Source: an uncultured Candidatus Binatia bacterium
GTDB taxonomy: Bacteria; Desulfobacterota; Binatia; UBA9968; JAJDTQ01
DNA length: 64,000 nt
Assembly: GCA_958295985.1 (NCBI GenBank)
Contig: OY282432.1
Span: 1,054,001-1,118,000, forward strand
Direction: 5' to 3'
Every line of letters starts with the position of its first letter. The stretch's first letter is position 1. The notes below the pieces were generated by a model that made no database searches, was not told the origin of the DNA, and worked only from the letters and a program-made list of their open reading frames with translations. A program made the position numbers and the translations under genes. Of this stretch, positions 1 through 64,000 are shown one piece after another.

Positions 1-1373
1 ATGCCGCGGCCGGAGAGCTCCTGGAGTTTCCCAACAACGTGTTCGGCATGGCGCTGAACCTGGAGGAAGACAACGTCGGCGCCGCGCTCTTCGGCGAGTC
101 GTACCTGATCAAGGAAGGCGACCGCGTCAACCGAACCGGCCGCATCGTCGAGGTTCCCGTGGGCGACGCGCTGAGGGGTCGGGTGGTGTCCCCGCTCGGA
201 GAGCCCATCGACGGTCGGGGGCCCATCGAAACCACCGAACGGCGCCGGATCGAGATCAAGGCCCCCGGCATCGTTGCGCGCCAGCCGGTGACGCAACCGC
301 TGCAAACGGGGCTCAAGGCCATCGACTCCATGATTCCCATCGGGCGGGGCCAACGGGAGCTCATCATCGGCGACCGCCAGACCGGAAAGACCGCGGTTTG
401 CCTCGATACGATCATCAATCAGAAGGGCGGCGACGTGACCTGCATTTACGTGGCCGTGGGGCAGAAGCGCTCCACCGTGGCCCAGGTCGTGGACCAGCTC
501 AGGCAGTACGGCGCCATGGACTACACCATCGTCGTGGCGGCCACCGCCTCGGAGTCGGCCCCGCTCCAGTACATCGCACCCTACAGCGGCTGCACCATGG
601 GCGAGCATATCCGCGACAACGGCGGCCACGCCCTGGCCATCTACGACGACCTCTCGAAGCATGCGGTGGCTTACCGCCAGCTCTCCCTGCTGCTGCGCCG
701 TCCGCCGGGCCGCGAAGCCTTTCCGGGCGACGTTTTCTACCTGCACTCCAGGCTGCTGGAGCGCGCGGCCAAGATGAGCGACGACCAGGGCGGCGGCTCG
801 CTGACGGCCCTGCCCATCATCGAGACCCAGGCAGGCGACGTTTCCGCCTATGTCCCCACCAATGTCATTTCCATCACCGACGGTCAGATCTATCTCGAGA
901 CCGACCTTTTCTACTCGGGGGTGCGTCCGGCCATCAACGTCGGTCTGTCGGTTTCCCGGGTCGGCGGCAACGCCCAGATCCGGGCCATGAAGCAGGTCGC
1001 CGGCGGGCTTCGGCTGGACTTGGCGCAATACCGCGAAATGGCTGCCTTCGCCCAGTTCGGGTCGGACCTCGACGCGGCCACCCAGCGGCAGATCGCCCGC
1101 GGCAGCCGGCTGGTGGAGATCCTCAAGCAGGGACAGTATCAACCCATGCCCGTCGAGAGGCAGGTGCTCATCATCTACGCGGGCACCAACGGCTTCGTCG
1201 ACCGGATCCCCCCCGAGGACCTGCAACGATACCAGAACGAGCTGTTCGAGTTCGTGGAGTCGCAACACCCCGATCTGCTTCCGGCCATCCTCGAGAAGCG
1301 TCAGATCGACGACGAAATCAAGGGAAACGCGGAGCAGGCGTTGCAGGAATTCGGCCAACGGTTTGAAGCGTAA
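1..1373 (+). CDS. atpA: ATP synthase F1 subunit alpha, 5' end cut by the window
   Basis: The alpha subunit carries the non-catalytic nucleotide sites of the F1 head and, with beta, forms the hexamer that couples proton flow to ATP synthesis. The reading frame is open from base 3, where it already reads GELLEFPNN, part of the N-terminal beta-barrel domain; about 55-60 N-terminal residues lie outside the window. The P-loop GDRQTGKTA (about bases 370-396) and the Walker B stretch [10 protein letters not shown] are intact, and the C-terminus (ALQEFGQRF) is normal. The stop TAA abuts the GTG start of atpG with no gap, so the genes are co-transcribed and probably translationally coupled. A GTG at 39 is internal, not the start. 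Identification is certain; only the start is missing. Confidence 0.97.
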
Positions 1374-2228
1374 GTGCCCAACCTCAAGGACATAAGGAAG
1401 CGGATCGCCTCGGTTCGCAACACCCAACAGATCACCAAAGCGATGAAGGCGGTGGCGGCGGCCAAGCTGCGCCGGGCCCACGACGCCGCGGTGGAGGCGC
1501 GGCCGTACGCGGAGAAGATGCGGGAACTGCTGTCGAACCTTTCGGCGCGGGTGTCGGAGGAAAGCCATCCCCTGCTGATCGAGCGGGAGGAGAAGCGTAT
1601 CGACGTCCTCCTGGTCACCGCGGACCGCGGCCTGTGCGGCGCCTACAACAGCAACGTGATCCGTCTGGCCGAGAACTTTCGTGCGGAACACGGCGACAAG
1701 GAAGTCTCCTTCCGGTTCGTCGGACGCAAGGGGACGGAGTATTTTCGGCGCCGGGGGGTGACCGCCATGGACGACGGTCCGGCGACGTGGCACGCGCCCG
1801 CGGAGGAACTCGCCTCGGCCGCGGCCGGCAGCCTCATTGGGCGTTTCCTGAACGGTGAATCCGACGCCACTTACATCATATACAGCCAATTCCGCTCGGC
1901 CCTTTCACAGGTCCCCGCGGCCGCCCGGATCATTCCGGTGGCGCCCTCGGAGGTGGGAGAAGGGCAGCACCTGACCGAGTACCTGCTCGAGCCCAGCATC
2001 GGAGACCTGCTTTCCAGCCTGCTGCCCAAGAGCGTGGAGGTTCAGGTCTACCAGGCGTTCCTCGAGGCCAGCGCCGGCGAGCACGGAGCCCGAATGACGG
2101 CCATGGAATCCGCCACCAACAACGCCTCCGACCTGATCGGCGACCTCACGCTTCAGATGAACCGGGCGCGGCAGGCGGCCATCACCAAGGAGCTCCTGGA
2201 AGTGGTCTCCACCGCGGAAGCGCTGTAG
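1374..2228 (+). CDS. atpG: ATP synthase F1 subunit gamma
   Basis: Gamma is the central rotor shaft of F1. The 284-residue product has the usual length. The N-terminal helix (NLKDIRKRIASVRNTQQITK, AMKAVAAAKLRRA) and the C-terminal helix (ATNNASDLIGDLTLQMNRAR) that form the antiparallel coiled coil inside the alpha/beta ring are both present, as is the Rossmann-like TADRGLCGAYN stretch. The start is GTG at 1374, directly after the atpA stop. The TAG stop at 2226-2228 forms the edge of a palindromic repeat (2229-2249), so the last codons of the gene border repeat DNA. It sits in the order atpA-atpG-atpD-atpC, as expected for a bacterial atp operon. Confidence 0.97.
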   Translation: MPNLKDIRKRIASVRNTQQITKAMKAVAAAKLRRAHDAAVEARPYAEKMRELLSNLSARVSEESHPLLIEREEKRIDVLLVTADRGLCGAYNSNVIRLAENFRAEHGDKEVSFRFVGRKGTEYFRRRGVTAMDDGPATWHAPAEELASAAAGSLIGRFLNGESDATYIIYSQFRSALSQVPAAARIIPVAPSEVGEGQHLTEYLLEPSIGDLLSSLLPKSVEVQVYQAFLEASAGEHGARMTAMESATNNASDLIGDLTLQMNRARQAAITKELLEVVSTAEAL

Positions 2229-3743
<1,515 letters not shown>

Positions 3744-3746
3744 GTC

Positions 3747-4157
3747 ATGGCCGGCGGCATTTCACTGAGAGTCGTAACCCCGGTCCGGCTGGTGCTCGAA
3801 GAGCAGGTGGACGAGCTGACCGCGCCCGGCCCCCTGGGCCAACTCGGCATCCTGCCCGATCACGCCGCGCTCATGACCACCCTGGACATCGGCCGGCTCA
3901 GCTACAAGCAGTCGGGCGCCACCTCCGTCATCACCCTGACCGGCGGCTACGCCGAGGTGCTCGACAACGTCGTCACCGTGCTGGCCAATGCCGCCGAATT
4001 CCCCAACGAGATCGACCCGGCGCGGGCCGAAAACGCCCGGGCCAGAGCCGAACGCGCGCTCGGGGACAGCGAGCATGTCGACGAGGAAGTGCTGGTGGCG
4101 GCGAGAGCCGCCCTGCAACGCGCCCTCGTAAGGCTCGAAACCGCCGGTTACCGCTGA
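3747..4157 (+). CDS. atpC: ATP synthase F1 subunit epsilon
   Basis: Epsilon sits at the foot of the rotor shaft and can inhibit ATP hydrolysis. The 136-residue product has the N-terminal beta-sandwich (LRVVTPVRLVLEEQVDELT, GPLGQLGILPDHAAL, GGYAEVLDNVVTVLA) and a C-terminal alpha-hairpin rich in Ala/Arg/Glu (ARAENARARAERALGD). It is the last atp gene here; no atpB, E, F or H follows, so the membrane-sector genes must lie upstream or elsewhere. The next gene, aroC, is more than 200 bases away behind palindromic repeat DNA. Confidence 0.95.
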   Translation: MAGGISLRVVTPVRLVLEEQVDELTAPGPLGQLGILPDHAALMTTLDIGRLSYKQSGATSVITLTGGYAEVLDNVVTVLANAAEFPNEIDPARAENARARAERALGDSEHVDEEVLVAARAALQRALVRLETAGYR

Positions 4158-4238
4158 CCGGTCCGGTAGTGGCGAAAAATCTCCGCCCACGAAAAAATCC
4201 CCGCCCACGACGGGATCCGTCCGTCCCGCTTCCCCCTG

Positions 4239-4350
4239 CGTCATTCCCGCGCCTTGCCGTCATTTCCGCGAAAGCGGAAAACCGGGACAGGTGGGGCTTG
4301 GGGGGCAAGCGGCCGCGTCCCCCGGATTCCCGCTTTCGCGGGAATGACGG
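4239..4350. repeat. REP-like palindromic repeat between atpC and aroC
   Basis: CGTCATTCCCGCG at 4239-4251 is answered by CGCGGGAATGACG near 4337-4349, and a further imperfect stem (TTCCGCGAAAGCGGAA) lies in between. This sequence type (cgtcattcccgcgaaagcgg) is a widespread intergenic repeat in high-GC bacteria; a second copy lies at 14231-14253. No protein is encoded here. Confidence 0.75.
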
Positions 4351-4389
4351 ATTCGTGCACGCTGGCCGGGGGCGTGCATTTGGGCTAAG

Positions 4390-5595
4390 ATGTGGAACAT
4401 GTTGCGCTATTTTACGGCAGGAGAGTCCCACGGCCCGTGCCTCACCACCATCGTCGAGGGGGTGCCGGCGGGATTCGACATCGACATCGAGAAGGTCAAC
4501 CACGATCTCTGGCGCCGCCAGCAGGGCTACGGCCGGGGCGGCCGGATGCTCATCGAGAAGGATGAGGTGCAGGTACGGTCGGGTCTTCGGTGGGGAAAGA
4601 CTCTGGGCTCGCCGGTCACCTTCGGCATCGACAACCGCGACTGGAAGAACTGGACCAGGAAGATGTCGCCCTACGCGGAGGACGCGGGCCAGGCCATAGC
4701 GGTCAAGAAGCCCCGTCCGGGCCACGCGGACCTCACCGGGGTCTTCAAGTACGGTCATTCGGACATCCGTAACATCCTCGAACGCGCCAGCGCCCGCGAA
4801 ACCGTGTCACGGGTGGCGGTGGGTTCGTTTTGCAAGCAGCTTGTGGAACCGTTTTCGGTCAAGGTGCGGGGTTACCTTCGCTCCCTCGGCGGCATCGAGG
4901 CGGACATGGACGGGAAGAGCTACGATGAGATATTCGAGCTGGCGGAGGATTCCCCGGTGCGCATGGCGGACCCGGAGGCCGAGAAAAAGGCCATCGAGCT
5001 CATCGACGCGTGCAAGAAGGAGGGCGACACCCTGGGCGGCGTCTTCGAGGTGGTGGCCACCGGCGTGCCGCCGGGCCTGGGAAGCCACGTGCATTGGGAC
5101 CGGAAGCTGGACGGCCGGCTGGCCCAGAGCCTCATGAGCATACAGGCCATGAAGGGGGTGGAGATCGGCCGCGGCTTCGACATCGCACGGCGGCGAGGAT
5201 CCGAGGTGCACGACGAGATCTTCTATGACCCGCAGCACATGATCTCCGACACCAAGCCGCGCATGCAGCCCACCGACTTCTATCGCGGCAGCAACAATTC
5301 GGGCGGCCTCGAAGGCGGCATGACCACCGGTGCTCCGTTGGTCGTGCGGGTTGCGATGAAGCCGATTTCCACTCTCATGAGCCCGCTTCAGTCGGTGAAT
5401 CTTGACACGAAGCAGCCCGAGGACGCCTCGGTGGAGCGCTCGGACGTCTGCTCCGCGCCGGCCGCCGCGGTCATCGGCGAGGCCATCGTGTCGTTCGAGC
5501 TGGCGCGGGCGTTCCTGGAGAAGTTCGGCGGGGACTCGTTGGCTGAAATCACCCGCAACTATGACGGCTACCTGGACCAGATCAAGAGCCTCTGA
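4390..5595 (+). CDS. aroC: Chorismate synthase
   Basis: Makes chorismate from EPSP using reduced FMN, the last shikimate-pathway step. The 401-residue protein has the signature RYFTAGESHGPCLTTIVEG at the N-terminus, RPGHADLTGVFKYGHSDIRN, and the late SNNSGGLEGGMTTGAPLVVR and SDVCSAPAAAVIGEAI motifs. The frame opens at ATG 4390 (MWNM...); ATG 4399 (MLRYFTAGES) fits the family start better. A TAAGAT hexamer at 4386-4391 could be a -10 for transcripts starting at 4399. It heads an aro cluster with aroK, aroB and aroQ. Confidence 0.96.
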   Translation: MWNMLRYFTAGESHGPCLTTIVEGVPAGFDIDIEKVNHDLWRRQQGYGRGGRMLIEKDEVQVRSGLRWGKTLGSPVTFGIDNRDWKNWTRKMSPYAEDAGQAIAVKKPRPGHADLTGVFKYGHSDIRNILERASARETVSRVAVGSFCKQLVEPFSVKVRGYLRSLGGIEADMDGKSYDEIFELAEDSPVRMADPEAEKKAIELIDACKKEGDTLGGVFEVVATGVPPGLGSHVHWDRKLDGRLAQSLMSIQAMKGVEIGRGFDIARRRGSEVHDEIFYDPQHMISDTKPRMQPTDFYRGSNNSGGLEGGMTTGAPLVVRVAMKPISTLMSPLQSVNLDTKQPEDASVERSDVCSAPAAAVIGEAIVSFELARAFLEKFGGDSLAEITRNYDGYLDQIKSL

Positions 5596-5634
5596 GGCCC
5601 GGTCCGAGTCAGTGTCCCGTCGCGCGGGTGGAGC

Positions 5635-6153
5635 ATGACGACCGACGACGCGAACATCGCGCTGACGGGTTTGATGGCGGCCGGCAAGACCGCGGTGGGC
5701 CGGAGGCTGGCGCGGGTCCTGGGTTGGTCGTTCCTGGACCTGGACGCCGTCATCGAGGCGGGCGAGGGACTCGCCGTTCGTGAGATCTTCGCGAGCCGCG
5801 GGGAGCCTTACTTCCGGGAACGCGAGAAGGCGGCCCTCGGGCGGGTGCTGAACGGAGCCGGACAGGTCATCGCCCTGGGCGGGGGCGCGGTGGTGGACGG
5901 CGACAACTTGAGGCTGCTCAAGGAGCGCAGCCTCCTCATCTGGCTCAAGGTGTCGCCCCGGACGGTCTTCAACCGGACCGAAGGGAGCGATGACCGCCCG
6001 TTGCTGCAAGGGCCCGACCGGCTCAAGCGGATACGGGAGCTTTCGGAGCAGCGGGAAGGCATCTATGCCGAGGCCCACTTTGCGGTGGAAACCGATGGGT
6101 TGACCGTGGATCAAGTGGTGCAGCGAATCCAACAGCAACTATGCAGACCGTGA
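5635..6153 (+). CDS. aroK: Shikimate kinase
   Basis: Phosphorylates shikimate at the 3-OH with ATP. The 172-residue protein has the P-loop GLMAAGKTAVGRRLA, the shikimate-binding DLDAVIE and RGEPYFREREKAAL, GGGAVVD, and the lid RPLLQG. This is the usual length for AroK/AroL. The start ATG 5635 follows the aroC stop by 39 bases, and the gene overlaps aroB by 13 bases, so the two are probably translated together. Confidence 0.95.
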   Translation: MTTDDANIALTGLMAAGKTAVGRRLARVLGWSFLDLDAVIEAGEGLAVREIFASRGEPYFREREKAALGRVLNGAGQVIALGGGAVVDGDNLRLLKERSLLIWLKVSPRTVFNRTEGSDDRPLLQGPDRLKRIRELSEQREGIYAEAHFAVETDGLTVDQVVQRIQQQLCRP

Positions 6154-7223
6154 GCGTCAATCTGGGACAGCGCTCGTATGCCATCGAGTTGGGCGAGGGG
6201 CTCCTTTCCCGCGTGGGCGAGATCCTGAAGGCCCGTGGAATCGGCGGCCGCGTCGGCATCGTGTCGAACCCGCCGGTGGCGGACCTCTATGGCGAGGAGG
6301 TCCGGGAGTCCCTCCGGCGCGCAGGCTACGAGACCGCGCTGGTGTTGATCCCGGAGGGCGAGGCGCACAAGGACACGGCGTCCCTGGGGTTGATCTACGA
6401 CGCGCTGGTGGAACAGCGCTTCGACCGGAGCGCGACGCTGATCGCCTTGGGCGGAGGGGTCATCGGCGATGTCACCGGGTTCGCCGCGGCCACGTTTCTG
6501 CGCGGCATCGACTACGTTCAGATCCCGACCACCCTGCTGGCGCAGGTGGACGCGAGTGTAGGCGGGAAGACCGCGGTCAACCATCACCAGGGCAAGAACC
6601 TCATCGGCGCCTTCCACCAGCCGCGGCTGGTGGTCATCGACCTGAACACGCTGCGCACGCTGCCGCCACGCGAATTTGCCGCGGGGATGGCCGAGGTGAT
6701 CAAGCACGGCATCATCGAGGACGCCGGGTTCTTCGGGTTCCTGGAAGAGCGGATGGACTCGCTGCTGAGCCTGGACGCCGCCGCGGTCGAGAGCGCCGTT
6801 GCGGCCTCATGCCGGATAAAGGCCGCGGTGGTGGAACAGGACGAGCGGGAGGACGACCGCCGGGCCATCCTCAACTTCGGTCACACCATCGGCCACGCGC
6901 TGGAGTCCTTTACCGGCTACGAGCGCTTCCTCCACGGCGAGGCAGTGGCCATCGGGATGATCCAGGCGGCGGTCCTGTCCGCGGGCCGGGGCCTGTGCAG
7001 CGCCGCCGAGCTGGGGCGCATCGAGGCGCTGGTGCGGAGCGCGGGCCTGCCGTGGCGAATCCCCGGCGACATCGCCCTGGAAGACCTCGTGGCCGGCATG
7101 GCCCTGGACAAGAAGTCGCAGGCCGGCAAGATCAGGTTCGTGCTGTGCGAAGGCATCGGCAGGACCCGCTTCCAATGGTTCTCACCAGCCGAGATCGTAA
7201 GGGAGCTGGCGCCCGGCCCGTGA
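6141..7223 (+). CDS. aroB: 3-dehydroquinate synthase
   Basis: Converts DAHP to 3-dehydroquinate, the second shikimate step, with NAD+ and a divalent metal. The 360-residue protein has the NAD-binding GGGVIGDVTGFAA, the TTLLAQVDASVGGKTAVNH motif and the metal-ligand region NFGHTIGHALE. The ATG at 6141 lies inside the 3' end of aroK. Length and motifs are complete. Confidence 0.96.
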   Translation: MQTVSVNLGQRSYAIELGEGLLSRVGEILKARGIGGRVGIVSNPPVADLYGEEVRESLRRAGYETALVLIPEGEAHKDTASLGLIYDALVEQRFDRSATLIALGGGVIGDVTGFAAATFLRGIDYVQIPTTLLAQVDASVGGKTAVNHHQGKNLIGAFHQPRLVVIDLNTLRTLPPREFAAGMAEVIKHGIIEDAGFFGFLEERMDSLLSLDAAAVESAVAASCRIKAAVVEQDEREDDRRAILNFGHTIGHALESFTGYERFLHGEAVAIGMIQAAVLSAGRGLCSAAELGRIEALVRSAGLPWRIPGDIALEDLVAGMALDKKSQAGKIRFVLCEGIGRTRFQWFSPAEIVRELAPGP

Positions 7224-7246
7224 TCCGATGACAAGAGCCTGTGACC

Positions 7247-7699
7247 ATGTCTGACATGAAGATACTGGTCCTCCACGGACCCAACCTGAACCTGCTCGGC
7301 TCGCGGGAGCCGGAGATCTACGGCCACGACACCCTCGCCGACATCGACGCCCGCCTGGGCTCGCTGGGCGCGGAGCTGGGGGTGGCGGTGGAGGCGCGCC
7401 AGTCCAATCACGAGGGCGAGTTGGTCACCTGGGTCCAGCAAGCCGGCGCGGAGGGGTTCCGCGCCGTCATCATCAACGCCGGCGCGTACACCCATACGAG
7501 CGTGGCGTTGCGGGACGCCCTGGCCGCCGGCGGGCTCCCGGTCATCGAGGTCCACCTGTCCAACATCTACAAGCGCGAAGAGTTCCGGAGAACGTCCTTG
7601 ATCTCGGATGTTGCCGTGGGCCAGATCGCGGGGTTCGGTCCACAGAGCTATCTTCTGGCGCTGCGGGCCGCGGCCGAATTCGGCTCGGCAATGAAATAG
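7247..7699 (+). CDS. aroQ: 3-dehydroquinate dehydratase, type II
   Basis: Dehydrates 3-dehydroquinate to 3-dehydroshikimate. The 150-residue product has the type II fold signatures [47 protein letters not shown] and [19 protein letters not shown] at 7241 is an alternative start; ATG 7247 ([11 protein letters not shown]) or ATG 7256 are more likely. It closes the aro cluster; aroA, aroE and the DAHP synthase gene are not in the window. Confidence 0.95.
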
Positions 7700-7755
7700 C
7701 CTGAGGCCGACCGCATCCACCGAGAGGCGGCGCTTGCCACCGGCGCCGTAACGTC

Positions 7756-8961
7756 ATGGCTTTCCCCCTGTTCATCCTCGCCCTGGTCACCGGTACCCAC
7801 GTCATCGGGGCCTCCGCGCAATACGGCATCAATACCTTCGCGCCGTTCTATCAGCAGGAGCTGGGTCTCACCCGTGCTCAGGTCGGGCTGTTCTTCACCG
7901 CATTCTACATCGGCATGGCCGGCTTCTCGTTTGCCGCAGGATGGTTGAGCGACCGGCTGGGAGTGCGCCGGGCATCCTTCATCGGTCACGTGTTCGCGGG
8001 GACGGCGGTGATCTTCGCTTCGTCGGCGCAGTCCTTCGGCCTGGCCTTCGCGTGCTTTCTTCTGACCGGCCTCGGTTACAGCTTCCTCAACCCCGCCTCC
8101 ACCAAGGGAGTGCTGATGTGGTTCCGGCGGCAGCGCGCCACCGCCATGGGTATCAAGCAGACCGGCGTGCCGGGCGGCGGGGTGCTGACCGCCCTCGTGG
8201 GCGCGCCGCTGGCGGCGGCCTTCGGCTGGCGCGCGACGCTCGCGGGTCTCGGTGTGATGAACGTCTTGTTCGGTGTGGCCTTCCGGTTTCTTTGGCGCGA
8301 GCCCCCCGAAGCCGGAGGGCCCGGCGGCGGCCGTTCCGAAACGGCCGAACGCCCGAGGCTGCGGATCAGGCGCCTGCTGGCCTTGAGTTGCGGCACGGCC
8401 CTGCTGCTCATCGGGCAGATGTCGCTCCTCACCTATCTGCCGTTGTTTCTCAAGGAGAAGCTGGCTTTCTCCACGGTCCACGCGAGCCAATGGCTCTCCA
8501 TCACCCAGAGCGGGGCGGTTCTCGGCCGTGTCGGCTGGGGCACGGTGAGCGACCGGCTCTACGGCGGCAGGCGCAAGATCGTGCTGGTGCTCATCGGCAC
8601 GATCTCGGTCCTCTTGTGCACGGTGTTCAGCGCACTTCACAAGGGGGTCTCGCCGTTCATCCTGGTTCCCCTGACCTTCCTGGGTGGATTCACCATGATC
8701 GGTTATCAGGGAGTGTCGTATTCACTGATCAGCGAGATCGCGGGACAGTCCAGGGCCGGGATGGCCCTGGGTCTGATGATCACCATCAACGCCATGGGGA
8801 CCGTGGTCGGCACACCCCTGTTCGGCTACATCGTCGACGCCACCGGTTCCTACGTCATCGCGTGGCAGGCCCTGGCAGGCGTGCTGGCGCTGGGGACCTT
8901 GAACATCGCCGTATTCGTGTCGGAGGCCCATGACAGCGGCGCGGCGGAATCCCGCGCCTGA
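7756..8961 (+). CDS. Major facilitator superfamily transporter
   Basis: A 401-residue, strongly hydrophobic protein with about twelve predicted membrane helices. The loop after helix 2 carries the MFS signature GWLSDRLGVRRA and its second-half echo GTVSDRLYGGRRK, which places it in the inner membrane as a secondary transporter. The substrate cannot be read from the sequence; the GxxG-rich helices (TGVPGGGVLTALVG) resemble oxalate/formate and monocarboxylate-type MFS members. It lies 56 bases after aroQ on the same strand, so it may be co-transcribed with the aro genes. Confidence 0.85.
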   Translation: MAFPLFILALVTGTHVIGASAQYGINTFAPFYQQELGLTRAQVGLFFTAFYIGMAGFSFAAGWLSDRLGVRRASFIGHVFAGTAVIFASSAQSFGLAFACFLLTGLGYSFLNPASTKGVLMWFRRQRATAMGIKQTGVPGGGVLTALVGAPLAAAFGWRATLAGLGVMNVLFGVAFRFLWREPPEAGGPGGGRSETAERPRLRIRRLLALSCGTALLLIGQMSLLTYLPLFLKEKLAFSTVHASQWLSITQSGAVLGRVGWGTVSDRLYGGRRKIVLVLIGTISVLLCTVFSALHKGVSPFILVPLTFLGGFTMIGYQGVSYSLISEIAGQSRAGMALGLMITINAMGTVVGTPLFGYIVDATGSYVIAWQALAGVLALGTLNIAVFVSEAHDSGAAESRA

Positions 8962-9000
8962 CGGGAGGCGCTCGGGCGTCTCCGGCGCGCTCCCGGCGAA

Positions 9001-9029
9001 TTGGCATTGGCGGCCGGAAGTGCTACTAT
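9001..9029 (+). promoter_or_regulatory. Sigma-70-type promoter for gyrB
   Basis: TTGGCA at 9001-9006 and TACTAT at 9024-9029 with a 17-base spacer. This would give a leader of about 85 bases before the gyrB ATG at 9120. Confidence 0.6.
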
Positions 9030-9080
9030 ACGAAAGGCTCGGTGTTCTGCCGGGCGCACTCCGTGACTCACAAGCAGTGA

Positions 9081-11564
<2,484 letters not shown>

Positions 11565-11602
11565 GGCCGTGTCCTCCTGGGGAAACTCTGATCGATTGGC
11601 GT

Positions 11603-11699
11603 CCTTTCGACTTCGCCTGCGCGCAGGACGAACGGGAATGATCCTTCCTGACCGCTCGCCCTGAGCGCAGCGAGACACAGCCGAGCGAAGTCGAAGGGC
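11603..11699. repeat. Imperfect palindromic repeat between gyrB and gyrA
   Basis: CCTTTCGACTTCGC at about 11603-11616 is matched by GCGAAGTCGAAGGG at about 11685-11698, forming a long imperfect hairpin of roughly 97 bases. The internal ccctgagcgcagcgag stretch is typical of a common intergenic repeat in high-GC proteobacteria. Confidence 0.65.
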
Positions 11700-11734
11700 G
11701 TCGCGCCTTGTCGACGACAAACAGCCCCTGTCTT

Positions 11735-14170
11735 ATGGAAGCCGGAACAAGACAACAGAAAGTCCCCGTCTACATCGAGGACGAGATGCGCCAGTCCTAC
11801 GTGGACTACGCCATGAGCGTCATCGTCGGGCGGGCGCTTCCGGACGTGCGGGACGGATTGAAACCGGTGCATCGGCGCGTGCTCTTCGCCATGCACGACA
11901 TGGGCAACCACTGGAACAACGCCTACCGCAAGTCCGCCCGGGTCGTGGGCGACGTCATCGGCAAGTACCATCCCCACGGCGACGCCGCGGCCTACGACGC
12001 CATCGTCCGTCTCGCCCAGGACTTCTCCATGCGTTACTGCCTGGTGGACGGGCAGGGAAACTTCGGCTCCATCGACGGCGATCCGCCGGCCGCCATGCGC
12101 TACACGGAAATCCGCATGGCGCGCATCGCCCAGGAGCTGCTCTCGGACATCGACAAGGAGACCGTTGACTTCCTGCCCAACTACGACGACTCCCTGGAGG
12201 AGCCGTCGGTGCTGCCGTCGCGGCTGCCCAACCTGCTCATCAACGGCGCGTCGGGCATTGCCGTGGGCATGGCCACCAACGTCCCGCCGCACAACCTCAG
12301 CGAGGTCATCGACGGCATCGTCGCGCTGGTGGAGCGGCCCGAGTTGACCATCGACGAGCTGATGCAGTACATCCCGGGCCCCGACTTTCCCACCGGGGGG
12401 TTCATTCACGGGCGTGAAGGCATCCGTCAAGGCTACAAGACCGGACGGGGCAGCGTGCAGATGCGCGCGCGGATCTTTACCGAGACCGTCAAGCGTACGG
12501 GCAAGGAGCAGATCATCATCTCGGAGATCCCGTACATGGTGAACAAGACCCGGCTCCTGGAGCAGATCGCCCACCTGGTCAACGACAAGAAGATCGAGGG
12601 CATCGCCGACCTGCGGGACGAGTCCGACCGCGACGGCATGCGCATCGTCATCGAGCCCAAGCGCGACGCGGTGCCGCAGATCGTCATCAACGCCCTGTAC
12701 AAGCACACGAGCCTTCAGGAAACCTTCGGCGTCAACATGCTTGCCATCATCGACAGCCGCCCGAAGCTCCTGAACCTGAAGGAGATCCTCGAGGCGTTTC
12801 TCGACCACCGCCGGGAAACGGTCACCCGGCGGACCGCCCACGAGCTGAGGAAGGCCGAGGAACGGCTGCACATCCTCGAAGGGCTCAAGATCGCCCTGGA
12901 CCACCTCGACGAGGTCATCACCCTGATCCGCGAGTCGCCCGATCCCCGGTCCGCGCGGGAAGGTCTCATGACCAACTTCGGCCTTTCGGAGGCTCAGGCC
13001 CAGGCCATCCTGGAAATGCGCCTGCAGCGGCTGACCGGGCTCGAGCGCGACAAGATCATCGAGGAGTACCGGGCCATCGAGGCCGCCATCGCCGAACTGC
13101 GCGGGATCCTGGCCGACGAGAAGAAGATCTACGCGATCATCGTCGAGGAGCTCCGGGAGGTCAGGGAAGCGTATGGCGACGTGCGCCGCACCGCCATCGT
13201 CGACCAGGCCGAGGAGATATCCATCGAGGACCTCATCGTGGAGGAGGACATGGTGGTCACCGTGTCCCACGAGGGTTATATCAAGCGCAACCCCATCACC
13301 CTGTACCGCGCGCAAAACCGCGGCGGCAAGGGCAAGGTGGGCACGACGACCAAGGACGAGGACTTCGTCGAATATCTGTTCGTCGCCTCCACCCACTCCC
13401 ACATCCTTTTCTTCACCACCATCGGCAAGGTCTACCGCATCAAGGTCCACGAATTGCCCCAGGCCGGCCGTTCCGCGAAAGGCCGGCCGGTGGTGAACCT
13501 GCTGCAGCTTCAGGACGGCGAGAAGGTCTCGGCGTTTCTGCCCGTGCGGGAGTTCCGGGAGAGCCGCTACGTCATGTTCGCGACCCAGAACGGGCTGGTC
13601 AAGAAGACCGATCTGATGGCCTATTCGAGTCCTCGGGCCACCGGCATTCGCGCCATCGCGCTGGAGGAGAACGACTCCCTCATCGGGGTCCAGCTCACGG
13701 ACGGCGATCAGGAGATCCTGCTATCCACCATGGACGGGCAGGCCATCCGCTTCAAGGAGGAGCAGGTCCGCGCCACCGGCCGCGGCACCCTGGGCGTCAT
13801 CGGTATCCGGCTGGAAGGGGACGACCAGGTGGTGAGCATGGAGGTGCTGCACCCGGGCGCGTCGATCCTTACCGTAGCGGACAAGGGCATGGGCAAGCGC
13901 ACCGGCATCGACGAGTACCGGCTCCAGGGCCGTGGCGGCAAGGGCCTCATCACCATGAAGACCACCGAGCGGACCGGCCGCGTGGTGGGCGTGCAGCAGG
14001 TGGTGGACGAAGACCAGTTGATGCTGATCACCGACGGCGGCAAGATCATCCGGCTCCGGATCGGCGACATCCGCGTCATCGGCAGAAACACCCAGGGCGT
14101 GCGTCTCATCGACCTCGACAACGGCGAGCGGGTGGTCTCCCTCGCCCGATTGGCCGAAGACGACGGCTAA
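11735..14170 (+). CDS. gyrA: DNA gyrase subunit A
   Basis: DNA cleavage/religation subunit of gyrase. The 811-residue protein has [34 protein letters not shown], the quinolone-pocket stretch [10 protein letters not shown] and the catalytic tyrosine in AAMRYTE (Tyr123 here). The position equal to E. coli Ser83 is Ala84; the Asp87 equivalent is kept as Asp88. The C-terminal beta-pinwheel is present, but its GyrA box reads QNRGGKG at about residue 527 instead of QRRGGKG. The frame is open from TTG 11708, yet ATG 11735 ([18 protein letters not shown]) matches the family. Confidence 0.97.
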
Positions 14171-14230
14171 GCCGCCGCATGCGATGTCCGAATCGTCATC
14201 GGTGCGAAATACCGTAGCCAGGCCCCGGAA

Positions 14231-14253
14231 CCGTCATTCCCGCGAAGGCGGGA
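14231..14253. repeat. REP-like palindrome upstream of gpsA
   Basis: CCGTCATTCCCGCGAAGGCGGGAA: a short hairpin of the same family as the repeat at 4239-4350. Confidence 0.7.
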
Positions 14254-14287
14254 AGCCAGGTGGGGAGGGGCCAAGGGAGCACAGCCG

Positions 14288-15298
14288 TTGCGGACTCCCG
14301 GTGTGTCCATCGGCGTCATAGGCGCGGGCGGCTGGGGCACGGCCCTGGCCGTGCTGCTGTGCCGGAAACACGACGACGTGGCCCTGTGGTGTCACTCCGC
14401 GGAGACGTTCGCGCGGATACAAGAGACCGGGGAAAACGCGACCTACCTGCCCGCCGTCAAGCTGCCTGCCCGCCTTCAGGTCACCCGCTCCCTGGAAACC
14501 GCGGCATCCGGCCGAGACCTGCTCATCTGCGTGACCCCGTCCCACTTCCTGCGCGAAGTCATGAGTCGGGCAGCCGCGTTCGTGGCGCCCGAAACCATCG
14601 TGGCATGCGCCTCCAAGGGGATCGAAGAGTCAACCCTGATGACCATGGGCGACGTCCTGGCGGAGGTCCTGGGTCATCCCGGGCGGCACGCTTTCCTGTC
14701 CGGCCCGACCTTCGCCCTGGAAGTGGCCAAGGGCCTGCCCGCGGCCATCACCGTGGCCAGCGCCGACCCCGGCGTGGCGCGGAGAGTGCAAGGAAGCCTG
14801 GGCTCCCGGGAATTCCGGGTCTATACGTCAACCGATGTCCTGGGGGTCCAGATGGGCGGCGTGATCAAGAACGTCATCGCCATCGCCGCCGGAGTCAGCG
14901 ACGGTCTGGAGCTCGGGCACAATGCCCGGGCCGCGCTGATGACTCGCGGGCTGGCTGAAATGACCCGGCTGGCCGCGAAGATGGGCGCCGACCCGGGCAC
15001 GCTTGGCGGGCTGCCGGGCCTCGGCGACCTGGTGCTCACCTGCACCGGCCACCTGAGCCGCAACCGCAAGGTCGGCTTCGAGCTCGGACAGGGACGCCGC
15101 CTTCCGGACATCGTCGCACAGACCCGCATGGTCGCCGAGGGCGTCCGCAACACGCGCACCGTCCACCTCCTGGCCCAGCGATTCGGCGTCGAGATGCCCA
15201 TCGTGGACCAGATGTACCGCGTCCTCTACGAGGACAAGGACCCCATGCAGGCCGTCCGAGACCTCATGGGCAGAACCCAGAAGGCGGAGGCGGACTGA
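14288..15298 (+). CDS. gpsA: Glycerol-3-phosphate dehydrogenase [NAD(P)+]
   Basis: Reduces dihydroxyacetone phosphate to sn-glycerol-3-phosphate for phospholipid synthesis. The 336-residue protein has the N-terminal dinucleotide motif GVIGAGGWGTALA, CASKGIE, GPTFALEVAKG, the catalytic lysine region GGVIKNVIAIAAGVSDG and GLPGLGDLVLTCTGHLSRNR. The start is TTG 14288 or GTG 14303; no ATG lies before the Rossmann motif. The REP palindrome ends about 35 bases before the start, so the gene may be transcribed from the gyr region or from a promoter I cannot see. Confidence 0.95.
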   Translation: MRTPGVSIGVIGAGGWGTALAVLLCRKHDDVALWCHSAETFARIQETGENATYLPAVKLPARLQVTRSLETAASGRDLLICVTPSHFLREVMSRAAAFVAPETIVACASKGIEESTLMTMGDVLAEVLGHPGRHAFLSGPTFALEVAKGLPAAITVASADPGVARRVQGSLGSREFRVYTSTDVLGVQMGGVIKNVIAIAAGVSDGLELGHNARAALMTRGLAEMTRLAAKMGADPGTLGGLPGLGDLVLTCTGHLSRNRKVGFELGQGRRLPDIVAQTRMVAEGVRNTRTVHLLAQRFGVEMPIVDQMYRVLYEDKDPMQAVRDLMGRTQKAEAD

Positions 15299-15430
15299 GG
15301 CTTTTCCCATCCGTTCCCGGGGCCCGGTCAGCGCCTGTCTTCGTCAAACTCCAGCCGCCCAAGGACCGGATGCCGGGCAATCCGGCAGTCCTTTCCTTCC
15401 AGGTTCACGGGACCGGACCTCGTCCACAAA

Positions 15431-15460
15431 TTGACAACCCATTCCCTGTGTGCTTGAAAT
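15431..15460 (+). promoter_or_regulatory. Possible promoter for rpmH
   Basis: TTGACA at 15431-15436 is a consensus -35. The -10 is weak: TGAAAT at 15455-15460 with an 18-base spacer. It lies 28 bases before rpmH, where a strong promoter is expected. Confidence 0.4.
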
Positions 15461-15488
15461 AGTGCACTGAAAGAATGAAGGTGCGGAA

Positions 15489-15650
15489 ATGAAACGGACG
15501 TATCAACCGAGCAATCTGAGGCGAAAGAGAACCCACGGTTTCTTTGCGCGAATGGAGACCCCCGGAGGGCGCAATGTGCTGAAGCGCCGGAGGGCCAAGG
15601 GAAGAAAGCGGTTGACCGTCGTCATCCCACCGAAGGGTCCTCGCTCCTAG
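15489..15650 (+). CDS. rpmH: 50S ribosomal protein L34, with a C-terminal extension
   Basis: A 53-residue very basic protein beginning [20 protein letters not shown] and continuing [20 protein letters not shown], which is the L34 sequence. L34 is usually 44-46 residues and ends near RKRLTV; here it continues for about eight residues as VIPPKGPRS before TAG. It is followed after 9 bases by rnpA, the classic rpmH-rnpA pair. Confidence 0.95.
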
Positions 15651-15659
15651 GACGGACCG

Positions 15660-16013
15660 TTGTCCGGTCTCTGCGAGAGTTTCCCCAAGGAAGCCCGCCT
15701 GACGAGACGTTCCGAGTTCCTGCTGCTGTCCCGCAGGGGCAGGAAGTTCTACACGCAGCACTTCATCATCATCCGAAGAGACAACGACCATCGGGGCAAA
15801 CGGCTGGGAGTCACGGTCAGCTCCAAGGTGGGGAACGCGGTGGCCCGCAACCGCGTGAAGCGCCGGCTGCGCGAGTTCTTTCGTCGCGGGCGCGAGAATT
15901 TTCGCCCCGACCAGGATACGGTGATCATTGCCCGCAGGGGAGCCGCAGAGCTGAGTCACCCGGCCATGACCGCAGAGCTCCGCAAAGTGACCGGCCCAAA
16001 GTTGGCCCCATGA
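15660..16013 (+). CDS. rnpA: Ribonuclease P protein component
   Basis: Basic protein that binds the RNase P RNA and helps process tRNA 5' leaders. The 117-residue product has the family core [31 protein letters not shown] and RRLREFFRR, which includes the RNR motif. The most upstream in-frame start is TTG 15660, 9 bases after rpmH. The last four bases (ATGA) overlap the yidD start. Confidence 0.93.
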
Positions 16014-16231
16014 TCACGATCGTCCGCACCGCCGTGCGCATCTGTATCCGGTCCTACCAGTGGTTCGTTTCGCCGCTGCTGCCGCGCTGTTGCCGGTTCG
16101 TCCCGACCTGCTCCGCCTACGCGCTGCAGGCGGTGGACCGCCACGGCGTCGTCAGGGGGCTTCGCCTGGGCGCCTTGAGAATTCTGCGCTGTCACCCGCT
16201 CCACGCCGGAGGGTACGACCCGGTTCCGTGA
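16010..16231 (+). CDS. yidD: Membrane protein insertion efficiency factor YidD
   Basis: A 73-residue member of the YidD (UPF0161/Hlp) family, which helps YidC insert inner-membrane proteins. It has the family's N-terminal amphipathic helix and the Cys-rich core [20 protein letters not shown] followed by [18 protein letters not shown]. It overlaps rnpA by ATGA and is followed by yidC after 7 bases. Confidence 0.94.
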
Positions 16232-16238
16232 AAATTCC

Positions 16239-17870
16239 ATGGAAAAGCAAGCCTTCATAGCGGTCGTCATCTCGATCCTGATCATCATCCTCTATCAGGA
16301 GTACATGAGGCGTTTCTATCCGCCGGTGCAGCCTCCGGCCAAGGAGACCGCGACACGGCCTTCGGAGGAGCGCCCCGCCCGGCGGTTGGCGCCGGAGCGG
16401 CCTCCGGCGCCAACCGCGGCTCCGGCCGAGGTTGCCCGGGGCGTCCCGGTCGTTCCGGTCAGGGAGGTGACGGTAGAGACCCCTGACTACATTGCACTCT
16501 TCACCAATCAGGGGGCCCGGCTCAAGAGCTTTCGTCTGAAGCGGTACCGCGCCGGGGTGGAAGCCGGCAGTCCGTTGATCGACATGGTTTCCCGCGCACC
16601 GGGGATGGAATATCCTCTGGGGCTCCGCCTGGCCGACACGCCCACCGGCACCGATCAAGGTGTCGTCTACGAGGTCCGGGGCGTGGACCTGAACCTGCAG
16701 GCGGGCGGCGATGGGAGCCTCACCTTCATCGGGGCGACGCCGTCCGGCCAACGCGTGGTCAAGGAGTTCACCTTCAGCGGTTCCAGCTACGCGGTGGAGG
16801 TGGGTGTGTCCATCGCTGGGTCGCCACAGGGTGCCACCCTGCTCTTCACCACCGGAGGCAAGAACAAGGGCGTCAAGGGTGACGCGCTTTTCGAGGGACT
16901 GATCGCGCTGCGCGAAGGAGATCTGACGCGCGAATGGCCGGACGACATCGAAGGCCGGCTCAACCTCAACGCGCCGCTTTCGTGGGCCGGCTTCGGTTAC
17001 ACTTATTTCGTTTCCGCCCTCATCCCCGCGGAGGGCGTGGAGGCGGACGCCACGGTGGCGCCAAGTGCAGGGCGGGATCGCGGGTTCGTCCTGGAAACCC
17101 GCGGCCGGGTCATTTCGAGTCAGGAGCGCACCGCCCGCTACCGGCTCTTCATGGGCCCCAAAGTGCTCAACCTGCTCAAGTCCCTTGACCGCGGTCTCGA
17201 GCAGTCCATCGACTTCGGCTACTTCGGCTTCATCTCGGTGCCGATGCTGCACGCGTTGCATTTCTTCCAGACGTACACGGGCAACTACGGTCTGGACATC
17301 ATCCTGCTCACTCTAATCATCAAGCTGCTGTTGTGGCCGCTGACGCAAAAGAGCTTCGTATCCATGAAGCGGATGCAGAAGCTCCAGCCGCAGATGCAGC
17401 GTCTCAAGGAAAAGTTCGGAGACGACAAGACCCGCCTCAACAAGGAGATGATGGACCTCTACAAGCGGAACAAGGTGAACCCGCTGGGAGGCTGTCTGCC
17501 GATGCTCCTTCAGTTCCCCTTTTTCATCGGCTTTTACAATGCGCTGCTCACACCCATCGAATTGCGTCATGCGAGCTTTCTGTGGATCAAGGACCTGTCC
17601 CGTCCGGACTGGGAATCGCTCCCCTTCTCCGCTTTCGGCTATGAGGTGGGCATTCCGGTGCTGGTGCTGCTCATGGGAGCGAGCATGTTCATCCAGCAGT
17701 GGATGTCCCCCGCCATCGGCGACCCGAACCAGCGGCGCATGATGATGCTCATGCCGTTGATATTTACCGTCATCTTCGTGAGTTTCCCGTCGGGACTGAC
17801 GATTTACTGGTTCGTGAACAACCTTCTGAGCATCCTTCAGCAATACATGATCAACCGGAAAGAGCGTTGA
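16239..17870 (+). CDS. yidC: Membrane protein insertase YidC
   Basis: Inserts proteins into the inner membrane alone or with Sec. The 543-residue protein has an N-terminal membrane helix (AFIAVVISILIIILYQEYM), a Pro-rich linker, a large periplasmic beta domain (about residues 70-320) as in Gram-negative YidC, and the conserved five-helix core with the cytosolic hairpin KRMQKLQPQMQRLKEKFGDD, NPLGGCLPMLLQFPFFIGFY and FPSGLTIYWFVNN. The ATG is 7 bases after yidD. The N-terminal periplasmic domain supports a diderm host. Confidence 0.96.
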   Translation: MEKQAFIAVVISILIIILYQEYMRRFYPPVQPPAKETATRPSEERPARRLAPERPPAPTAAPAEVARGVPVVPVREVTVETPDYIALFTNQGARLKSFRLKRYRAGVEAGSPLIDMVSRAPGMEYPLGLRLADTPTGTDQGVVYEVRGVDLNLQAGGDGSLTFIGATPSGQRVVKEFTFSGSSYAVEVGVSIAGSPQGATLLFTTGGKNKGVKGDALFEGLIALREGDLTREWPDDIEGRLNLNAPLSWAGFGYTYFVSALIPAEGVEADATVAPSAGRDRGFVLETRGRVISSQERTARYRLFMGPKVLNLLKSLDRGLEQSIDFGYFGFISVPMLHALHFFQTYTGNYGLDIILLTLIIKLLLWPLTQKSFVSMKRMQKLQPQMQRLKEKFGDDKTRLNKEMMDLYKRNKVNPLGGCLPMLLQFPFFIGFYNALLTPIELRHASFLWIKDLSRPDWESLPFSAFGYEVGIPVLVLLMGASMFIQQWMSPAIGDPNQRRMMMLMPLIFTVIFVSFPSGLTIYWFVNNLLSILQQYMINRKER

Positions 17871-17925
17871 CGGCCTGCGCCCGGCAGCCCCAGGCCCGTC
17901 GCGCCCCGTGGATGAGAGGTTTGTG

Positions 17926-18756
17926 ATGAGACAGGTAGAGATGGAAGGAGAAACCCTTGACGAAGCCATCACCAAGGCGCTGAACCTGCTGGGCGTCGAG
18001 CGGGACAAGGTGTCCCTGGACATCCTGGCGGAGGAAAAGATGGGCCTGCTCGGTTTTGGACGCCAGAATGCCCGGGTCCGTGCCACCATCCGGGAGGCCG
18101 TGGCGGTCGCTCCGGACGAAGGTCCCCAGGACAGCCGGGCCGCCGCGGGGGCGCCGTCGGACAGGCCGGCCGAAACGCCGGTGGCGGAGCCTGCCGCGGA
18201 TGAGCCCGAAGACGGTGAGCCGGTCGAGGAGCTCGCGGACACCGATGAGCGTTTCGCAGAGGTCCGCAAGGCCGGCGTTGAGGTGCTCACGGAGATACTC
18301 CGGCTCATGGGTGTGGACGCGGAGGTGGCGGTCAAGTCCGGCAACGCCCCCTCGGAATTCGTCCTCGACATCCAGGGCGACAACACCGCCCTTCTGATCG
18401 GCCGGAGGGGTCAGACCCTGGAGGCTCTCCAGCATATCGTCAGCCGTATCCTGGCCGAGAAGTCCGGACCGGACGGTCCTCAGCCCGTCGTCGATGCGGA
18501 GGACTACCGTGGAAGGCGCGTGAGGTCCCTGGAGGACATGGCGTTGCGCATGGGCGAGAAGGCCAAGCGCAGCCGGAAGACCCAGGAGATCGACGCCCTC
18601 AGTGCCCGGGACCGGCGTATCGTCCACCTGGCCCTCAAAGACGACCCCTGGCTCACCACGAAAAGCCTCGGCCAGGGCGCCTACCGCCGGCTCCTGATCA
18701 TACCCGAAGGGGACCGCAAGGCCCCCGAGGCGGGACCCGCGGGCGACGATCATTAA
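17926..18756 (+). CDS. khpB: RNA-binding protein KhpB (Jag), KH and R3H domains
   Basis: RNA-binding protein often encoded after yidC. The 276-residue product has the Jag_N domain (VEMEGETLDEAITKALNLLG to KMGLLGFG), an acidic Pro/Ala/Glu linker (residues about 65-105), a KH domain with LLIGRRGQTLEALQHI, and a C-terminal R3H domain (ALRMGEKAKRSRKTQEIDAL, SARDRRIVHLAL). ATG 17926 is preceded by GAGAGG; GTG 17908 is an alternative. mnmE, which often follows, is absent; a TetR regulator comes next. Confidence 0.92.
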   Translation: MRQVEMEGETLDEAITKALNLLGVERDKVSLDILAEEKMGLLGFGRQNARVRATIREAVAVAPDEGPQDSRAAAGAPSDRPAETPVAEPAADEPEDGEPVEELADTDERFAEVRKAGVEVLTEILRLMGVDAEVAVKSGNAPSEFVLDIQGDNTALLIGRRGQTLEALQHIVSRILAEKSGPDGPQPVVDAEDYRGRRVRSLEDMALRMGEKAKRSRKTQEIDALSARDRRIVHLALKDDPWLTTKSLGQGAYRRLLIIPEGDRKAPEAGPAGDDH

Positions 18757-18780
18757 AGCGGTGGAGCAGTGAATACGTAG

Positions 18781-18834
18781 TTGACTTCCGGGTGTCCACA
18801 GTTATAATTTTTAGTTGACCGGCTGGCCGGTCAA
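18781..18834 (+). promoter_or_regulatory. Promoter and palindromic operator of the TetR-RND operon
   Basis: TTGACT at 18781-18786 and TATAAT at 18803-18808 (16-base spacer). At 18815-18834, around the expected transcription start, lies the palindrome TTGACCGGCTGGCCGGTCAA: 8-base perfect arms around CTGG. A repressor bound there would block the promoter, so the TetR protein encoded 9 bases downstream probably represses its own operon. Confidence 0.8.
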
Positions 18835-18842
18835 TTTAGAAA

Positions 18843-19442
18843 ATGCCTATCGTTGTCGACAAGGAGCGGAAGCGCTCGGAGATCCTCGAAGCGGCCATGA
18901 CCGTCTTTGCCCGCAAGGGTTTCCATCGTTCGAAGATGGAGGAAGTGGCGGCCGCGGCCAAGATCGGCAAGGGGACCATCTACGAGTATTTCGATAGCAA
19001 GCATCAACTGCTCCAGGCGCTCCACGGCTACATGCTGGCCAAGCTCAAGGAATACTATGCCGAGGAGCTGAAGGGCATCGAGGAACCTCCCGAGATTCTC
19101 CGGCGTTTCCTGGCCGCGGCTCTCGCCAGTTTCCGTCAGTGGGAGCCCTTTTTCTACGTCTTCTGCGACGTGTGGGCCGAAGCGGGCCGGGCCGAGCAGC
19201 AGAGCCTTCTGCGCGCGCAGTTGCGGGACGCGTACAAGTCCGCCATCGACGACCTGGTCCTGGTCATCGAGGCGGGCGTTGCCGGCGGCTTCTTCCACTG
19301 CGACCGGCCCAGGCTCGAGGCCGAGCACATCCTCGCGTGCGTCGACGGGCTGGCGCTGCACTGGCTGTACGACCCGCAGGCCTTCGACCTGGACGAGATG
19401 ACGGAATCCCTTACGCGCACGGCGATGAGGAGTCTGGGATGA
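18843..19442 (+). CDS. TetR/AcrR family transcriptional repressor
   Basis: A 199-residue regulator. The N-terminal helix-turn-helix domain reads EILEAAMTVFARKGFHRSKM then EVAAAAKIGKGTIYEYFDSK, the standard TetR DNA-binding unit; the C-terminal half is an all-helical ligand/dimer domain of no recognisable subfamily. It overlaps the adaptor gene by ATGA and is followed by an RND pump, so it most likely senses a pump substrate. The palindrome at 18815-18834 is its likely operator. Confidence 0.9.
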   Translation: MPIVVDKERKRSEILEAAMTVFARKGFHRSKMEEVAAAAKIGKGTIYEYFDSKHQLLQALHGYMLAKLKEYYAEELKGIEEPPEILRRFLAAALASFRQWEPFFYVFCDVWAEAGRAEQQSLLRAQLRDAYKSAIDDLVLVIEAGVAGGFFHCDRPRLEAEHILACVDGLALHWLYDPQAFDLDEMTESLTRTAMRSLG

Positions 19443-20692
19443 AGATCCGTATCGCCGTGTCGATATTGCTCATCCTCCTGGTGAGCGCCGTCACCGCCGT
19501 GGGCGTGTACATCATCAGCGACGTCGAGGAAAAGCCCCGGGTGGAACCGGCGACCGTACCCGTACCGGTGGAGGTGGCCGCGGTGGTCGCGGCCGATTTC
19601 ATGCACCGGATCGAGGCTCTGGGGACGATCTCTGCCGTGCGGGAAGGTCCCGTAAGCGCGGAGCTCAGCGGCCGGATCGTCGGGATCCCACCGAATATCA
19701 ATCTCGGCAGCGTGGTCGGGGCCGGCGAGTTGCTGGCGCGATTGGAGTCCCGGGACTTCGAGATCGCCGTCCGGAAAGCCGCGGCACAGAGGGCCAGTGC
19801 AAAGGCAAGGGTCCGCAAGGCCGCGGTGGACATCGAAAGGCAGCGCAAGCTGGTGCAGCTCAACCGGGAACAGTTGCGGCTGGCGCGCGCGGAACACGGG
19901 CGGCTCACGAAGCTGCTGAAGAAAGGGTTGGTCTCCAGCCAGGCGGCGGAGCGGCAGGAACTGGCCTGGCGGCGCATCGAGGAAGAGCTCGAGTCGGCCA
20001 AGAGCGGGGAGCGGGAGACGGAAGCTCTACACGCCATCGCCGAGGCGGAACTCGCCCTCGCCGACGTTCAACTGGAGCAGGCGCGGGAAACCCTGCGAGA
20101 CACCGAGGTCCATGCGCCCTTCGCCGGCGTCATCGCGCGCAAGAACGTCACTCTGGGGGAGCGTGTCGCTCCGGGCCAGGTGCTCTTTCAACTGGCCGAC
20201 ATCGAGACGGTGAAGCTCGACGTGCGCATTCCCGCCGCGGACATCCACCGGATCGACTCCGGGATCGTAACCGACGTTCGGGTGCGCGGGGTGGCGGAGG
20301 AATTTACCGGACGGGTCGCCAACATCGGCCCGCGAGCGGATCAACAAACCCGCTCGTTTCCGGTGGAGATCTTCGTGTCCAACTCCCGGGCACGCAAACT
20401 TCTTCCCGGGATGTTCGCGCAGGCCGTCATCCCGGTCCGCAACTATCAGGAGGCCATCCTGATCCCGCGGGAAAGCGTCATCTTCGAGGACGGCAAGCCT
20501 GCCGTCTTCGTGGCGGACTCCGGTTCGAATCTGGCGACGCGACGCGCGGTCCGCATCGCCGGGCGGTTCGGGCCGCGTTACATGATAGCGGCGGGACTTG
20601 AACCCGGAGACCTCCTCATCACCGCCGGACAGCGCCTGCTGCTCGACGGCGCCCGCATTCGCGTGGTCACGCGCCGGAATCTGGCCTCATGA
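19439..20692 (+). CDS. RND efflux periplasmic adaptor (membrane fusion protein)
   Basis: A 417-residue HlyD/AcrA-type adaptor linking an inner-membrane RND pump to an outer-membrane channel. It has an N-terminal membrane anchor (IAVSILLILLVSAVTAVGVY), a split lipoyl domain (GRIVGIPPNINLGSVVGAGE and EVHAPFAGVIARKNVTLGER), a long coiled-coil hairpin between them rich in Ala/Lys/Glu/Arg, and beta-barrel and membrane-proximal domains. ATG 19439 overlaps the TetR stop; the frame is open further upstream but that is inside tetR. The gene overlaps the RND gene by ATGA. No TolC-like gene is nearby. Confidence 0.92.
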   Translation: MKIRIAVSILLILLVSAVTAVGVYIISDVEEKPRVEPATVPVPVEVAAVVAADFMHRIEALGTISAVREGPVSAELSGRIVGIPPNINLGSVVGAGELLARLESRDFEIAVRKAAAQRASAKARVRKAAVDIERQRKLVQLNREQLRLARAEHGRLTKLLKKGLVSSQAAERQELAWRRIEEELESAKSGERETEALHAIAEAELALADVQLEQARETLRDTEVHAPFAGVIARKNVTLGERVAPGQVLFQLADIETVKLDVRIPAADIHRIDSGIVTDVRVRGVAEEFTGRVANIGPRADQQTRSFPVEIFVSNSRARKLLPGMFAQAVIPVRNYQEAILIPRESVIFEDGKPAVFVADSGSNLATRRAVRIAGRFGPRYMIAAGLEPGDLLITAGQRLLLDGARIRVVTRRNLAS

Positions 20693-23600
20693 AGAAGCTG
20701 GTCGAGTTCTCCGTCCGGAACCCCGTCGTCGTCAACCTGTTGGTGCTCCTCATCGTCACGGCCGGCGTGGTCTCGTACCTTCGGCTCAAACGAGAGCTGT
20801 TCCCCGACTTCTCCCGCCGGGTGATCCGAATCGATACGGTCTATCCGGGCGCTTCGCCCGAGGAGATCGAGGAGCTCATCACCGCCAGGATCGAGGATCG
20901 GGTCCGCAACGTGGACGGTGTCAACGAAATGCTCTCCAGCTCTCGCGAGGGCCAGTCCGAAATCCGCCTCCAGATGCAGTCGGACACCGACATGAGCCGC
21001 GCCCTGGGGGACGTGCGCGCCGCCCTGGACCGGGTCGCCGGCCTGCCGGAGGAGGCCGAGGAACCGCAGGTGACCGAGGTCCTGTCCACCTTCCCGGTGA
21101 TCACCGTGTCCTTGAGCGGCGACATACCGGAGCAGGAGTTGCGGGAGGTCGCCAAGGATCTGCGGGATCAGCTCAGGCGGGTCGACGGTGTCGCCTCCGT
21201 GTCGATCTTCGGCATCCGCGAGAGCCGGATACTCATCGAGATCGAACCGGAACGGCTCGACCAGTATCGGCTGAGCCTGGAGGAGATTCGCGCGGCCGTG
21301 GCCAATCAGAACCGGAACGTGCCCGGGGGCGCGCTGAAGACCGCCCGGGGCGAAATCCTGGTGCGCACCCTGGGGGTGGCCGGAGGCGTCGGCGACGTGG
21401 AGCGCATGATCCTGCGCGCCACCGGTACCGGACACGCCCTTACGGTGGGGGACGTGGCCGAGGTGAGCGAGTCCTTCGAGGACGCGACGGTCCTGGCGCG
21501 TTTCGACGGAAGGCCGGCGATCAACCTCGTGGTCATCAAGGAGCGGAGCGGAGATACCATCAGCGTCGCGGAACGCGTCCGTAAGGCCATGGGGGAGATC
21601 CGCAAGACGCTGCCGGAAACCGTTTCCGTCGGACTCTTCAATGATTTCTCGGTGTTCATCCGAAACCGTTTGAGCACCCTGGGCGAGAGCGGCGCCATCG
21701 GCCTGGCCATCGTGCTCACGACGCTCTGCATCTTCGTCCGCGGGAGGATCGCCCTGCTGACCTCCCTGGGCATTCCGTTCGCGGTGATGGGTTGTCTGGT
21801 CCTGATGTCGCTTTTCGGCCTCAGCCTCAACATGATCTCCGCCTTCGGCCTGATCCTCGTCCTTGGCCTTCTGGTGGACGATGCCGTCATCGTGACCGAG
21901 AACGTGTACCGCTACGTCGAGCAGGGCATGACTCCCAAGGAGGCGGCCCTCCAGGGCACCTACGAGGTTGCCTGGCCGGTGGTCACCACTGTGCTGACCA
22001 CCGTCGCCGCCTTCGTTCCGTTCCTGCTGCTCCCGGGGACCATGGGCTTCTTCCTGGGGCCGCTTCCCATCGTGGTGACTTTCGCTCTGCTGCTGTCGCT
22101 CCTGGAGGTTCTGTTCGTCCTGCCCTCGCATCTTTCGGAGGTCATTACGCCCGCCTATGCGCGAACGCTGCACCGCGGCGAGCGAGTGTGGCTTACGCGA
22201 CTGCGCCACGTCTATGAAAAGGTGCTGGGAGTCGCGCTCCGCGGACGTTACGTGGCGGTGACCGTGATCCTGGCGGCCAGCGTGCTGCTGGCCGTCGCGG
22301 CTCAGTATCGGGTGCCCTTCGTGCTCTTTCGCGAGTTCGAGTCGAGTCAGTTCTTCGTGAACTTCGAGACTTCGGCCAACGCCAAGCTGGAAGATACCGA
22401 GGCCGTGGCCGTTCAAGCCGAAGAGATGGCGTTGGGGTTGCCCGCTGACGAGCTCAAGTCTCTGTCCACCACCGTCGGCACCGCCTTCCTGGACGTGGAC
22501 CGCGTGGTGAGGGGAAGCAACGTCGGACAGCTCACGCTGGAGCTTCGCGACGACCGCAGCCGGAAGGCTGCCGAAATCATCGACGAACTCCGGGGGAAGA
22601 TGGAGCGGATACCGGGCATCACCAAGCTCCAGTTCCTGAATCTCCAGGCCGGGCCCGGCGGGCCGGACATCGAAGCCCGGGTCATCGGCGAGGACCTCGC
22701 AAGCCTCCGGCGCCTGACCGAAGAGGTCAAGGGCTTCCTGTCTACACTGCCCGGGGTCCGGGACATCCGCGATGACCTTGTCGCCGGCAAGGAGGAGCTC
22801 CGCATCAGCCTCAAGCCGGAAGGCCGCGCGCTGGGTCTCGACCTGAGGGGTATCGCACGCCAGGTGCAGCAAGGTTTCCAGGGGGTCGAAGCCTCGAGCA
22901 TCCAGCGGGGAGACGAGGACGTGCCCATCGTCATACGGTTCCCCCGGGACAAGCGCAGCCACGTCGATACCGTATCGCGGATGAAGCTCACGCTGCCCTC
23001 CGGCGAACGGGTCTTCCTCCGTGACGTCGCCGACATCCGCACCGGCATCAGCGCGAGTCAGATCAACCGGGATGACCGCAAGCGGACGTTGAGCGTCTTT
23101 GCCGACGTGGAGGTGGGAACGACCACCGTGGTGGAGGCCACCGACGCCTTGAAGCGGCAGTTCGCCGACGTCGGCCGGCGCTATCCCGGGCAGCGGGTCG
23201 TGGTCAAGGGCGAACGGCAGGAGATGGAGGAGTCGCTGGCCGCCCTTCCGCAAATCTCTCTCATCACGTTGTTCGTGATCTACTTCGTGCTGGGTTCGCT
23301 TTTCAAATCGTTCATCCAACCGTTCATCGTAATGGCCGCGATTCCCTTCGCCCTGGGCGGCGTCGTCATCGGCCACCTCGTCATGGGCGAGAATCTGAGT
23401 TTCATGTCCCTCCTGGGTTTCATCGCCCTGGCCGGCGTGGTGGTCAATGATTCCCTCATCGTGGTGGATTTCATCAACCGCAGCCGCGCAAGCGGCATGT
23501 CGCGGTACGACTCCATCATCCAGTCCGGCGTCGTGCGTCTGAGGCCGGTCATGCTCACAACCATCACCACCGTCGGCGGTCTGGTCCCGCTGGCCTTCTT

Positions 23601-23793
23601 CGCCACCGGTCAGGCCAAGTTCCTTTCACCCATGGCCATCTCCGTGGTCTGGGGGCTGTCCTTCGCCACCGTTCTCACGCTGATCCTCACGCCCTGTCTC
23701 TACGCCATCCTGGACGACGTCAAAGGGATTGCCGGGAGATGGTTTCGCTCCGGTGCGGCGGCGCCCGAAGAAGTCGCCGCGGAGCATCCCTGA
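20689..23793 (+). CDS. RND family efflux pump (AcrB/HAE1-like)
   Basis: A 1034-residue inner-membrane proton/substrate antiporter with the usual twelve helices and two periplasmic loops. It starts with VRNPVVVNLLVLLIVTAG; helix 4 has GLLVDDAVIVTENVYR with the two adjacent aspartates of the proton relay, and its repeat in helix 10 reads GVVVNDSLIVVDFINR. Length matches AcrB. The substrate is not evident; sequence around LKRELFPDFSRR and YPGASPEEIEE is of the general HAE-type group. Third gene of the TetR-controlled operon. Confidence 0.93.
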   Translation: MKKLVEFSVRNPVVVNLLVLLIVTAGVVSYLRLKRELFPDFSRRVIRIDTVYPGASPEEIEELITARIEDRVRNVDGVNEMLSSSREGQSEIRLQMQSDTDMSRALGDVRAALDRVAGLPEEAEEPQVTEVLSTFPVITVSLSGDIPEQELREVAKDLRDQLRRVDGVASVSIFGIRESRILIEIEPERLDQYRLSLEEIRAAVANQNRNVPGGALKTARGEILVRTLGVAGGVGDVERMILRATGTGHALTVGDVAEVSESFEDATVLARFDGRPAINLVVIKERSGDTISVAERVRKAMGEIRKTLPETVSVGLFNDFSVFIRNRLSTLGESGAIGLAIVLTTLCIFVRGRIALLTSLGIPFAVMGCLVLMSLFGLSLNMISAFGLILVLGLLVDDAVIVTENVYRYVEQGMTPKEAALQGTYEVAWPVVTTVLTTVAAFVPFLLLPGTMGFFLGPLPIVVTFALLLSLLEVLFVLPSHLSEVITPAYARTLHRGERVWLTRLRHVYEKVLGVALRGRYVAVTVILAASVLLAVAAQYRVPFVLFREFESSQFFVNFETSANAKLEDTEAVAVQAEEMALGLPADELKSLSTTVGTAFLDVDRVVRGSNVGQLTLELRDDRSRKAAEIIDELRGKMERIPGITKLQFLNLQAGPGGPDIEARVIGEDLASLRRLTEEVKGFLSTLPGVRDIRDDLVAGKEELRISLKPEGRALGLDLRGIARQVQQGFQGVEASSIQRGDEDVPIVIRFPRDKRSHVDTVSRMKLTLPSGERVFLRDVADIRTGISASQINRDDRKRTLSVFADVEVGTTTVVEATDALKRQFADVGRRYPGQRVVVKGERQEMEESLAALPQISLITLFVIYFVLGSLFKSFIQPFIVMAAIPFALGGVVIGHLVMGENLSFMSLLGFIALAGVVVNDSLIVVDFINRSRASGMSRYDSIIQSGVVRLRPVMLTTITTVGGLVPLAFFATGQAKFLSPMAISVVWGLSFATVLTLILTPCLYAILDDVKGIAGRWFRSGAAAPEEVAAEHP

Positions 23794-23817
23794 GAACCGG
23801 GCGGGGGAAGCCGGAAT

Positions 23818-23846
23818 TTGACAGGTCTCCGGCGGCTTCCTATAAG
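23818..23846 (+). promoter_or_regulatory. Strong sigma-70 promoter for proS, predicted leaderless
   Basis: TTGACA at 23818-23823 and TATAAG at 23841-23846, 17-base spacer. The proS ATG is at 23854, 7 bases after the -10, which is where transcription should start. Confidence 0.75.
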
Positions 23847-23853
23847 TGATCCC

Positions 23854-25638
23854 ATGCGCTGGCGGACATCGTTCATACCCACCCTCAAGGAAGAGCCGTC
23901 GGACGCGGAGGTGACCAGCCACCGGCTGCTCGTCCGCGCCGGCATGATACGGCAGGTGAGCCGGGGGGTGTACGATTTTCTGCCGCTGGCGCTCCGGAGC
24001 CTCCGCAAGATCGAGGCCATCGTGCGCGAGGAGATGGACCGGGCCGGCGCCCAGGAGTTGCTGATGCCCGTCACCTCGCCGGCGGAGCTGTGGCAGGACA
24101 GCGGCCGCTGGGAGGTCTACGGCAAGGAGCTCCTGCGCTTCAAGGACCGCCACGAGCGGGATTTCTGTCTCGCCCCCACCCACGAAGAGGTGGTCACCGA
24201 TCTGGTGCGCCGTGACGTCCGCTCCTACCGGGAGCTCCCCATGAACCTCTACCAGATCCAGACCAAGTTCCGCGACGAGGTGCGCCCGCGCTTCGGCTTG
24301 ATGCGGGGGCGCGAGTTCATCATGAAGGACGCCTACAGCTTTCACCTGGACCGGGAGGACGCCGAGCGCGAGTACCGGAACATGTACGACACCTACCGGC
24401 GGATCTTTACCCGCTGCGGTCTGGAGTTCCGGGCGGTGGAAGCCGACTCCGGGGCCATCGGCGGCAGCCTGTCGCACGAGTTCCAGGTGCTGGCGGAATC
24501 GGGCGAGGACGCGCTGGCCGCGTGCAGCGCGTGTGACTATGCGGCCAACGCCCAGAAGGCGGAATCGCGCCAGGCCGCGCCCGAGAGCAACGGCGATGCT
24601 GACGGGACCCTCGCCCCAACCCTTTCCCGGGGGGAGAGGGAGCAAGGCGGCGCGGCCGGCAGCCCGCAGCCCGAGACCGTCCCCACTCCGGGCCTCAAGA
24701 CGGTCCCGGAAGTTGCCGCGTTCCTGAAGGTCCCGCGGGAACGGTTCATCAAGACCATGATCTACCGGACGCCGTCAGGGCAGCTTCTGGCGGTGCTCGT
24801 GCGCGGCGACCACGAGGTCAACGAGACCAAGCTGGGCAATCTCCTGGACACCATCGCGGTGGAGATGGCGGACGAGGACGAGGTCCAGCAGGCGGTCGGG
24901 GCGCCTCTGGGCTTCCTGGGCCCCGTAAACCTGCCCCTGGAGGTGTGGGCGGACCACGCCGTCCGGGGCATGTCGGACGCCGTCACCGGCGCCAACCGGC
25001 GCGACGCCCACACCATCCACGTGAGCCAGCCAAGGGACTTCACCCCTGCCCGCTTCGCCGACCTGCGCCTGGTCAGGGCGGGGGATGCGTGTCCACGCTG
25101 CGAGGCGGGTGTCATCGAGGAGTATCGCGGCATCGAGGTGGGCCACGTGTTCTACCTCGGGCGGAAATACAGCGAAGCCATGGGCGCCACCATCCTCGAC
25201 TCCCAGGGGCAGGAGCGCGTCATGGAGATGGGTTGCTACGGCATCGGCGTCACCCGGCTCATGGCAGCCGCCATCGAGCAGAACAACGACGCCAACGGCA
25301 TCATCTGGCCCAGGTCCATCGCGCCGTTCCACGTGCTGCTGTTGCCCCTGAACTACAAGGAGGCCCCTGTTCGGGAGGTCACCGATGGCATTTACCAGGG
25401 GCTGAGCGAAGCCGGGCATGAGGTCTTGCTGGACGACCGCGATGAACGGCCCGGCGTCAAGTTCAAGGACGCAGACCTCGTGGGCATCCCGTTGCGGGTC
25501 ACCATCGGAGCCAAGGGTCTGGCCAAGGGCAGCGTGGAACTCCGGTGGCGCGGGGAGGGGGTCACCAGCGAGGTACCCGTGGACGAGGCCGTGGAACGTA
25601 TCGGCGCGGCCCTTGGGGAGCCGGAGACGACGGCGTGA
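23854..25638 (+). CDS. proS: Prolyl-tRNA synthetase, bacterial type with editing domain
   Basis: Charges tRNA-Pro. The 594-residue protein has the class II motif 2 region KFRDEVRPRFGLMRGREFIM, an inserted editing (INS) domain, motif 3 (MGCYGIGVTRLMAAAIEQ) and the C-terminal anticodon domain. ATG 23854 (MRWRTSFIPTLKEEPSDAEV) is the family start. At about residues 250-262 the linker into the INS domain reads TLAPTLSRGEREQGG, which is the translation of an intergenic-type palindromic repeat lodged in frame. It overlaps pyrF by 4 bases. Confidence 0.96.
   Translation: MRWRTSFIPTLKEEPSDAEVTSHRLLVRAGMIRQVSRGVYDFLPLALRSLRKIEAIVREEMDRAGAQELLMPVTSPAELWQDSGRWEVYGKELLRFKDRHERDFCLAPTHEEVVTDLVRRDVRSYRELPMNLYQIQTKFRDEVRPRFGLMRGREFIMKDAYSFHLDREDAEREYRNMYDTYRRIFTRCGLEFRAVEADSGAIGGSLSHEFQVLAESGEDALAACSACDYAANAQKAESRQAAPESNGDADGTLAPTLSRGEREQGGAAGSPQPETVPTPGLKTVPEVAAFLKVPRERFIKTMIYRTPSGQLLAVLVRGDHEVNETKLGNLLDTIAVEMADEDEVQQAVGAPLGFLGPVNLPLEVWADHAVRGMSDAVTGANRRDAHTIHVSQPRDFTPARFADLRLVRAGDACPRCEAGVIEEYRGIEVGHVFYLGRKYSEAMGATILDSQGQERVMEMGCYGIGVTRLMAAAIEQNNDANGIIWPRSIAPFHVLLLPLNYKEAPVREVTDGIYQGLSEAGHEVLLDDRDERPGVKFKDADLVGIPLRVTIGAKGLAKGSVELRWRGEGVTSEVPVDEAVERIGAALGEPETTA
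24605..24641 (+). repeat. Palindromic repeat inserted in frame within proS
   Basis: CCCTCGCCCCAACCCTTTCC followed by CGGGGGGAGAGGGAG: arms CCCTTTCCC and GGGAGAGGG pair with one mismatch. This is the well-known kind of intergenic repeat whose translation gives the LAPTLS-GERE peptide. Here it lies inside an open coding sequence. Confidence 0.7.
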
Positions 25639-26369
25639 ATGCGGCGTCCGGCATGAAGCAGCGCCTGATCGTGGCCCTGGACTTGGCCGACCCGGTGAGA
25701 GCGAGAACCCTTGCAACCCTCCTGGCGCCGGAAGTGGGCATGTTCAAGGTCGGCAAGCAGCTCTTCGTCAATGCCGGGCCGGACATCGTCCGCATGATCC
25801 ACCACCTCGGCGGCGAGGTCTTCCTCGACCTCAAGTTTCACGACATTTCCAACACCGTGGCCGCGGCGGCCGTGGAAGTGACCCGGCTCGGCGTCAAGCT
25901 GTTCAACGTGCATGCATCCGGCGGGCCGGAAATGATGCGGCAGACCGCGGCCGCGGTCGAGGAAGTCTGCGGGAAGGAGGGCCTGCGGCGGCCGTCGGTG
26001 CTGGGCGTCACGGTTCTTACCAGTCTGGACGGGGCGGACCTCGAAGCGCTGGGAATCCCGGGAGGCGTGCCCGCCCAGGTCGTGCGGTTGGCCGGGATGG
26101 CGCAGGAGGCGGGCCTCGCGGGGGTGGTCTGTTCCGCGCAAGAGGTCCGGGAGATCCGGCGCGTCTGCGGTGATTCCTTCATGCTGGTCACGCCGGGTAT
26201 CCGGCCCGCAGGGCAGCAGGCCGGCGATCAGAAGCGGGTCATGACTCCCGGGGACGCGGTCCGCGCGGGCATTGACTTCATCGTCGTGGGCAGGCCCATC
26301 GTCGGGGCGGACGATCCGGTTGCCGCGGCCCGGTCCGTGGTCGCGGAGATGACCGGCGCCGCAGGTTGA
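25635..26369 (+). CDS. pyrF: Orotidine 5'-phosphate decarboxylase
   Basis: Forms UMP from OMP, the last step of pyrimidine synthesis. The protein (244 residues from GTG 25635, 238 from ATG 25653) has VALDLADPVRA, MFKVGKQLFVNAGP, the catalytic FLDLKFHDISNTV (D-x-K-x-x-D) and the phosphate-binding VTPGIRPAG near the C-terminus. GTG 25635 overlaps the proS stop by 4 bases, suggesting coupling to the leaderless proS transcript. Confidence 0.95.
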   Translation: MNAASGMKQRLIVALDLADPVRARTLATLLAPEVGMFKVGKQLFVNAGPDIVRMIHHLGGEVFLDLKFHDISNTVAAAAVEVTRLGVKLFNVHASGGPEMMRQTAAAVEEVCGKEGLRRPSVLGVTVLTSLDGADLEALGIPGGVPAQVVRLAGMAQEAGLAGVVCSAQEVREIRRVCGDSFMLVTPGIRPAGQQAGDQKRVMTPGDAVRAGIDFIVVGRPIVGADDPVAAARSVVAEMTGAAG

Positions 26370-26461
26370 AGCCCGGTCGGCGATCCTCCCGGACGGTCAC
26401 CGGTGCGCGACGCCGCGGCCGTCTTTTGACCTTGGCAATCGAAATGTTAAGTTGAGGACCC

Positions 26462-27571
26462 ATGCCCGTAGCCACTATCGAAGAAGCGCTGGAAGACATC
26501 AGGGAAGGCAAGATGGTCATCCTGATGGATGACCAGAACCGCGAGAACGAAGGCGACCTGACCATGGCTGCGGAAAAGGTCACGCCGGAGGCCATCAACT
26601 TCATGGCCACCTGGGGACGGGGCCTGATCTGCCTGCCGCTCACCGAGCACAAGGTCGACCAGCTTGGCCTCACCATGATGGTGCGGGACAACACAGCCCC
26701 TTTCGGCACCGCGTTCACGGTCTCCATCGACGGTGTCAAGAACGTCACCACCGGCATATCGGCCTCCGACCGGGCCGAGACCATCCTCGCCGCCATCGCG
26801 GACGACGCCGGGCCGGCGGAACTGTGCACGCCCGGTCACATCTTCCCGCTGCGGGCGAGGGACGGCGGCGTGCTGGTACGCACGGGTCAGACCGAGGGCT
26901 CGGTGGACCTGTGCCGGCTGGCCGGGCTCAAGCCCGCCGGCGTGATCTGCGAGATCATGAAGGACGACGGCACCATGGCGCGACTCGCGGACCTCGAGGA
27001 GTTCGGCGAGAAGTACGACCTCAAGCTCGTCACCATCGCCGACCTCATCCAGTACCGGCTCAAGCACGACTCGCTGATCCACCGGGTCGCCGCCACCCGG
27101 TTGCCGACCCGCTACGGCGGCGAGTTCCGGGCGGTGGTCTACAACACCCACGTGGATTCCACCGAGCACCTGGCGCTCATCAAGGGGGAGATCTCCGAGG
27201 ACACCGAGACCCTGGTGCGGGTGTGCACCAAGTTCCTCCCCGGCGACGTGTTCGGCTTCGAGTTCTTCGACACCGGGTCGGTCATCAAGCAGTCCATGGA
27301 GATGATCGCCAGGGAGGGCGCGGGCGTGCTGCTCTACCTCCAGCCCGAGGGCAAGGGCCTGCGTCCCGCTGAAGCGGGGCAGGAAAGGAGCTTCCGCGAC
27401 TTCGGCATCGGCGCTCAGATCCTGCGCGACCTGGGGGTGCGCAAGCTCCGGCTCGTTACCAACAACCCGAGAAACCTCGTGGGTCTGTCCGGCTACGGCC
27501 TGGAGATCACCAGCTCGGTCCCCTTCCCCATGCCCCCCGGCACCATCCGACGGCCCGCCACCGGGAGTTGA
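26462..27571 (+). CDS. ribB: RibBA-type protein: DHBP synthase domain plus degenerate GTP cyclohydrolase II domain
   Basis: Residues 1-200 are a 3,4-dihydroxy-2-butanone 4-phosphate synthase (riboflavin pathway) with DDQNRENEGDLTMAAE and ASDRAETILAAI; the position of the metal-binding histidine in GHTE is Gln (RTGQTEGSVDL). Residues about 205-360 align with GTP cyclohydrolase II but lack all three zinc cysteines (HSECLTGD and LRCDCG motifs read CTKFLPGD and EFFDTG), read QPEGK for RQEGR, and lack about 25 residues that follow. The second half therefore cannot be an ordinary cyclohydrolase. This matches my memory of the RibBX variants described in Proteobacteria. No ribD, ribE or FMN riboswitch is visible nearby. 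Confidence 0.88.
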   Translation: MPVATIEEALEDIREGKMVILMDDQNRENEGDLTMAAEKVTPEAINFMATWGRGLICLPLTEHKVDQLGLTMMVRDNTAPFGTAFTVSIDGVKNVTTGISASDRAETILAAIADDAGPAELCTPGHIFPLRARDGGVLVRTGQTEGSVDLCRLAGLKPAGVICEIMKDDGTMARLADLEEFGEKYDLKLVTIADLIQYRLKHDSLIHRVAATRLPTRYGGEFRAVVYNTHVDSTEHLALIKGEISEDTETLVRVCTKFLPGDVFGFEFFDTGSVIKQSMEMIAREGAGVLLYLQPEGKGLRPAEAGQERSFRDFGIGAQILRDLGVRKLRLVTNNPRNLVGLSGYGLEITSSVPFPMPPGTIRRPATGS

Positions 27572-27685
27572 CGCCGTGGCCGCCACCGGACGGTGAAGGG
27601 CCTCGGATCGTGTTCGAACCGGGGTTCTCATCCGAAAGCGTGCTCGACCGCACCGGGGGTCGCGAGCGGCTACGGGCGTGACGGG

Positions 27686-28273
27686 TTATGCTTGCGTGTC
27701 CGCGGAGGTCTTGCGCAGGTACCGGTGAATCGAGTTCCGCAGGCGCTTGAGGGCCTCCTCGATGGAGCGGAACATCTGCTCCTCGACCAGTTCGCCGCTG
27801 ATCCAGTAGTCCAGGGACGGCGCTTCGGTGAAGTTGATGTCCAGCACCTTCTCGCCCGGAGGATTGCCGGTGACGAGCACGCGGATCGAGTAGCCCGCGT
27901 CGATGGCCAGGGCTCGGGCGTAGCGTGGCATCCTCAGCGAATCCTTGATGTAGTTGAGGCGTTTCTGAGGGAACTCGCCGACCCCGAGGGACAGGTAGAC
28001 CCACCTTTCCTCGTTGGCGCCGAGCTCGCGCAGGGCCTGACCGTTGATATCCACGATGTTCTGGAGTGCCCGCTCCTGACGGTAGTCCTTCAGCAGCTCG
28101 AAGGCCCAGCGCTCGATCACGCCCTTGGGGACCCGTTCATCCGTCTCCGACTGTTGCTTGGTTCCGGTGTCGATCCACCACTTCACCTCCTGAACGGCGG
28201 TGCCGTGGTTGCCGCCCGCGTCCGCCGTCCTGGCGGCAGGGGGTTCGAGCTCGGGTTTGTCGGGATCGGACAT
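27686..28273 (-). CDS. Conserved-looking hypothetical protein
   Basis: A 195-residue soluble protein starting MSDPDKPELEPPAARTADAG. The first 45 residues are Pro/Ala/Glu-rich and probably disordered; the rest is a mixed domain with WAFELLKDYRQERALQNIVD and a basic C-terminal helix (SIEEALKRLRNSIHRYLRK). No known motif. The frame is open up to 28327, but the ATG at 28273 follows a better context. It converges with ribB on the other strand and lies downstream of the binding-protein gene on the same strand. Confidence 0.6.
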   Translation of the reverse strand: MSDPDKPELEPPAARTADAGGNHGTAVQEVKWWIDTGTKQQSETDERVPKGVIERWAFELLKDYRQERALQNIVDINGQALRELGANEERWVYLSLGVGEFPQKRLNYIKDSLRMPRYARALAIDAGYSIRVLVTGNPPGEKVLDINFTEAPSLDYWISGELVEEQMFRSIEEALKRLRNSIHRYLRKTSADTQA

Positions 28274-28330
28274 GGCGTTCTCGCGGCAGTTTCCCGGTCG
28301 GTGGGACAGCCGGGTGTCGTTCGCCACCGG

Positions 28331-28351
28331 CGGGTTTGAAACCCGCCCCTA
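28331..28351. repeat. Palindromic repeat at the stop codon of the binding-protein gene
   Basis: Same palindrome as at 2229-2249, here GCGGGTTTGAAACCCGC on the plus strand. On the minus strand the TAG stop of the gene at 28349-29341 is the first part of the repeat, exactly as for atpG. Confidence 0.8.
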
Positions 28352-29341
28352 CACCTTGAACTCGTTCAGCGTGCTGGGGGCGAACAGGCTGTCGACCTCG
28401 AGCCGCTGCTTGATGAGGCCCTGTTCGTGGGCATAGTCCACCAGCGTCTCCAGGACATGGCGGTTGGGCTCCAGTCCGTAGGGCCAGGGGTCGGGTCCCA
28501 TGAGCTCCTTTTCCTTTTCCATCTGCTCGATGGACCAGGCCAGCATGTACTTGAGCGCGGAGTACTCGTATACGGACTCGGCGCAGAGCCGTTTGGACTC
28601 GCAGAAGGCTTTGTAGAGGTTCTGGGCCACCCAGGGATGGCGTTCGTACACGTCCTCCCGGAAGACGAGGGTGTGCATGATGGGGAAGATGCCCGTCTTG
28701 CGGAAGTAGTCCTCCTCCACCGAACGGAAGTCCGGGAACAGCCGCGCCACCTTGGGCGAGCGGCGCACGAACGGCGACGGCATGTGAGCCGAAATCATGG
28801 CGTCGAGGTCGCCGTTTTCCAGCATGGAGGAGAGCGTCTGCTCCGGGCCGATGGGGGTGACGGAGAGGGTCTCGGGCAGGTCAGGACGGAGCTTTTCCTC
28901 CCGGCCGGGAGTCTCTTCCCCGCCCGTGAACCAGTTGACCTTCTCGAGATCTACGCCGTACTCGTGCTGCAGGATGCCGCGTTGCCAGATGGCCGCGGTC
29001 ATCTGATATTCCGGCACCCCCACCCGCTTGCCGGTGAGGTCGGCGGCTTCCTCGATGCCGGAGCCGGTATGGATGTAGATCCCGGAGTGCCGGAAGGCGC
29101 GGGAGGGGAACACGGGAATGGCTACGAACCTCGGGGTCCCCTTGTCCCGGGAGATCAGGTACGAGCCCATGGACATCTCCGCGGCGTCGAAATCCTGGTA
29201 GCGCAGCATGCGCCAGAAGGTTTCCTCCACGCGAAACGGCAGGTAGGTCAGGTCGACCCCTTCAACCGGGACACGACCTTCCTGCAAAGGGCGGGTCCGG
29301 TCATAGTCCCAACAGGCGACGGTGATGCTGACTTGTCCCAT
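28349..29341 (-). CDS. 4,5-dihydroxyphthalate decarboxylase-like / periplasmic-binding-fold protein
   Basis: A 330-residue protein beginning MGQVSITVACWDYDRTRPLQ, with YQDFDAAEMSMGSYLIS, GKRVGVPEYQMTAAIWQRGI and DAMISAHMP. These are features of the NMT1/SBP-like family that includes 4,5-dihydroxyphthalate decarboxylase. There is no signal peptide, so it is more likely a cytosolic enzyme than an ABC-transporter binding protein; no permease or ATPase genes adjoin it. The frame is open upstream to 29425, but ATG 29341 fits the family start. Substrate unknown. The last bases are shared with a palindromic repeat. Confidence 0.8.
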   Translation of the reverse strand: MGQVSITVACWDYDRTRPLQEGRVPVEGVDLTYLPFRVEETFWRMLRYQDFDAAEMSMGSYLISRDKGTPRFVAIPVFPSRAFRHSGIYIHTGSGIEEAADLTGKRVGVPEYQMTAAIWQRGILQHEYGVDLEKVNWFTGGEETPGREEKLRPDLPETLSVTPIGPEQTLSSMLENGDLDAMISAHMPSPFVRRSPKVARLFPDFRSVEEDYFRKTGIFPIMHTLVFREDVYERHPWVAQNLYKAFCESKRLCAESVYEYSALKYMLAWSIEQMEKEKELMGPDPWPYGLEPNRHVLETLVDYAHEQGLIKQRLEVDSLFAPSTLNEFKV

Positions 29342-29688
29342 AGTGCGTGATCTCTCCCATTCCGTCAGGTGGTTGCAGGTTCGGATACCACGTGGAACCC
29401 AAGGCTCAACTTCCTGGGAAAGCAAGGTAACAGGAACGGTGGGGCAGTGTAAGTGCGCTCCTGCAGGACGCGGGTCTGGAGCGAGGATGAAATCGTCGCT
29501 TCGTCCGTCTATACTCGCGCCCCTGGAGAGAACGCGTCGTGGAACACGCTACGAGACAACTGCCTGAACGCGCGCCGGAGGTGGGCGAATTGGTGCGGGT
29601 CCGAAGGGCGAACGGCAAGGATTACAGAATCAACGGCCCCGGAACCACCGACGGGGGCGGCGTATGAGTGCACCGGTGCGGAACGATG
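29342..29688. other. Gap between the binding-protein gene and the transposon
   Basis: No convincing complete gene. A short plus-strand frame at about 29539-29667 (starting GTGGAACACGC, peptide RQLPERAPEVGELVRVRR) ends just before the insertion site and may be the remnant of a gene disrupted by the transposon or by other decay; this is speculative. Confidence 0.35.
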
Positions 29689-29696
29689 AAATCTTG
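29689..29696. repeat. Left 8-bp target-site duplication
   Basis: AAATCTTG, repeated exactly at 38872-38879 immediately outside the right terminal inverted repeat. Eight bases is the duplication length known for IS1595-family transposition. Confidence 0.9.
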
Positions 29697-29719
29697 GGGA
29701 ATTATATACCAAAGTCACA
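29697..29719 (+). repeat. Left terminal inverted repeat
   Basis: 23 bases, GGGAATTATATACC then AAAGTCACA; the reverse complement of 38849-38871 without mismatch. Similarity fades beyond it (ttg versus atg). Confidence 0.92.
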
Positions 29720-29726
29720 TTGCCCC

Positions 29727-29924
29727 TCATGACTTGCGGGGCTTATCCCCATAGACCACCTCAACGGGCCGCAACGACGACGCCAGTTCGCGGGGCGTCG
29801 GCGACGTTCCGTTCTTGCGCCGTAGGATAATCGTCTCTTCCTTCTCTGCTTTCGTCGGCTGATAGTTGGGGTTGGGAACCTCGACTACGCGCATCCTCGG
29901 TTTGGTATGTCGTTCTTGAGCCAT
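29727..29924 (-). CDS. Small companion protein of the transposase
   Basis: A 65-residue basic protein (RMRVVEVPNPNYQPTKAEKE, then a charged tail). A strong ribosome site, AAGGAGAT, lies 8 bases before ATG 29924, which supports real translation. It lies between the transposase and the left end of the element. From memory, similar VPNPNYQPTKAE small proteins accompany other IS1595-type elements; function unknown. Confidence 0.7.
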   Translation of the reverse strand: MAQERHTKPRMRVVEVPNPNYQPTKAEKEETIILRRKNGTSPTPRELASSLRPVEVVYGDKPRKS

Positions 29925-30008
29925 GTTATATCTCCTTTCATGCCGCTACAGCATACGGCAGTTCAGGCCGCTTCCCCTTCAGGATTTCGTCCTAGTAAAG
30001 GCGCCGCA

Positions 30009-30992
30009 TCAGAACACGTCGCTTCCAGCCTGCGGCACGGGCTTTTTCGGTGTGGCGATCAAGTCCGCGTAGCGCAACCGCTTCCCTTCCATGCCCCGCG
30101 CCACGGCGATCATCTGGTCAACCGTATCCTGCATCCGCAAGTTGTGACGACCCGAGAACTCGCCGACGTAACGATCCAGGTGCTCGGGACTCATCTTGTG
30201 GTAGACGCCATGATACCCCCGCTTAAGCATCGACCAAAAGGACTCGATACCGTTGGTGTGCGCCATGCCGTCCACGTACTCGCCTACGCTGTGCTTGACG
30301 GTCGCGTGGTTAGGAAGGCCGTGATAGCCGCGGTGGTCGTCCGTGTAGACCTTTGCGTCCTTGCTGACCTGTCCAAGCACGAAACCCTGCAAGGTGCCCG
30401 CGTCCGTCCGCTCTATCGGCATGGCGGTAACACGGTTGCTGTCCCTGTCCTTCATGCCGATGACCGCGGCCTTGCCTACGGCTCCACGACCCGCACGGAG
30501 CTTCTTATTCCCGTGCTTGTTCTTCTCCTTGCCGCCGATGTAGGTCTCGTCTACTTCAACCGTACCGGAGAATGCAATCCCTCCGTCATCCTTCCACGCT
30601 TCCCGGAGCCGGTGCGCCAAGTGCCACGCCGTCTTTTGCGTCACGTCTAGGTCCCGGTGGAGCTTCATGCTGCTCACGCCCTTGAGATTAGTGGTCATTA
30701 GGTAGATGGCAATGGCCCACACGCGATAGCCGAGCTTGGAACCCTCCATCGCCGTGCCGGTCTTGAGCGAGAATATGCAACGGTCTGGGCACTCCCGGCA
30801 TCGGTGGGTCATCGTCTTGTGCTTGATCCCGGACTGCACATTGCCCGTACCACAATACGGACAGGTTGGACCCTTAGACCAGTAGATGCCCTCGAACCAC
30901 GTCCGGGCGGATTCGTCGTCTTTGAACATCTCCGTGACTTGAACCAGACTCAAGCCCTTGCGATAATGCTTTCCAGGTGCCTTATGTGCCAT
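30009..30992 (-). CDS. IS1595-family (ISXO2-like) transposase
   Basis: A 327-residue DDE transposase. The N-terminal zinc ribbon is CPYCGTGNVQS...CRECPDRC (about residues 41-66). The catalytic domain shows VEVDETYIGGKEKNKHGNKK (first Asp), YTDDHRGYHGL (second Asp) and NGIESFWSMLKRGYHGVYHK (Glu, then Lys), the arrangement of the DDE_Tnp_IS1595 family. The frame is open to 31049; ATG 30992 (MAHKAPGKHYRKGLSL) is the likely start. It appears intact, so the element may still be mobile. Confidence 0.93.
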   Translation of the reverse strand: MAHKAPGKHYRKGLSLVQVTEMFKDDESARTWFEGIYWSKGPTCPYCGTGNVQSGIKHKTMTHRCRECPDRCIFSLKTGTAMEGSKLGYRVWAIAIYLMTTNLKGVSSMKLHRDLDVTQKTAWHLAHRLREAWKDDGGIAFSGTVEVDETYIGGKEKNKHGNKKLRAGRGAVGKAAVIGMKDRDSNRVTAMPIERTDAGTLQGFVLGQVSKDAKVYTDDHRGYHGLPNHATVKHSVGEYVDGMAHTNGIESFWSMLKRGYHGVYHKMSPEHLDRYVGEFSGRHNLRMQDTVDQMIAVARGMEGKRLRYADLIATPKKPVPQAGSDVF

Positions 30993-31245
30993 CTTCCATC
31001 CCCTCCCCGATTGTGACTCTACTGTACCGAAAACGGGGCGGGATGTCAAGCAAAATGTGACTATCCTATGGAAAGTTTGGCAGTGGCTCAGTTTGAAATC
31101 TCGCCACGCTTACGGTAGCTCGCGGGTCGGTTGGGCTTCGGCCAAGTCGAAATCCACATCAGCCGCCGTCTGTGGCGGCAACACCCTGTTCATGGGATGC
31201 CTCGTTAATTGCTGGTCCATTGATTGCCTCCTTCGCTTCAAACCA

Positions 31246-32160
31246 TCACTGGATCAAAGTAAGGCCAGCGTACTCCGTCAACCGATACATCAAATGAACC
31301 CTCTCGGGTCGTTGCCACTTCTCTCCTGCGGCGTCTTGACGCCGATCCACAACCAGAACATCTTTGACATTAGGCCACTCTCCTAACAACACCGGAGGAT
31401 CAACTCTTTTCTCCCCACATTCGACATATCTAACGTATCCGTATCTTTGACGATAATCAGGGCCGTAAAAAATCTCAAACCAATCGTCATACTTTGACCA
31501 CGGCCCTTGAGAATTCATCCGCTTCATAAGCATCTTGTTGTAATCGTTCCAACAAGTTTGCGAGAGTCGAAAGCTATAGGTGTTCTGACGCAAAATCGGA
31601 TTCTCCCACAAAACGGCCTTAATCAACTGAAGGCATCCAAACGCCATTTCATGCATAAAATGAACATCCACGACTGGAAGTTTCTCTATTTTCTCTCGCT
31701 TCTCGATCATAAAATAACGCCACTCCGAAAACCCACTACCGTCTAGTCCATCCAGATTGAGGAGAAACCCCCCAACGCAATCAAAAGGAAACGACGTGCC
31801 ATTCGTAAACGAATTCCGAAAGTCCACATAGTATTCCGACAGCACCACAACATCCGACTCCCCGATCTCAGACTCTCTCAACATTTTGAACATCGGATAA
31901 AGCTCATGCCCTTTACTTCCGGTTTCAACGTCAAGTTTACGTACCCGAAGAATCACCTTCAACGCCTGCTCAATAAGAGATCGTGCCGCCTCTACAAAAC
32001 CCCATGCACGAGAATACTGATACTCCCGATATAATTCACCCTGCACGGGGGCCAGCGCATACTTACCCCACTCCTGCATCAATGCGGATTCCAAAAACCT
32101 CAAAGCCTCCTTTGGGTCTCTAGGTTCTGGTTTTCTCTTATGCTTCACACTCAACCCCAT
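31246..32160 (-). CDS. Unknown protein, partner of the nuclease-like gene
   Basis: A 304-residue protein with no family I recognise. It begins with a basic helix (MGLSVKHKRKPEPRDPKEAL), then a mainly helical region rich in aromatic and charged residues (SRAWGFVEAARSLIEQALKV, KGHELYPMFKM, YYVDFRNSFTN). The ATG 32160 overlaps the end of the upstream gene by 10 bases, with CTGGAG as ribosome site, indicating translational coupling. The frame is open to 32193. AT-rich and unlike the host in codon use. A nucleotide- or nucleic-acid-sensing partner is possible but unsupported. Confidence 0.72.
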   Translation of the reverse strand: MGLSVKHKRKPEPRDPKEALRFLESALMQEWGKYALAPVQGELYREYQYSRAWGFVEAARSLIEQALKVILRVRKLDVETGSKGHELYPMFKMLRESEIGESDVVVLSEYYVDFRNSFTNGTSFPFDCVGGFLLNLDGLDGSGFSEWRYFMIEKREKIEKLPVVDVHFMHEMAFGCLQLIKAVLWENPILRQNTYSFRLSQTCWNDYNKMLMKRMNSQGPWSKYDDWFEIFYGPDYRQRYGYVRYVECGEKRVDPPVLLGEWPNVKDVLVVDRRQDAAGEKWQRPERVHLMYRLTEYAGLTLIQ

Positions 32161-33188
32161 TCTCCAGACACTATATCCTGAAGCGATATCCACTCCAGAA
32201 AAGGCTTCAACGGCACAGGAACATCAACCCCCTTGTTGGGTATAACCTTGACGCTTCCAACCGGATTCCCCATTGCCGAGTTAACAAGCGTCAAAACGCC
32301 GCTTATCTCGGAAAAACATACGGCTTCCTCCTGTGGACGAGTTACCCCAAGAATACGCTTCACGTCATCCTCATAAGTCCACTGATTCATTTTTGAAAAA
32401 TCAGGACCCAACGCGATGAAATACAACGGCTCCCGCCCTTTCCAACCGCTTTTCTTCAACCACTTCCTCCTCTGCTTATCCTTGTCCCGAAACTTACCCT
32501 CCAGCCAGGAAATGTTATTCGACATTTCACTAACCAGATGGCCGCGACCCTCTCCAACATTGACACTTACCCCTACACTAGATGGGCGCGCATAAACCCA
32601 AAACTCGAAGCCATCCAGATCAATCTCAAACTCCGTCAAGCCAGAACTCAAAAACCTCGCAATCGGGTCCGCCAACCGCTGTTGATTTGCAGAGTTCCGT
32701 ATGAACTCCGACAATCCCTCTATCGGATCAATGTCTACGTTTATGTGATAAGGGAACGCCTGTAGGCTTTCACACAGCCAACACTTCACCCTCCGAAACT
32801 CGGGACTTTCTTGAAAAAGGGCCAATGTAGCCTCAACATAAAAATCCGGCCCTCCCCCTATCGGATGAACCAAGAAATCTGGACCACCACCGTCGCGGGC
32901 ATCCGCCAACTCAACCTCACCAAGACGCCTCAAAACTTGAAGAACCAACATCTCAAATCGAACCGCGTAAAACCCCTCGTTGCTCTGAGTTAAAACTCGT
33001 TTTTGAAACCCCTTGCGATCCGATGAACTCAACCCAGACAACCACCTGTCTACCTCTCCGACCAATTGCGCAAACTCCGCAAACCCATCGGGATGTTGCG
33101 GCACATCCTCAAAAGTGTATGCGCCGCCCGTAGGAAACACAAACTTGAGAGACCTCCGCCCACTGTCATATTCAACTACAGGTTCCAT
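32151..33188 (-). CDS. Predicted PD-(D/E)xK-like nuclease, transposon cargo
   Basis: A 345-residue protein without a named family. Residues 75-121 look like a restriction-endonuclease-fold core: a helix with Glu79 (VRFEMLVLQVLRRLG), then GPDFLVHPI with Asp104, then FYVEAT with Glu119-x-Thr121, so the motif would be E-x24-PD-x14-E-x-T. The usual lysine is replaced by Thr. The C-terminal half (DDVKRILGVTRPQEEAVCFS) is unassigned. It forms a coupled pair with the gene at 31246-32160. Function as a defence nuclease is inference from the motif and location. Confidence 0.68.
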   Translation of the reverse strand: MEPVVEYDSGRRSLKFVFPTGGAYTFEDVPQHPDGFAEFAQLVGEVDRWLSGLSSSDRKGFQKRVLTQSNEGFYAVRFEMLVLQVLRRLGEVELADARDGGGPDFLVHPIGGGPDFYVEATLALFQESPEFRRVKCWLCESLQAFPYHINVDIDPIEGLSEFIRNSANQQRLADPIARFLSSGLTEFEIDLDGFEFWVYARPSSVGVSVNVGEGRGHLVSEMSNNISWLEGKFRDKDKQRRKWLKKSGWKGREPLYFIALGPDFSKMNQWTYEDDVKRILGVTRPQEEAVCFSEISGVLTLVNSAMGNPVGSVKVIPNKGVDVPVPLKPFLEWISLQDIVSGEWG

Positions 33189-33305
33189 TCATATCCCCTT
33201 GTGTCCGCAACGTGCTCACTCAAATCCGCCGTTTCTCACGCCGGGATAGACCTTACCGTACTCCCATCCATTTGCCTCACGCCTCGGCAAGCCCAGTCCC
33301 CTTCC

Positions 33306-36300
33306 TCATTGCTTCTCCGCCCCGAACGCGCCCCAAAGGGTTCTCCCGTTGTGGAAGTCCGTCTTGCTTACTGACCCCACCACCTCTTCCTGATTCGGCC
33401 CCGCAAACTCACCACGAATGAAATCCGTCTGATAAAACGCTCCGCCTTCACGGAAACAAGTCACGCCACCCGTACAAGTCCCGTCATGCACCCGAATATC
33501 CTCAATCGAGAAAGCCGTCTTGTCCAACACGGTCCCATCCAACGCCCGAATCCCGTAGAAATCAGCGTCCATGTTCAAATTCTCATAGGTCAACCGAGCA
33601 TCCCCCGCGAGAACTGACCAACCACCCTGATCCCCCTCACGCACCTCGTAACCGTGGCTCTTGCCCGTATACACAGCGCCCACAAGATGCCCCTGATACA
33701 CAGCACGTCCCACCGGCGGGTGTCCCGCTCGGCTAGTGCGAAGCGAGATATCCGTTTCCCATTGCGTCTCAGCCCACGGCATATAGGCAATCCCGGCACG
33801 GGTATAAGTCATGTCAGTAGACCAAATCTTGCCATACTCCTCGTATTGCGACACGGAAGGCTCAAAGGTAGTCGGAGCCGCCACGGGCCGTTCACCACCG
33901 AATCCAGCCAGCAGGTTGATGGCCCGATCATCAAGCACGCCGGCCATTTCCTCGTGGGATGGACCGAAGAAACCGCCGGACACGCGGTCCTGTTCATCCG
34001 AGAAAGAGTTGCCATCAACCGAAATGTCGTAGGCTAGGGACGGTGCCCGAAAATCCGTCAGGACGCCGCGTGTCGAGGATCGCAGGTTGTCGAACCGCGC
34101 CACTCCCGTGAGGGTGGCCAAGTCTACCGCAAGTTCAGCACCGCCGAAGACTGGCGGCAGCTTCACGTTGCCGGTATCGACGCCGAGCAACGTTCCCGTC
34201 CACCTCACCTGCCCGGACAACTCCGATTCGCCAAGCGCCGCCGCCGGGGAGACGCCGAACGCATCCGCGCTTGCGCCGAACGTGTCACGCTGCCGCTCCC
34301 AATCAAGGGAACGTTCGACGCCCACCCCCCAGGCGCTCCAACGGCCCCAAGCGCCGTAGCCGTAGAGTTCGGGCTGGCTGGCCGTTTCGGCGTCCAGGAT
34401 ATCGTAACCGATGTCCGCCAGGACGGCTAGATCGAGTTCATGGGGGGTCGAGAGGTCGCGGGGGCGGCGGCAGTAGGCCATGATCATCTCGCATATACCC
34501 AAGTGTCCGTAATCCACCTCGCCGCCAGCGGCGACAGGTTTTCTATGCTCGTCTAGCCACTGAAACGGAATCGGCTTTCCGCCGTTGGCCGCCATCGCGT
34601 TTGGCCCCTCGAAAGTGTGATCCTCCCGGTTGACGTAGCGGTCAGAGCTTGGCGGGGTCGAGCCCTCCCACATGGAGTGGCCGAGAACGTGGCCGATCTC
34701 ATGGGCGATGACCCGTGCAGATTCGGAATGGTCCCCCTCTGCTTGGCGAATGATACCAAACCACGGCTCGAAATCCGTTTCGGTTTTCCTGGCCCTCCTC
34801 CACCCAGCCGAGGAGCGGTCATAGTCACCCGCATAATAGACATCGATCAAGAGATCGTCCGCGTAATGGGGGTCTATGGAGACTAGCTCGCTGGGAAGCG
34901 GCGTCGGCTCGAAGTCATCCAGTAGCCGGTACGACCATGCTTTGCCTGCCCGTTCAATGCGGGCCTTCAACGCAGCACCCGCCGTGAGGGGGCGGGTGAG
35001 GAGGCGGTCTGGCTCTCCCGCAAAATGCCGGAACTCGATGTTCATGGTTCCCGCCGGACCGCCCTTCCACTGCCCGTAGGTGATTCCGCCGCTTACGCCG
35101 ATAGCCGTCACAGCGTCCGGGCTGACGTTGCGCAGCCGCGTCCCGATCCCCCCCCCTTTGCCGGGTGCAGTCGCCAACAGAGACGACAGATCGGCTTTCC
35201 GGCCCGGTTCCTCCGTCTCGGGGATCCCCCACAAGGCAAGCGCGGAACGGACGGGGGCCGGATCGTTCCAATGGTCCCGCAGGTCCTCTGCCGTTGGGTT
35301 GTTTCGGGAGTAGTCCTGCGGGCGCGCCCCGAACGTTCCGTAAATAAAGCGCGCCCCGAACGTTCCGTAAATCAACTTGGTCCCATAGAAAAAGTCCTTG
35401 CGGAAATTGCCCATCACTTCCTGATGTTCAGGCCCCGTAAACGAACCGTAAACGCCAAAATCCTCCTCGTAACCTGGAACCCCGCGCCTTTTTGTGCGAT
35501 ACCTGTTGAACGTCCCGTCCGCATTTACCTCAACCCCGTTCATAGCGAGAGACGTAAGGTCCAACTCGTGCCCATCCACGGCCGTTATACGACTAAGGTG
35601 AACGTCCAACATCCTGTTCTCGTACCGAAGGAACGCCGTCCCGGACACTCGCCAGTCTTTCGCCCTAACGTTAGCAGTCCTGTCCGCCACAAAACCCACC
35701 ATGCCGCCGTGATAAGTCGCAGGACCCACCGGAGCATCGCCGCTTACCTCTCCCGGCCAACGACCCAGATTCCAGTTCGCCGAGTGAGGACGTCTAGACA
35801 TCCCAAAGTACCCATGTGTCAGATAATGACCCCACCATTGCACGCCATCGGCACTTGTATGCGGGGTTGGCGTGAACTCCGGGATAGGCGGGAACTCCGT
35901 CAGCGGTTCCGGCTCGGGTACGGCAGGGCGCGCCACCGTAGGAATCCCGCCAGTAGCCGCATACGTGGCGCCCAACACGACGCATACGAGGCCGTCAGCC
36001 GGGCACGTGACGTTCACGTTGCCGATCCGCTCCGTATCGCCCGCTTCAATCGTTGTCCACTCGGTTCCCGTCAACCCCAGGTCGCCGCCCAGTCCTGCCA
36101 CATTCAACGGGTTCCACGCGGCAGCTACCGTAGGCGTCCCTCCCGTCAAACGATACGTGGCGCCCACTAAAACACAGACCTCGCCACCAAACGGGCATCT
36201 AACAAGCACGTTGCCGGACCGGCGCTGGGTGCCCGCAGCAATCGTGATCGGCTCCGTGCTGGTCAACCCATGACGCCACCATGCCGGCAACGACAACCTC

Positions 36301-36449
36301 GCCACAGGCTCGGGAGCGGGCGACGCAGTAGGCGGCTGGACAACACCACCACCGCGACCACTACCGCCACCGCATCCCGACAACACCGCCAGTACCACCA
36401 CCAAGATCACAGCACCCACCCAACCCCACGGTTCTCTTTTTCGTACCAT
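33306..36449 (-). CDS. Large surface lipoprotein: zincin metalloprotease with TbpB-like beta-barrel domains
   Basis: A 1047-residue predicted lipoprotein: signal helix GWVGAVILVVVLAVLSGCGG with the lipobox LSGC. Next come two copies of a repeat ending in GATYxxTGGxPTVA (residues about 60-150), then a barrel-like domain with SGTAFLRYENR and VYGSFTGPEHQEVMG as in transferrin-binding-protein-like lipoproteins. A zinc protease domain follows: HEIGHVLGHS at residues 583-592 and a possible Met-turn EMIMAYC. Finally a second barrel domain ends EEVVGSVSKTDFHNGRTLWG. A 27-base tandem duplication lies at 35322-35372. Start ATG 36449; the frame is open to 36506. Substrate unknown. Confidence 0.78.
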   Translation of the reverse strand: MVRKREPWGWVGAVILVVVLAVLSGCGGGSGRGGGVVQPPTASPAPEPVARLSLPAWWRHGLTSTEPITIAAGTQRRSGNVLVRCPFGGEVCVLVGATYRLTGGTPTVAAAWNPLNVAGLGGDLGLTGTEWTTIEAGDTERIGNVNVTCPADGLVCVVLGATYAATGGIPTVARPAVPEPEPLTEFPPIPEFTPTPHTSADGVQWWGHYLTHGYFGMSRRPHSANWNLGRWPGEVSGDAPVGPATYHGGMVGFVADRTANVRAKDWRVSGTAFLRYENRMLDVHLSRITAVDGHELDLTSLAMNGVEVNADGTFNRYRTKRRGVPGYEEDFGVYGSFTGPEHQEVMGNFRKDFFYGTKLIYGTFGARFIYGTFGARPQDYSRNNPTAEDLRDHWNDPAPVRSALALWGIPETEEPGRKADLSSLLATAPGKGGGIGTRLRNVSPDAVTAIGVSGGITYGQWKGGPAGTMNIEFRHFAGEPDRLLTRPLTAGAALKARIERAGKAWSYRLLDDFEPTPLPSELVSIDPHYADDLLIDVYYAGDYDRSSAGWRRARKTETDFEPWFGIIRQAEGDHSESARVIAHEIGHVLGHSMWEGSTPPSSDRYVNREDHTFEGPNAMAANGGKPIPFQWLDEHRKPVAAGGEVDYGHLGICEMIMAYCRRPRDLSTPHELDLAVLADIGYDILDAETASQPELYGYGAWGRWSAWGVGVERSLDWERQRDTFGASADAFGVSPAAALGESELSGQVRWTGTLLGVDTGNVKLPPVFGGAELAVDLATLTGVARFDNLRSSTRGVLTDFRAPSLAYDISVDGNSFSDEQDRVSGGFFGPSHEEMAGVLDDRAINLLAGFGGERPVAAPTTFEPSVSQYEEYGKIWSTDMTYTRAGIAYMPWAETQWETDISLRTSRAGHPPVGRAVYQGHLVGAVYTGKSHGYEVREGDQGGWSVLAGDARLTYENLNMDADFYGIRALDGTVLDKTAFSIEDIRVHDGTCTGGVTCFREGGAFYQTDFIRGEFAGPNQEEVVGSVSKTDFHNGRTLWGAFGAEKQ
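35322..35372 (-). repeat. 27-base tandem duplication inside the lipoprotein gene
   Basis: Two copies of a 24-base identical block (GCGCGCCCCGAACGTTCCGT AAAT) with a period of 27 bases, giving the peptide repeat IYGTFGAR twice in frame. Confidence 0.85.
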
Positions 36450-36511
36450 CGTCCACCTCCTTGCTGTTGCCGGTCCTGGACCGGAGCCCGGACCGGCGCA
36501 CCTCAAAAACT

Positions 36512-37585
36512 CTACTGCTTGGCCTCTTTCAACCGCTTCGGCCGTAACGACTGGCCAACACGCCGCATCTCCTCAATTTCACGAACGGCCCGGGAAAGCG
36601 CCACGGACCGCTTAGCCGACGTGGGATGGGTACTCCCGAAGTTGATAGAATTGGGATTCAATTCGCCCATCCTCCTCCACAACTCCGCGGCGCCGTCTAT
36701 CCGATAACCGGCCCGCGCCGTGAAGTACAAACCCACGTAATCGGCCTCCGACTCAAACTCTTGTGTGAACGCTTGCTGGCCTGCCTGCATCCCAAGCCGC
36801 GTCATATCCTGCGCCATCGTAGGCGTCCCACCCAATACCGCCGTGATGCCGCCTACCAACAAACCTCCCAACACCGAGTTACCTAACGACTTGCCGATAT
36901 GCCCCTCCGTGTGGTGCGCCAGTTCATGCCCGATCACCAACGCGAGATCGTCGTCACTCGTGAGGAAATCCAGCATCCCCACCGATACCGAAATCGTATC
37001 AATTGACGCTGTGGCGTTCACCGTCGTCTCGGGACCCACCACCACGTTGAACTTGCATGCCTCCACCGGCGTCAAGTTCACCAACCGACGCTTCCCGCCT
37101 CGAAGGTACTCCACCTTCAAGGGACTCGTCTCTTTCCACGTCCGCCAATTGCTCATCTGTCCGTTCCATCCAATCGCCAACACCACGCCATTCACGGAGA
37201 CTACTTGATCCCCTGCACGCATCCCCGCTTTCTCCGCAACCCCACCAGCATGCAAATACGTGATTCGAGGAATGTCCCCGCCGCCAAACTTTCTCACGTA
37301 CTCCCCACGCAAGGTCTCCGAAACTCCCCCCGGAGTACTCACCCACCAACCGACAGCCGGAATCTTCTCAGGGCAAAACTCCGCGTTCGCAGCCGCTAGC
37401 CGGTCCCATATGTTGAACACCCTCACATGCTGCCCGTGCCACCGCTGAAACGCCCGCCGCTCCTGATACGCCGCCTCCGCGGCTTCCTCCGCCTCACTCA
37501 CTACGGGCGCTTGATGCGTCGGTCCGCAGCTAACTACAAGCCCCCCTACTATCAGCACAACCGCCGCCAACATAAACAGTCTCAT
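36512..37585 (-). CDS. M48-family metallopeptidase lipoprotein with PDZ domain
   Basis: A 357-residue protein with a lipoprotein signal (MRLFMLAAVVLIVGGLVVSC), a PDZ-like segment (AGGVAEKAGMRAGDQVVSVN, residues about 110-145) and an M48 peptidase domain with HELAHHTEGHIG and a downstream glutamate region (EFESEADYVGLYFTARAGY). It is probably a periplasmic zinc protease like BepA/LoiP-type M48 proteins but with an unusual internal PDZ. GGAGG sits 8 bases before ATG 37585. It is in the same direction as, and just upstream of, the large lipoprotein gene. Confidence 0.85.
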   Translation of the reverse strand: MRLFMLAAVVLIVGGLVVSCGPTHQAPVVSEAEEAAEAAYQERRAFQRWHGQHVRVFNIWDRLAAANAEFCPEKIPAVGWWVSTPGGVSETLRGEYVRKFGGGDIPRITYLHAGGVAEKAGMRAGDQVVSVNGVVLAIGWNGQMSNWRTWKETSPLKVEYLRGGKRRLVNLTPVEACKFNVVVGPETTVNATASIDTISVSVGMLDFLTSDDDLALVIGHELAHHTEGHIGKSLGNSVLGGLLVGGITAVLGGTPTMAQDMTRLGMQAGQQAFTQEFESEADYVGLYFTARAGYRIDGAAELWRRMGELNPNSINFGSTHPTSAKRSVALSRAVREIEEMRRVGQSLRPKRLKEAKQ

Positions 37586-37607
37586 CCTGATTCCCTCCTT
37601 CATCTGA

Positions 37608-37629
37608 GGGGCGGACACCCACCCCTATA
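37608..37629. repeat. Diverged copy of the stop-codon palindrome
   Basis: GAGGGGCGGACACCCACCCC on the plus strand, followed by TATACCTTGAAAAC; on the minus strand it reads CAAGGTATAGGGGTGGG, close to CAAGGTGTAGGGGCGGG at 28340-28360. Less symmetric than the other two copies. Confidence 0.5.
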
Positions 37630-37634
37630 CCTTG

Positions 37635-37666
37635 AAAACGGGACGGCCCGAAAGCCGCCCCGTTTT
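37635..37666 (-). terminator. Intrinsic terminator after the outer-membrane barrel gene
   Basis: AAAACGGGACGGC, loop CCGAAA, GCCGCCCCGTTTT: a strong GC stem with an A-run on one side and T-run on the other, so it can act in either direction. It lies just after the in-frame stop of the barrel gene. Confidence 0.75.
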
Positions 37667-37674
37667 ACAGCCGA

Positions 37675-38198
37675 CTAGAACTTGTACGATACTCCCACAC
37701 CCGCGCCGTGAACGCCTTTACTGGCAGACTCAAACGCCCGACTCCACGTGTACCCCAGGGATACCTCGTAGTTGTCGTTGATCTGATATACAAGCCCCCC
37801 CCTACCCCGAAGCCAGACTCATTGTTCTTTCTCACACCTTTGCCAGACACCCACGAATGACCTACGCCCACACCGGCAAAAGGATGAACACCGAAAACCG
37901 CCTCCGGGTACACATACAGAGCATTCAACCCTACGCCAAAGCTCTTGGCCGAAACCGAATGCTTGCTCGCCTCTACACGAGCCGCACCCAACTCAGCCTC
38001 CACCCGAAACCCGCTATCAAAAGCGTACCCGAGACCCACGGAACCACCGTAGCCGCGCACCTTCACGCCATCCAAATCCCCGCCCTTCAGCTTTGTCCAC
38101 GCTCCCCCGGCCTTGGCCGTCACATACGGATCGGCCGCATGCGCCGACACCACGCTCACCACAAGCAGCGCCAACGCTGCCACAACCAAACCCCTCAT
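37675..38198 (-). pseudogene. Outer-membrane beta-barrel protein, frame broken at a G8 tract
   Basis: Signal peptide MRGLVVAALALLVVSVVSAHA, then an OmpA/OmpW-like barrel with alternating strands (VRGYGGSVGLGYAFDSGFRV, FGVHPFAGVGVGHSWV). At a run of eight G (plus-strand C8 at 37795-37802) the frame shifts to unrelated sequence (STTTTRYPWG). Adding one G restores a perfect barrel C-terminus, YQINDNYEVSLGYTWS...GAGVGVSYKF, ending in the terminal Phe typical of such proteins, with TAG at 37675-37677. Either a phase-variable gene caught off, or a homopolymer sequencing error, or recent inactivation. Confidence 0.8.
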
Positions 38199-38241
38199 CT
38201 TAACCTCCTTTTTCTACGACCAGACTCACGCCCAGCCAGAC

Positions 38242-38746
38242 CTACTGTTTCTCCGCCCCAAAGGAACCCCACAGGGTCCTCCCCCGATGAAAATCCGTCT
38301 TACTTACGGACCCCACCACCTCGTCCTGATTCGGCCCCGCAAACTGCCCGAAAACGTAATCCGAAGTATAATACTGCTCGCCTCCCTCGAAACAAGTTAT
38401 GCCGGTTGTCTCGCCCGACGAGCACCCACCATCAAACACCCGAATGTCCTCAATCGAGAAAGCACCTTGCAATGCGCTGGATGAGGCCCAGGGCAAAACA
38501 ACACCACATCCCCAACCGACCGAATAGAGCCACTCGGAAACTCCAACGTCACATCCGGTCCCGGATTCCCCGTCACAGACCTCAGCGTGTACTGAGACAA
38601 GTCCACCTGCGACACCGGAACCTTAACATCCGACCCTCCCGGAACGGGGGTAACTACCCCCTGCACATCGTGAACCTCCGGCGCAGCCGCCATCCTCGAC
38701 CCGCCACCGCAACCACCAACATCATCATTAAATACCGCATCCTCAT
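38242..38746 (-). pseudogene. Frameshifted small lipoprotein related to the large cargo lipoprotein
   Basis: Three reading frames together give a small barrel lipoprotein. The first encodes a signal helix (MRMRYLMMMLVVAV), the second CGGGSRMAAAPEVHDVQGV, which begins after the expected lipobox, the third LPWASSSALQGAFSIEDIRV through NQDEVVGSVSKTDFHRGRTL and GSFGAEKQ. That last part is nearly identical to the C-terminus of the protein at 33306-36449. At least two frameshifts, so it is a decayed or rearranged paralogue. Confidence 0.7.
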
Positions 38747-38848
38747 CTCCCTTCCTCATTCATTTGTAATTCCCTTTTCGCTTGATCCAGGTATAATGGA
38801 CAAGTACGATCCGCACCTAACAGGCTACGGGAACGGATACAAGCCCAT

Positions 38849-38871
38849 TGTGACTTTGGTATATAATTCCC
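38849..38871 (-). repeat. Right terminal inverted repeat
   Basis: 23 bases, reverse complement of 29697-29719 without mismatch; outer end is GGGAATTATATACC read inward. Confidence 0.92.
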
Positions 38872-38879
38872 AAATCTTG
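38872..38879. repeat. Right 8-bp target-site duplication
   Basis: AAATCTTG directly outside the right inverted repeat, identical to 29689-29696. Confidence 0.9.
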
Positions 38880-39056
38880 AGTGCCCAATGCGACCCGTGG
38901 TAGTCATTGGATGTTCACTGGAAGAACCGGAACTCATGGACGGCCGAACGGTGCGCCGAAGTGAAAGATGAGCCAGAAACGGTTATTTCCTCTGGCAGGA
39001 GCGGTTGCTCCGGGTGTGGTACGATCACGTGAAGGTTCTGGAGGAAGACGACATTG

Positions 39057-40277
39057 GTGTCGAGCAACCATTCCAGCACAACTTCAGCTCACGGACCGGT
39101 GGACCGAACCGATTTGTTTCGGCCCGGAACCGGAGGTATGCCCTTCTTCCTGGCCGGACGGGAGCATGAGCAGGAAGTTCTGGTTCGAATGATGGGCGAG
39201 CTTCGCAGGGGTAAGGCCCCCGCGCATGACGCCGCCATCCAGGGCCCCCGCGGCGTAGGGAAAACAGCGCTGCTGAACTGGGCCAAACGGGAAGGAATGA
39301 AGACCGCCATCCGGGGGGCGAGGGACATCCGTGCCGTGCTGCTGCCGGCCTTTGCCTTGAAAACCCTTCCGAAGCTCTTTCGGGCAACGCTGGGCAAAAA
39401 TGTCGTGACCGGGAGCACGCGGGCGGTCGAAACCGGGGCAGGCTTGGGACTCGGAGCAACTCACATGGGCGGGAAGCGCGTCACTACTGCGACGTACGAC
39501 GGCATGGACGAGGCGGAATGGGTCGAAGCGTTGGTCCAATCCTGTCAAAACAAGCCCTTGATGCTACTGGTCGATGAGGCACACACGCTCGACCTGGAAG
39601 TTGGGACAGCACTGCTGAACGCGTCCCAGGCGGTTCGGGATGAGGCGCCGTTCATGCTCGTTCTGGCAGGAACGCCCCTCCTGGCGCGGCATCTGGGTCG
39701 CATGGACTCCAGCTTCTGGAGCAGGCTGGACGAGGGCGACATGCCGGTTGGGCTGCTGCGCCGCTTGGCCGCCATGGACGCCATCCGCAAGCCACTCGAC
39801 ACTGGCGGCGTGCAGGTGGACCGGGATGCTTTGGACGACATCGTGGATGACGCCGGCTGCTATCCCTACTTCCTGCAGATGTGGGGCAGACATGCACTGC
39901 GGACGTTGGATGACGATGAGACGCGGTTGACCCTGGCGCACGTCGAACGGGCGCGGCCCGTGGTCCAGCAGCTTCGCAACCGCTATTACGCCGAGCGGTG
40001 GCGGGAGATCGTCAAACTACAGGTCCCCCAAGCCGCCGCTGCCTTGGCCGGCGTCTGTTCCGACGGCGCCCGGTCTATCACCAGGGACATGGCCATCGAC
40101 AGCTTGACCGAGGGATTGGCTTTGGACTCCGCTCGAATGAGCGCCGATGACGCGCTGGAGAACCTTCGACTGTTGGGGTACGTCGCCGAAGGTGATTCGG
40201 ATGGGTCGATTGCCGCCGGCATCCCCAGCCTCATGGCCTACGTCAGGCGCAGGGCCGCGGCATCCGTCCAGTCTTGA
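39057..40277 (+). CDS. Stand-alone AAA+/STAND-like ATPase
   Basis: A 406-residue ATPase with Walker A GPRGVGKTALLNWAKREG (about residues 63-80) and Walker B LMLLVDEAHTLDLEVG, then sensor LVLAGTPLLARHL and a helical lid (DAGCYPYFLQMWGRHALRTL), ending in a winged-helix-like C-terminus (LENLRLLGYVAEGDSDG). This is the Orc/Cdc6-like AAA_16/STAND type. GGAGG at 39040-39044 supports starts at GTG 39057 or TTG 39054; ATG 39138 is another option. It begins 178 bases after the transposon duplication and heads a group of likely defence genes. Role unknown. Confidence 0.85.
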   Translation: MSSNHSSTTSAHGPVDRTDLFRPGTGGMPFFLAGREHEQEVLVRMMGELRRGKAPAHDAAIQGPRGVGKTALLNWAKREGMKTAIRGARDIRAVLLPAFALKTLPKLFRATLGKNVVTGSTRAVETGAGLGLGATHMGGKRVTTATYDGMDEAEWVEALVQSCQNKPLMLLVDEAHTLDLEVGTALLNASQAVRDEAPFMLVLAGTPLLARHLGRMDSSFWSRLDEGDMPVGLLRRLAAMDAIRKPLDTGGVQVDRDALDDIVDDAGCYPYFLQMWGRHALRTLDDDETRLTLAHVERARPVVQQLRNRYYAERWREIVKLQVPQAAAALAGVCSDGARSITRDMAIDSLTEGLALDSARMSADDALENLRLLGYVAEGDSDGSIAAGIPSLMAYVRRRAAASVQS

Positions 40278-40334
40278 CCGGGTGTAGCCGCCGAGGGCGG
40301 GTAAGGCAGGCATCGGGACCGCCCACGCCATCAA

Positions 40335-40601
40335 GTGGAAAACGAGGACTCTCATGCGGACACGCCCGAGTATGCCACCGGTCACGGCGTTGCTGCGGAT
40401 TGGGAAGTCGTGGACGGCGTCTGCCGTAAGCTGCGCACCGCGTGGATACCCCGCGCCGACGTCGAGAAGACAGAGACCGTGGACGTGCCGGGCGCCGAGC
40501 TTTCCATGGACGCCTTGGGAGCGCTTCCCGACGGACCGGCCGCGGAGGCGGCATTGCGGCTTCTCGTGGAGCGATACCGCGCCTGCCAGCGTGGGCCTTG
40601 A
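40335..40601 (+). CDS. Small hypothetical protein
   Basis: An 88-residue acidic protein (GTG start 40335) with VAADWEVVDGVCRKLRTAWI and a C-terminal Ala/Leu/Arg helix (AAEAALRLLVERYRACQRG). No family recognised. It lies between two ATPase genes on the same strand, 57 bases after the first, so it is plausibly part of the same transcript. Confidence 0.55.
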   Translation: MENEDSHADTPEYATGHGVAADWEVVDGVCRKLRTAWIPRADVEKTETVDVPGAELSMDALGALPDGPAAEAALRLLVERYRACQRGP

Positions 40602-40683
40602 CGTGAAGACCGATGTAAGAGATCGCGTTCGATGAGCCGGCAACCGAGACCGCCGTTCAGAGACTCCGAGCCGTAAAAGAACC

Positions 40684-41907
40684 ATGGACCAGATGACAGA
40701 CAAGCCGGATAAGCGGTTGCTGACCCGGGTCAAGCTGCGCAACTACAAGAGTATCGCCGCGTGCGACGTTTCGCCGGCGCAGCTTTCGTTTCTCGTCGGT
40801 CCGAACGGCTCGGGGAAAAGCAATTTTCTCGACGCACTGCGTTTCATGGCAGATTCGCTCTGCTTCTCGATGGATCACGCATTGCGCGACCGGGGCGGGA
40901 TCAACGAGGTGCGCAGGCGTTCCAGTGGTCATCCAACGAATTTCGGGATCCATGTGGGATTCAATCTCGCAGGTTCAAGGGGCCAATATGCATTTTTGGT
41001 TGGTGCGAAGAAGCAGGGCGGATACGAGATACAGCGCGAGGAATGCTTTGTGGTTCCACGGGTTGGCCAAGATACTTATTACTACCTGGTAGAGCGGGGG
41101 CGTGTCGTCAAAAGTACCCTGTCGTCGCCGCCGCCGGTTGCTGCGGCAGATCGCCTGTATCTGGTCAACGTTTCGGGGTTCGAGGCTTTTCGCCCAGTCT
41201 ATGACGCGCTGTCGGGTACGGGGTTCTATAACCTCAATCCCGATGCGATCCGAGACCTCCAGCCACCCGACCCGGGTGACGTCTTGAAGCGGGACGGAAG
41301 CAACGTGGCGAGCGTGTTGTCCAGACTCGAGTCGCGCTCACCCGATTTCAAGGTGCGGATCGAGGAATATCTCGGGAAAATCGTAACTGGAGTCGCTAAG
41401 GTCTCTCCTCTTTTCGTTGGTCCCAAAGAGACCCTTGAATTCCGGCAGGAAGTCCGTGGGGCGAAGCATCCCTGGCGATTCTTTGCGAGCAACATGTCGG
41501 ATGGGACCCTACGCGCCTTTGCCGTCCTTCTGGCGCTCTTTCAGGGTGCAGGGAACGGCGACTCCATCCGCCGACTGGTGGGTATCGAAGAGCCGGAGAT
41601 CGCGCTTCATCCAGCGGCCGCCGGGGTTCTCGTAGACGCCCTTCGGGATGCGACGGAGCAGGTGCAGGTCCTCGTAACGAGCCACAGCCCGGACCTGCTC
41701 GATAACCACGATATTCCCGACGAGTCGATCTTGGCCGTCGTAGCCGAGCACGGCGAGACGAAGATCGGCTGCCTCGATCACGCCGGTCGCTCGACCTTGC
41801 GTGACCGACTGTTCACGGCCGGCGAACTCCTCCGCATGGATAAACTCCGTCCGGACCCCGCCTCGGCGTCCCCCGGTCAAATCGAGCTTTTTCGCAGCGA
41901 TCTCTGA
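40684..41907 (+). CDS. ABC-type AAA ATPase (AAA_21/OLD-like) of a probable defence module
   Basis: A 407-residue SMC/RecF-like ATPase: VKLRNYKSIAACDV then Walker A GPNGSGKSNFLDALRF, signature-like SNMSDGTLRAFAVLLALFQG, Walker B LVGIEEPEIALHP and the H-loop VLVTSHSPDLLD. There is no fused TOPRIM domain; instead a TOPRIM protein is encoded 3 bases downstream. ATPases of this type paired with TOPRIM-like effectors are known in OLD/Gabija/PARIS-type anti-phage systems. ATG 40684; a second ATG is at 40693. Confidence 0.88.
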   Translation: MDQMTDKPDKRLLTRVKLRNYKSIAACDVSPAQLSFLVGPNGSGKSNFLDALRFMADSLCFSMDHALRDRGGINEVRRRSSGHPTNFGIHVGFNLAGSRGQYAFLVGAKKQGGYEIQREECFVVPRVGQDTYYYLVERGRVVKSTLSSPPPVAAADRLYLVNVSGFEAFRPVYDALSGTGFYNLNPDAIRDLQPPDPGDVLKRDGSNVASVLSRLESRSPDFKVRIEEYLGKIVTGVAKVSPLFVGPKETLEFRQEVRGAKHPWRFFASNMSDGTLRAFAVLLALFQGAGNGDSIRRLVGIEEPEIALHPAAAGVLVDALRDATEQVQVLVTSHSPDLLDNHDIPDESILAVVAEHGETKIGCLDHAGRSTLRDRLFTAGELLRMDKLRPDPASASPGQIELFRSDL

Positions 41908-41910
41908 GTC

Positions 41911-42495
41911 ATGCCGACGATTGTCGCCATCGTCGAAGGACACGGCGAGGTAGAGGCCGTCCCGATCCTGATCCGGAGAATCGCCGCGGTGGAGACACCC
42001 GGAGCATTTCCCGAAGTGCCTGAGCCCAACAGGGTACCGCGCGGCAGGATTCTCCAACCGGAAGGGGTCGAGCGATACGTCGAGCTTTCCGCCCGCCAAG
42101 GCGGACCGGATGGACGCATCCTCATCCTGCTCGACGCTGATGACGACTGTCCTCGCGACCTTGCGCCGGAGATCCTCCAGCGTGCGACCAAGGTTCGAAG
42201 CGACCGGCGCATACAGGTGGTGTTGGCCCAGAGGGAGTACGAAGCCTGGTTTCTCGCTGCTGCGGATTCCCTTGCCGGAAATCGAAGACTCCGGGATGAC
42301 ATGACGGCGCCCGAAAATCCGGAATTGATTCGAGACGCCAAGGGATGGCTCACCGAGCAGATGCCGTCAGGCCGGTCTTACCGGGCGACGCTGGATCAGC
42401 CCGCGCTGACCGAAGGATTTGACATGGAGCGAGCGCGCCGGTCGGCGCCGTCGTTCCGCAAGATGTGGCGCGCCGTCAGCGAATTGCTCCGATGA
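41911..42495 (+). CDS. DUF4276-family TOPRIM-like protein
   Basis: A 194-residue protein with the DUF4276 pattern: IVAIVEGHGEVEAVPILIRR (TOPRIM glutamate), ILILLDADDDCPRDL (D-x-D) and VVLAQREYEAWFLAAADSLA. TOPRIM domains in such pairs act as nucleases. It starts 3 bases after the ATPase stop, so the two are co-translated and probably act together. Exact activity not shown by sequence alone. Confidence 0.85.
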   Translation: MPTIVAIVEGHGEVEAVPILIRRIAAVETPGAFPEVPEPNRVPRGRILQPEGVERYVELSARQGGPDGRILILLDADDDCPRDLAPEILQRATKVRSDRRIQVVLAQREYEAWFLAAADSLAGNRRLRDDMTAPENPELIRDAKGWLTEQMPSGRSYRATLDQPALTEGFDMERARRSAPSFRKMWRAVSELLR

Positions 42496-42597
42496 GGATT
42501 CTCACATACCCACCGGACGACGACATTGACGAGGTTCCCGAGCCCGCGGTCTCGCAGGAGTCGGTAAAGAGGGTCGCAGGCCCCCAGGACGGCTTTG

Positions 42598-42627
42598 TTG
42601 ACCGGAACCGGCTTTTGTGCATATATT
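42598..42627 (+). promoter_or_regulatory. Promoter of the nuo operon
   Basis: TTGACC at 42598-42603 and TATATT at 42622-42627, 18-base spacer, about 47 bases before nuoA. The local sequence is AT-rich compared with its surroundings. Confidence 0.6.
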
Positions 42628-42673
42628 CAGCCTCTGAAAAGGTTATTGATTTCTTTATCTTACCCGAGGAACA

Positions 42674-43051
42674 ATGCTTTTCGACTTCGCCAGTGTACTG
42701 GTCTTCACGTTGCTGGGCGCGGCTTTCGTCTGGGTGAACCTGTTGATCGGCCGCCTGTTGCGGCCCTCCAATCCCCAGCTCAGGAAGCTCTCGACCTACG
42801 AGTGCGGCGAGCCCGCGTCCGGGAGCGCGTGGGTCAACTTCAACGTCCGGTTCTACTTCATCGCCCTCATCTTCATCATCTTCGAGGTGGAGATCGCCTT
42901 CATCTTTCCGGTGGCCGTCGTCTTCCGTGACTGGCTTCAGAACGACGCGGGACTCTTCGCGTTCGGCGCCATCGCCGTCTTCACCATCATCGTGTTTCTG
43001 GGTCTCATCTACGACTGGTGCAAGGGCGACCTGGAGTGGGTGAAGAGCTAG
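42674..43051 (+). CDS. nuoA: NADH-quinone oxidoreductase subunit A
   Basis: A 125-residue membrane subunit of complex I with three helices and the signature KLSTYECGEPASGSAWVNFN then FYFIALIFIIFEVEIAFIFP. GAGGAAC precedes ATG 42674. It begins the nuo cluster; only 51 bases separate it from nuoC, leaving no room for nuoB. Confidence 0.95.
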   Translation: MLFDFASVLVFTLLGAAFVWVNLLIGRLLRPSNPQLRKLSTYECGEPASGSAWVNFNVRFYFIALIFIIFEVEIAFIFPVAVVFRDWLQNDAGLFAFGAIAVFTIIVFLGLIYDWCKGDLEWVKS

Positions 43052-43102
43052 ACGGAAGCGGGACGACTCGGACGGACAGGCCGCCACGCAGGTATCGACG
43101 AC

Positions 43103-43609
43103 ATGACGGCAAAAGAGATATACGAGCGCGCCAGGGAACTTTGTCCCGACGGCGTCGGGGACCTCGATGATGGGTGTATGGACCCTTTCTTCAAGGTCAA
43201 GGCGGCTGGCCTGAAGCAGTTGCTCCTGGCGCTGCGCGATGACGCCACGCTGAAGTTCGACGTGCTCTCCGATCTGACGGCCGTGGACCTCCCGAAGGAG
43301 GAGGTGATACAGGTCGTCTACCATCTGTACTCGTACGGGTCCCGGCAGCAGACCGTGGTCAAGGTCGACCTGGACCGCGAAGCGCCCCGGATCGCCACCG
43401 TGGAAGACATCTGGAAGGTCGCCAACTGGTTCGAGCGGGAGGTGTTCGATCTCTTCGGAGTGGTCTTCGAGGGGCATTCGGACCTTCGGCGAATCCTGTT
43501 GCCCGAGGACTGGGTGGGTTATCCGTTGCGCAAGGACTTCGTGGAGCAGGAAGAGTACGACGGCATCAGCACCGAGCGCGAGCCGTTGGTCCCGGAGAAC
43601 ATGCGCTAG
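43103..43609 (+). CDS. nuoC: NADH-quinone oxidoreductase subunit C
   Basis: A 168-residue peripheral-arm subunit (30-kDa type), separate from nuoD. It has VVYHLYSYGSRQQTVVKVDL, VEDIWKVANWFEREVFDLFG and the signature HSDLRRILLPEDWVGYPLRK DF. The usual nuoB between nuoA and nuoC is missing. Confidence 0.95.
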   Translation: MTAKEIYERARELCPDGVGDLDDGCMDPFFKVKAAGLKQLLLALRDDATLKFDVLSDLTAVDLPKEEVIQVVYHLYSYGSRQQTVVKVDLDREAPRIATVEDIWKVANWFEREVFDLFGVVFEGHSDLRRILLPEDWVGYPLRKDFVEQEEYDGISTEREPLVPENMR

Positions 43610-43671
43610 TGTAGTTCCACCACCGGTAGTTCCACCACTGCGGTTGGGCCGAACGACGAAGGATCGTTACC

Positions 43672-44808
43672 ATGAGCGAGGTTTCCGCCAGCACCGGCTT
43701 GCACACGGAAGACATGACGCTGAACGTCGGGCCGCAGCATCCGAGCACCCACGGCGTTCTGCGGTTCGTGGTCAAGACGGACGGCGAGGTCATCAATGAG
43801 GCCATCCCAGACGTCGGCTACCTGCACCGTTCCATCGAGAAGATCGGCGAGAAATGCACGTGGCACGGTTACGTTCCGTACACCGACCGGGCCGACTATC
43901 TCGCTGCCATGTTCGCCAATCAGGGCTTCTGCATGGCAGCCGAGCGGCTGGGCGGTGTCGAGGTGCCGCCCCGGGGCGAGTACTGCCGCGTGATCGCCTG
44001 TGAGCTCAACCGCGTCGCCAGCCACCTCATCGCGGTGGGCACCTTCGGGCAGGACATCGGCGCCATCACTCCCTTTCTGCACGCGCTCCGGGAGCGGGAG
44101 ACCATCAATGACCTCATGGAGGAGATCTGCGGCGCCCGCCTCACCTACAACTACCTCCGTATCGGCGGCGTCGGCTACGACATCAAGCCGGAGACGTGCG
44201 GCCGGATCACGGCGTTCCTCGACCACTTCGAGCCCATCGTCGACGAATACAACCGGCTCCTGTCCTACAACAAGATCTTCATCGAGCGGCTGGCCAACGT
44301 CGCGGTGATCTCCAGGGAGGACGCGCTCCAGTACAACCTGGTGGGCCCCAACCTGCGGGCCTCCGGCGTCCAGTGGGACATTCGCCGGGACATCCCCTAT
44401 TCGGTGTATCCCGACCTGGACTTCGAGATCCCGGTGGGCCGCGGCGAGCGGGGCACCCTGGGCGACTCCTACGACCGCTACGATGTCCGTATCCGGGAGC
44501 TGATGGAGAGCTGCAAGATCCTCCGCCAGTGCCTCGACAAGATGCCCGACGGCCCAGCCGTCGCCAAGGTCGCGCGCAAGTTCAAACCGCCCGCGGGCGA
44601 GACCTACGTGCGCATCGAGGCCCCGCGCGGGGACATGGGTTACTACGTGGTCAGCGACGGCAGCGAGTATCCCTATCGGGTGAGGATCCGCACCGGTTCC
44701 TTCACCGCCATGAGCATCATCGACAAGATCAGTCCGGGAATCATGGTGGCCGATCTGATCGCGTTGATCGCGAGCCTCGATGTGGACGCTCCCGAGATCG
44801 ACCGGTAG
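43672..44808 (+). CDS. nuoD: NADH-quinone oxidoreductase subunit D
   Basis: The 49-kDa-type, quinone-site subunit, 378 residues. Signatures: [44 protein letters not shown] and the C-terminal [19 protein letters not shown] with EIDR. ATG 43672 gives [20 protein letters not shown]. Confidence 0.96.
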
Positions 44809-44817
44809 GCTGCGCAG

Positions 44818-46023
44818 ATGGAATCCACCGTTCAGGACCTGATACAGGCGTTGCTGCCGGGAGCCGTTCCCGCGGCCCTGGGCTATGCCCTGGCCGCGGT
44901 GCTGGTGGCCGTCGCCGTGCTGTCGTTCTTCGTGGCGCCGCTCGCCGGCGTGACGAGTTGGCTGGAGCGGCGCGTGTGGGCGCGCATGCAGTCCCGGGTC
45001 GGTCCCAACCGGGTGGGCCCGCAGGGCGTGCTCCAGTGGCTCGCCGACGGGGTCAAGAACATCCAGAAAGAGGACATCATCCCGGCGTCAGCCGACAGGA
45101 AGCTCTTCCTGCTCGCTCCCTATATCGTCTTCTCGGGGTTTCTTGGCGCCTTCGTCGTGATTCCCTTCGGCAGTTGGCTGATCGCTGCGGACCTCAACGT
45201 GGGCATCCTCTATCTCCTGGCCATTACCTCCCTGCCGGTGGTGGGCATCCTGATGGCGGGCTGGTCGTCCAACAACAAATGGTCGCTCCTGGGGGGCATG
45301 CGCTCGGCCGCTCAGATCGTCAGCTACGAGATCCCCGCCGGGCTTTCGGTGCTGACGGTAATCTTTCTGTCGGGCACCCTCAGCATGCAGGGCATTATCG
45401 AAGCCCAGGGATGGGCGCCGTGGGACTGGTTCATCTTCTACAACCCGTTCACCCTGGTGGCCTTCTTCCTGTTCTTCACGTCGGCGCTGGCGGAGGGCAA
45501 CCGCACGCCGTTCGACATTCCCGAAGCCGAGTCGGAGCTGGTGGCGGGCTACGTGACCGAGTACAGCGGCATGCGCTTCCTCTTCTTCTTCTTCGCGGAG
45601 TGGGGCAACCTGTACGTCATAGGCGCCATCGCGGCCACCCTGTTCCTCGGCGGCTGGCAGATACCGGCAACGATCTTCGGCGTCGCCATGGCCGAGCACC
45701 CGCTGCTCAAGGGTGTTCTGGAGTTCGGGGTCTTCTTCATCAAGGCGTACATGTGGGCCTTCGTCGCCATGTGGGTGCGGGGCACCCTGCCGCGCGTGCG
45801 GGTGGACCAGCTCATGGCCATGTGCTGGAAGTACATGGTCCCCATCGCGTTCGTCTGCCTGTTCGGCACGATTTCGCTGTTGGTGCTCTGGCCCGAAGGG
45901 AACGACGTGCTGACCTTTGCCACGCTGGCGGTGTCGGGTCTCGTCGTCCTCTATTTCTTTTGGCGGGTGGTCTACCAGATCATGCACTCGCGCCCCACCC
46001 TCTATCTCAAGCCGTACGTCTAA
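44818..46023 (+). CDS. nuoH: NADH-quinone oxidoreductase subunit H
   Basis: A 401-residue membrane subunit that helps form the quinone chamber. It has VGPNRVGPQGVLQWLADGVK, ITSLPVVGILMAGWSSNNKW, EGNRTPFDIPEAESELVAGY and RVDQLMAMCWKYMVPIAFVC, all diagnostic. It is somewhat longer than E. coli NuoH (325). ATG 44818 is 10 bases after nuoD. Confidence 0.96.
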   Translation: MESTVQDLIQALLPGAVPAALGYALAAVLVAVAVLSFFVAPLAGVTSWLERRVWARMQSRVGPNRVGPQGVLQWLADGVKNIQKEDIIPASADRKLFLLAPYIVFSGFLGAFVVIPFGSWLIAADLNVGILYLLAITSLPVVGILMAGWSSNNKWSLLGGMRSAAQIVSYEIPAGLSVLTVIFLSGTLSMQGIIEAQGWAPWDWFIFYNPFTLVAFFLFFTSALAEGNRTPFDIPEAESELVAGYVTEYSGMRFLFFFFAEWGNLYVIGAIAATLFLGGWQIPATIFGVAMAEHPLLKGVLEFGVFFIKAYMWAFVAMWVRGTLPRVRVDQLMAMCWKYMVPIAFVCLFGTISLLVLWPEGNDVLTFATLAVSGLVVLYFFWRVVYQIMHSRPTLYLKPYV

Positions 46024-46048
46024 CCAACGCTCGGCCGGGGAAACGTCC

Positions 46049-46588
46049 ATGAACGGAGTCATCGAATACTTTCAGAACGTCAGAGACACGGTGAGGAGCA
46101 TCTTCGAGGGCATGACCATCACCTTCTCCCACTTCGTCCGCGAGCCGTCCACGGTCCAGTATCCCGACCGCATCGCCCAACAGGTACAGGCAACCCTGCC
46201 CCTGCGCTACCGCGGCATCCTCGAGGTGGACATGGACATCTGCACGGGCTGCCTGGCGTGCGAGAGGGTCTGCCCGATCAACTGCATCGCCATCGGCATC
46301 GAGATGAACACGGAGACGAAGCAGCGCGACTTCACCCAGTTTGACATCGACATATGCAAGTGCATGTATTGTGGGCTGTGCATGGAGGCCTGCCCCACGG
46401 GGTCCATTCGTCACACGCAAGAGTTCGAGGGCGCCTGCAACAATCCCGCCGGTCTGGTGCGGCATTTCATTACCGAGAAAGTGCCTCTCTACAAGCCGAA
46501 AAAGGGTGGGGAAACGGAACCCCGAATGGTTCAGAAGGTGGATATCGGACAGAGATACATGGACGAGGTGGCCGAACCGGAAAAATGA
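46049..46588 (+). CDS. nuoI: NADH-quinone oxidoreductase subunit I
   Basis: A 179-residue subunit carrying two [4Fe-4S] clusters: CTGCLACERVCPINC and CKCMYCGLCMEACPTGSIRH, each a C-x2-C-x2-C-x3-CP set. ATG 46049 (MNGVIEYFQNVRDTVRSIFE) follows nuoH by 25 bases. The 143 bases after it, before nuoJ, contain no gene. Confidence 0.95.
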   Translation: MNGVIEYFQNVRDTVRSIFEGMTITFSHFVREPSTVQYPDRIAQQVQATLPLRYRGILEVDMDICTGCLACERVCPINCIAIGIEMNTETKQRDFTQFDIDICKCMYCGLCMEACPTGSIRHTQEFEGACNNPAGLVRHFITEKVPLYKPKKGGETEPRMVQKVDIGQRYMDEVAEPEK

Positions 46589-46731
46589 CGGCCCGCCGGC
46601 CATGGCAGGATTCACGAGACTTTTTCGTCGAACAAGCTCCTGGCCCCACCGCCGCGGCAGAACCCTCTAGCGGCCCGATTCGTATGACAGGGGCCCGATA
46701 GTCCCCTCCCATCAAAAGGGTGGTTTAGATC

Positions 46732-47238
46732 ATGGAGATTTCCATAGGCGTCCTGATTTTCTATCTGGTTTCCCTCGTCGTGATAGGGTCGGCCTGCATC
46801 GTGGCGTTCTCGCGGAACATCGTGCATTCGGCCTTCTCGCTGCTGGGGACCTTCGGCGGAGTGGCCGGGCTCTACGTCTTTCTCGGCGCGGACTTCGTGG
46901 CCGCGGTGCAGGTGCTGATCTACGTCGGCGGCATCCTCGTGTTGATCCTGTTCGCAGTCATGCTGACCCACCGGATCAGCGACATACAGATCACCAACCG
47001 CACGGTGGGGCGCATTCCCGCGCTGGTGGCGGTGGCGGTCTTCCTCGGCATCCTGGTGTACGCCATCGGCGAGACCGGCTGGGTGAAGGTCGAGGAAGTG
47101 GCCTATGCGCCCACCACTGCGGTCATCGGCAACCTCTTCCTCGGCGACTACCTGCTGCCGTTCCAGATCGCCGCGGTGGTGCTGCTGGTGGCGCTCATCG
47201 GCGCCATCACGCTGTCGCGCAAGGAAATCAAGGAATAG
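46732..47238 (+). CDS. nuoJ: NADH-quinone oxidoreductase subunit J
   Basis: A 168-residue membrane subunit with five helices: VIGSACIVAFSRNIVHSAFS, LYVFLGADFVAAVQVLIYVG and GILVLILFAVMLT are the family core. It ends LIGAITLSRKEIKE. ATG 46732; preceded by AAAGGGTGG, a plausible ribosome site. Confidence 0.95.
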   Translation: MEISIGVLIFYLVSLVVIGSACIVAFSRNIVHSAFSLLGTFGGVAGLYVFLGADFVAAVQVLIYVGGILVLILFAVMLTHRISDIQITNRTVGRIPALVAVAVFLGILVYAIGETGWVKVEEVAYAPTTAVIGNLFLGDYLLPFQIAAVVLLVALIGAITLSRKEIKE

Positions 47239-47253
47239 CGAGACTTTTTCGAG

Positions 47254-47586
47254 ATGGCTGAATACGTTGCACTGTTGGCGGACGTTGGACTGGAGCACTA
47301 CCTGGTGGTCGCGGGTATCCTGTTCGCGCTGGGCATCTACATCGTTCTCACCCGGCGCAACGCCATCAGCATTCTCCTGGGTGTCGAGCTCATCCTCAAT
47401 TCGGCCGGACTGAACTACGTCGCGTTCTCGCACTTCAGCACCGGGAACGTGGATGGGCAGATCTACACCGTCTTCATCATCATGCTGGCGGCCTCCGAAG
47501 CCGCCATCGGCCTGGCCATCGTCCTCTCCATCTATCAGCTCTTCAGCACCATCGACGTCGAGGCCACCGAAACGCTCAAGGACTAG
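47254..47586 (+). CDS. nuoK: NADH-quinone oxidoreductase subunit K
   Basis: A 110-residue membrane subunit (MnhC-like) with LVVAGILFALGIYIVLTRRN, ISILLGVELILNSAGLNYVA and the conserved acidic residues within helices (GVELILN and ASEAAIGLAI). Length about standard. Confidence 0.95.
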   Translation: MAEYVALLADVGLEHYLVVAGILFALGIYIVLTRRNAISILLGVELILNSAGLNYVAFSHFSTGNVDGQIYTVFIIMLAASEAAIGLAIVLSIYQLFSTIDVEATETLKD

Positions 47587-47612
47587 CCTTCACCTTCAAG
47601 AGTCGCTTCGCC

Positions 47613-49643
47613 ATGGATCACCCCGTTCAAACCGATTTTCTACGCTGGATCGTGTTGTTCCCGCTGCTGGGCGCCGCGGTGAACGGCCTGCTGGGGGCGC
47701 GCATACAGCAGCGCGCGGGCAAGCGCGTGGTGGCCGTCATCGCCTGCGCCCCGGTGACCCTGTCCTTCCTGTTCTCGCTATGGGCCTTCAGCCGGCTGCT
47801 GGCTCTGCCGGCCAAGGAGCGGTTCCTCATCGACCACTTCTACAGTTGGATCCCCATGGGCTCCTTCAACGTGGACGTGGCCTTCTGGGTGGACCCCTTG
47901 TCGGCCATCATGATCCTGGTGGTGAGCGGCATCGGCGGACTGATCCACTTCTATTCCATCGGCTACATGCACGAGGACCGGTCCTTGTGGCGTTACTTCG
48001 CCTATCTGAACCTGTTCACCTTCTCCATGCTGCTGCTGGTGACCGGCGACAACCTGCTGCTCATGTTCGTGGGCTGGGAGGGCGTGGGGCTGTGCTCGTG
48101 GGCGCTGATCGGGTTCTGGTTCACGGACCACACGAACACGCGGGCCGGTAACAAGGCCTTCATCGTCAACCGTGTCGGCGATTTCGGCTTCGTCCTGGGC
48201 ATCTTCCTGCTCTACTGGACCCTGGCGGACCAAGGTCACGGGACCCTGTTGTTCCGTGAGATCCAGGGGCACGTGGGCCTGCTGGCCAACGTCGAGCTTT
48301 GGGGCGTCGGCGTGGCCACGCTGATTACGATCCTGCTGTTCATCGGCGCCACCGGCAAGTCGGCGCAGATCCCGCTCTACGTCTGGCTACCGGACGCGAT
48401 GCAGGGTCCGACTCCCGTGAGTGCGCTGATCCACGCCGCCACCATGGTGACGGCCGGGGTCTACATGATCGCGCGGCTCAACGGGCTCTTCTCCGCCGCT
48501 CCCCTGACCCTGGAGATCATCGCCGTCGTCGGCGCCGCCACCGCCTTTTTCGCCGCCACCGTCGCCGTGACCCAGACCGACATCAAGCGCGTCCTGGCCT
48601 ATTCCACCATCAGCCAGCTCGGCTACATGTTCCTCGCCATGGGCGTGGCCGCCTACGCCGCCGGCATTTTCCACCTGCTGACCCACGCGTTCTTCAAGGC
48701 GTGCCTCTTCCTGGGCTCCGGAAGCATCATCCACGCCATGCAGGGCGAGCAGGACATGCGCCGGATGGGCGGCTTGAGACGGGTGATGCCTGCGACCTTC
48801 CGGACCTTCACCATCGCTGTCCTGGCCATCGCGGGGACCCCGTTCCTGGCGGGCTTCTTCTCCAAGGACGCGATCCTGTGGCAGGCCTGGGCCAGCCACA
48901 ACGTGGCGCTTTGGGGCGTGGGGGTGTTCGTGGCCGGACTTACGGCCTTCTACATGTTCCGCCAGTTCTTCATGGTGTTCTTCGGCGAATGCCGCGCGGA
49001 TCCTCACGTGCAGGAGCATTTGCACGAGTCGCCGAAGATCATGACCTGGCCGCTGTGGATACTGGCTGCGGGCTCGGTCGTCGTGGGCTATATCGGGCTG
49101 CCGGCGTTCATGGGCGGAAGCCAGATCGACCACTGGCTCGATCCGGTGATCCACGCCCATCACGAGCACCACTCCGTGGCCGAGGAGCTCGGCGTCATGA
49201 GCGTGTCCATTATCGCCGCGGCCGCGGGCGTGGCCGCGGCGTGGTTCCTGTACTACGTCCGCACTCCGTCGCAGGATGCGTCGCCGGAGGCCCGTGGATT
49301 CTCGTACCGCCTGCTCTACAACAAGTACTACGTGGACGAGATCTATCAGTTCGTTTTCGTCGGCGGCACCTTGATGCTGGCGCGGGTGGGAGCGGCGTTC
49401 GATCGCTACATCATCGACACCATCGTGGACGGATCGGCCAAGACCACCATCATCATCTCCTGGTTCAACGGCCTGTTCGACAAGTACGTCATCGACATGC
49501 TGGTCAACGCCGTTGCCAACGTGACCTTCGCGGTGGGCAACAACTTCCGAAGGGTCCAGACCGGGAACATCAACAGCTACCTCTACGTGGTGGTGGGCGC
49601 CGTGGTCGCCGCCCTGATCATCAAGCTGCGCTACTGGAGTTGA
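47613..49643 (+). CDS. nuoL: NADH-quinone oxidoreductase subunit L
   Basis: A 676-residue antiporter-like proton-pumping subunit with LLMFVGWEGVGLCSWALIGF, KSAQIPLYVWLPDAMQGPTP, SALIHAATMVTAGVYM and HAFFKACLFLGSGSIIHAMQ, and a long C-terminal lateral helix region. Fits NuoL in length and motifs. Confidence 0.96.
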   Translation: MDHPVQTDFLRWIVLFPLLGAAVNGLLGARIQQRAGKRVVAVIACAPVTLSFLFSLWAFSRLLALPAKERFLIDHFYSWIPMGSFNVDVAFWVDPLSAIMILVVSGIGGLIHFYSIGYMHEDRSLWRYFAYLNLFTFSMLLLVTGDNLLLMFVGWEGVGLCSWALIGFWFTDHTNTRAGNKAFIVNRVGDFGFVLGIFLLYWTLADQGHGTLLFREIQGHVGLLANVELWGVGVATLITILLFIGATGKSAQIPLYVWLPDAMQGPTPVSALIHAATMVTAGVYMIARLNGLFSAAPLTLEIIAVVGAATAFFAATVAVTQTDIKRVLAYSTISQLGYMFLAMGVAAYAAGIFHLLTHAFFKACLFLGSGSIIHAMQGEQDMRRMGGLRRVMPATFRTFTIAVLAIAGTPFLAGFFSKDAILWQAWASHNVALWGVGVFVAGLTAFYMFRQFFMVFFGECRADPHVQEHLHESPKIMTWPLWILAAGSVVVGYIGLPAFMGGSQIDHWLDPVIHAHHEHHSVAEELGVMSVSIIAAAAGVAAAWFLYYVRTPSQDASPEARGFSYRLLYNKYYVDEIYQFVFVGGTLMLARVGAAFDRYIIDTIVDGSAKTTIIISWFNGLFDKYVIDMLVNAVANVTFAVGNNFRRVQTGNINSYLYVVVGAVVAALIIKLRYWS

Positions 49644-49664
49644 CGCAATAGGAGAGATGCGAAA

Positions 49665-51185
49665 ATGACCGAACATGTGCTGAGCTACATGGTCTTCTTC
49701 CCCCTGGCCGGGATGTTGGTGGTGCTCGTCCTGCCCAGCGGACGCCATGATCTCATTCGCTGGGTTTCGGCCTTGGCCACGGTGCCGCCGCTCATTCTGG
49801 GGGTCTGGCTGTACGCCAACTTCGACACCACCACCACCGCCATGCAGTTCGTCGAGCGGGCCCCCTGGATCCCCGCGTTCAACATCGAGTACTTCGTCGG
49901 CGTGGACGGCCTCAGCGTCTCCATGTTGCTGCTGACCGCGCTGCTGTCCTTCCTGTGCATCTTCGCTTCCTGGAACATCGACAAGGGGGTCAAGGGTTAT
50001 TTCGCGCTGTTCCTGCTGCTGGACACCGGCATGACCGGCGTGTTCGTGGCGCTGGATTTCGTGCTCTTCTACGTGTTCTGGGAAGTCATGCTGCTTCCCA
50101 TGTATTTCCTCATCGGCATCTGGGGCGGTCCGCGCAAGGAGTACGCCGCCATCAAGTTCTTCCTCTACACGCTGCTCGGCAGCGTGCTGATGCTGGTCGC
50201 CATCCTGGCGCTGTATTTCTACTCCGAGCCCAACACCTTCGACATGACCCGGCTCATGGACCGGAGCAGCCTCTACAGCACTACGCCGCTGGCCATGTGG
50301 CCGTTCAACATGTGGGGCTGGGGCTTCCAGCACGTGGTGTGGATGGCGCTGTTCATCGGCTTCGCCATCAAGATCCCGGCCTTCCCGTTCCACACCTGGC
50401 TGCCCGACGCTCACGTGGAGGCGCCCACCGCCATCTCCGTGATCCTGGCCGGAATCCTCCTCAAGATGGGCACCTACGGCATCCTGCGCATCAACTACCC
50501 CATGCTGCCGGCGGCCACCGCCGACCTGGCCTTCTACTTCCTCGCGGTCCTGGGAACGTGGAACATCGTCTACGGCGGTCTCTGCGCCATGGCGCAGACC
50601 GACATGAAAAAGCTGGTGGCCTACTCCAGCGTGAGCCACATGGGCTACGTCATGCTGGGGATGGCGGCCTTCAACACCCAGGGCATCAACGGCGCGGTGC
50701 TCCAGATGTTCAACCACGGCACCATCACCGCCATGCTCTTCCTGCTGGTCGGGGTGATCTACGACCGCGCCCATCACCGCGAGATCAACGGTTTCGGCGG
50801 TCTGGCCGGCATCATGCCCGTCTACGCCGGCTTCACGGCGCTGGCGTTTTTCGCCTCCATGGGACTTCCGGGGCTGTCGGGCTTCGTCTCGGAGGTGCTG
50901 GTGCTGCTGGGCGCCTGGCCCAAGTACCATGCCCTGACCATCATCGCCGCCCTGGGCATCGTCATCACCGCGGGTTACATGCTGTGGATGATGCAGCGGG
51001 TCTATCTGGGCCCGCCCAACGAGAAGTACCGATCGTTGCCCGAGATCAACGGGCGCGAAATCTTCACGCTGTTCCCGTTGGGGGTGATCGTGGTGATCGT
51101 GGGCGTGTATCCCCGGGTGGTGCTCGACCTGCTGCAGGCGTCCCTCAACAACATCAACCAGATGGTCATCACGCACCTGTCGTAA
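49665..51185 (+). CDS. nuoM: NADH-quinone oxidoreductase subunit M
   Basis: A 506-residue antiporter-like subunit. It has FYVFWEVMLLPMYFLIGIWG, KIPAFPFHTWLPDAHVEAPT, SVILAGILLKMGTYGILR and SVSHMGYVMLGMAAFNTQG. It follows nuoL by 21 bases and precedes nuoN by 6. Confidence 0.96.
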   Translation: MTEHVLSYMVFFPLAGMLVVLVLPSGRHDLIRWVSALATVPPLILGVWLYANFDTTTTAMQFVERAPWIPAFNIEYFVGVDGLSVSMLLLTALLSFLCIFASWNIDKGVKGYFALFLLLDTGMTGVFVALDFVLFYVFWEVMLLPMYFLIGIWGGPRKEYAAIKFFLYTLLGSVLMLVAILALYFYSEPNTFDMTRLMDRSSLYSTTPLAMWPFNMWGWGFQHVVWMALFIGFAIKIPAFPFHTWLPDAHVEAPTAISVILAGILLKMGTYGILRINYPMLPAATADLAFYFLAVLGTWNIVYGGLCAMAQTDMKKLVAYSSVSHMGYVMLGMAAFNTQGINGAVLQMFNHGTITAMLFLLVGVIYDRAHHREINGFGGLAGIMPVYAGFTALAFFASMGLPGLSGFVSEVLVLLGAWPKYHALTIIAALGIVITAGYMLWMMQRVYLGPPNEKYRSLPEINGREIFTLFPLGVIVVIVGVYPRVVLDLLQASLNNINQMVITHLS

Positions 51186-51191
51186 CGCACA

Positions 51192-52676
51192 ATGGACCTC
51201 GGTAACCTCGCAAGCCTCAAGCTGTTCCATCCGGAAATCGTCATCGCGGGAACGATCATCCTGCTGACGATCCTGGACCTGCTGGTAGCCAACAAGCGGC
51301 TCCTGGCCTACGTGGGTCTGGCCGGATGCGTCGTGGCCCTGGTCGCCACTTTGGAACTTTACGGGACGCCTCCGGCGTTGCTGTTCCACCGCATGGTGGC
51401 GCTGGACAACTTCAGCCTGTTCTTCAAGGTGCTCACGCTGGCGGCCTTGCTGGCCGCCATCTGGATGTCCATCGGATCCGGCGAGGTCCGCCAGGTGCAC
51501 CTGGGCGAGTACTATATCGTCTTGCTGACCTGTGGCTTCGGGATGTTCTTCATGGCCTCGGCCAACAACCTGCTGATGGCCTACCTGGGCCTGGAGCTGG
51601 TGAGTCTGACGTCCTACATCCTCACCGGCATGCTGCCGCACAATCGACGCTCCGCGGAGGCGGCGCTCAAATACCTCATCTACGGCGGGGTCGCGTCCGG
51701 CACCATGATCTACGGCATGAGCTGGGTGTTCGGCATGGCCGGCAGCCTGGACTACGCCGCCATCAACGCGGCCATGTCCCAGACCGGCGGCAACCAGACC
51801 GGGTTGTTCATCGCCTTCGTCTTCATCCTGGCCGGCTTCGGCTACAAGATGGCCTTCGCGCCGTTCCACATGTGGTCGCCGGACGTGTACCAGGGGGCGC
51901 CGACGCCCTTCACCGGATTTCTCTCGGTGGCCTCCAACGCCGCCGGGGTGGCCATCCTGATCCGCTTCTTCTACCCCGCGGTGTCCACCCTGGGACAGGA
52001 GGGGATCTGGACGTTCCAGGCGTTTCCCGCGCTCCAGTGGACCGACCTGCTGGTGGCCCTCAGCATCGTCACCATGACCTGGGGCAACCTCTCAGCCCTC
52101 AATCAGACCAACGTCAAGCGCCTGCTGGCCTATTCCGGCATCGCCCACGCGGGCTACGTCATGATGGGTCTCGTGGTGCTGAACAACGACGGACTGACCG
52201 CCATGCTCTTCTACGTGGTGGTGTACCTCATCATGAACCTGGGGGCGTTCCTGGTGGTCATGGTGGTGGCCAACGCCACCGGCCGCGAGGACATGGAGGC
52301 CTACCGCGGTCTGGCCCAGCGGGGCGCCGCGTTCCCGGCCATCTGCATGGCGGTGTTCCTCTTCTCGCTCACCGGGCTGCCGCCCCTGGCCGGATTCATC
52401 GGCAAGCTGCTGCTCTTCGCGGCCATCATCGAGGGCCAGTTCTACGTGCTGGCCGTGGCCGCGCTCATCAACACCGTCATCTCGCTGTACTACTACGCGC
52501 GGGTCGTCAAGACCATGTTCCTCGAAGACCCGGCTCCCGAGGACGAGCCCGTGGCCGCCACCCCGAGCGCGGCGCCGCTGCTGGGCGTTCTCATGGTGCT
52601 GACCGTGGTGTTGGGAGTCTATTGGGGGCCGTTGCTCGACTACACCACCGGCTCGCTGGGTTTCTTCATGCAATAG
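51192..52676 (+). CDS. nuoN: NADH-quinone oxidoreductase subunit N
   Basis: A 494-residue antiporter-like subunit with MAYLGLELVSLTSYILTGML, GFGYKMAFAPFHMWSPDVYQ, GAPTPFTGFLSVASNAAG and SGIAHAGYVMMGLVVLNN. It closes the nuo cluster; no nuoE, F or G follows, as in complex I forms that use a different electron donor or donor module encoded elsewhere. Confidence 0.96.
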   Translation: MDLGNLASLKLFHPEIVIAGTIILLTILDLLVANKRLLAYVGLAGCVVALVATLELYGTPPALLFHRMVALDNFSLFFKVLTLAALLAAIWMSIGSGEVRQVHLGEYYIVLLTCGFGMFFMASANNLLMAYLGLELVSLTSYILTGMLPHNRRSAEAALKYLIYGGVASGTMIYGMSWVFGMAGSLDYAAINAAMSQTGGNQTGLFIAFVFILAGFGYKMAFAPFHMWSPDVYQGAPTPFTGFLSVASNAAGVAILIRFFYPAVSTLGQEGIWTFQAFPALQWTDLLVALSIVTMTWGNLSALNQTNVKRLLAYSGIAHAGYVMMGLVVLNNDGLTAMLFYVVVYLIMNLGAFLVVMVVANATGREDMEAYRGLAQRGAAFPAICMAVFLFSLTGLPPLAGFIGKLLLFAAIIEGQFYVLAVAALINTVISLYYYARVVKTMFLEDPAPEDEPVAATPSAAPLLGVLMVLTVVLGVYWGPLLDYTTGSLGFFMQ

Positions 52677-52726
52677 GCAGGGTCGGGCCGCTCCGGTGGT
52701 TCCGGACGTTCGGTTCGGCGGGCTGT

Positions 52727-53026
52727 TCAGTTTCGCGGCGTGTCCTGAAGGAACGGTTGAAGGTCGGCGGGTATCTCCAGGTTCCGGTCCATGGACTCCC
52801 TGAGCTCGGCGGCCAACAGGTCCAGCCGTTCTCCGGCCGGAAGCGTTCGGTCCACGATCACCCACTTCCGTCCCCTGACCATGCAGCCGCCGCTGCGCAC
52901 GCGATAGCCGAAGTCCCGGGGAAGTTTCTCGCAACGGACCTCGATGCCGGACCGTTCCGCAAAGCTCCGAAGCTCACGGAACAGGCTCTCCTGCCGGAGT
53001 CCCTTCCTTGATGTCTCTCTGGACAT
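52727..53026 (-). CDS. Small conserved-type hypothetical protein
   Basis: A 99-residue soluble protein with an ATG at 53026. The core VRSGGCMVRGRKWVIVDRTL followed by PAGERLDLLAAELRES looks like a compact alpha/beta domain and keeps a coding character (charged, no low complexity). No family name known to me. It lies between nuoN and the amidase gene, on the opposite strand to both. The 220 bases upstream hold short palindromes (CTCTCC/GGGGAGG type) and no gene. Confidence 0.6.
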   Translation of the reverse strand: MSRETSRKGLRQESLFRELRSFAERSGIEVRCEKLPRDFGYRVRSGGCMVRGRKWVIVDRTLPAGERLDLLAAELRESMDRNLEIPADLQPFLQDTPRN

Positions 53027-53249
53027 GCGTTCATGTTATCATTCTTCCTCGAACCCCTCCAGGGTCCGGGCGTGAACCTCTCTCTCATGGGGGTCTCCGT
53101 CCCACTCCCTTGAAGAGAGGATGTCGGTCAATGGTGTTGCGCACGGTCTTGCGTTCCTTTCCCCGTGAGAGAGTCCGGTCTTGCGTCCTTTCCTCCGTTG
53201 ACAGGGGAGGGGAGACGGGACCGTCTCCGCATCGTTGAAGGGTATTCCA

Positions 53250-54071
53250 ATGAAGTTTCTCGCCGCCGCAGTCCAGATGCTGGCCACGTCCGACAAGGAG
53301 GCGAACCTCCGGGAAGCCGAGCGGTGGATCCGCCAGGCCCATGCCGCGGGCGCGCAACTGGTGGTCCTGCCGGAGGTGTTCAACTGGAGGGGCCGCGGCG
53401 CGGACACCGCGGCCAGCGCCGAACCGGTGCCGGGTCCTTCGACGGAGCGCATGAGCGCCCTGGCATCCGAGCTTGGACTGTACCTGCTGGCAGGTTCCAT
53501 CCTGGAGCGCCCGGACAGCGGGAACCGGGCCTTCAACACCAGCGTGCTCCTCGGCCCCGGGACCGGAATCATCGCACGCTATCGGAAGATCCACCTGTTC
53601 GACGTCGATATCGAGGGCGAGGAGCCCATCCGCGAATCCCGATTCCGGCAGCCGGGCGACGCCGTGGTGGTGGCGGACACTCCCCTGTGCCCCATGGGGC
53701 TTTCGGTGTGCTACGACCTGCGCTTCCCGGAACTATACCGTCGCCTGACCGAACGCGGCGCCCGGATCATCTTCGTGCCGTCCGTCTTCTCCACCGCCAC
53801 CGGCCCCGCCCACTGGGAGCCGCTGCTCCGCGCCCGCGCCATCGAGAACCAGGTCTATGTCATCGCCCCGGACCAGACCGGCGACCACCCTGCCAGCATG
53901 GGTGCCTATGGACACTCCATGATCGTCGATCCCTGGGGCAAGGTTGTCGCCAAGGCGGATACCGAGCCGGGCGTCATCCTGGCCCCCATCGACATCGACT
54001 ACCTGGAGGAGGTGAGACGCCGGTTGCCGGCCCTGTCCCACCGCAGGGGATTTCTGGAGGCGAGTGGGTAG
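53250..54071 (+). CDS. Carbon-nitrogen hydrolase (Nit-type amidase)
   Basis: A 273-residue nitrilase-superfamily enzyme with the full catalytic triad: Glu42 (LPEVFNW), Lys113 (YRKIHLFDVD) and Cys154 (LSVCYDLRFPELYR). The motifs are those of the Nit1/Nit2 branch (omega-amidase or deaminated-glutathione amidase) rather than true nitrilases. ATG 53250 (MKFLAAAVQM) is chosen over 53235 because it starts at the first beta strand. It borders the island that begins at 54280. Confidence 0.88.
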   Translation: MKFLAAAVQMLATSDKEANLREAERWIRQAHAAGAQLVVLPEVFNWRGRGADTAASAEPVPGPSTERMSALASELGLYLLAGSILERPDSGNRAFNTSVLLGPGTGIIARYRKIHLFDVDIEGEEPIRESRFRQPGDAVVVADTPLCPMGLSVCYDLRFPELYRRLTERGARIIFVPSVFSTATGPAHWEPLLRARAIENQVYVIAPDQTGDHPASMGAYGHSMIVDPWGKVVAKADTEPGVILAPIDIDYLEEVRRRLPALSHRRGFLEASG

Positions 54072-54279
54072 GGGTTGCCATCGACCTGTCGGATTTGACG
54101 CATCGCAGCATCTGGAAAAGGGATACCGTTTCCACTTGTGGATTTGAGGAGAATGCCGAATACTTATGCTAGCGGAGCATCTTGGTCCTGACCTTGACAC
54201 AAGAAAACGGGCGTTCTTGGATGTTGGCAATTGATCAGGGTTTTCATACTTGGTCTTACAGGCTGGAAGGGAGGAAACC

Positions 54280-55629
54280 ATGCAGGCGGTGCCAAAACTG
54301 TTCATATCGGGAGAAATAGAAACGCCTATGAGTTATGACCCTGGCAAAGATTACACATTTCGCTATCGTTCCAAACGCCACAGGGAACTTCCGCATGTGG
54401 TCAAGTTTTCCGGCGGGCGGTCCAGCGGCTTGTTGCTTTTCACTCTGCTGGAAAATAACTTTTTGAAGCAGGAACGTGGTGACGTGGTTGTGTTTAACAA
54501 CACATCGTGTGAACACCCGGAGACCTACAAGTTCGTCGCTGAGTGCAAAAAGCGCGTAGAGACAGCCGGTATCCCGTTCTTTTTTGTCCAGTTCCAAACC
54601 TACGAGGACGCGCGGCAAGGCGGATGGAGACGCCTCCCGTCCTACCGGCTGGTCAACGAGTATCCGTTCTCGAAAGATAATCCCGATGGATTCCAATGGC
54701 GCGGAGAAGTTTTCGAAGAGATGCTCTCACACAAGGCATACCTGCCAAACCAGTTCAGGCGTGTATGTACTCAGTCGCTAAAGCTGGAAGTAACTCGTCA
54801 ATTTCTGCGCGACTGGTTCGCCAACAAGAAGGGCATTTCACACCAGGGGCACGGCTTAGATGAATCGCAGGTGGACGTCCGTCAATTGCACAAGCTGCAT
54901 ATTCGCAACGGCGGCGGAGTACCCGAGGATGTTCTCCTTGCAAAAAAAAGCTTCATGTTGAACCGTCCGACCAGTCGTCCACGCCAAATATACAAGGACT
55001 TTTCAGCTACATCCGCGTCCTTTGAGAATCCTGTCCTCAGGGGGAAAGTGTTCGGACGTAAAGCATGGTTCGGCGACGGTGGCATCGAGTATGTGGCCTT
55101 CATTGGCTTGCGTGGTGACGAACAATTGCGTGTTGCAAGGGTCGAGTCAAGATCGTCCAATCCCCATGCCAATGTAGGATATGAGGGCGAACACGTTTAC
55201 ATGCCGTTGGCAACGATGCAGGTCAAAAAGGGTGATGTCAATGCCTTCTGGCAACGGCAAAGCTGGGACTTGAACCTCCCGGAAGATAGTGCGTTGTCGA
55301 ACTGCGTCTATTGCTTTCTCAAAGGGGTCCATAACCTCTCACAGGCTCATACTGCAATGGAAGTGCAAAAAGGCAGCGTCATCAAGGGCTTCGGTTCGAC
55401 TATTGGTACTCCTTGTGACGTGAACTGGTGGGCGAACAAAGAACAAGAGTACGGCCGCAACCTGGAAACAGAAAAGAGAGAGCGTACAAACCCCGACGCT
55501 CCCGATTTCATAGGGTTCTTTGGGATGTCGAGTGGGTTCTCATACAAGGTTCTGGCTGACTATGCTATGGATGGCGACAACTTGGAAGACTTCTCTGACT
55601 CCGTGCTGCCTTGCGATTGCACCGAGTAG
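54280..55629 (+). CDS. ATP-pyrophosphatase of the PAPS-reductase family, with Cys cluster
   Basis: A 449-residue N-type ATP-PPase: the PP-loop is VKFSGGRSSGLLLF (residues 42-55), followed by VVFNNTSCEHPETYKFV with Cys77, QFRRVCTQSLKLE with Cys163 (the R-x-C-T-x-x-L-K motif of this family) and SNCVYCFLKG with Cys342 and Cys345, so four cysteines could bind an iron-sulfur cluster. Such enzymes adenylate a substrate for sulfur transfer, as DndC or SspD do in DNA phosphorothioation. GGGAGG precedes ATG 54280 (open to 54250). The next gene, 6 bases on, is a cysteine desulfurase, the natural sulfur donor. Base composition is lower in GC than the flanks. The substrate is unknown. Confidence 0.82.
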   Translation: MQAVPKLFISGEIETPMSYDPGKDYTFRYRSKRHRELPHVVKFSGGRSSGLLLFTLLENNFLKQERGDVVVFNNTSCEHPETYKFVAECKKRVETAGIPFFFVQFQTYEDARQGGWRRLPSYRLVNEYPFSKDNPDGFQWRGEVFEEMLSHKAYLPNQFRRVCTQSLKLEVTRQFLRDWFANKKGISHQGHGLDESQVDVRQLHKLHIRNGGGVPEDVLLAKKSFMLNRPTSRPRQIYKDFSATSASFENPVLRGKVFGRKAWFGDGGIEYVAFIGLRGDEQLRVARVESRSSNPHANVGYEGEHVYMPLATMQVKKGDVNAFWQRQSWDLNLPEDSALSNCVYCFLKGVHNLSQAHTAMEVQKGSVIKGFGSTIGTPCDVNWWANKEQEYGRNLETEKRERTNPDAPDFIGFFGMSSGFSYKVLADYAMDGDNLEDFSDSVLPCDCTE

Positions 55630-55635
55630 TTATCT

Positions 55636-56790
55636 ATGAAGAAACTCGTGTATCTCGACTACCAGGCAACGACGCCGGTTGACCCTTACGTTTTCGCCGC
55701 CATGCAGCCGTATTGGATGGAGAACTTTGGCAACCCTCACTCCGAAGGGCACCCTTTCGGATGGGAAGCGCGCGAAGCGGTAGAGTTGGCGCGTAGTCGG
55801 GTAGCTGACTTCATCGGCGCTGACGATGACGAGATCGTGTTCGTCTCCGGAGCTACTGAGTCGTGCAATCTCGCTTTGCGCGGCGTGGCAATGAGTGAAC
55901 GCCAAGAACGCCGACAAATCATCACCCTTACAACTGAGCACGTGGCGGTTCTCGAAACGGTGCAGTGGCTAGGCAATCATGGGTTCGATGTGGTTGCCTT
56001 GCCGGTAAAGTCGGACGGTCTGTTGGACTTGCGGGAATTGGAATCGACTTTGAACGAGAACACATTGTTGGTGTCGGTGATGCTGGTTAACAACGAAATT
56101 GGTGTCATACAACCACTCCGTGAAATCTCTGCAATTTGTCGTGAGGTCGGAGCCATCTTCCATACAGATGCAACCCAAGCGGCAGGACGCATCAAGATAG
56201 ACGTTGACGAACTAGGTGTTGATCTGTTAAGCCTGTCAGGACATAAGGTTTACGGGCCAAACGGCATAGGCGCTTTGTACGTCCGCAATCGTCCAGGCAT
56301 GCGTATCGCGCCTTTGCTGACTGGCGGTTCGCAAGAACGTGGGATCAGACCCGGCACGGTCGCCTCTCCACTTGTCGTTGGGTTGGGAAAGGCGTGCGCC
56401 ATTGCCCATCATCAATTAGAGCACGATGTGAAACGACTTGAAGCAATGGGGTGTCGGTTGTTGGCGGAGTTGAAGAGAGATTTTCCGAATTTACGGACGT
56501 TTGGAAACATGGAACAGCGCGTTCCAGGGAGTCTCAGCATCGGAGTTCCCGGCGTCTTGGGAGAACGTCTTGTAGAGGTGGCCTCCGGGAAAGTCGCCAT
56601 CTCCACAGGGGCAGCGTGTGCTACGGGTTCACCCGAGCCGTCGCACGTCCTGTTGGCCCTGGGACTTGAACCGGAAGTGGCCGTGACAGGCGTGAGGATA
56701 AGCCTGGGGCGGTTCACCACAGACGACGAAGTCGATACTGCCAGCGAAGTCTTGCGGTGGGCGTTGAAGAGCATGATGATGGGAAGCTAG
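55636..56790 (+). CDS. Cysteine desulfurase (IscS/NifS/DndA-like)
   Basis: A 384-residue PLP enzyme that takes sulfur from cysteine as a persulfide. It has YLDYQATTPVDPYV, the substrate-site SGATESCNLALRG, HTDATQAAGRIKIDV, the PLP-binding lysine Lys204 in SLSGHKVYGPNGIG, RPGTVASPLVVG and the catalytic Cys328 in STGAACATGSPEPSHVLLAL. No Fe-S assembly genes (iscU, iscR, hscA) are nearby; it is locked between an ATP-PPase (6 bases upstream) and a GHKL ATPase (3 bases downstream), so it probably feeds sulfur to this system only. Confidence 0.92.
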   Translation: MKKLVYLDYQATTPVDPYVFAAMQPYWMENFGNPHSEGHPFGWEAREAVELARSRVADFIGADDDEIVFVSGATESCNLALRGVAMSERQERRQIITLTTEHVAVLETVQWLGNHGFDVVALPVKSDGLLDLRELESTLNENTLLVSVMLVNNEIGVIQPLREISAICREVGAIFHTDATQAAGRIKIDVDELGVDLLSLSGHKVYGPNGIGALYVRNRPGMRIAPLLTGGSQERGIRPGTVASPLVVGLGKACAIAHHQLEHDVKRLEAMGCRLLAELKRDFPNLRTFGNMEQRVPGSLSIGVPGVLGERLVEVASGKVAISTGAACATGSPEPSHVLLALGLEPEVAVTGVRISLGRFTTDDEVDTASEVLRWALKSMMMGS

Positions 56791-56793
56791 CAA

Positions 56794-58779
56794 ATGACTG
56801 CCACACTGAAGTTTGGGGATGCCGCCTCGAACGAAGGATTCACTCCTTTCGGTACGGCGGCGTTCAGCGACTTGCGCCCCGCCCGAATAGTGCGGGAGCT
56901 TATACAGAACTCACTCGATGCAGCAGTCGTGGAAGCGGGTGAGGACACCGCTATCATGCGTTTCCAGGTTGACTCAATTAGCCGCCGTCAGCTTCCCGAT
57001 GTCGATGGCTACGAAAAGGCTTTTAAGAAGGCGGTCGAGTATCAAACCAATATCAACAAGGGTAAACTCCCAGACGCGGCGCAACAGGTTGTTGACCAGA
57101 TCAAGTCGGGACTTCAGGAACTGCAAAACGGGAAGGCAAGCCTATTGTCGGTCGTGGACAACGGCATAGGACTCGACACCAAGAGAATGAACTCGTTACT
57201 GGGTGACGGGTCTAGCGCTAAGTCGGACGAGTCCTCTGGATCCTATGGCGTTGGGCACTTGGCGAGTATGTCGCTATCCGACATCAGGTACATGCTCTAT
57301 GGTGGGGTGACAGAGGATGGCAAGAGCATCGTTGCAGGCCGGACAGTGTTGGCAAGTCACCCCGGACGGAGAAAGCTCAACGCCGCTCAAGGCTATCTGA
57401 TAGACGGCTTCAGAAACGGCCTTGACGGCAACCTGTACGACTTCAGCACGGAGCACCCAGACGTTCTGTCGAATCGTATCAAAGAGATCGCCTCCAAATG
57501 GAGGCATGGCAGTTGTGTGATGATGCCGGTGTTCAATTGCTTCAGGGGGCAGCTAGAGCTATGGGAGGTGGTGTCGAAGGTAGCCGCGTACAATTTCTGC
57601 GCTGCTATACAACAAGGCAAACTCATCATCGAAGTGGAGGAGGAGGCAAAGCGGCGAAAACTGGATAAAGACACTCTGGGCGGTGTCCTCGAACAGGACA
57701 AAGACCGGATCAGAGCGGTAAGGTCGGACACTTTCTTCGAGGGACTACGCCCCTCGGGGGCAAATGCTTACTCGACACTGAAGACGCTTGTCGATAACGC
57801 TAGGCATCGGGTAGAAGTAAGCAGTGGCGTCGCATCCCTCAATCTGATGGTGCAGGCGATGCATGGCAATACCAGAGTTGACTTGTTCAGAAACGGCATG
57901 TGGATTACGGACGATGTGTTCGCCTTGAAACGGGCCGACTTCGCCAATCGCCAGCCTTTTCATGCGGTTATTGAGATTGAGGCGAAACAGAGCGGCGAGT
58001 TGCACAGGCTCATTCGCAAGGCAGAGGGGCCGATGCACGACACACTTTCGTTCACCCTTTTGTCCAAAGCGGAGCAAGAGAAGTTGCGAAAATCTCTGAG
58101 GCAGCTCGCTGACCATATTAAAGAGCAAGTGCCCGAAATCGGAAGCGAGGAATACAGGGTTGATGACTTTCTCCTGGTCAACACTGGCGTAGGTGATGGG
58201 CGTGGGACGCAGAGTTTCTTCTTCTGGGGCATTCCGACGACAGTGTCTCGAAACCGAGGCAATCAGCTCATACCTGCTGGGAGTGGCCAAACCGAGGTTG
58301 ATCCCCATCCTCCCCATCCTCCCCATCCTCCGAGTCCTCCGAGTCCGAGAGAAAGAAGGTCCACACCACTGCCGTTCAGTTCGGTAGTAGTCCCTAACGG
58401 AGCGGAAAGGCTCAGTGCATCAATTGAGAGTCGAAGTGACTTCCCGGAGGCTTGGCTCGTTCTTCGAGTTGACGAAAACGCGGACGTCACGTGCGACAGG
58501 ATCTGGGGTGATGAGGACGTCTCGATAGTGTCTTTCAGCATCAGGCCAACCGATGCAACCGGAGAACCGCTCAGGTCGGAGATAACCTCTGACGGGAAAG
58601 TCGTCAAAGTGTACCGACTTTCCGAGAACACCACCTACGAACTGGACATCGAATACAACATGCCTGACGAGCTGGCGAATGTAGTCGAAACTCCAGTGTT
58701 CAGGCTGGAACTCCACCGCCCGCCCAATCCACCGGAGGAAAAGGACCAGAAAGAAATCCAGGATGCCTACAACACTTAG
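56794..58779 (+). CDS. GHKL (MORC/MutL/Hsp90-like) ATPase
   Basis: A 661-residue protein with the ATP-binding Bergerat motifs: RIVRELIQNSLDAAVV (Glu35, Asn39), SVVDNGIGLD (Asp122, Gly124, Gly126) and GSYGVGHLA (residues 149-157). A middle domain (residues about 190-430) follows, then a linker of Pro-His-Pro repeats (PHPPHPPHPPSPPSP, about residues 506-520) and a C-terminal beta-rich domain. GHKL proteins of the MORC/MutL kind are known in bacterial restriction-type operons. It starts 3 bases after the desulfurase and overlaps the next gene by 17 bases. Confidence 0.85.
   Translation: MTATLKFGDAASNEGFTPFGTAAFSDLRPARIVRELIQNSLDAAVVEAGEDTAIMRFQVDSISRRQLPDVDGYEKAFKKAVEYQTNINKGKLPDAAQQVVDQIKSGLQELQNGKASLLSVVDNGIGLDTKRMNSLLGDGSSAKSDESSGSYGVGHLASMSLSDIRYMLYGGVTEDGKSIVAGRTVLASHPGRRKLNAAQGYLIDGFRNGLDGNLYDFSTEHPDVLSNRIKEIASKWRHGSCVMMPVFNCFRGQLELWEVVSKVAAYNFCAAIQQGKLIIEVEEEAKRRKLDKDTLGGVLEQDKDRIRAVRSDTFFEGLRPSGANAYSTLKTLVDNARHRVEVSSGVASLNLMVQAMHGNTRVDLFRNGMWITDDVFALKRADFANRQPFHAVIEIEAKQSGELHRLIRKAEGPMHDTLSFTLLSKAEQEKLRKSLRQLADHIKEQVPEIGSEEYRVDDFLLVNTGVGDGRGTQSFFFWGIPTTVSRNRGNQLIPAGSGQTEVDPHPPHPPHPPSPPSPRERRSTPLPFSSVVVPNGAERLSASIESRSDFPEAWLVLRVDENADVTCDRIWGDEDVSIVSFSIRPTDATGEPLRSEITSDGKVVKVYRLSENTTYELDIEYNMPDELANVVETPVFRLELHRPPNPPEEKDQKEIQDAYNT
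58301..58345 (+). repeat. Short tandem repeat encoding Pro-His-Pro linker
   Basis: CCCCATCCT units repeated in 9-base steps, then CCGAGTCCT twice, giving PHP-PHP-PHP-PSP. Such repeats are prone to length change. Confidence 0.75.
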
Positions 58780-59629
58780 CATATGGGCTACGGATTCTGT
58801 TTCGGTCAGTCGCGCGTTCCAATGGCCCGTTTTGGAGTCAGGTAACGGCAGCTTCGAGAATGGGATCTATTCCGTCGTCTGCGAGGACCGAGAACGGGGC
58901 AAATCCTTCTTCTTGGAGCATAAGGTTCAAGGCTCGCCGTTAATAGATAGTTGGACGCAGGCGGGTAATCTTATTTTCGTCTGCACCGTAGCCGCACCCC
59001 GCTCGATGTACCGAGAGTTACACCAGACTCATGAGCACAGGCAATTCATTGAGTGGGAGCAGGAAAACCTCGGTGAATGCCCGATGTTCACACCAATGAT
59101 AGTGGCGCGGCGCGGGATCCACCACGTTGCTGATTCCAACGTTGACGGACTGAGCCGTATATGGGACGGCAAAAAGTTGCTCCTGCCGAGAGGAGCGAGG
59201 GTGGCCGTGGGGCCAACATTCAAATTCCAATCGGGCATCACCGGATTGCTGGACTTCAGCCCGGATGAAAGTCTCGAAAGTGGCCGATTCAGGATAGAGC
59301 CAAGTTCGGAAAACGGCTTCACTTTCAAGGTCTATCTGGCACGGAACCTGTACAACCATCTCCGATACAACAGAGGAGAACCTGCCGGCACGAACATCAT
59401 GGTTCACATCGTGTCGGCGGCTTTGGCGCGCTTGCGTCAAGACTACTCAAAAGATGATGGTGAAGAGGGCTGGCGTTCGTTCCCAAACTTGGTTGTTCTC
59501 TCGGACATCCTTCGACAACAGGGGTTGCCGCACTGGGCGGACGAGGAATTCAGGCCAGAAGTGGTTGCCACTGGCTTGCATCCCCACAAGTTGCCGATAG
59601 AAGGCGTTGCCCAAGATGGTCAAGAGTGA
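58763..59629 (+). CDS. Unknown protein of the sulfur-linked island
   Basis: A 288-residue protein with no family I know. It starts MPTTLSIWATDSVSVSRAFQ (ATG 58763, overlapping the GHKL gene by 17 bases) and has a beta-rich first half (FENGIYSVVCEDRERGKSFF, DSWTQAGNLIFVCTV) and a later helical part (NLYNHLRYNRG, HIVSAALARLRQDYSKDD). The overlap shows translation is coupled to the ATPase, so the two probably form a complex. Confidence 0.75.
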   Translation: MPTTLSIWATDSVSVSRAFQWPVLESGNGSFENGIYSVVCEDRERGKSFFLEHKVQGSPLIDSWTQAGNLIFVCTVAAPRSMYRELHQTHEHRQFIEWEQENLGECPMFTPMIVARRGIHHVADSNVDGLSRIWDGKKLLLPRGARVAVGPTFKFQSGITGLLDFSPDESLESGRFRIEPSSENGFTFKVYLARNLYNHLRYNRGEPAGTNIMVHIVSAALARLRQDYSKDDGEEGWRSFPNLVVLSDILRQQGLPHWADEEFRPEVVATGLHPHKLPIEGVAQDGQE

Positions 59630-60035
59630 CAGCAGGGAGGTGAACCGGGAGGACTACGACCGGCTGCAAACGGCCCTGCTCAAGGAAAAGGGCGGCGATG
59701 CTCAGCGTGAGTTCCTCAAAGCGGTCAAGGACAACGGCGAATTCTTGGACTTCATGAACGAGAAAATCAGAATGACGGACGGGGACTCATTGCCATTGTT
59801 CGACGGTCCGTTAACAGAAGCGTCGTTCAAAGAACCAACCACAGACCAAGAGCGCAGAATGTACGAAGTCTGGCGTGATGTTACCCCAAGAACAGCCTGC
59901 CGGGTTTCGTTCTGGGCGGGTATCACGCTGGGGCATATCAGGGCTGGCAAGATAGCCGAGGTTAGCTGGCTTGCGTCCAACAGGCGCTGTATATGGGCGG
60001 AGACGGTGACGCCCGTGCAATCGACGATTGCGTAA
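59616..60035 (+). CDS. Unknown protein, possibly N-terminal half of a split gene
   Basis: A 139-residue product from ATG 59616 (MVKSDSREVNREDYDRLQTA), charged and helical, with RMYEVWRDVTPRTACRVSFW AG at about residues 84-106. That stretch and the next frame's sequence (RSVFVNPPFGRAWWRSRI) look like one continuous DUF6339-like protein: reading one frame over from about 59975 gives QQALYMGGDGDARAIDDCVR as a smooth join. So this gene may be truncated by a frameshift (real or from sequencing). It overlaps the previous gene by 14 bases. Confidence 0.6.
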   Translation: MVKSDSREVNREDYDRLQTALLKEKGGDAQREFLKAVKDNGEFLDFMNEKIRMTDGDSLPLFDGPLTEASFKEPTTDQERRMYEVWRDVTPRTACRVSFWAGITLGHIRAGKIAEVSWLASNRRCIWAETVTPVQSTIA

Positions 60036-60481
60036 GAACGGTGCTCCGGCAAATGAGCGGGATTCCAACGGCCAGGGGCAACAGGAGCGTTTTTGTGAAC
60101 CCTCCATTCGGGCGTGCTTGGTGGCGGTCACGTATAGTAGCTCGCATCCTGGAGCGAGAAGACAAGGACATTGAAAGCAGGGAAGCGTTGCTGGAAGTCG
60201 TGCGTCGTAGTAAGGAGTACTGGGAACAGCTCGTAAGGATGATAGTGTCGCGTGGCTCGGTGTTTGGCTCGGTGGTCGTCCAGGACGCTCTCATCAACGG
60301 ATTGGCGAAGCATCTGAAGGATGACCTTGATACTCCTCTACGAAACGTTGTTCCCTTCAAACAGATGCTGCGCCGGTTCAGCAACTTGGCCGCTGCCAGA
60401 GAATTTGGGGTGTTGGATTTCGACGAAATCAGCACTGTGGTTGATGAGTTGATAGTTAGATTTAGCCTGATTCGGAGGTAA
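59993..60481 (+). CDS. Unknown protein, possibly C-terminal half of a DUF6339-like protein
   Basis: A 162-residue product from ATG 59993, overlapping the previous frame by 43 bases. It has VRTVLRQMSGIPTARGNRSV, FVNPPFGRAWWRSRIVARIL and RRSKEYWEQLVRMIVSRGSV, then a helical tail. The overlap and the sequence flow suggest it continues the upstream frame; together they would be about 285 residues. Last gene of the island. Confidence 0.6.
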   Translation: MGGDGDARAIDDCVRTVLRQMSGIPTARGNRSVFVNPPFGRAWWRSRIVARILEREDKDIESREALLEVVRRSKEYWEQLVRMIVSRGSVFGSVVVQDALINGLAKHLKDDLDTPLRNVVPFKQMLRRFSNLAAAREFGVLDFDEISTVVDELIVRFSLIRR

Positions 60482-60858
60482 CGCCAAGTAATTTTGGCTA
60501 CAGCCTCACCCGTAAGGACTTTGAAATCGTCTTACTTTCTCAACTGTACGACGAGGACCAACGCCTTACCCTTTGCTTGGACCGCTACCGCTGACTCCAT
60601 TCTCGTTAAAGTTCAACGACTAACTTCGCTTATATGCAGGACGGTTGAGGTGATTCCGGTTCATAGGACAAGGAGGCGGGTTCACGATGGACTGCAACTC
60701 AGGCGTGTGCGCCAATATGCCGCCTCGACTTGGGGAGAATGAGCACGGTATGGCGTCCGTAGGCGGGTTCCGGGATGTTGCACGATACTGTTCTGTCCGG
60801 CCCGCGGGTCACGACAATTTTGGTCGGATACGCGCAGGCGGGCACCCCGGCGTCGCTC
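60482..60858. other. Intergenic region at the end of the sulfur-linked island
   Basis: No complete gene. A start-less plus-strand frame at about 60491-60595 (FGYSLTRKDFEIVLLSQLYD, EDQRLTLCLDRYR) directly follows the last island gene and may be the remnant of a further gene. The rest shows no coding signal or clear repeat. Confidence 0.5.
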
Positions 60859-61878
60859 TCAGCCCCCGTACTCGTTCGTCGGGTTCCGGTAGATGGAGTG
60901 GTAATGGCCTTCGGTTGCGCCGAGCGAACCCCGCACGGAGAACTCGAGGATCAGTGTCGGGCCCTGTACCCGGTAGTAAATGGGACCGGACCCATTCGTC
61001 GCGCCGCTCCACGCGAAACGGAGTCGGGATCGTTCCCCTTCGATTTCCACCAGCCTCCGCTCCGCCGCGGCCTGCGGCATGACCCGTACCCACAGGCCGA
61101 TCAGATCCATGAGCTGCCGTTGCTGCGCTGCCGGCCAGTCGTTGACACGACTTCCTTCCAAAGGCGGGATGACGCCGTCCCGGCCGGCCCCTGCGTGAAG
61201 TTCCCGGGGGCGGCTGTCCACTGTGGCGGCTCGTCGCTGTTCGTCGGGCAGGGCATTCATCAGGGCGACGCCGCGGGCAACGTGGTCGGCGAGCGGGGCC
61301 CATTTCGTTCCGTCCAGCTCGAAGGTCGCCGGTTCGATGCCGATGAACGAGGGAGACATGCTCATGACGCCGTCTCTGACCGCGACGTTGACGGCAAGGT
61401 GGTGTCCGCCGAACTGCCAGTTCCAGTCCTGCTCTGCCGCGGGCGCGCCGAAGAAGGCCAGCCAATAGTTGTCGGGGCTCCAGCCGCGTCGGGAGGTTCC
61501 CCAGGAACCCGCCAGTACCCTCTCGGCCTCCATCACCCCCCGGACCAACCTGTGGCCGCGGCGGCTCAACGCCTTCGAGAGAAAGTCGGACAGCGCCGCT
61601 CGCTGCCCGGCGCTCAAATCGCCGACGCGCACGCCGTTGCGTTCGAACTGCGTCATCGTCGCCGGCAGGTTCGACCAGTTGACGATGAGCGGACTCCCCG
61701 GCGGCAAGATCGCCCTTCCGGCTTGGCCCTCTTCAAGGGTCTTCAGGAACCGTTGGGCCGCGGCGACCGCAGCCCGGATTTCCTCTTGTGCGGACGCATC
61801 GGCCTTCGCGTCATGTCCCATCCACAGAACGACACACGCGAGGAGAACCAACGTGATCGCACGGACGGCATGTGACAT
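60859..61878 (-). CDS. DUF3500 family secreted protein
   Basis: A 339-residue protein with a signal peptide (AITLVLLACVVLWMGHDAKA) followed by the DUF3500 domain, recognisable by NYWLAFFGAPAAEQDWNWQF then GGHHLAVNVAVRDGVM and the C-terminal RLRFAWSGATNG and GPIYYRVQGPTLILEFS. Members are exported proteins of unknown activity. ATG 61878 is used; the frame opens at 61896, inside the 3' end of the neighbouring gene, with which it is probably co-transcribed. Confidence 0.82.
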   Translation of the reverse strand: MSHAVRAITLVLLACVVLWMGHDAKADASAQEEIRAAVAAAQRFLKTLEEGQAGRAILPPGSPLIVNWSNLPATMTQFERNGVRVGDLSAGQRAALSDFLSKALSRRGHRLVRGVMEAERVLAGSWGTSRRGWSPDNYWLAFFGAPAAEQDWNWQFGGHHLAVNVAVRDGVMSMSPSFIGIEPATFELDGTKWAPLADHVARGVALMNALPDEQRRAATVDSRPRELHAGAGRDGVIPPLEGSRVNDWPAAQQRQLMDLIGLWVRVMPQAAAERRLVEIEGERSRLRFAWSGATNGSGPIYYRVQGPTLILEFSVRGSLGATEGHYHSIYRNPTNEYGG

Positions 61879-61892
61879 GAATCCCCTCGTCT

Positions 61893-62801
61893 TCATTTCA
61901 ATGGTCCGTTCTTGCGGGGCGTTCCTGACGGATGCACCGCATCAATGATCTCGGCCAGGGTTTCGAGGCCGTCGATCAACCGGGGGCCGGGCCGGTTGAA
62001 GAAGCTGGAGCCGTCCACCGCGAACACGTTGCCGCTCGTCATCGCAGGAATCCCCTGCCACATGGGACGGTGTTTCAGCGGTTCCCACTCCTTCAGGGTC
62101 CGGTCCCGGTCGAACCCGCACGGCATGAGCACGATCACCTCCGGCGCCGCCTCCGCCAGAGCTTCGGGAGAGACTCGGGCCGAGGGCGCATGCTCGACCC
62201 CAAGGACGTCCGTTCCACCGGCCAACTCCACCATTTCCGGCACCCAGTGACCGGCCGCGTACAAGGGCTCCAGCCACTCCAGACAGGCCACCCGCGGCTT
62301 CGGACTCGCCTGCCGGGGTCGGGCGGCGACGCGTGCCACCCGTTCTTCCAGACCCCTGACCAAGTCCTTCGCCCGTAACGAAGTTCCGGTAGCCTTTGCC
62401 ACCCGCGTGATGTCCTGTAGCACTTCGCCCAGGGATCCCGGGGACAGCGAGAGCACCCTCGCCGGGGGCTTCAACGTCGCGGCCGCGGCCGTGACCTCAT
62501 CGTGCGCCACCGCGCACACGTCGCACAGGCCCTGGGTGATGATGAGATCGGGGTTGAGGCGTTGGAGCAGCGGCAAGTCCAGGCTGTAGAGACCGTGGCC
62601 CTGGCTCAGCCGCTGCTGCACCGCGTGGTCGATCTCCCCGCTGGTGGAAGCGTCGGAGTCGATGCAGCCGCGAACGAGGACCGGCTTCTCCCTGGCCGCA
62701 GGAGGAAAGTCACATTCGTGACTGACGCCGACCACCGAATCGCCCAATCCCAGGGCGTAGGCGATCTCCGTCGCGCTCGGCAAGAGGGTACAGATACGCA
62801 T
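61893..62801 (-). CDS. BtuF-like cobalamin/metal-chelate substrate-binding protein
   Basis: A 302-residue protein of the BtuF/FhuD periplasmic-binding (PeriBP_2) family: MRICTLLPSATEIAYALGLG, VVGVSHECDFPP, LLQRLNPDLIITQGLCDVCA and VIVLMPCGFDRDRT. No signal peptide is visible at the ATG (62801), so it may be cytoplasmic or attach differently, as in other stand-alone members. No btuC/btuD genes adjoin it. It lies just upstream of the DUF3500 gene on the same strand. Confidence 0.85.
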   Translation of the reverse strand: MRICTLLPSATEIAYALGLGDSVVGVSHECDFPPAAREKPVLVRGCIDSDASTSGEIDHAVQQRLSQGHGLYSLDLPLLQRLNPDLIITQGLCDVCAVAHDEVTAAAATLKPPARVLSLSPGSLGEVLQDITRVAKATGTSLRAKDLVRGLEERVARVAARPRQASPKPRVACLEWLEPLYAAGHWVPEMVELAGGTDVLGVEHAPSARVSPEALAEAAPEVIVLMPCGFDRDRTLKEWEPLKHRPMWQGIPAMTSGNVFAVDGSSFFNRPGPRLIDGLETLAEIIDAVHPSGTPRKNGPLK

Positions 62802-63106
62802 TGCTCATCGGCGATCATAGGAGATGGCAGAGGACATGGAGAAGCAGCCTGGTTCGGACATGTTCACCTTCATGGGCCTCCACAGCGGCCTTTTTAGCCT
62901 CGTTGGCGGCCCGAGTGTCCCACCATGGCATCCCCGCGGGGCAAGCGGTTGGCGATGGACGCGAGTGACAGCGGGTTCGTGTTCATCCTGGAAAGGCCTT
63001 GCGCGACCACGGCTTCAACCCGGACGACTACGAGTTGGTGCGGGGGCCTTGGGGTCCCTCCCAAGGAAGCTCGGTGGTCCGTGTGAGGAAGATACAGGAT
63101 TGGGAG
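62802..63106. other. Region without a supported gene
   Basis: Several short open frames exist on the plus strand (for example LRDHGFNPDDYELVRGPWG near 63000-63057), which resemble a fragment of a once longer gene, but none has a start with a ribosome site or a full domain. Confidence 0.4.
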
Positions 63107-63184
63107 TTACGGCTGTTTGCTTGCCCACCAGAGAAGCGGACCGCCGATTGCGACACCTACGAGGAACAACAGAATGTATTCCAT
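63107..63184 (-). CDS. Tiny single-helix membrane protein
   Basis: A 25-residue product, MEYILLFLVGVAIGGPLLWW ASKQP, ATG at 63184, TAA at 63107-63109. It is one hydrophobic helix with a Trp-Trp end and basic tail. Its start lies inside the 3' end of the next small membrane-protein gene, an arrangement typical of coupled small genes. Confidence 0.45.
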   Translation of the reverse strand: MEYILLFLVGVAIGGPLLWWASKQP

Positions 63185-63387
63185 GATCCTGTCCTTTTTG
63201 ACGGTTCAAATAGTAGCACGGCGGCTGTCAGAAAGACAAGGCCAAGCACCGTGAGGAGAATTGACTTGAAGAACGAGAAGTTAAGCAATGAACCTCCTCC
63301 GATGAAGCACACTGTCGCCATGGCTTTCCCTACGTCAACAAGCACTTTCGTCACGGTTGCGACCTCGATCGAGAAGGCGCCAATCAA
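63157..63387 (-). CDS. Small membrane protein
   Basis: A 76-residue frame with one or two hydrophobic helices (VGKAMATVCFIGGGSLLNFS, KSILLTVLGLVFLTAAVLLF). The first 10-15 residues overlap the broken hicA on the other strand, so the true start may be internal, around GKAMATVCF. A diverged copy of its 5' part lies at 63798-63848. No function known. Confidence 0.45.
   Translation of the reverse strand: MIGAFSIEVATVTKVLVDVGKAMATVCFIGGGSLLNFSFFKSILLTVLGLVFLTAAVLLFEPSKRTGSWNTFCCSS
63300..63350. repeat. Direct repeat, copy 1
   Basis: 51 bases beginning CGATGAAGCACACTGTCGCC and ending AGCACTTTCG, repeated with about five changes at 63798-63848. Confidence 0.8.
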
Positions 63388-63488
63388 ATCCTCAGACAGG
63401 CCGTTGCGTAGCGGTACCGCGCCATCAGGAGATCAAGAACACGACCGCCCGGACCATCTGCAAGCAACTCGACATACCTCGCCTATAA
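63352..63488 (+). pseudogene. hicA: hicA toxin, broken copy
   Basis: Frame one reads HGCDLDREGANQILRQAVA and stops (TAG); frame three continues HQEIKNTTARTICKQLDIPR L and ends in TAA at 63486-63488. Together these are the middle and C-terminus of a HicA mRNA interferase, lacking the N-terminal helix and shifted by at least one indel. The first 29 bases match the intact hicA start at 63972-64000 except one base. Confidence 0.7.
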
Positions 63489-63797
63489 TTGGATCTTGTA
63501 AGAGATCCGGAGATTCGTCTGGCCGAAGGCAGCGCTCACCGCCACGGCATGACTGACGCCCAACTGACCCGGCTCTACACCTACACTCTCCGCTCCAGGG
63601 ATGTTCCTGCCGAGTGGAGTGGAAATTGCGCAGGGTGAAGGGGAAGCTGTCCATGAGTTGCTCCAGGGCCGGGAGCAGGTAGCGCTCGCTGATCTTCTCC
63701 ACGCTCACCACCCCCTCGAACTGAGTCACTTTTTTGGGTTGACTTTCGGCTTTCCTTTGCTTAACTTGAAAGATCTAGAAGTTAAGCAAAGGATCTT

Positions 63798-63848
63798 CGA
63801 TGAAGCACGCTGTCGCCATGGCTTTCCCTTTGTCAACAAGCACTTTCG
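63798..63848. repeat. Direct repeat, copy 2
   Basis: 51 bases beginning CGATGAAGCACGCTGTCGCC; on the minus strand it encodes KVLVDKGKAMATACFI, a degenerate copy of the small membrane protein at 63157-63387. The surroundings (63489-63938) have no other supported gene. Confidence 0.8.
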
Positions 63849-63938
63849 CCCGTTCCGCCCCAAGCTGTGTATTGACAACGACTTGCCGAGATTGTATAGG
63901 TCCTTACTAGTCCCTTACTAGATAAGGAGAAACGACCC

Positions 63939-64000
63939 ATGAAGCGACGGGCGCTGCTCCGACACCTGGAACGTCACGGTTGCGACTTCGATCGAGAAGG
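63939..64000 (+). CDS. hicA: HicA-like toxin, 3' end cut by the window
   Basis: ATG 63939 with AAGGAGA 8 bases upstream begins MKRRALLRHLERHGCDFDRE G, the N-terminal signature of HicA mRNA interferases, including the HGC and REG residues before the catalytic histidine region. Only about 20 residues are in the window. No hicB is visible upstream, so it would be expected downstream. Confidence 0.75.
   Translation, partial: MKRRALLRHLERHGCDFDRE

Follow-up and report, generated by a model that had tools for sequence, protein, structure and literature searches.

A sulfur gene pair joined to a MORC-type GHKL ATPase module: a putative sulfur-based DNA defence system in an uncultured Candidatus Binatia bacterium

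The cassette described here, found in a stretch of 64,000 nucleotides from an uncultured Candidatus Binatia bacterium (the window), is a real operon of five genes, A, B, C, D and EF, of which the fifth is split in the window copy; since the same gene set has been kept across phyla, the arrangement is not due to chance. Judged from sequence, the cassette has the look of a sulfur-based DNA defence system not recognised before, with a MORC-type module that would work with a sulfur mark instead of cytosine methylation. That it serves as a sulfur-based defence system resembling restriction-modification is in our opinion reasonably probable, and the mark is most likely a DNA phosphorothioate. A previous sequence-only reading had proposed a candidate new system, which stands in so far as the genes are kept together as a unit and its first two proteins match SspD/BrxP and SspA/DndA models. 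It has to be narrowed in that C-D-EF, the GHKL module to which the A-B sulfur pair is joined here, was already present in PADLOC as the candidate PDC-M33A/B/C.

Table 1. Genes of the cassette and their positions in the window
Feature	Coordinates	Strand	Basis
Gene A, PAPS-reductase-like PP-loop ATP pyrophosphatase, 449 aa	54280..55629	+	PF01507, PADLOC and PHROG profiles
Gene B, dedicated cysteine desulfurase, 384 aa	55636..56790	+	PF00266, PADLOC SspA/DndA profiles
Gene C, GHKL (Bergerat) ATPase, MORC/MutL-like, PDC-M33A family, 661 aa	56794..58779	+	PDC-M33A profile, motifs
Gene D, PDC-M33B-like protein, 288 aa	58763..59629	+	PDC-M33B profile
Gene EF, first half: N-terminal part, PDC-M33C/DUF6339-like, ended by frame change	59616..60035	+	Weak PDC-M33C match; alignment with whole homologues
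Gene EF, second half: C-terminal part, different frame	59993..60481	+	Weak DUF6339 match

The open reading frames were confirmed at the positions given in Table 1, packed as tightly as the sequence-only reading had stated, with gaps of 6 and 3 bases and overlaps of 17, 14 and 43 bases. The lower GC content that it had noted is likewise real, being 54.0% in the operon versus 63.0% in the remainder of the window, and when stretches of 6202 bases are taken across the window at steps of 100 bases (578 in all), the lowest value belongs to the one starting at 54301. Its count of five or six genes can be settled at five. A single reading frame of 286-353 aa (as called) spans both EF halves in 13 loci, and in the closest relative, L111, EF is whole (304 aa, L111:1795-2709), with the window 40 bases shorter at the break in the alignment; as 40 is not divisible by three, this indicates one gene that has been split, and an interpretation as six separate genes was rejected. 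No tRNA gene was detected in the window, which speaks neither for nor against an RNA substrate. Five genomes of the genus share the left flank as far as about position 54055, with 77-91% conservation; the right flank had no match in the stretches compared, so that no clean empty site was shown. Gene A is missing from all eight other genomes of the genus.

The gene A product matches Pfam PF01507 slightly below cut-off (E 3e-4) and the PADLOC models of SspD (E 1e-8) and BrxP (E 5e-6), both of which match all 19 members of the family, and its best profile match is PHROG 424 (E 7e-30), which comprises phage PAPS-reductase-like proteins. The PP-loop motif SGGRSSG occupies residues 44-50, and six cysteines (C89, C163, C342, C345, C445 and C447) are invariant in the 19 aligned sequences. 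The relation to DndC is weak: the dndC model TIGR03183 is not among the NCBIfam matches at E <= 1, PADLOC DndC gives E 0.053 with the window protein, of the 19 members just 2 and 1 reach E <= 0.01 with the DndC models of PADLOC, and profile-profile comparison by hhalign gives E 0.0066 with a probability of 6%. The profile of A gave a lower E value with E. coli CysH (0.0014), but over 32 columns, and the cysH model is absent from the NCBIfam matches. By profile comparison A is not close to E. coli CysH, TtcA or ThiI, for which reason sulfate assimilation and tRNA thiolation were rejected as a clear home of A; either would have spoken against the sequence-only reading. A PDB sequence search with A returned no believable match, and the plasmid and phage collections yielded one partial match each; one phage record, matching over 24% of A, has no B or C annotated in the stretch examined. 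The gene is rare: among 398 genomes of one phylum a single one carries it, as does a single one among 58 relatives of the window genome, each time the reference itself.

The gene B product matches PF00266 (E 8e-83) and PADLOC SspA (E 5e-145) and DndA (E 2e-144); the NCBIfam IscS and DndA models match it under their cut-offs. Lys204 is conserved in 19 of 19 aligned rows and Cys328 in 17, the two exceptions being gaps in L007 and L014, for which the reading frames used are partial. The description of B as a dedicated cysteine desulfurase with these residues is thus upheld.

The proteins encoded by C, D and EF match, in that order, the PDC-M33A/B/C models of PADLOC, an uncharacterised candidate. 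For C the match is clear (E 1.8e-32) and HATPase_c_3 is also matched, below cut-off (E 2e-4). All three Bergerat motifs expected for a complete GHKL ATPase are present (RELIQN 34-39, DNGIG 122-126 and GSYGVGH 149-155), as had been read from the sequence. A PDB sequence search with C gave weak MutL matches alone (E 0.74 or worse), and the plasmid collection gave no match. Gene D matches PDC-M33B (E 3e-7), and its predicted model is beta-rich with C-terminal helices (pLDDT 84.2, pTM 0.61). The first half of EF, which corresponds in alignment to the N-terminal region of intact homologues, resembles PDC-M33C weakly (E 0.017) and the second half resembles DUF6339 weakly (E 0.039); in the whole homologue L010:17002-17865 the matches are better (PDC-M33C E 4e-4; DUF6339 23.7 bits versus a cut-off of 23.2), and its predicted model is all-helical (pLDDT 89.0, pTM 0.87). 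Foldseek searches of the D and EF models against the PDB found no match at E <= 0.001. The two proteins called unknown in the sequence-only reading are therefore not wholly new, since they match PDC-M33B/C, and remain proteins with no known fold match.

A scan with A recovered 18 genomes from several phyla, and the neighbourhood is conserved as a unit among them. B follows A in 18 of 18 loci, and the full A-B-C-D-EF set occurs in Acidobacteriota, Pseudomonadota, Verrucomicrobiota and Dadabacteria bins, the Chloroflexota locus L004 stopping within B. If L111 is treated as continuing L002, C is found downstream of the A-B pair in 16 of the 17 informative loci, those whose contig extends further, D is present in 15/16 and EF in 14/16; C-D-EF is missing from L008, and L005 no longer has a whole EF. 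The five genes have diverged in a correlated manner (r = 0.91-0.96, 11-14 loci), and the sulfur-type GHKL ATPases form one clade with support of 100/100. A gene between B and C in L003 was rejected as a part of the system, as it is an ISL3 transposase.

Genes of phosphorothioation or type IV kinds lie near the cassette in 14 of the 18 relatives, namely DUF262/GmrSD_N and TIGR04096 (6/18 each), PbeA with PbeC (5/18) and the DndB family (3/18), the PbeA helicase and the DndD-like PbeC being placed further downstream in those five relatives only; no restriction partner was seen in L005 and L018. TIGR04096 is not confined to phosphorothioation, and its value as proof is weakened by a control of nine loci, of which three had dndBCD, two more had a cysteine desulfurase only and four had neither. 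In the portions of PMC10853773 concerned, Pbe-type systems are also described together with cytosine methylases and without Dnd. DndC was found above cut-off in 9 of 19 hosts as against 10 of 294 Pseudomonadota genomes, a comparison unmatched for phylum or habitat; the excess implies that another phosphorothioation system could serve a partner in many hosts. Homology searches detected no C5-methylase or Vsr homologue in the 18 sulfur loci, nor in the surroundings of the window (L034, L035).

The same C-D-EF family has quite another setting elsewhere. In 16 other PDC-M33 loci no profile match to A or B is present, and in the stretch taken C5-methylase homologues occur in 12/16 and Vsr homologues in 10/16; in 9/16 both are located no further than about 4 kb from the ATPase gene. 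The operon thus has the M33A/B/C order of this three-gene phage-defence candidate and adds A and B, and the sulfur-type GHKL ATPases form a separate clade. The methylase and Vsr setting is also the one described for the MORC/paraMORC restriction-modification operons of Iyer et al. 2008 (PMC2292703), in which a GHKL ATPase stands beside modification and Vsr-type endonuclease genes; the Bergerat motifs are common to C and these proteins, and in our operon the sulfur genes occupy the place of the methylase. The terms PAPS, phosphorothio- and desulfurase do not occur in the text of that paper, and no DNA methylase, helicase or restriction-fold endonuclease is among the profile matches of the window operon.

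A desulfurase and a PAPS-reductase-type ATP-PPase in one operon, the gene content expected of phosphorothioation in the wide sense, are found in all 18 loci. The cassette resembles Ssp (SspABCD with SspE or SspFGH) in its SspA-like desulfurase, its weakly SspD-like ATP-PPase and the DUF262 partner of some loci, a domain also carried by SspE; it differs in that no operon protein matches SspB or SspC at E <= 1 in PADLOC, the GHKL protein, D and EF being found instead. With Dnd (DndABCDE) and PbeABCD it has in common the desulfurase and the ATP-PPase, and in some relatives PbeA/PbeC, TIGR04096 and the DndB family, with no match to DndD or DndE within the five-gene unit and no dndC model above cut-off for A. 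The sequence-only reading was accordingly right that DndD/E and SspB/C are not recognisable in the operon. Likeness to BREX type 4 is limited to the BrxP match of A, and BrxC, PglZ and BrxL gave no PADLOC match among the operon proteins. In the parts of the literature drawn on here, dedicated installation of DNA phosphorothioates is described in two ways, Dnd and Ssp, BREX4 being akin to the latter; our literature search found no description of the five-gene sulfur cassette.

A plausible mechanism would begin with B, which by its family may take sulfur from cysteine as a persulfide. A would activate the target with ATP and move the sulfur to nucleic acid, probably via an Fe-S cluster on the conserved cysteines, the most likely acceptor being the DNA backbone, as phosphorothioate. 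C, D and EF would form an ATP-driven MutL/MORC-like DNA-handling module. As relatives of this module adjoin a C5-cytosine methylase, often with Vsr, a reading role is in our view more likely, in which it would scan DNA for the mark and pass unmarked DNA to a separate nuclease; candidate partners in the relatives are the DUF262 protein, the PbeA/PbeC set or a small nuclease-like protein.

A scheme in which all five genes install sulfur is a serious but somewhat doubtful alternative to this reading role. C-D-EF would then be the DNA-handling half of the modification machine, with the GHKL protein in place of DndD (or SspC) and D/EF in place of DndE (or SspB). The module is constant while the restriction partner varies, from DUF262 or the Pbe set to none seen, and in five loci the unit adjoins PbeA/PbeC, in the place that dndCDEA holds in the archaeal dndCDEA-pbeABCD locus. 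Moreover, an ATPase and DNA-binding proteins accompany the ATP-PPase in Dnd, Ssp and BREX4 alike (PMC12839542, PMC10853773, in the parts concerned), and DndDE-type cores pair with phosphorothioation genes or cytosine methylases according to the relevant part of Rakesh et al. Against it, A and B occur without C-D-EF in L008 and the same family lies near a C5-methylase in most of the other loci; C5-methylases, to our knowledge, need no partner of this type. It is a similarly tentative proposal that the cassette is a third DNA-phosphorothioation machine, in which the GHKL protein and two proteins of unknown fold replace DndD-DndE/SspB-SspC, the restriction partners (DUF262, Pbe, DndB-linked) are borrowed from both known kinds, and one DNA-reading engine may serve either of two chemically unrelated marks.

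Two further explanations concern the fate of the sulfur. Thiolated tRNA is another product of PP-loop ATPases and cysteine desulfurases, and the sulfur might go into RNA as a defence-linked thiolation that C-D-EF senses or acts on; this is improbable given the weak profile relation of A to TtcA and ThiI, the DNA-defence neighbours in relatives and the pairing of GHKL relatives with DNA methylases and Vsr. Less probable still is a role of A and B in sulfur metabolism or Fe-S supply with an incidental position beside the GHKL module, for although the PAPS-reductase type of A and the likeness of B to IscS would suit it, the unit is conserved across phyla with correlated divergence, A is rare, and no sulfate-assimilation gene was recognised beside it in reading-frame lists judged by eye. 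The defence reading itself has to accommodate the divergence of A with its weak relation to DndC, the lack of C-D-EF in L008 and the split EF in the window.

Whatever the family does, it is a nearly balanced question whether the window copy is a decaying and now inactive remnant, with the balance slightly against. No partner nuclease was recognised in the window, and this together with the split fifth gene suggests that the copy may be decaying, or else may represent the marking half alone. For the same reason the restriction complex proposed in the sequence-only reading fits the relatives, with their phosphorothioation and type IV neighbours, better than the window copy. Decay is also in line with the net loss relative to L111, the lack of A elsewhere in the genus and the similar lack of a whole EF in L005. 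On the other hand, the first four genes, A to D, have open reading frames with their catalytic motifs present, and the apparent split may stem from an assembly error, reflect a programmed frameshift or yield two coupled polypeptides.

With its five genes the cassette takes up a mere 6.2 kb, and there are whole relatives. If the defence reading is true, a unit combining the sulfur chemistry of Dnd and Ssp with a MORC-type ATPase would mean that the marking chemistry is separable from the DNA-handling engine. Eukaryotic MORC proteins act on marked chromatin, and the cassette would link MORC proteins to sulfur-marked DNA in bacteria.

The positions of the reading frames, the gaps (6 and 3 bases) and the overlaps (17, 14 and 43 bases) given for the operon in the sequence-only reading were all exact on re-checking. 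The lower GC content was also borne out, at 54.0% in the operon and 63.0% in the remaining window, and among 578 operon-length stretches sampled every 100 bases the minimum was the stretch starting at 54301. SGGRSSG was confirmed in the PAPS-reductase-like ATP-PPase (A), Lys204 and Cys328 in the cysteine desulfurase (B), and the claim of complete Bergerat motifs in the GHKL ATPase (C) agrees with the presence of RELIQN, DNGIG and GSYGVGH, which we take to be the GHKL motifs. The count of "five or six genes" holds as five and not as six, since the final pair of ORFs makes up a single gene (EF, following D). One ORF covers both regions in 13 loci, and EF is whole (304 aa) in the closest relative, locus L111; the window has 40 bases fewer than L111 where the gene is broken, which is no multiple of three.

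That these genes belong together is supported by their neighbourhood conservation, the full set A-B-C-D-EF being found in four phyla. A scan for A across 84,980 species, one genome per species, gave at least 18 loci with the A-B pair (sulfur loci), a lower bound as the scan picks up only sequences that share identical short peptides with the A of the window. By record title the hosts are Pseudomonadota (Gammaproteobacteria, Hyphomicrobiales), three Acidobacteriota bins, two Verrucomicrobiota, Dadabacteria, Chloroflexota and one 'Deltaproteobacteria' bin. A is followed by B in all 18. Beyond B the contig continues in 17 loci (that of L004 stops within B), and 16 of these carry C further downstream, with nothing, a DUF262 gene (L010, L011, L015, L016) or, in L003, a transposase between B and C. 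Of 16 loci, 15 have D and 14 have EF, L111 being counted as the continuation of L002 (the C halves of both sit at contig ends); L005 has no whole EF, and L008 lacks C, D and EF, a search for C in its genome giving no match. The pairwise distances measured for the five genes are correlated, with r = 0.91-0.96 (11-14 loci, leaving out L002, L007, L012, L014 and the window). A is accessory, as seen from its rarity in one phylum (1/398 genomes, the reference itself) and among relatives of the window genome (1/58, the window genome itself; absent from all 8 other genomes of the genus). Host phyla are intermixed in the GHKL tree, as lateral transfer would give. The cassette seems to be decaying in several hosts, with B broken into two ORFs in L007 and L014 and an ISL3-family transposase (Pfam E 8e-68) in L003.

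A gave a weak PAPS_reduct match in Pfam and matched the SspD and BrxP models of PADLOC, as did all 19 family members, while its best match overall was the phage family PHROG 424 (E 7e-30); neither the dndC nor the cysH model of NCBIfam matched. The profile alignments to four DndC sequences (139 columns spanning the PP-loop and C-T site; weak, E 0.0066), to E. coli CysH (32 columns, E 0.0014) and, weaker than CysH, to ThiI, TtcA and CysD indicate that A is a distinct branch, and we infer the target of its sulfur from gene context. The only A match among phage records is in OQ984150, where a DNA methyltransferase gene and one small gene precede it. B is a cysteine desulfurase to which the SspA and DndA models of PADLOC are equally near. 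The GHKL ATPase stands as described, and the two proteins regarded as unknown fall, together with it, into an existing uncharacterised PADLOC candidate, PDC-M33A/B/C, matched by C (E 1.8e-32), D (E 3e-7) and weakly by EF (E 0.017 in the split window gene; the unbroken L010 gene gives 4e-4 and scores barely above the DUF6339 cut-off). The predicted structures of D (pLDDT 84.2, pTM 0.61) and of the L010 EF (pLDDT 89.0, pTM 0.87) had no PDB match at E <= 0.001. No nuclease motif was recognised by eye in the D and EF alignments, which would fit recruitment of a separate nuclease.

Among 395 genomes from the phylum of the window, PDC-M33A had 7 matches (one being the window's), and among 398 from another phylum it had 11 (one in the genome of L007). 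In the neighbourhoods of all 16 other PDC-M33 loci (6.9-19 kb each) there was no A or B profile match at E <= 0.01. Homology searches, for which four methylases and three Vsr proteins encoded in these neighbourhoods served as Pfam-confirmed queries, found a C5-methylase in 12/16 and Vsr in 10/16. In 9/16 both stand no more than about 4 kb from the ATPase gene. The 18 sulfur loci, their extended stretches and the DNA around the window gave neither gene. A tree built from 32 GHKL proteins, leaving out the half protein of L002, unites the 16 sulfur-type sequences in a single group (100/100) adjoining L101-L103, which suggests that a module usually accompanying cytosine methylation joined the sulfur pair once.

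Features of the operon, its relatives and the other PDC-M33 loci
Feature	Locus	Coordinates	Remarks
Operon	window	54280-60481	
EF, two ORFs	window	59616-60035; 59993-60481	
Whole EF	L111	1795-2709	
Transposase between B and C	L003	12629-13885	
PAPS-reductase-like gene	L156	4031-4705	phage OQ984150
Protein of ~660-690 aa	L078	127-2154	
ORF with weak A-profile match	L148	2854-3612	E 2.9e-6; ~4.5 kb from a TIGR04096 gene
Second sulfur cluster of window genome	L174	7148-11693	G000:C1:687147-691692
Z1-domain protein	L109	4779-7484	PF10593 E 8e-70; beside a canonical GHKL module that has a C5-methylase and Vsr
PDC-M33 module lacking sulfur genes	L031	5230-11999	adjoins apparent CRISPR-cas cluster (by eye)
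Methylase and Vsr near ATPase	L028, L029, L101, L104, L105, L107, L108, L109, L110		
C5-methylase and Vsr	L102		both ~6-8 kb away
Methylase	L103		adjoining; no Vsr
Methylase	L106		6.5 kb away
Neither	L030-L033		

A neighbour of a phosphorothioation or type IV kind accompanies 14 of the 18 sulfur loci (L002 counted via L111); there is none in L005, L008, L018 or the window, and the L004 contig is too short to show neighbours. Besides the four lying between B and C, DUF262/GmrSD_N proteins follow EF in L013 and in L003 (there split between two ORFs, of which the first has a Pfam match). TIGR04096, named 'DNA phosphorothioation-associated putative methyltransferase', is close behind EF in L009, L014, L017 and L019; in L006 the distance is about 2 kb and in L007 about 7 kb (NCBIfam scan for L009 and L014, genome search and tblastn for the others). 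PbeA and PbeC lie downstream in L007, L009, L014, L017 and L019, detected by tblastn except in L017, whose proteins, scanned in contig stretch L078, gave E 7e-150 for PbeA and 1e-42 for PbeC, and a TIGR04095 match (E 1e-92) below cut-off. In a published archaeal case the antiviral action of PbeABCD depends on the phosphorothioate mark (PMC6459918), but systems of this type are also reported from genomes where they accompany cytosine methylases or where Dnd is missing (PMC10853773). A conserved protein between operon and PbeA (L078, with homologues in L007, L009, L014 and L019) belongs to a family that matches sigma-70 region 4 and, weakly, MzaA, the L009 homologue also weakly matching the RNA polymerase alpha C-terminal domain. 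PF14072 (DndB, 'DNA-sulfur modification-associated') occurs in L111 and L012 (Pfam) and L019 (tblastn), each time adjoining a small gene that looks GIY-YIG by eye; two of these, scanned with Pfam, gave no match.

TIGR04096 was above cut-off in 10/378 genomes, one being that of L007; the nine other loci have dndBCD in three cases, a cysteine desulfurase in two more and neither in four, and such a neighbour is thus supportive of phosphorothioation, not proof. On another contig of L014's genome (L071) TIGR04096 adjoins DndB, DndD and DndE. DndC was above cut-off in 9/19 unit-bearing genomes, the window's included, versus 10/294 of one phylum (Fisher p 9e-8, in groups unmatched for phylum or habitat and both containing L007's genome, under cut-off), and strong SspD matches (E < 1e-40) were found in 7/19, so many hosts of the unit have another phosphorothioation system. 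The draft bins of L017 and L019 (G456, G458), with unit and Pbe set, gave no DndC or SspD at E <= 0.001. The window's own genome has a second sulfur cluster about 420 kb from the operon, with a cysteine desulfurase and DndC above cut-off, by eye an ORF like DUF262 with an HNH-type end and, further on, helicase-like and ParB-like ORFs; DndD and DndE were not matched with the seeds used.

Literature searches for PDC-M33, DUF6339, or GHKL with phosphorothioation or cysteine desulfurase, with preprints and most subscription papers outside their scope, found no paper, and among the matches listed in two broader searches none describes this system by title or abstract start. We propose that B and A would place a sulfur mark, that C-D-EF would handle DNA, and that cutting or blocking would be done by separate partners. 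A marker role of C-D-EF, which would make it a third phosphorothioation machine, is the bolder reading and comes close behind; a reader role is a little ahead, because C-D-EF is also found beside methylases, which need no helper.
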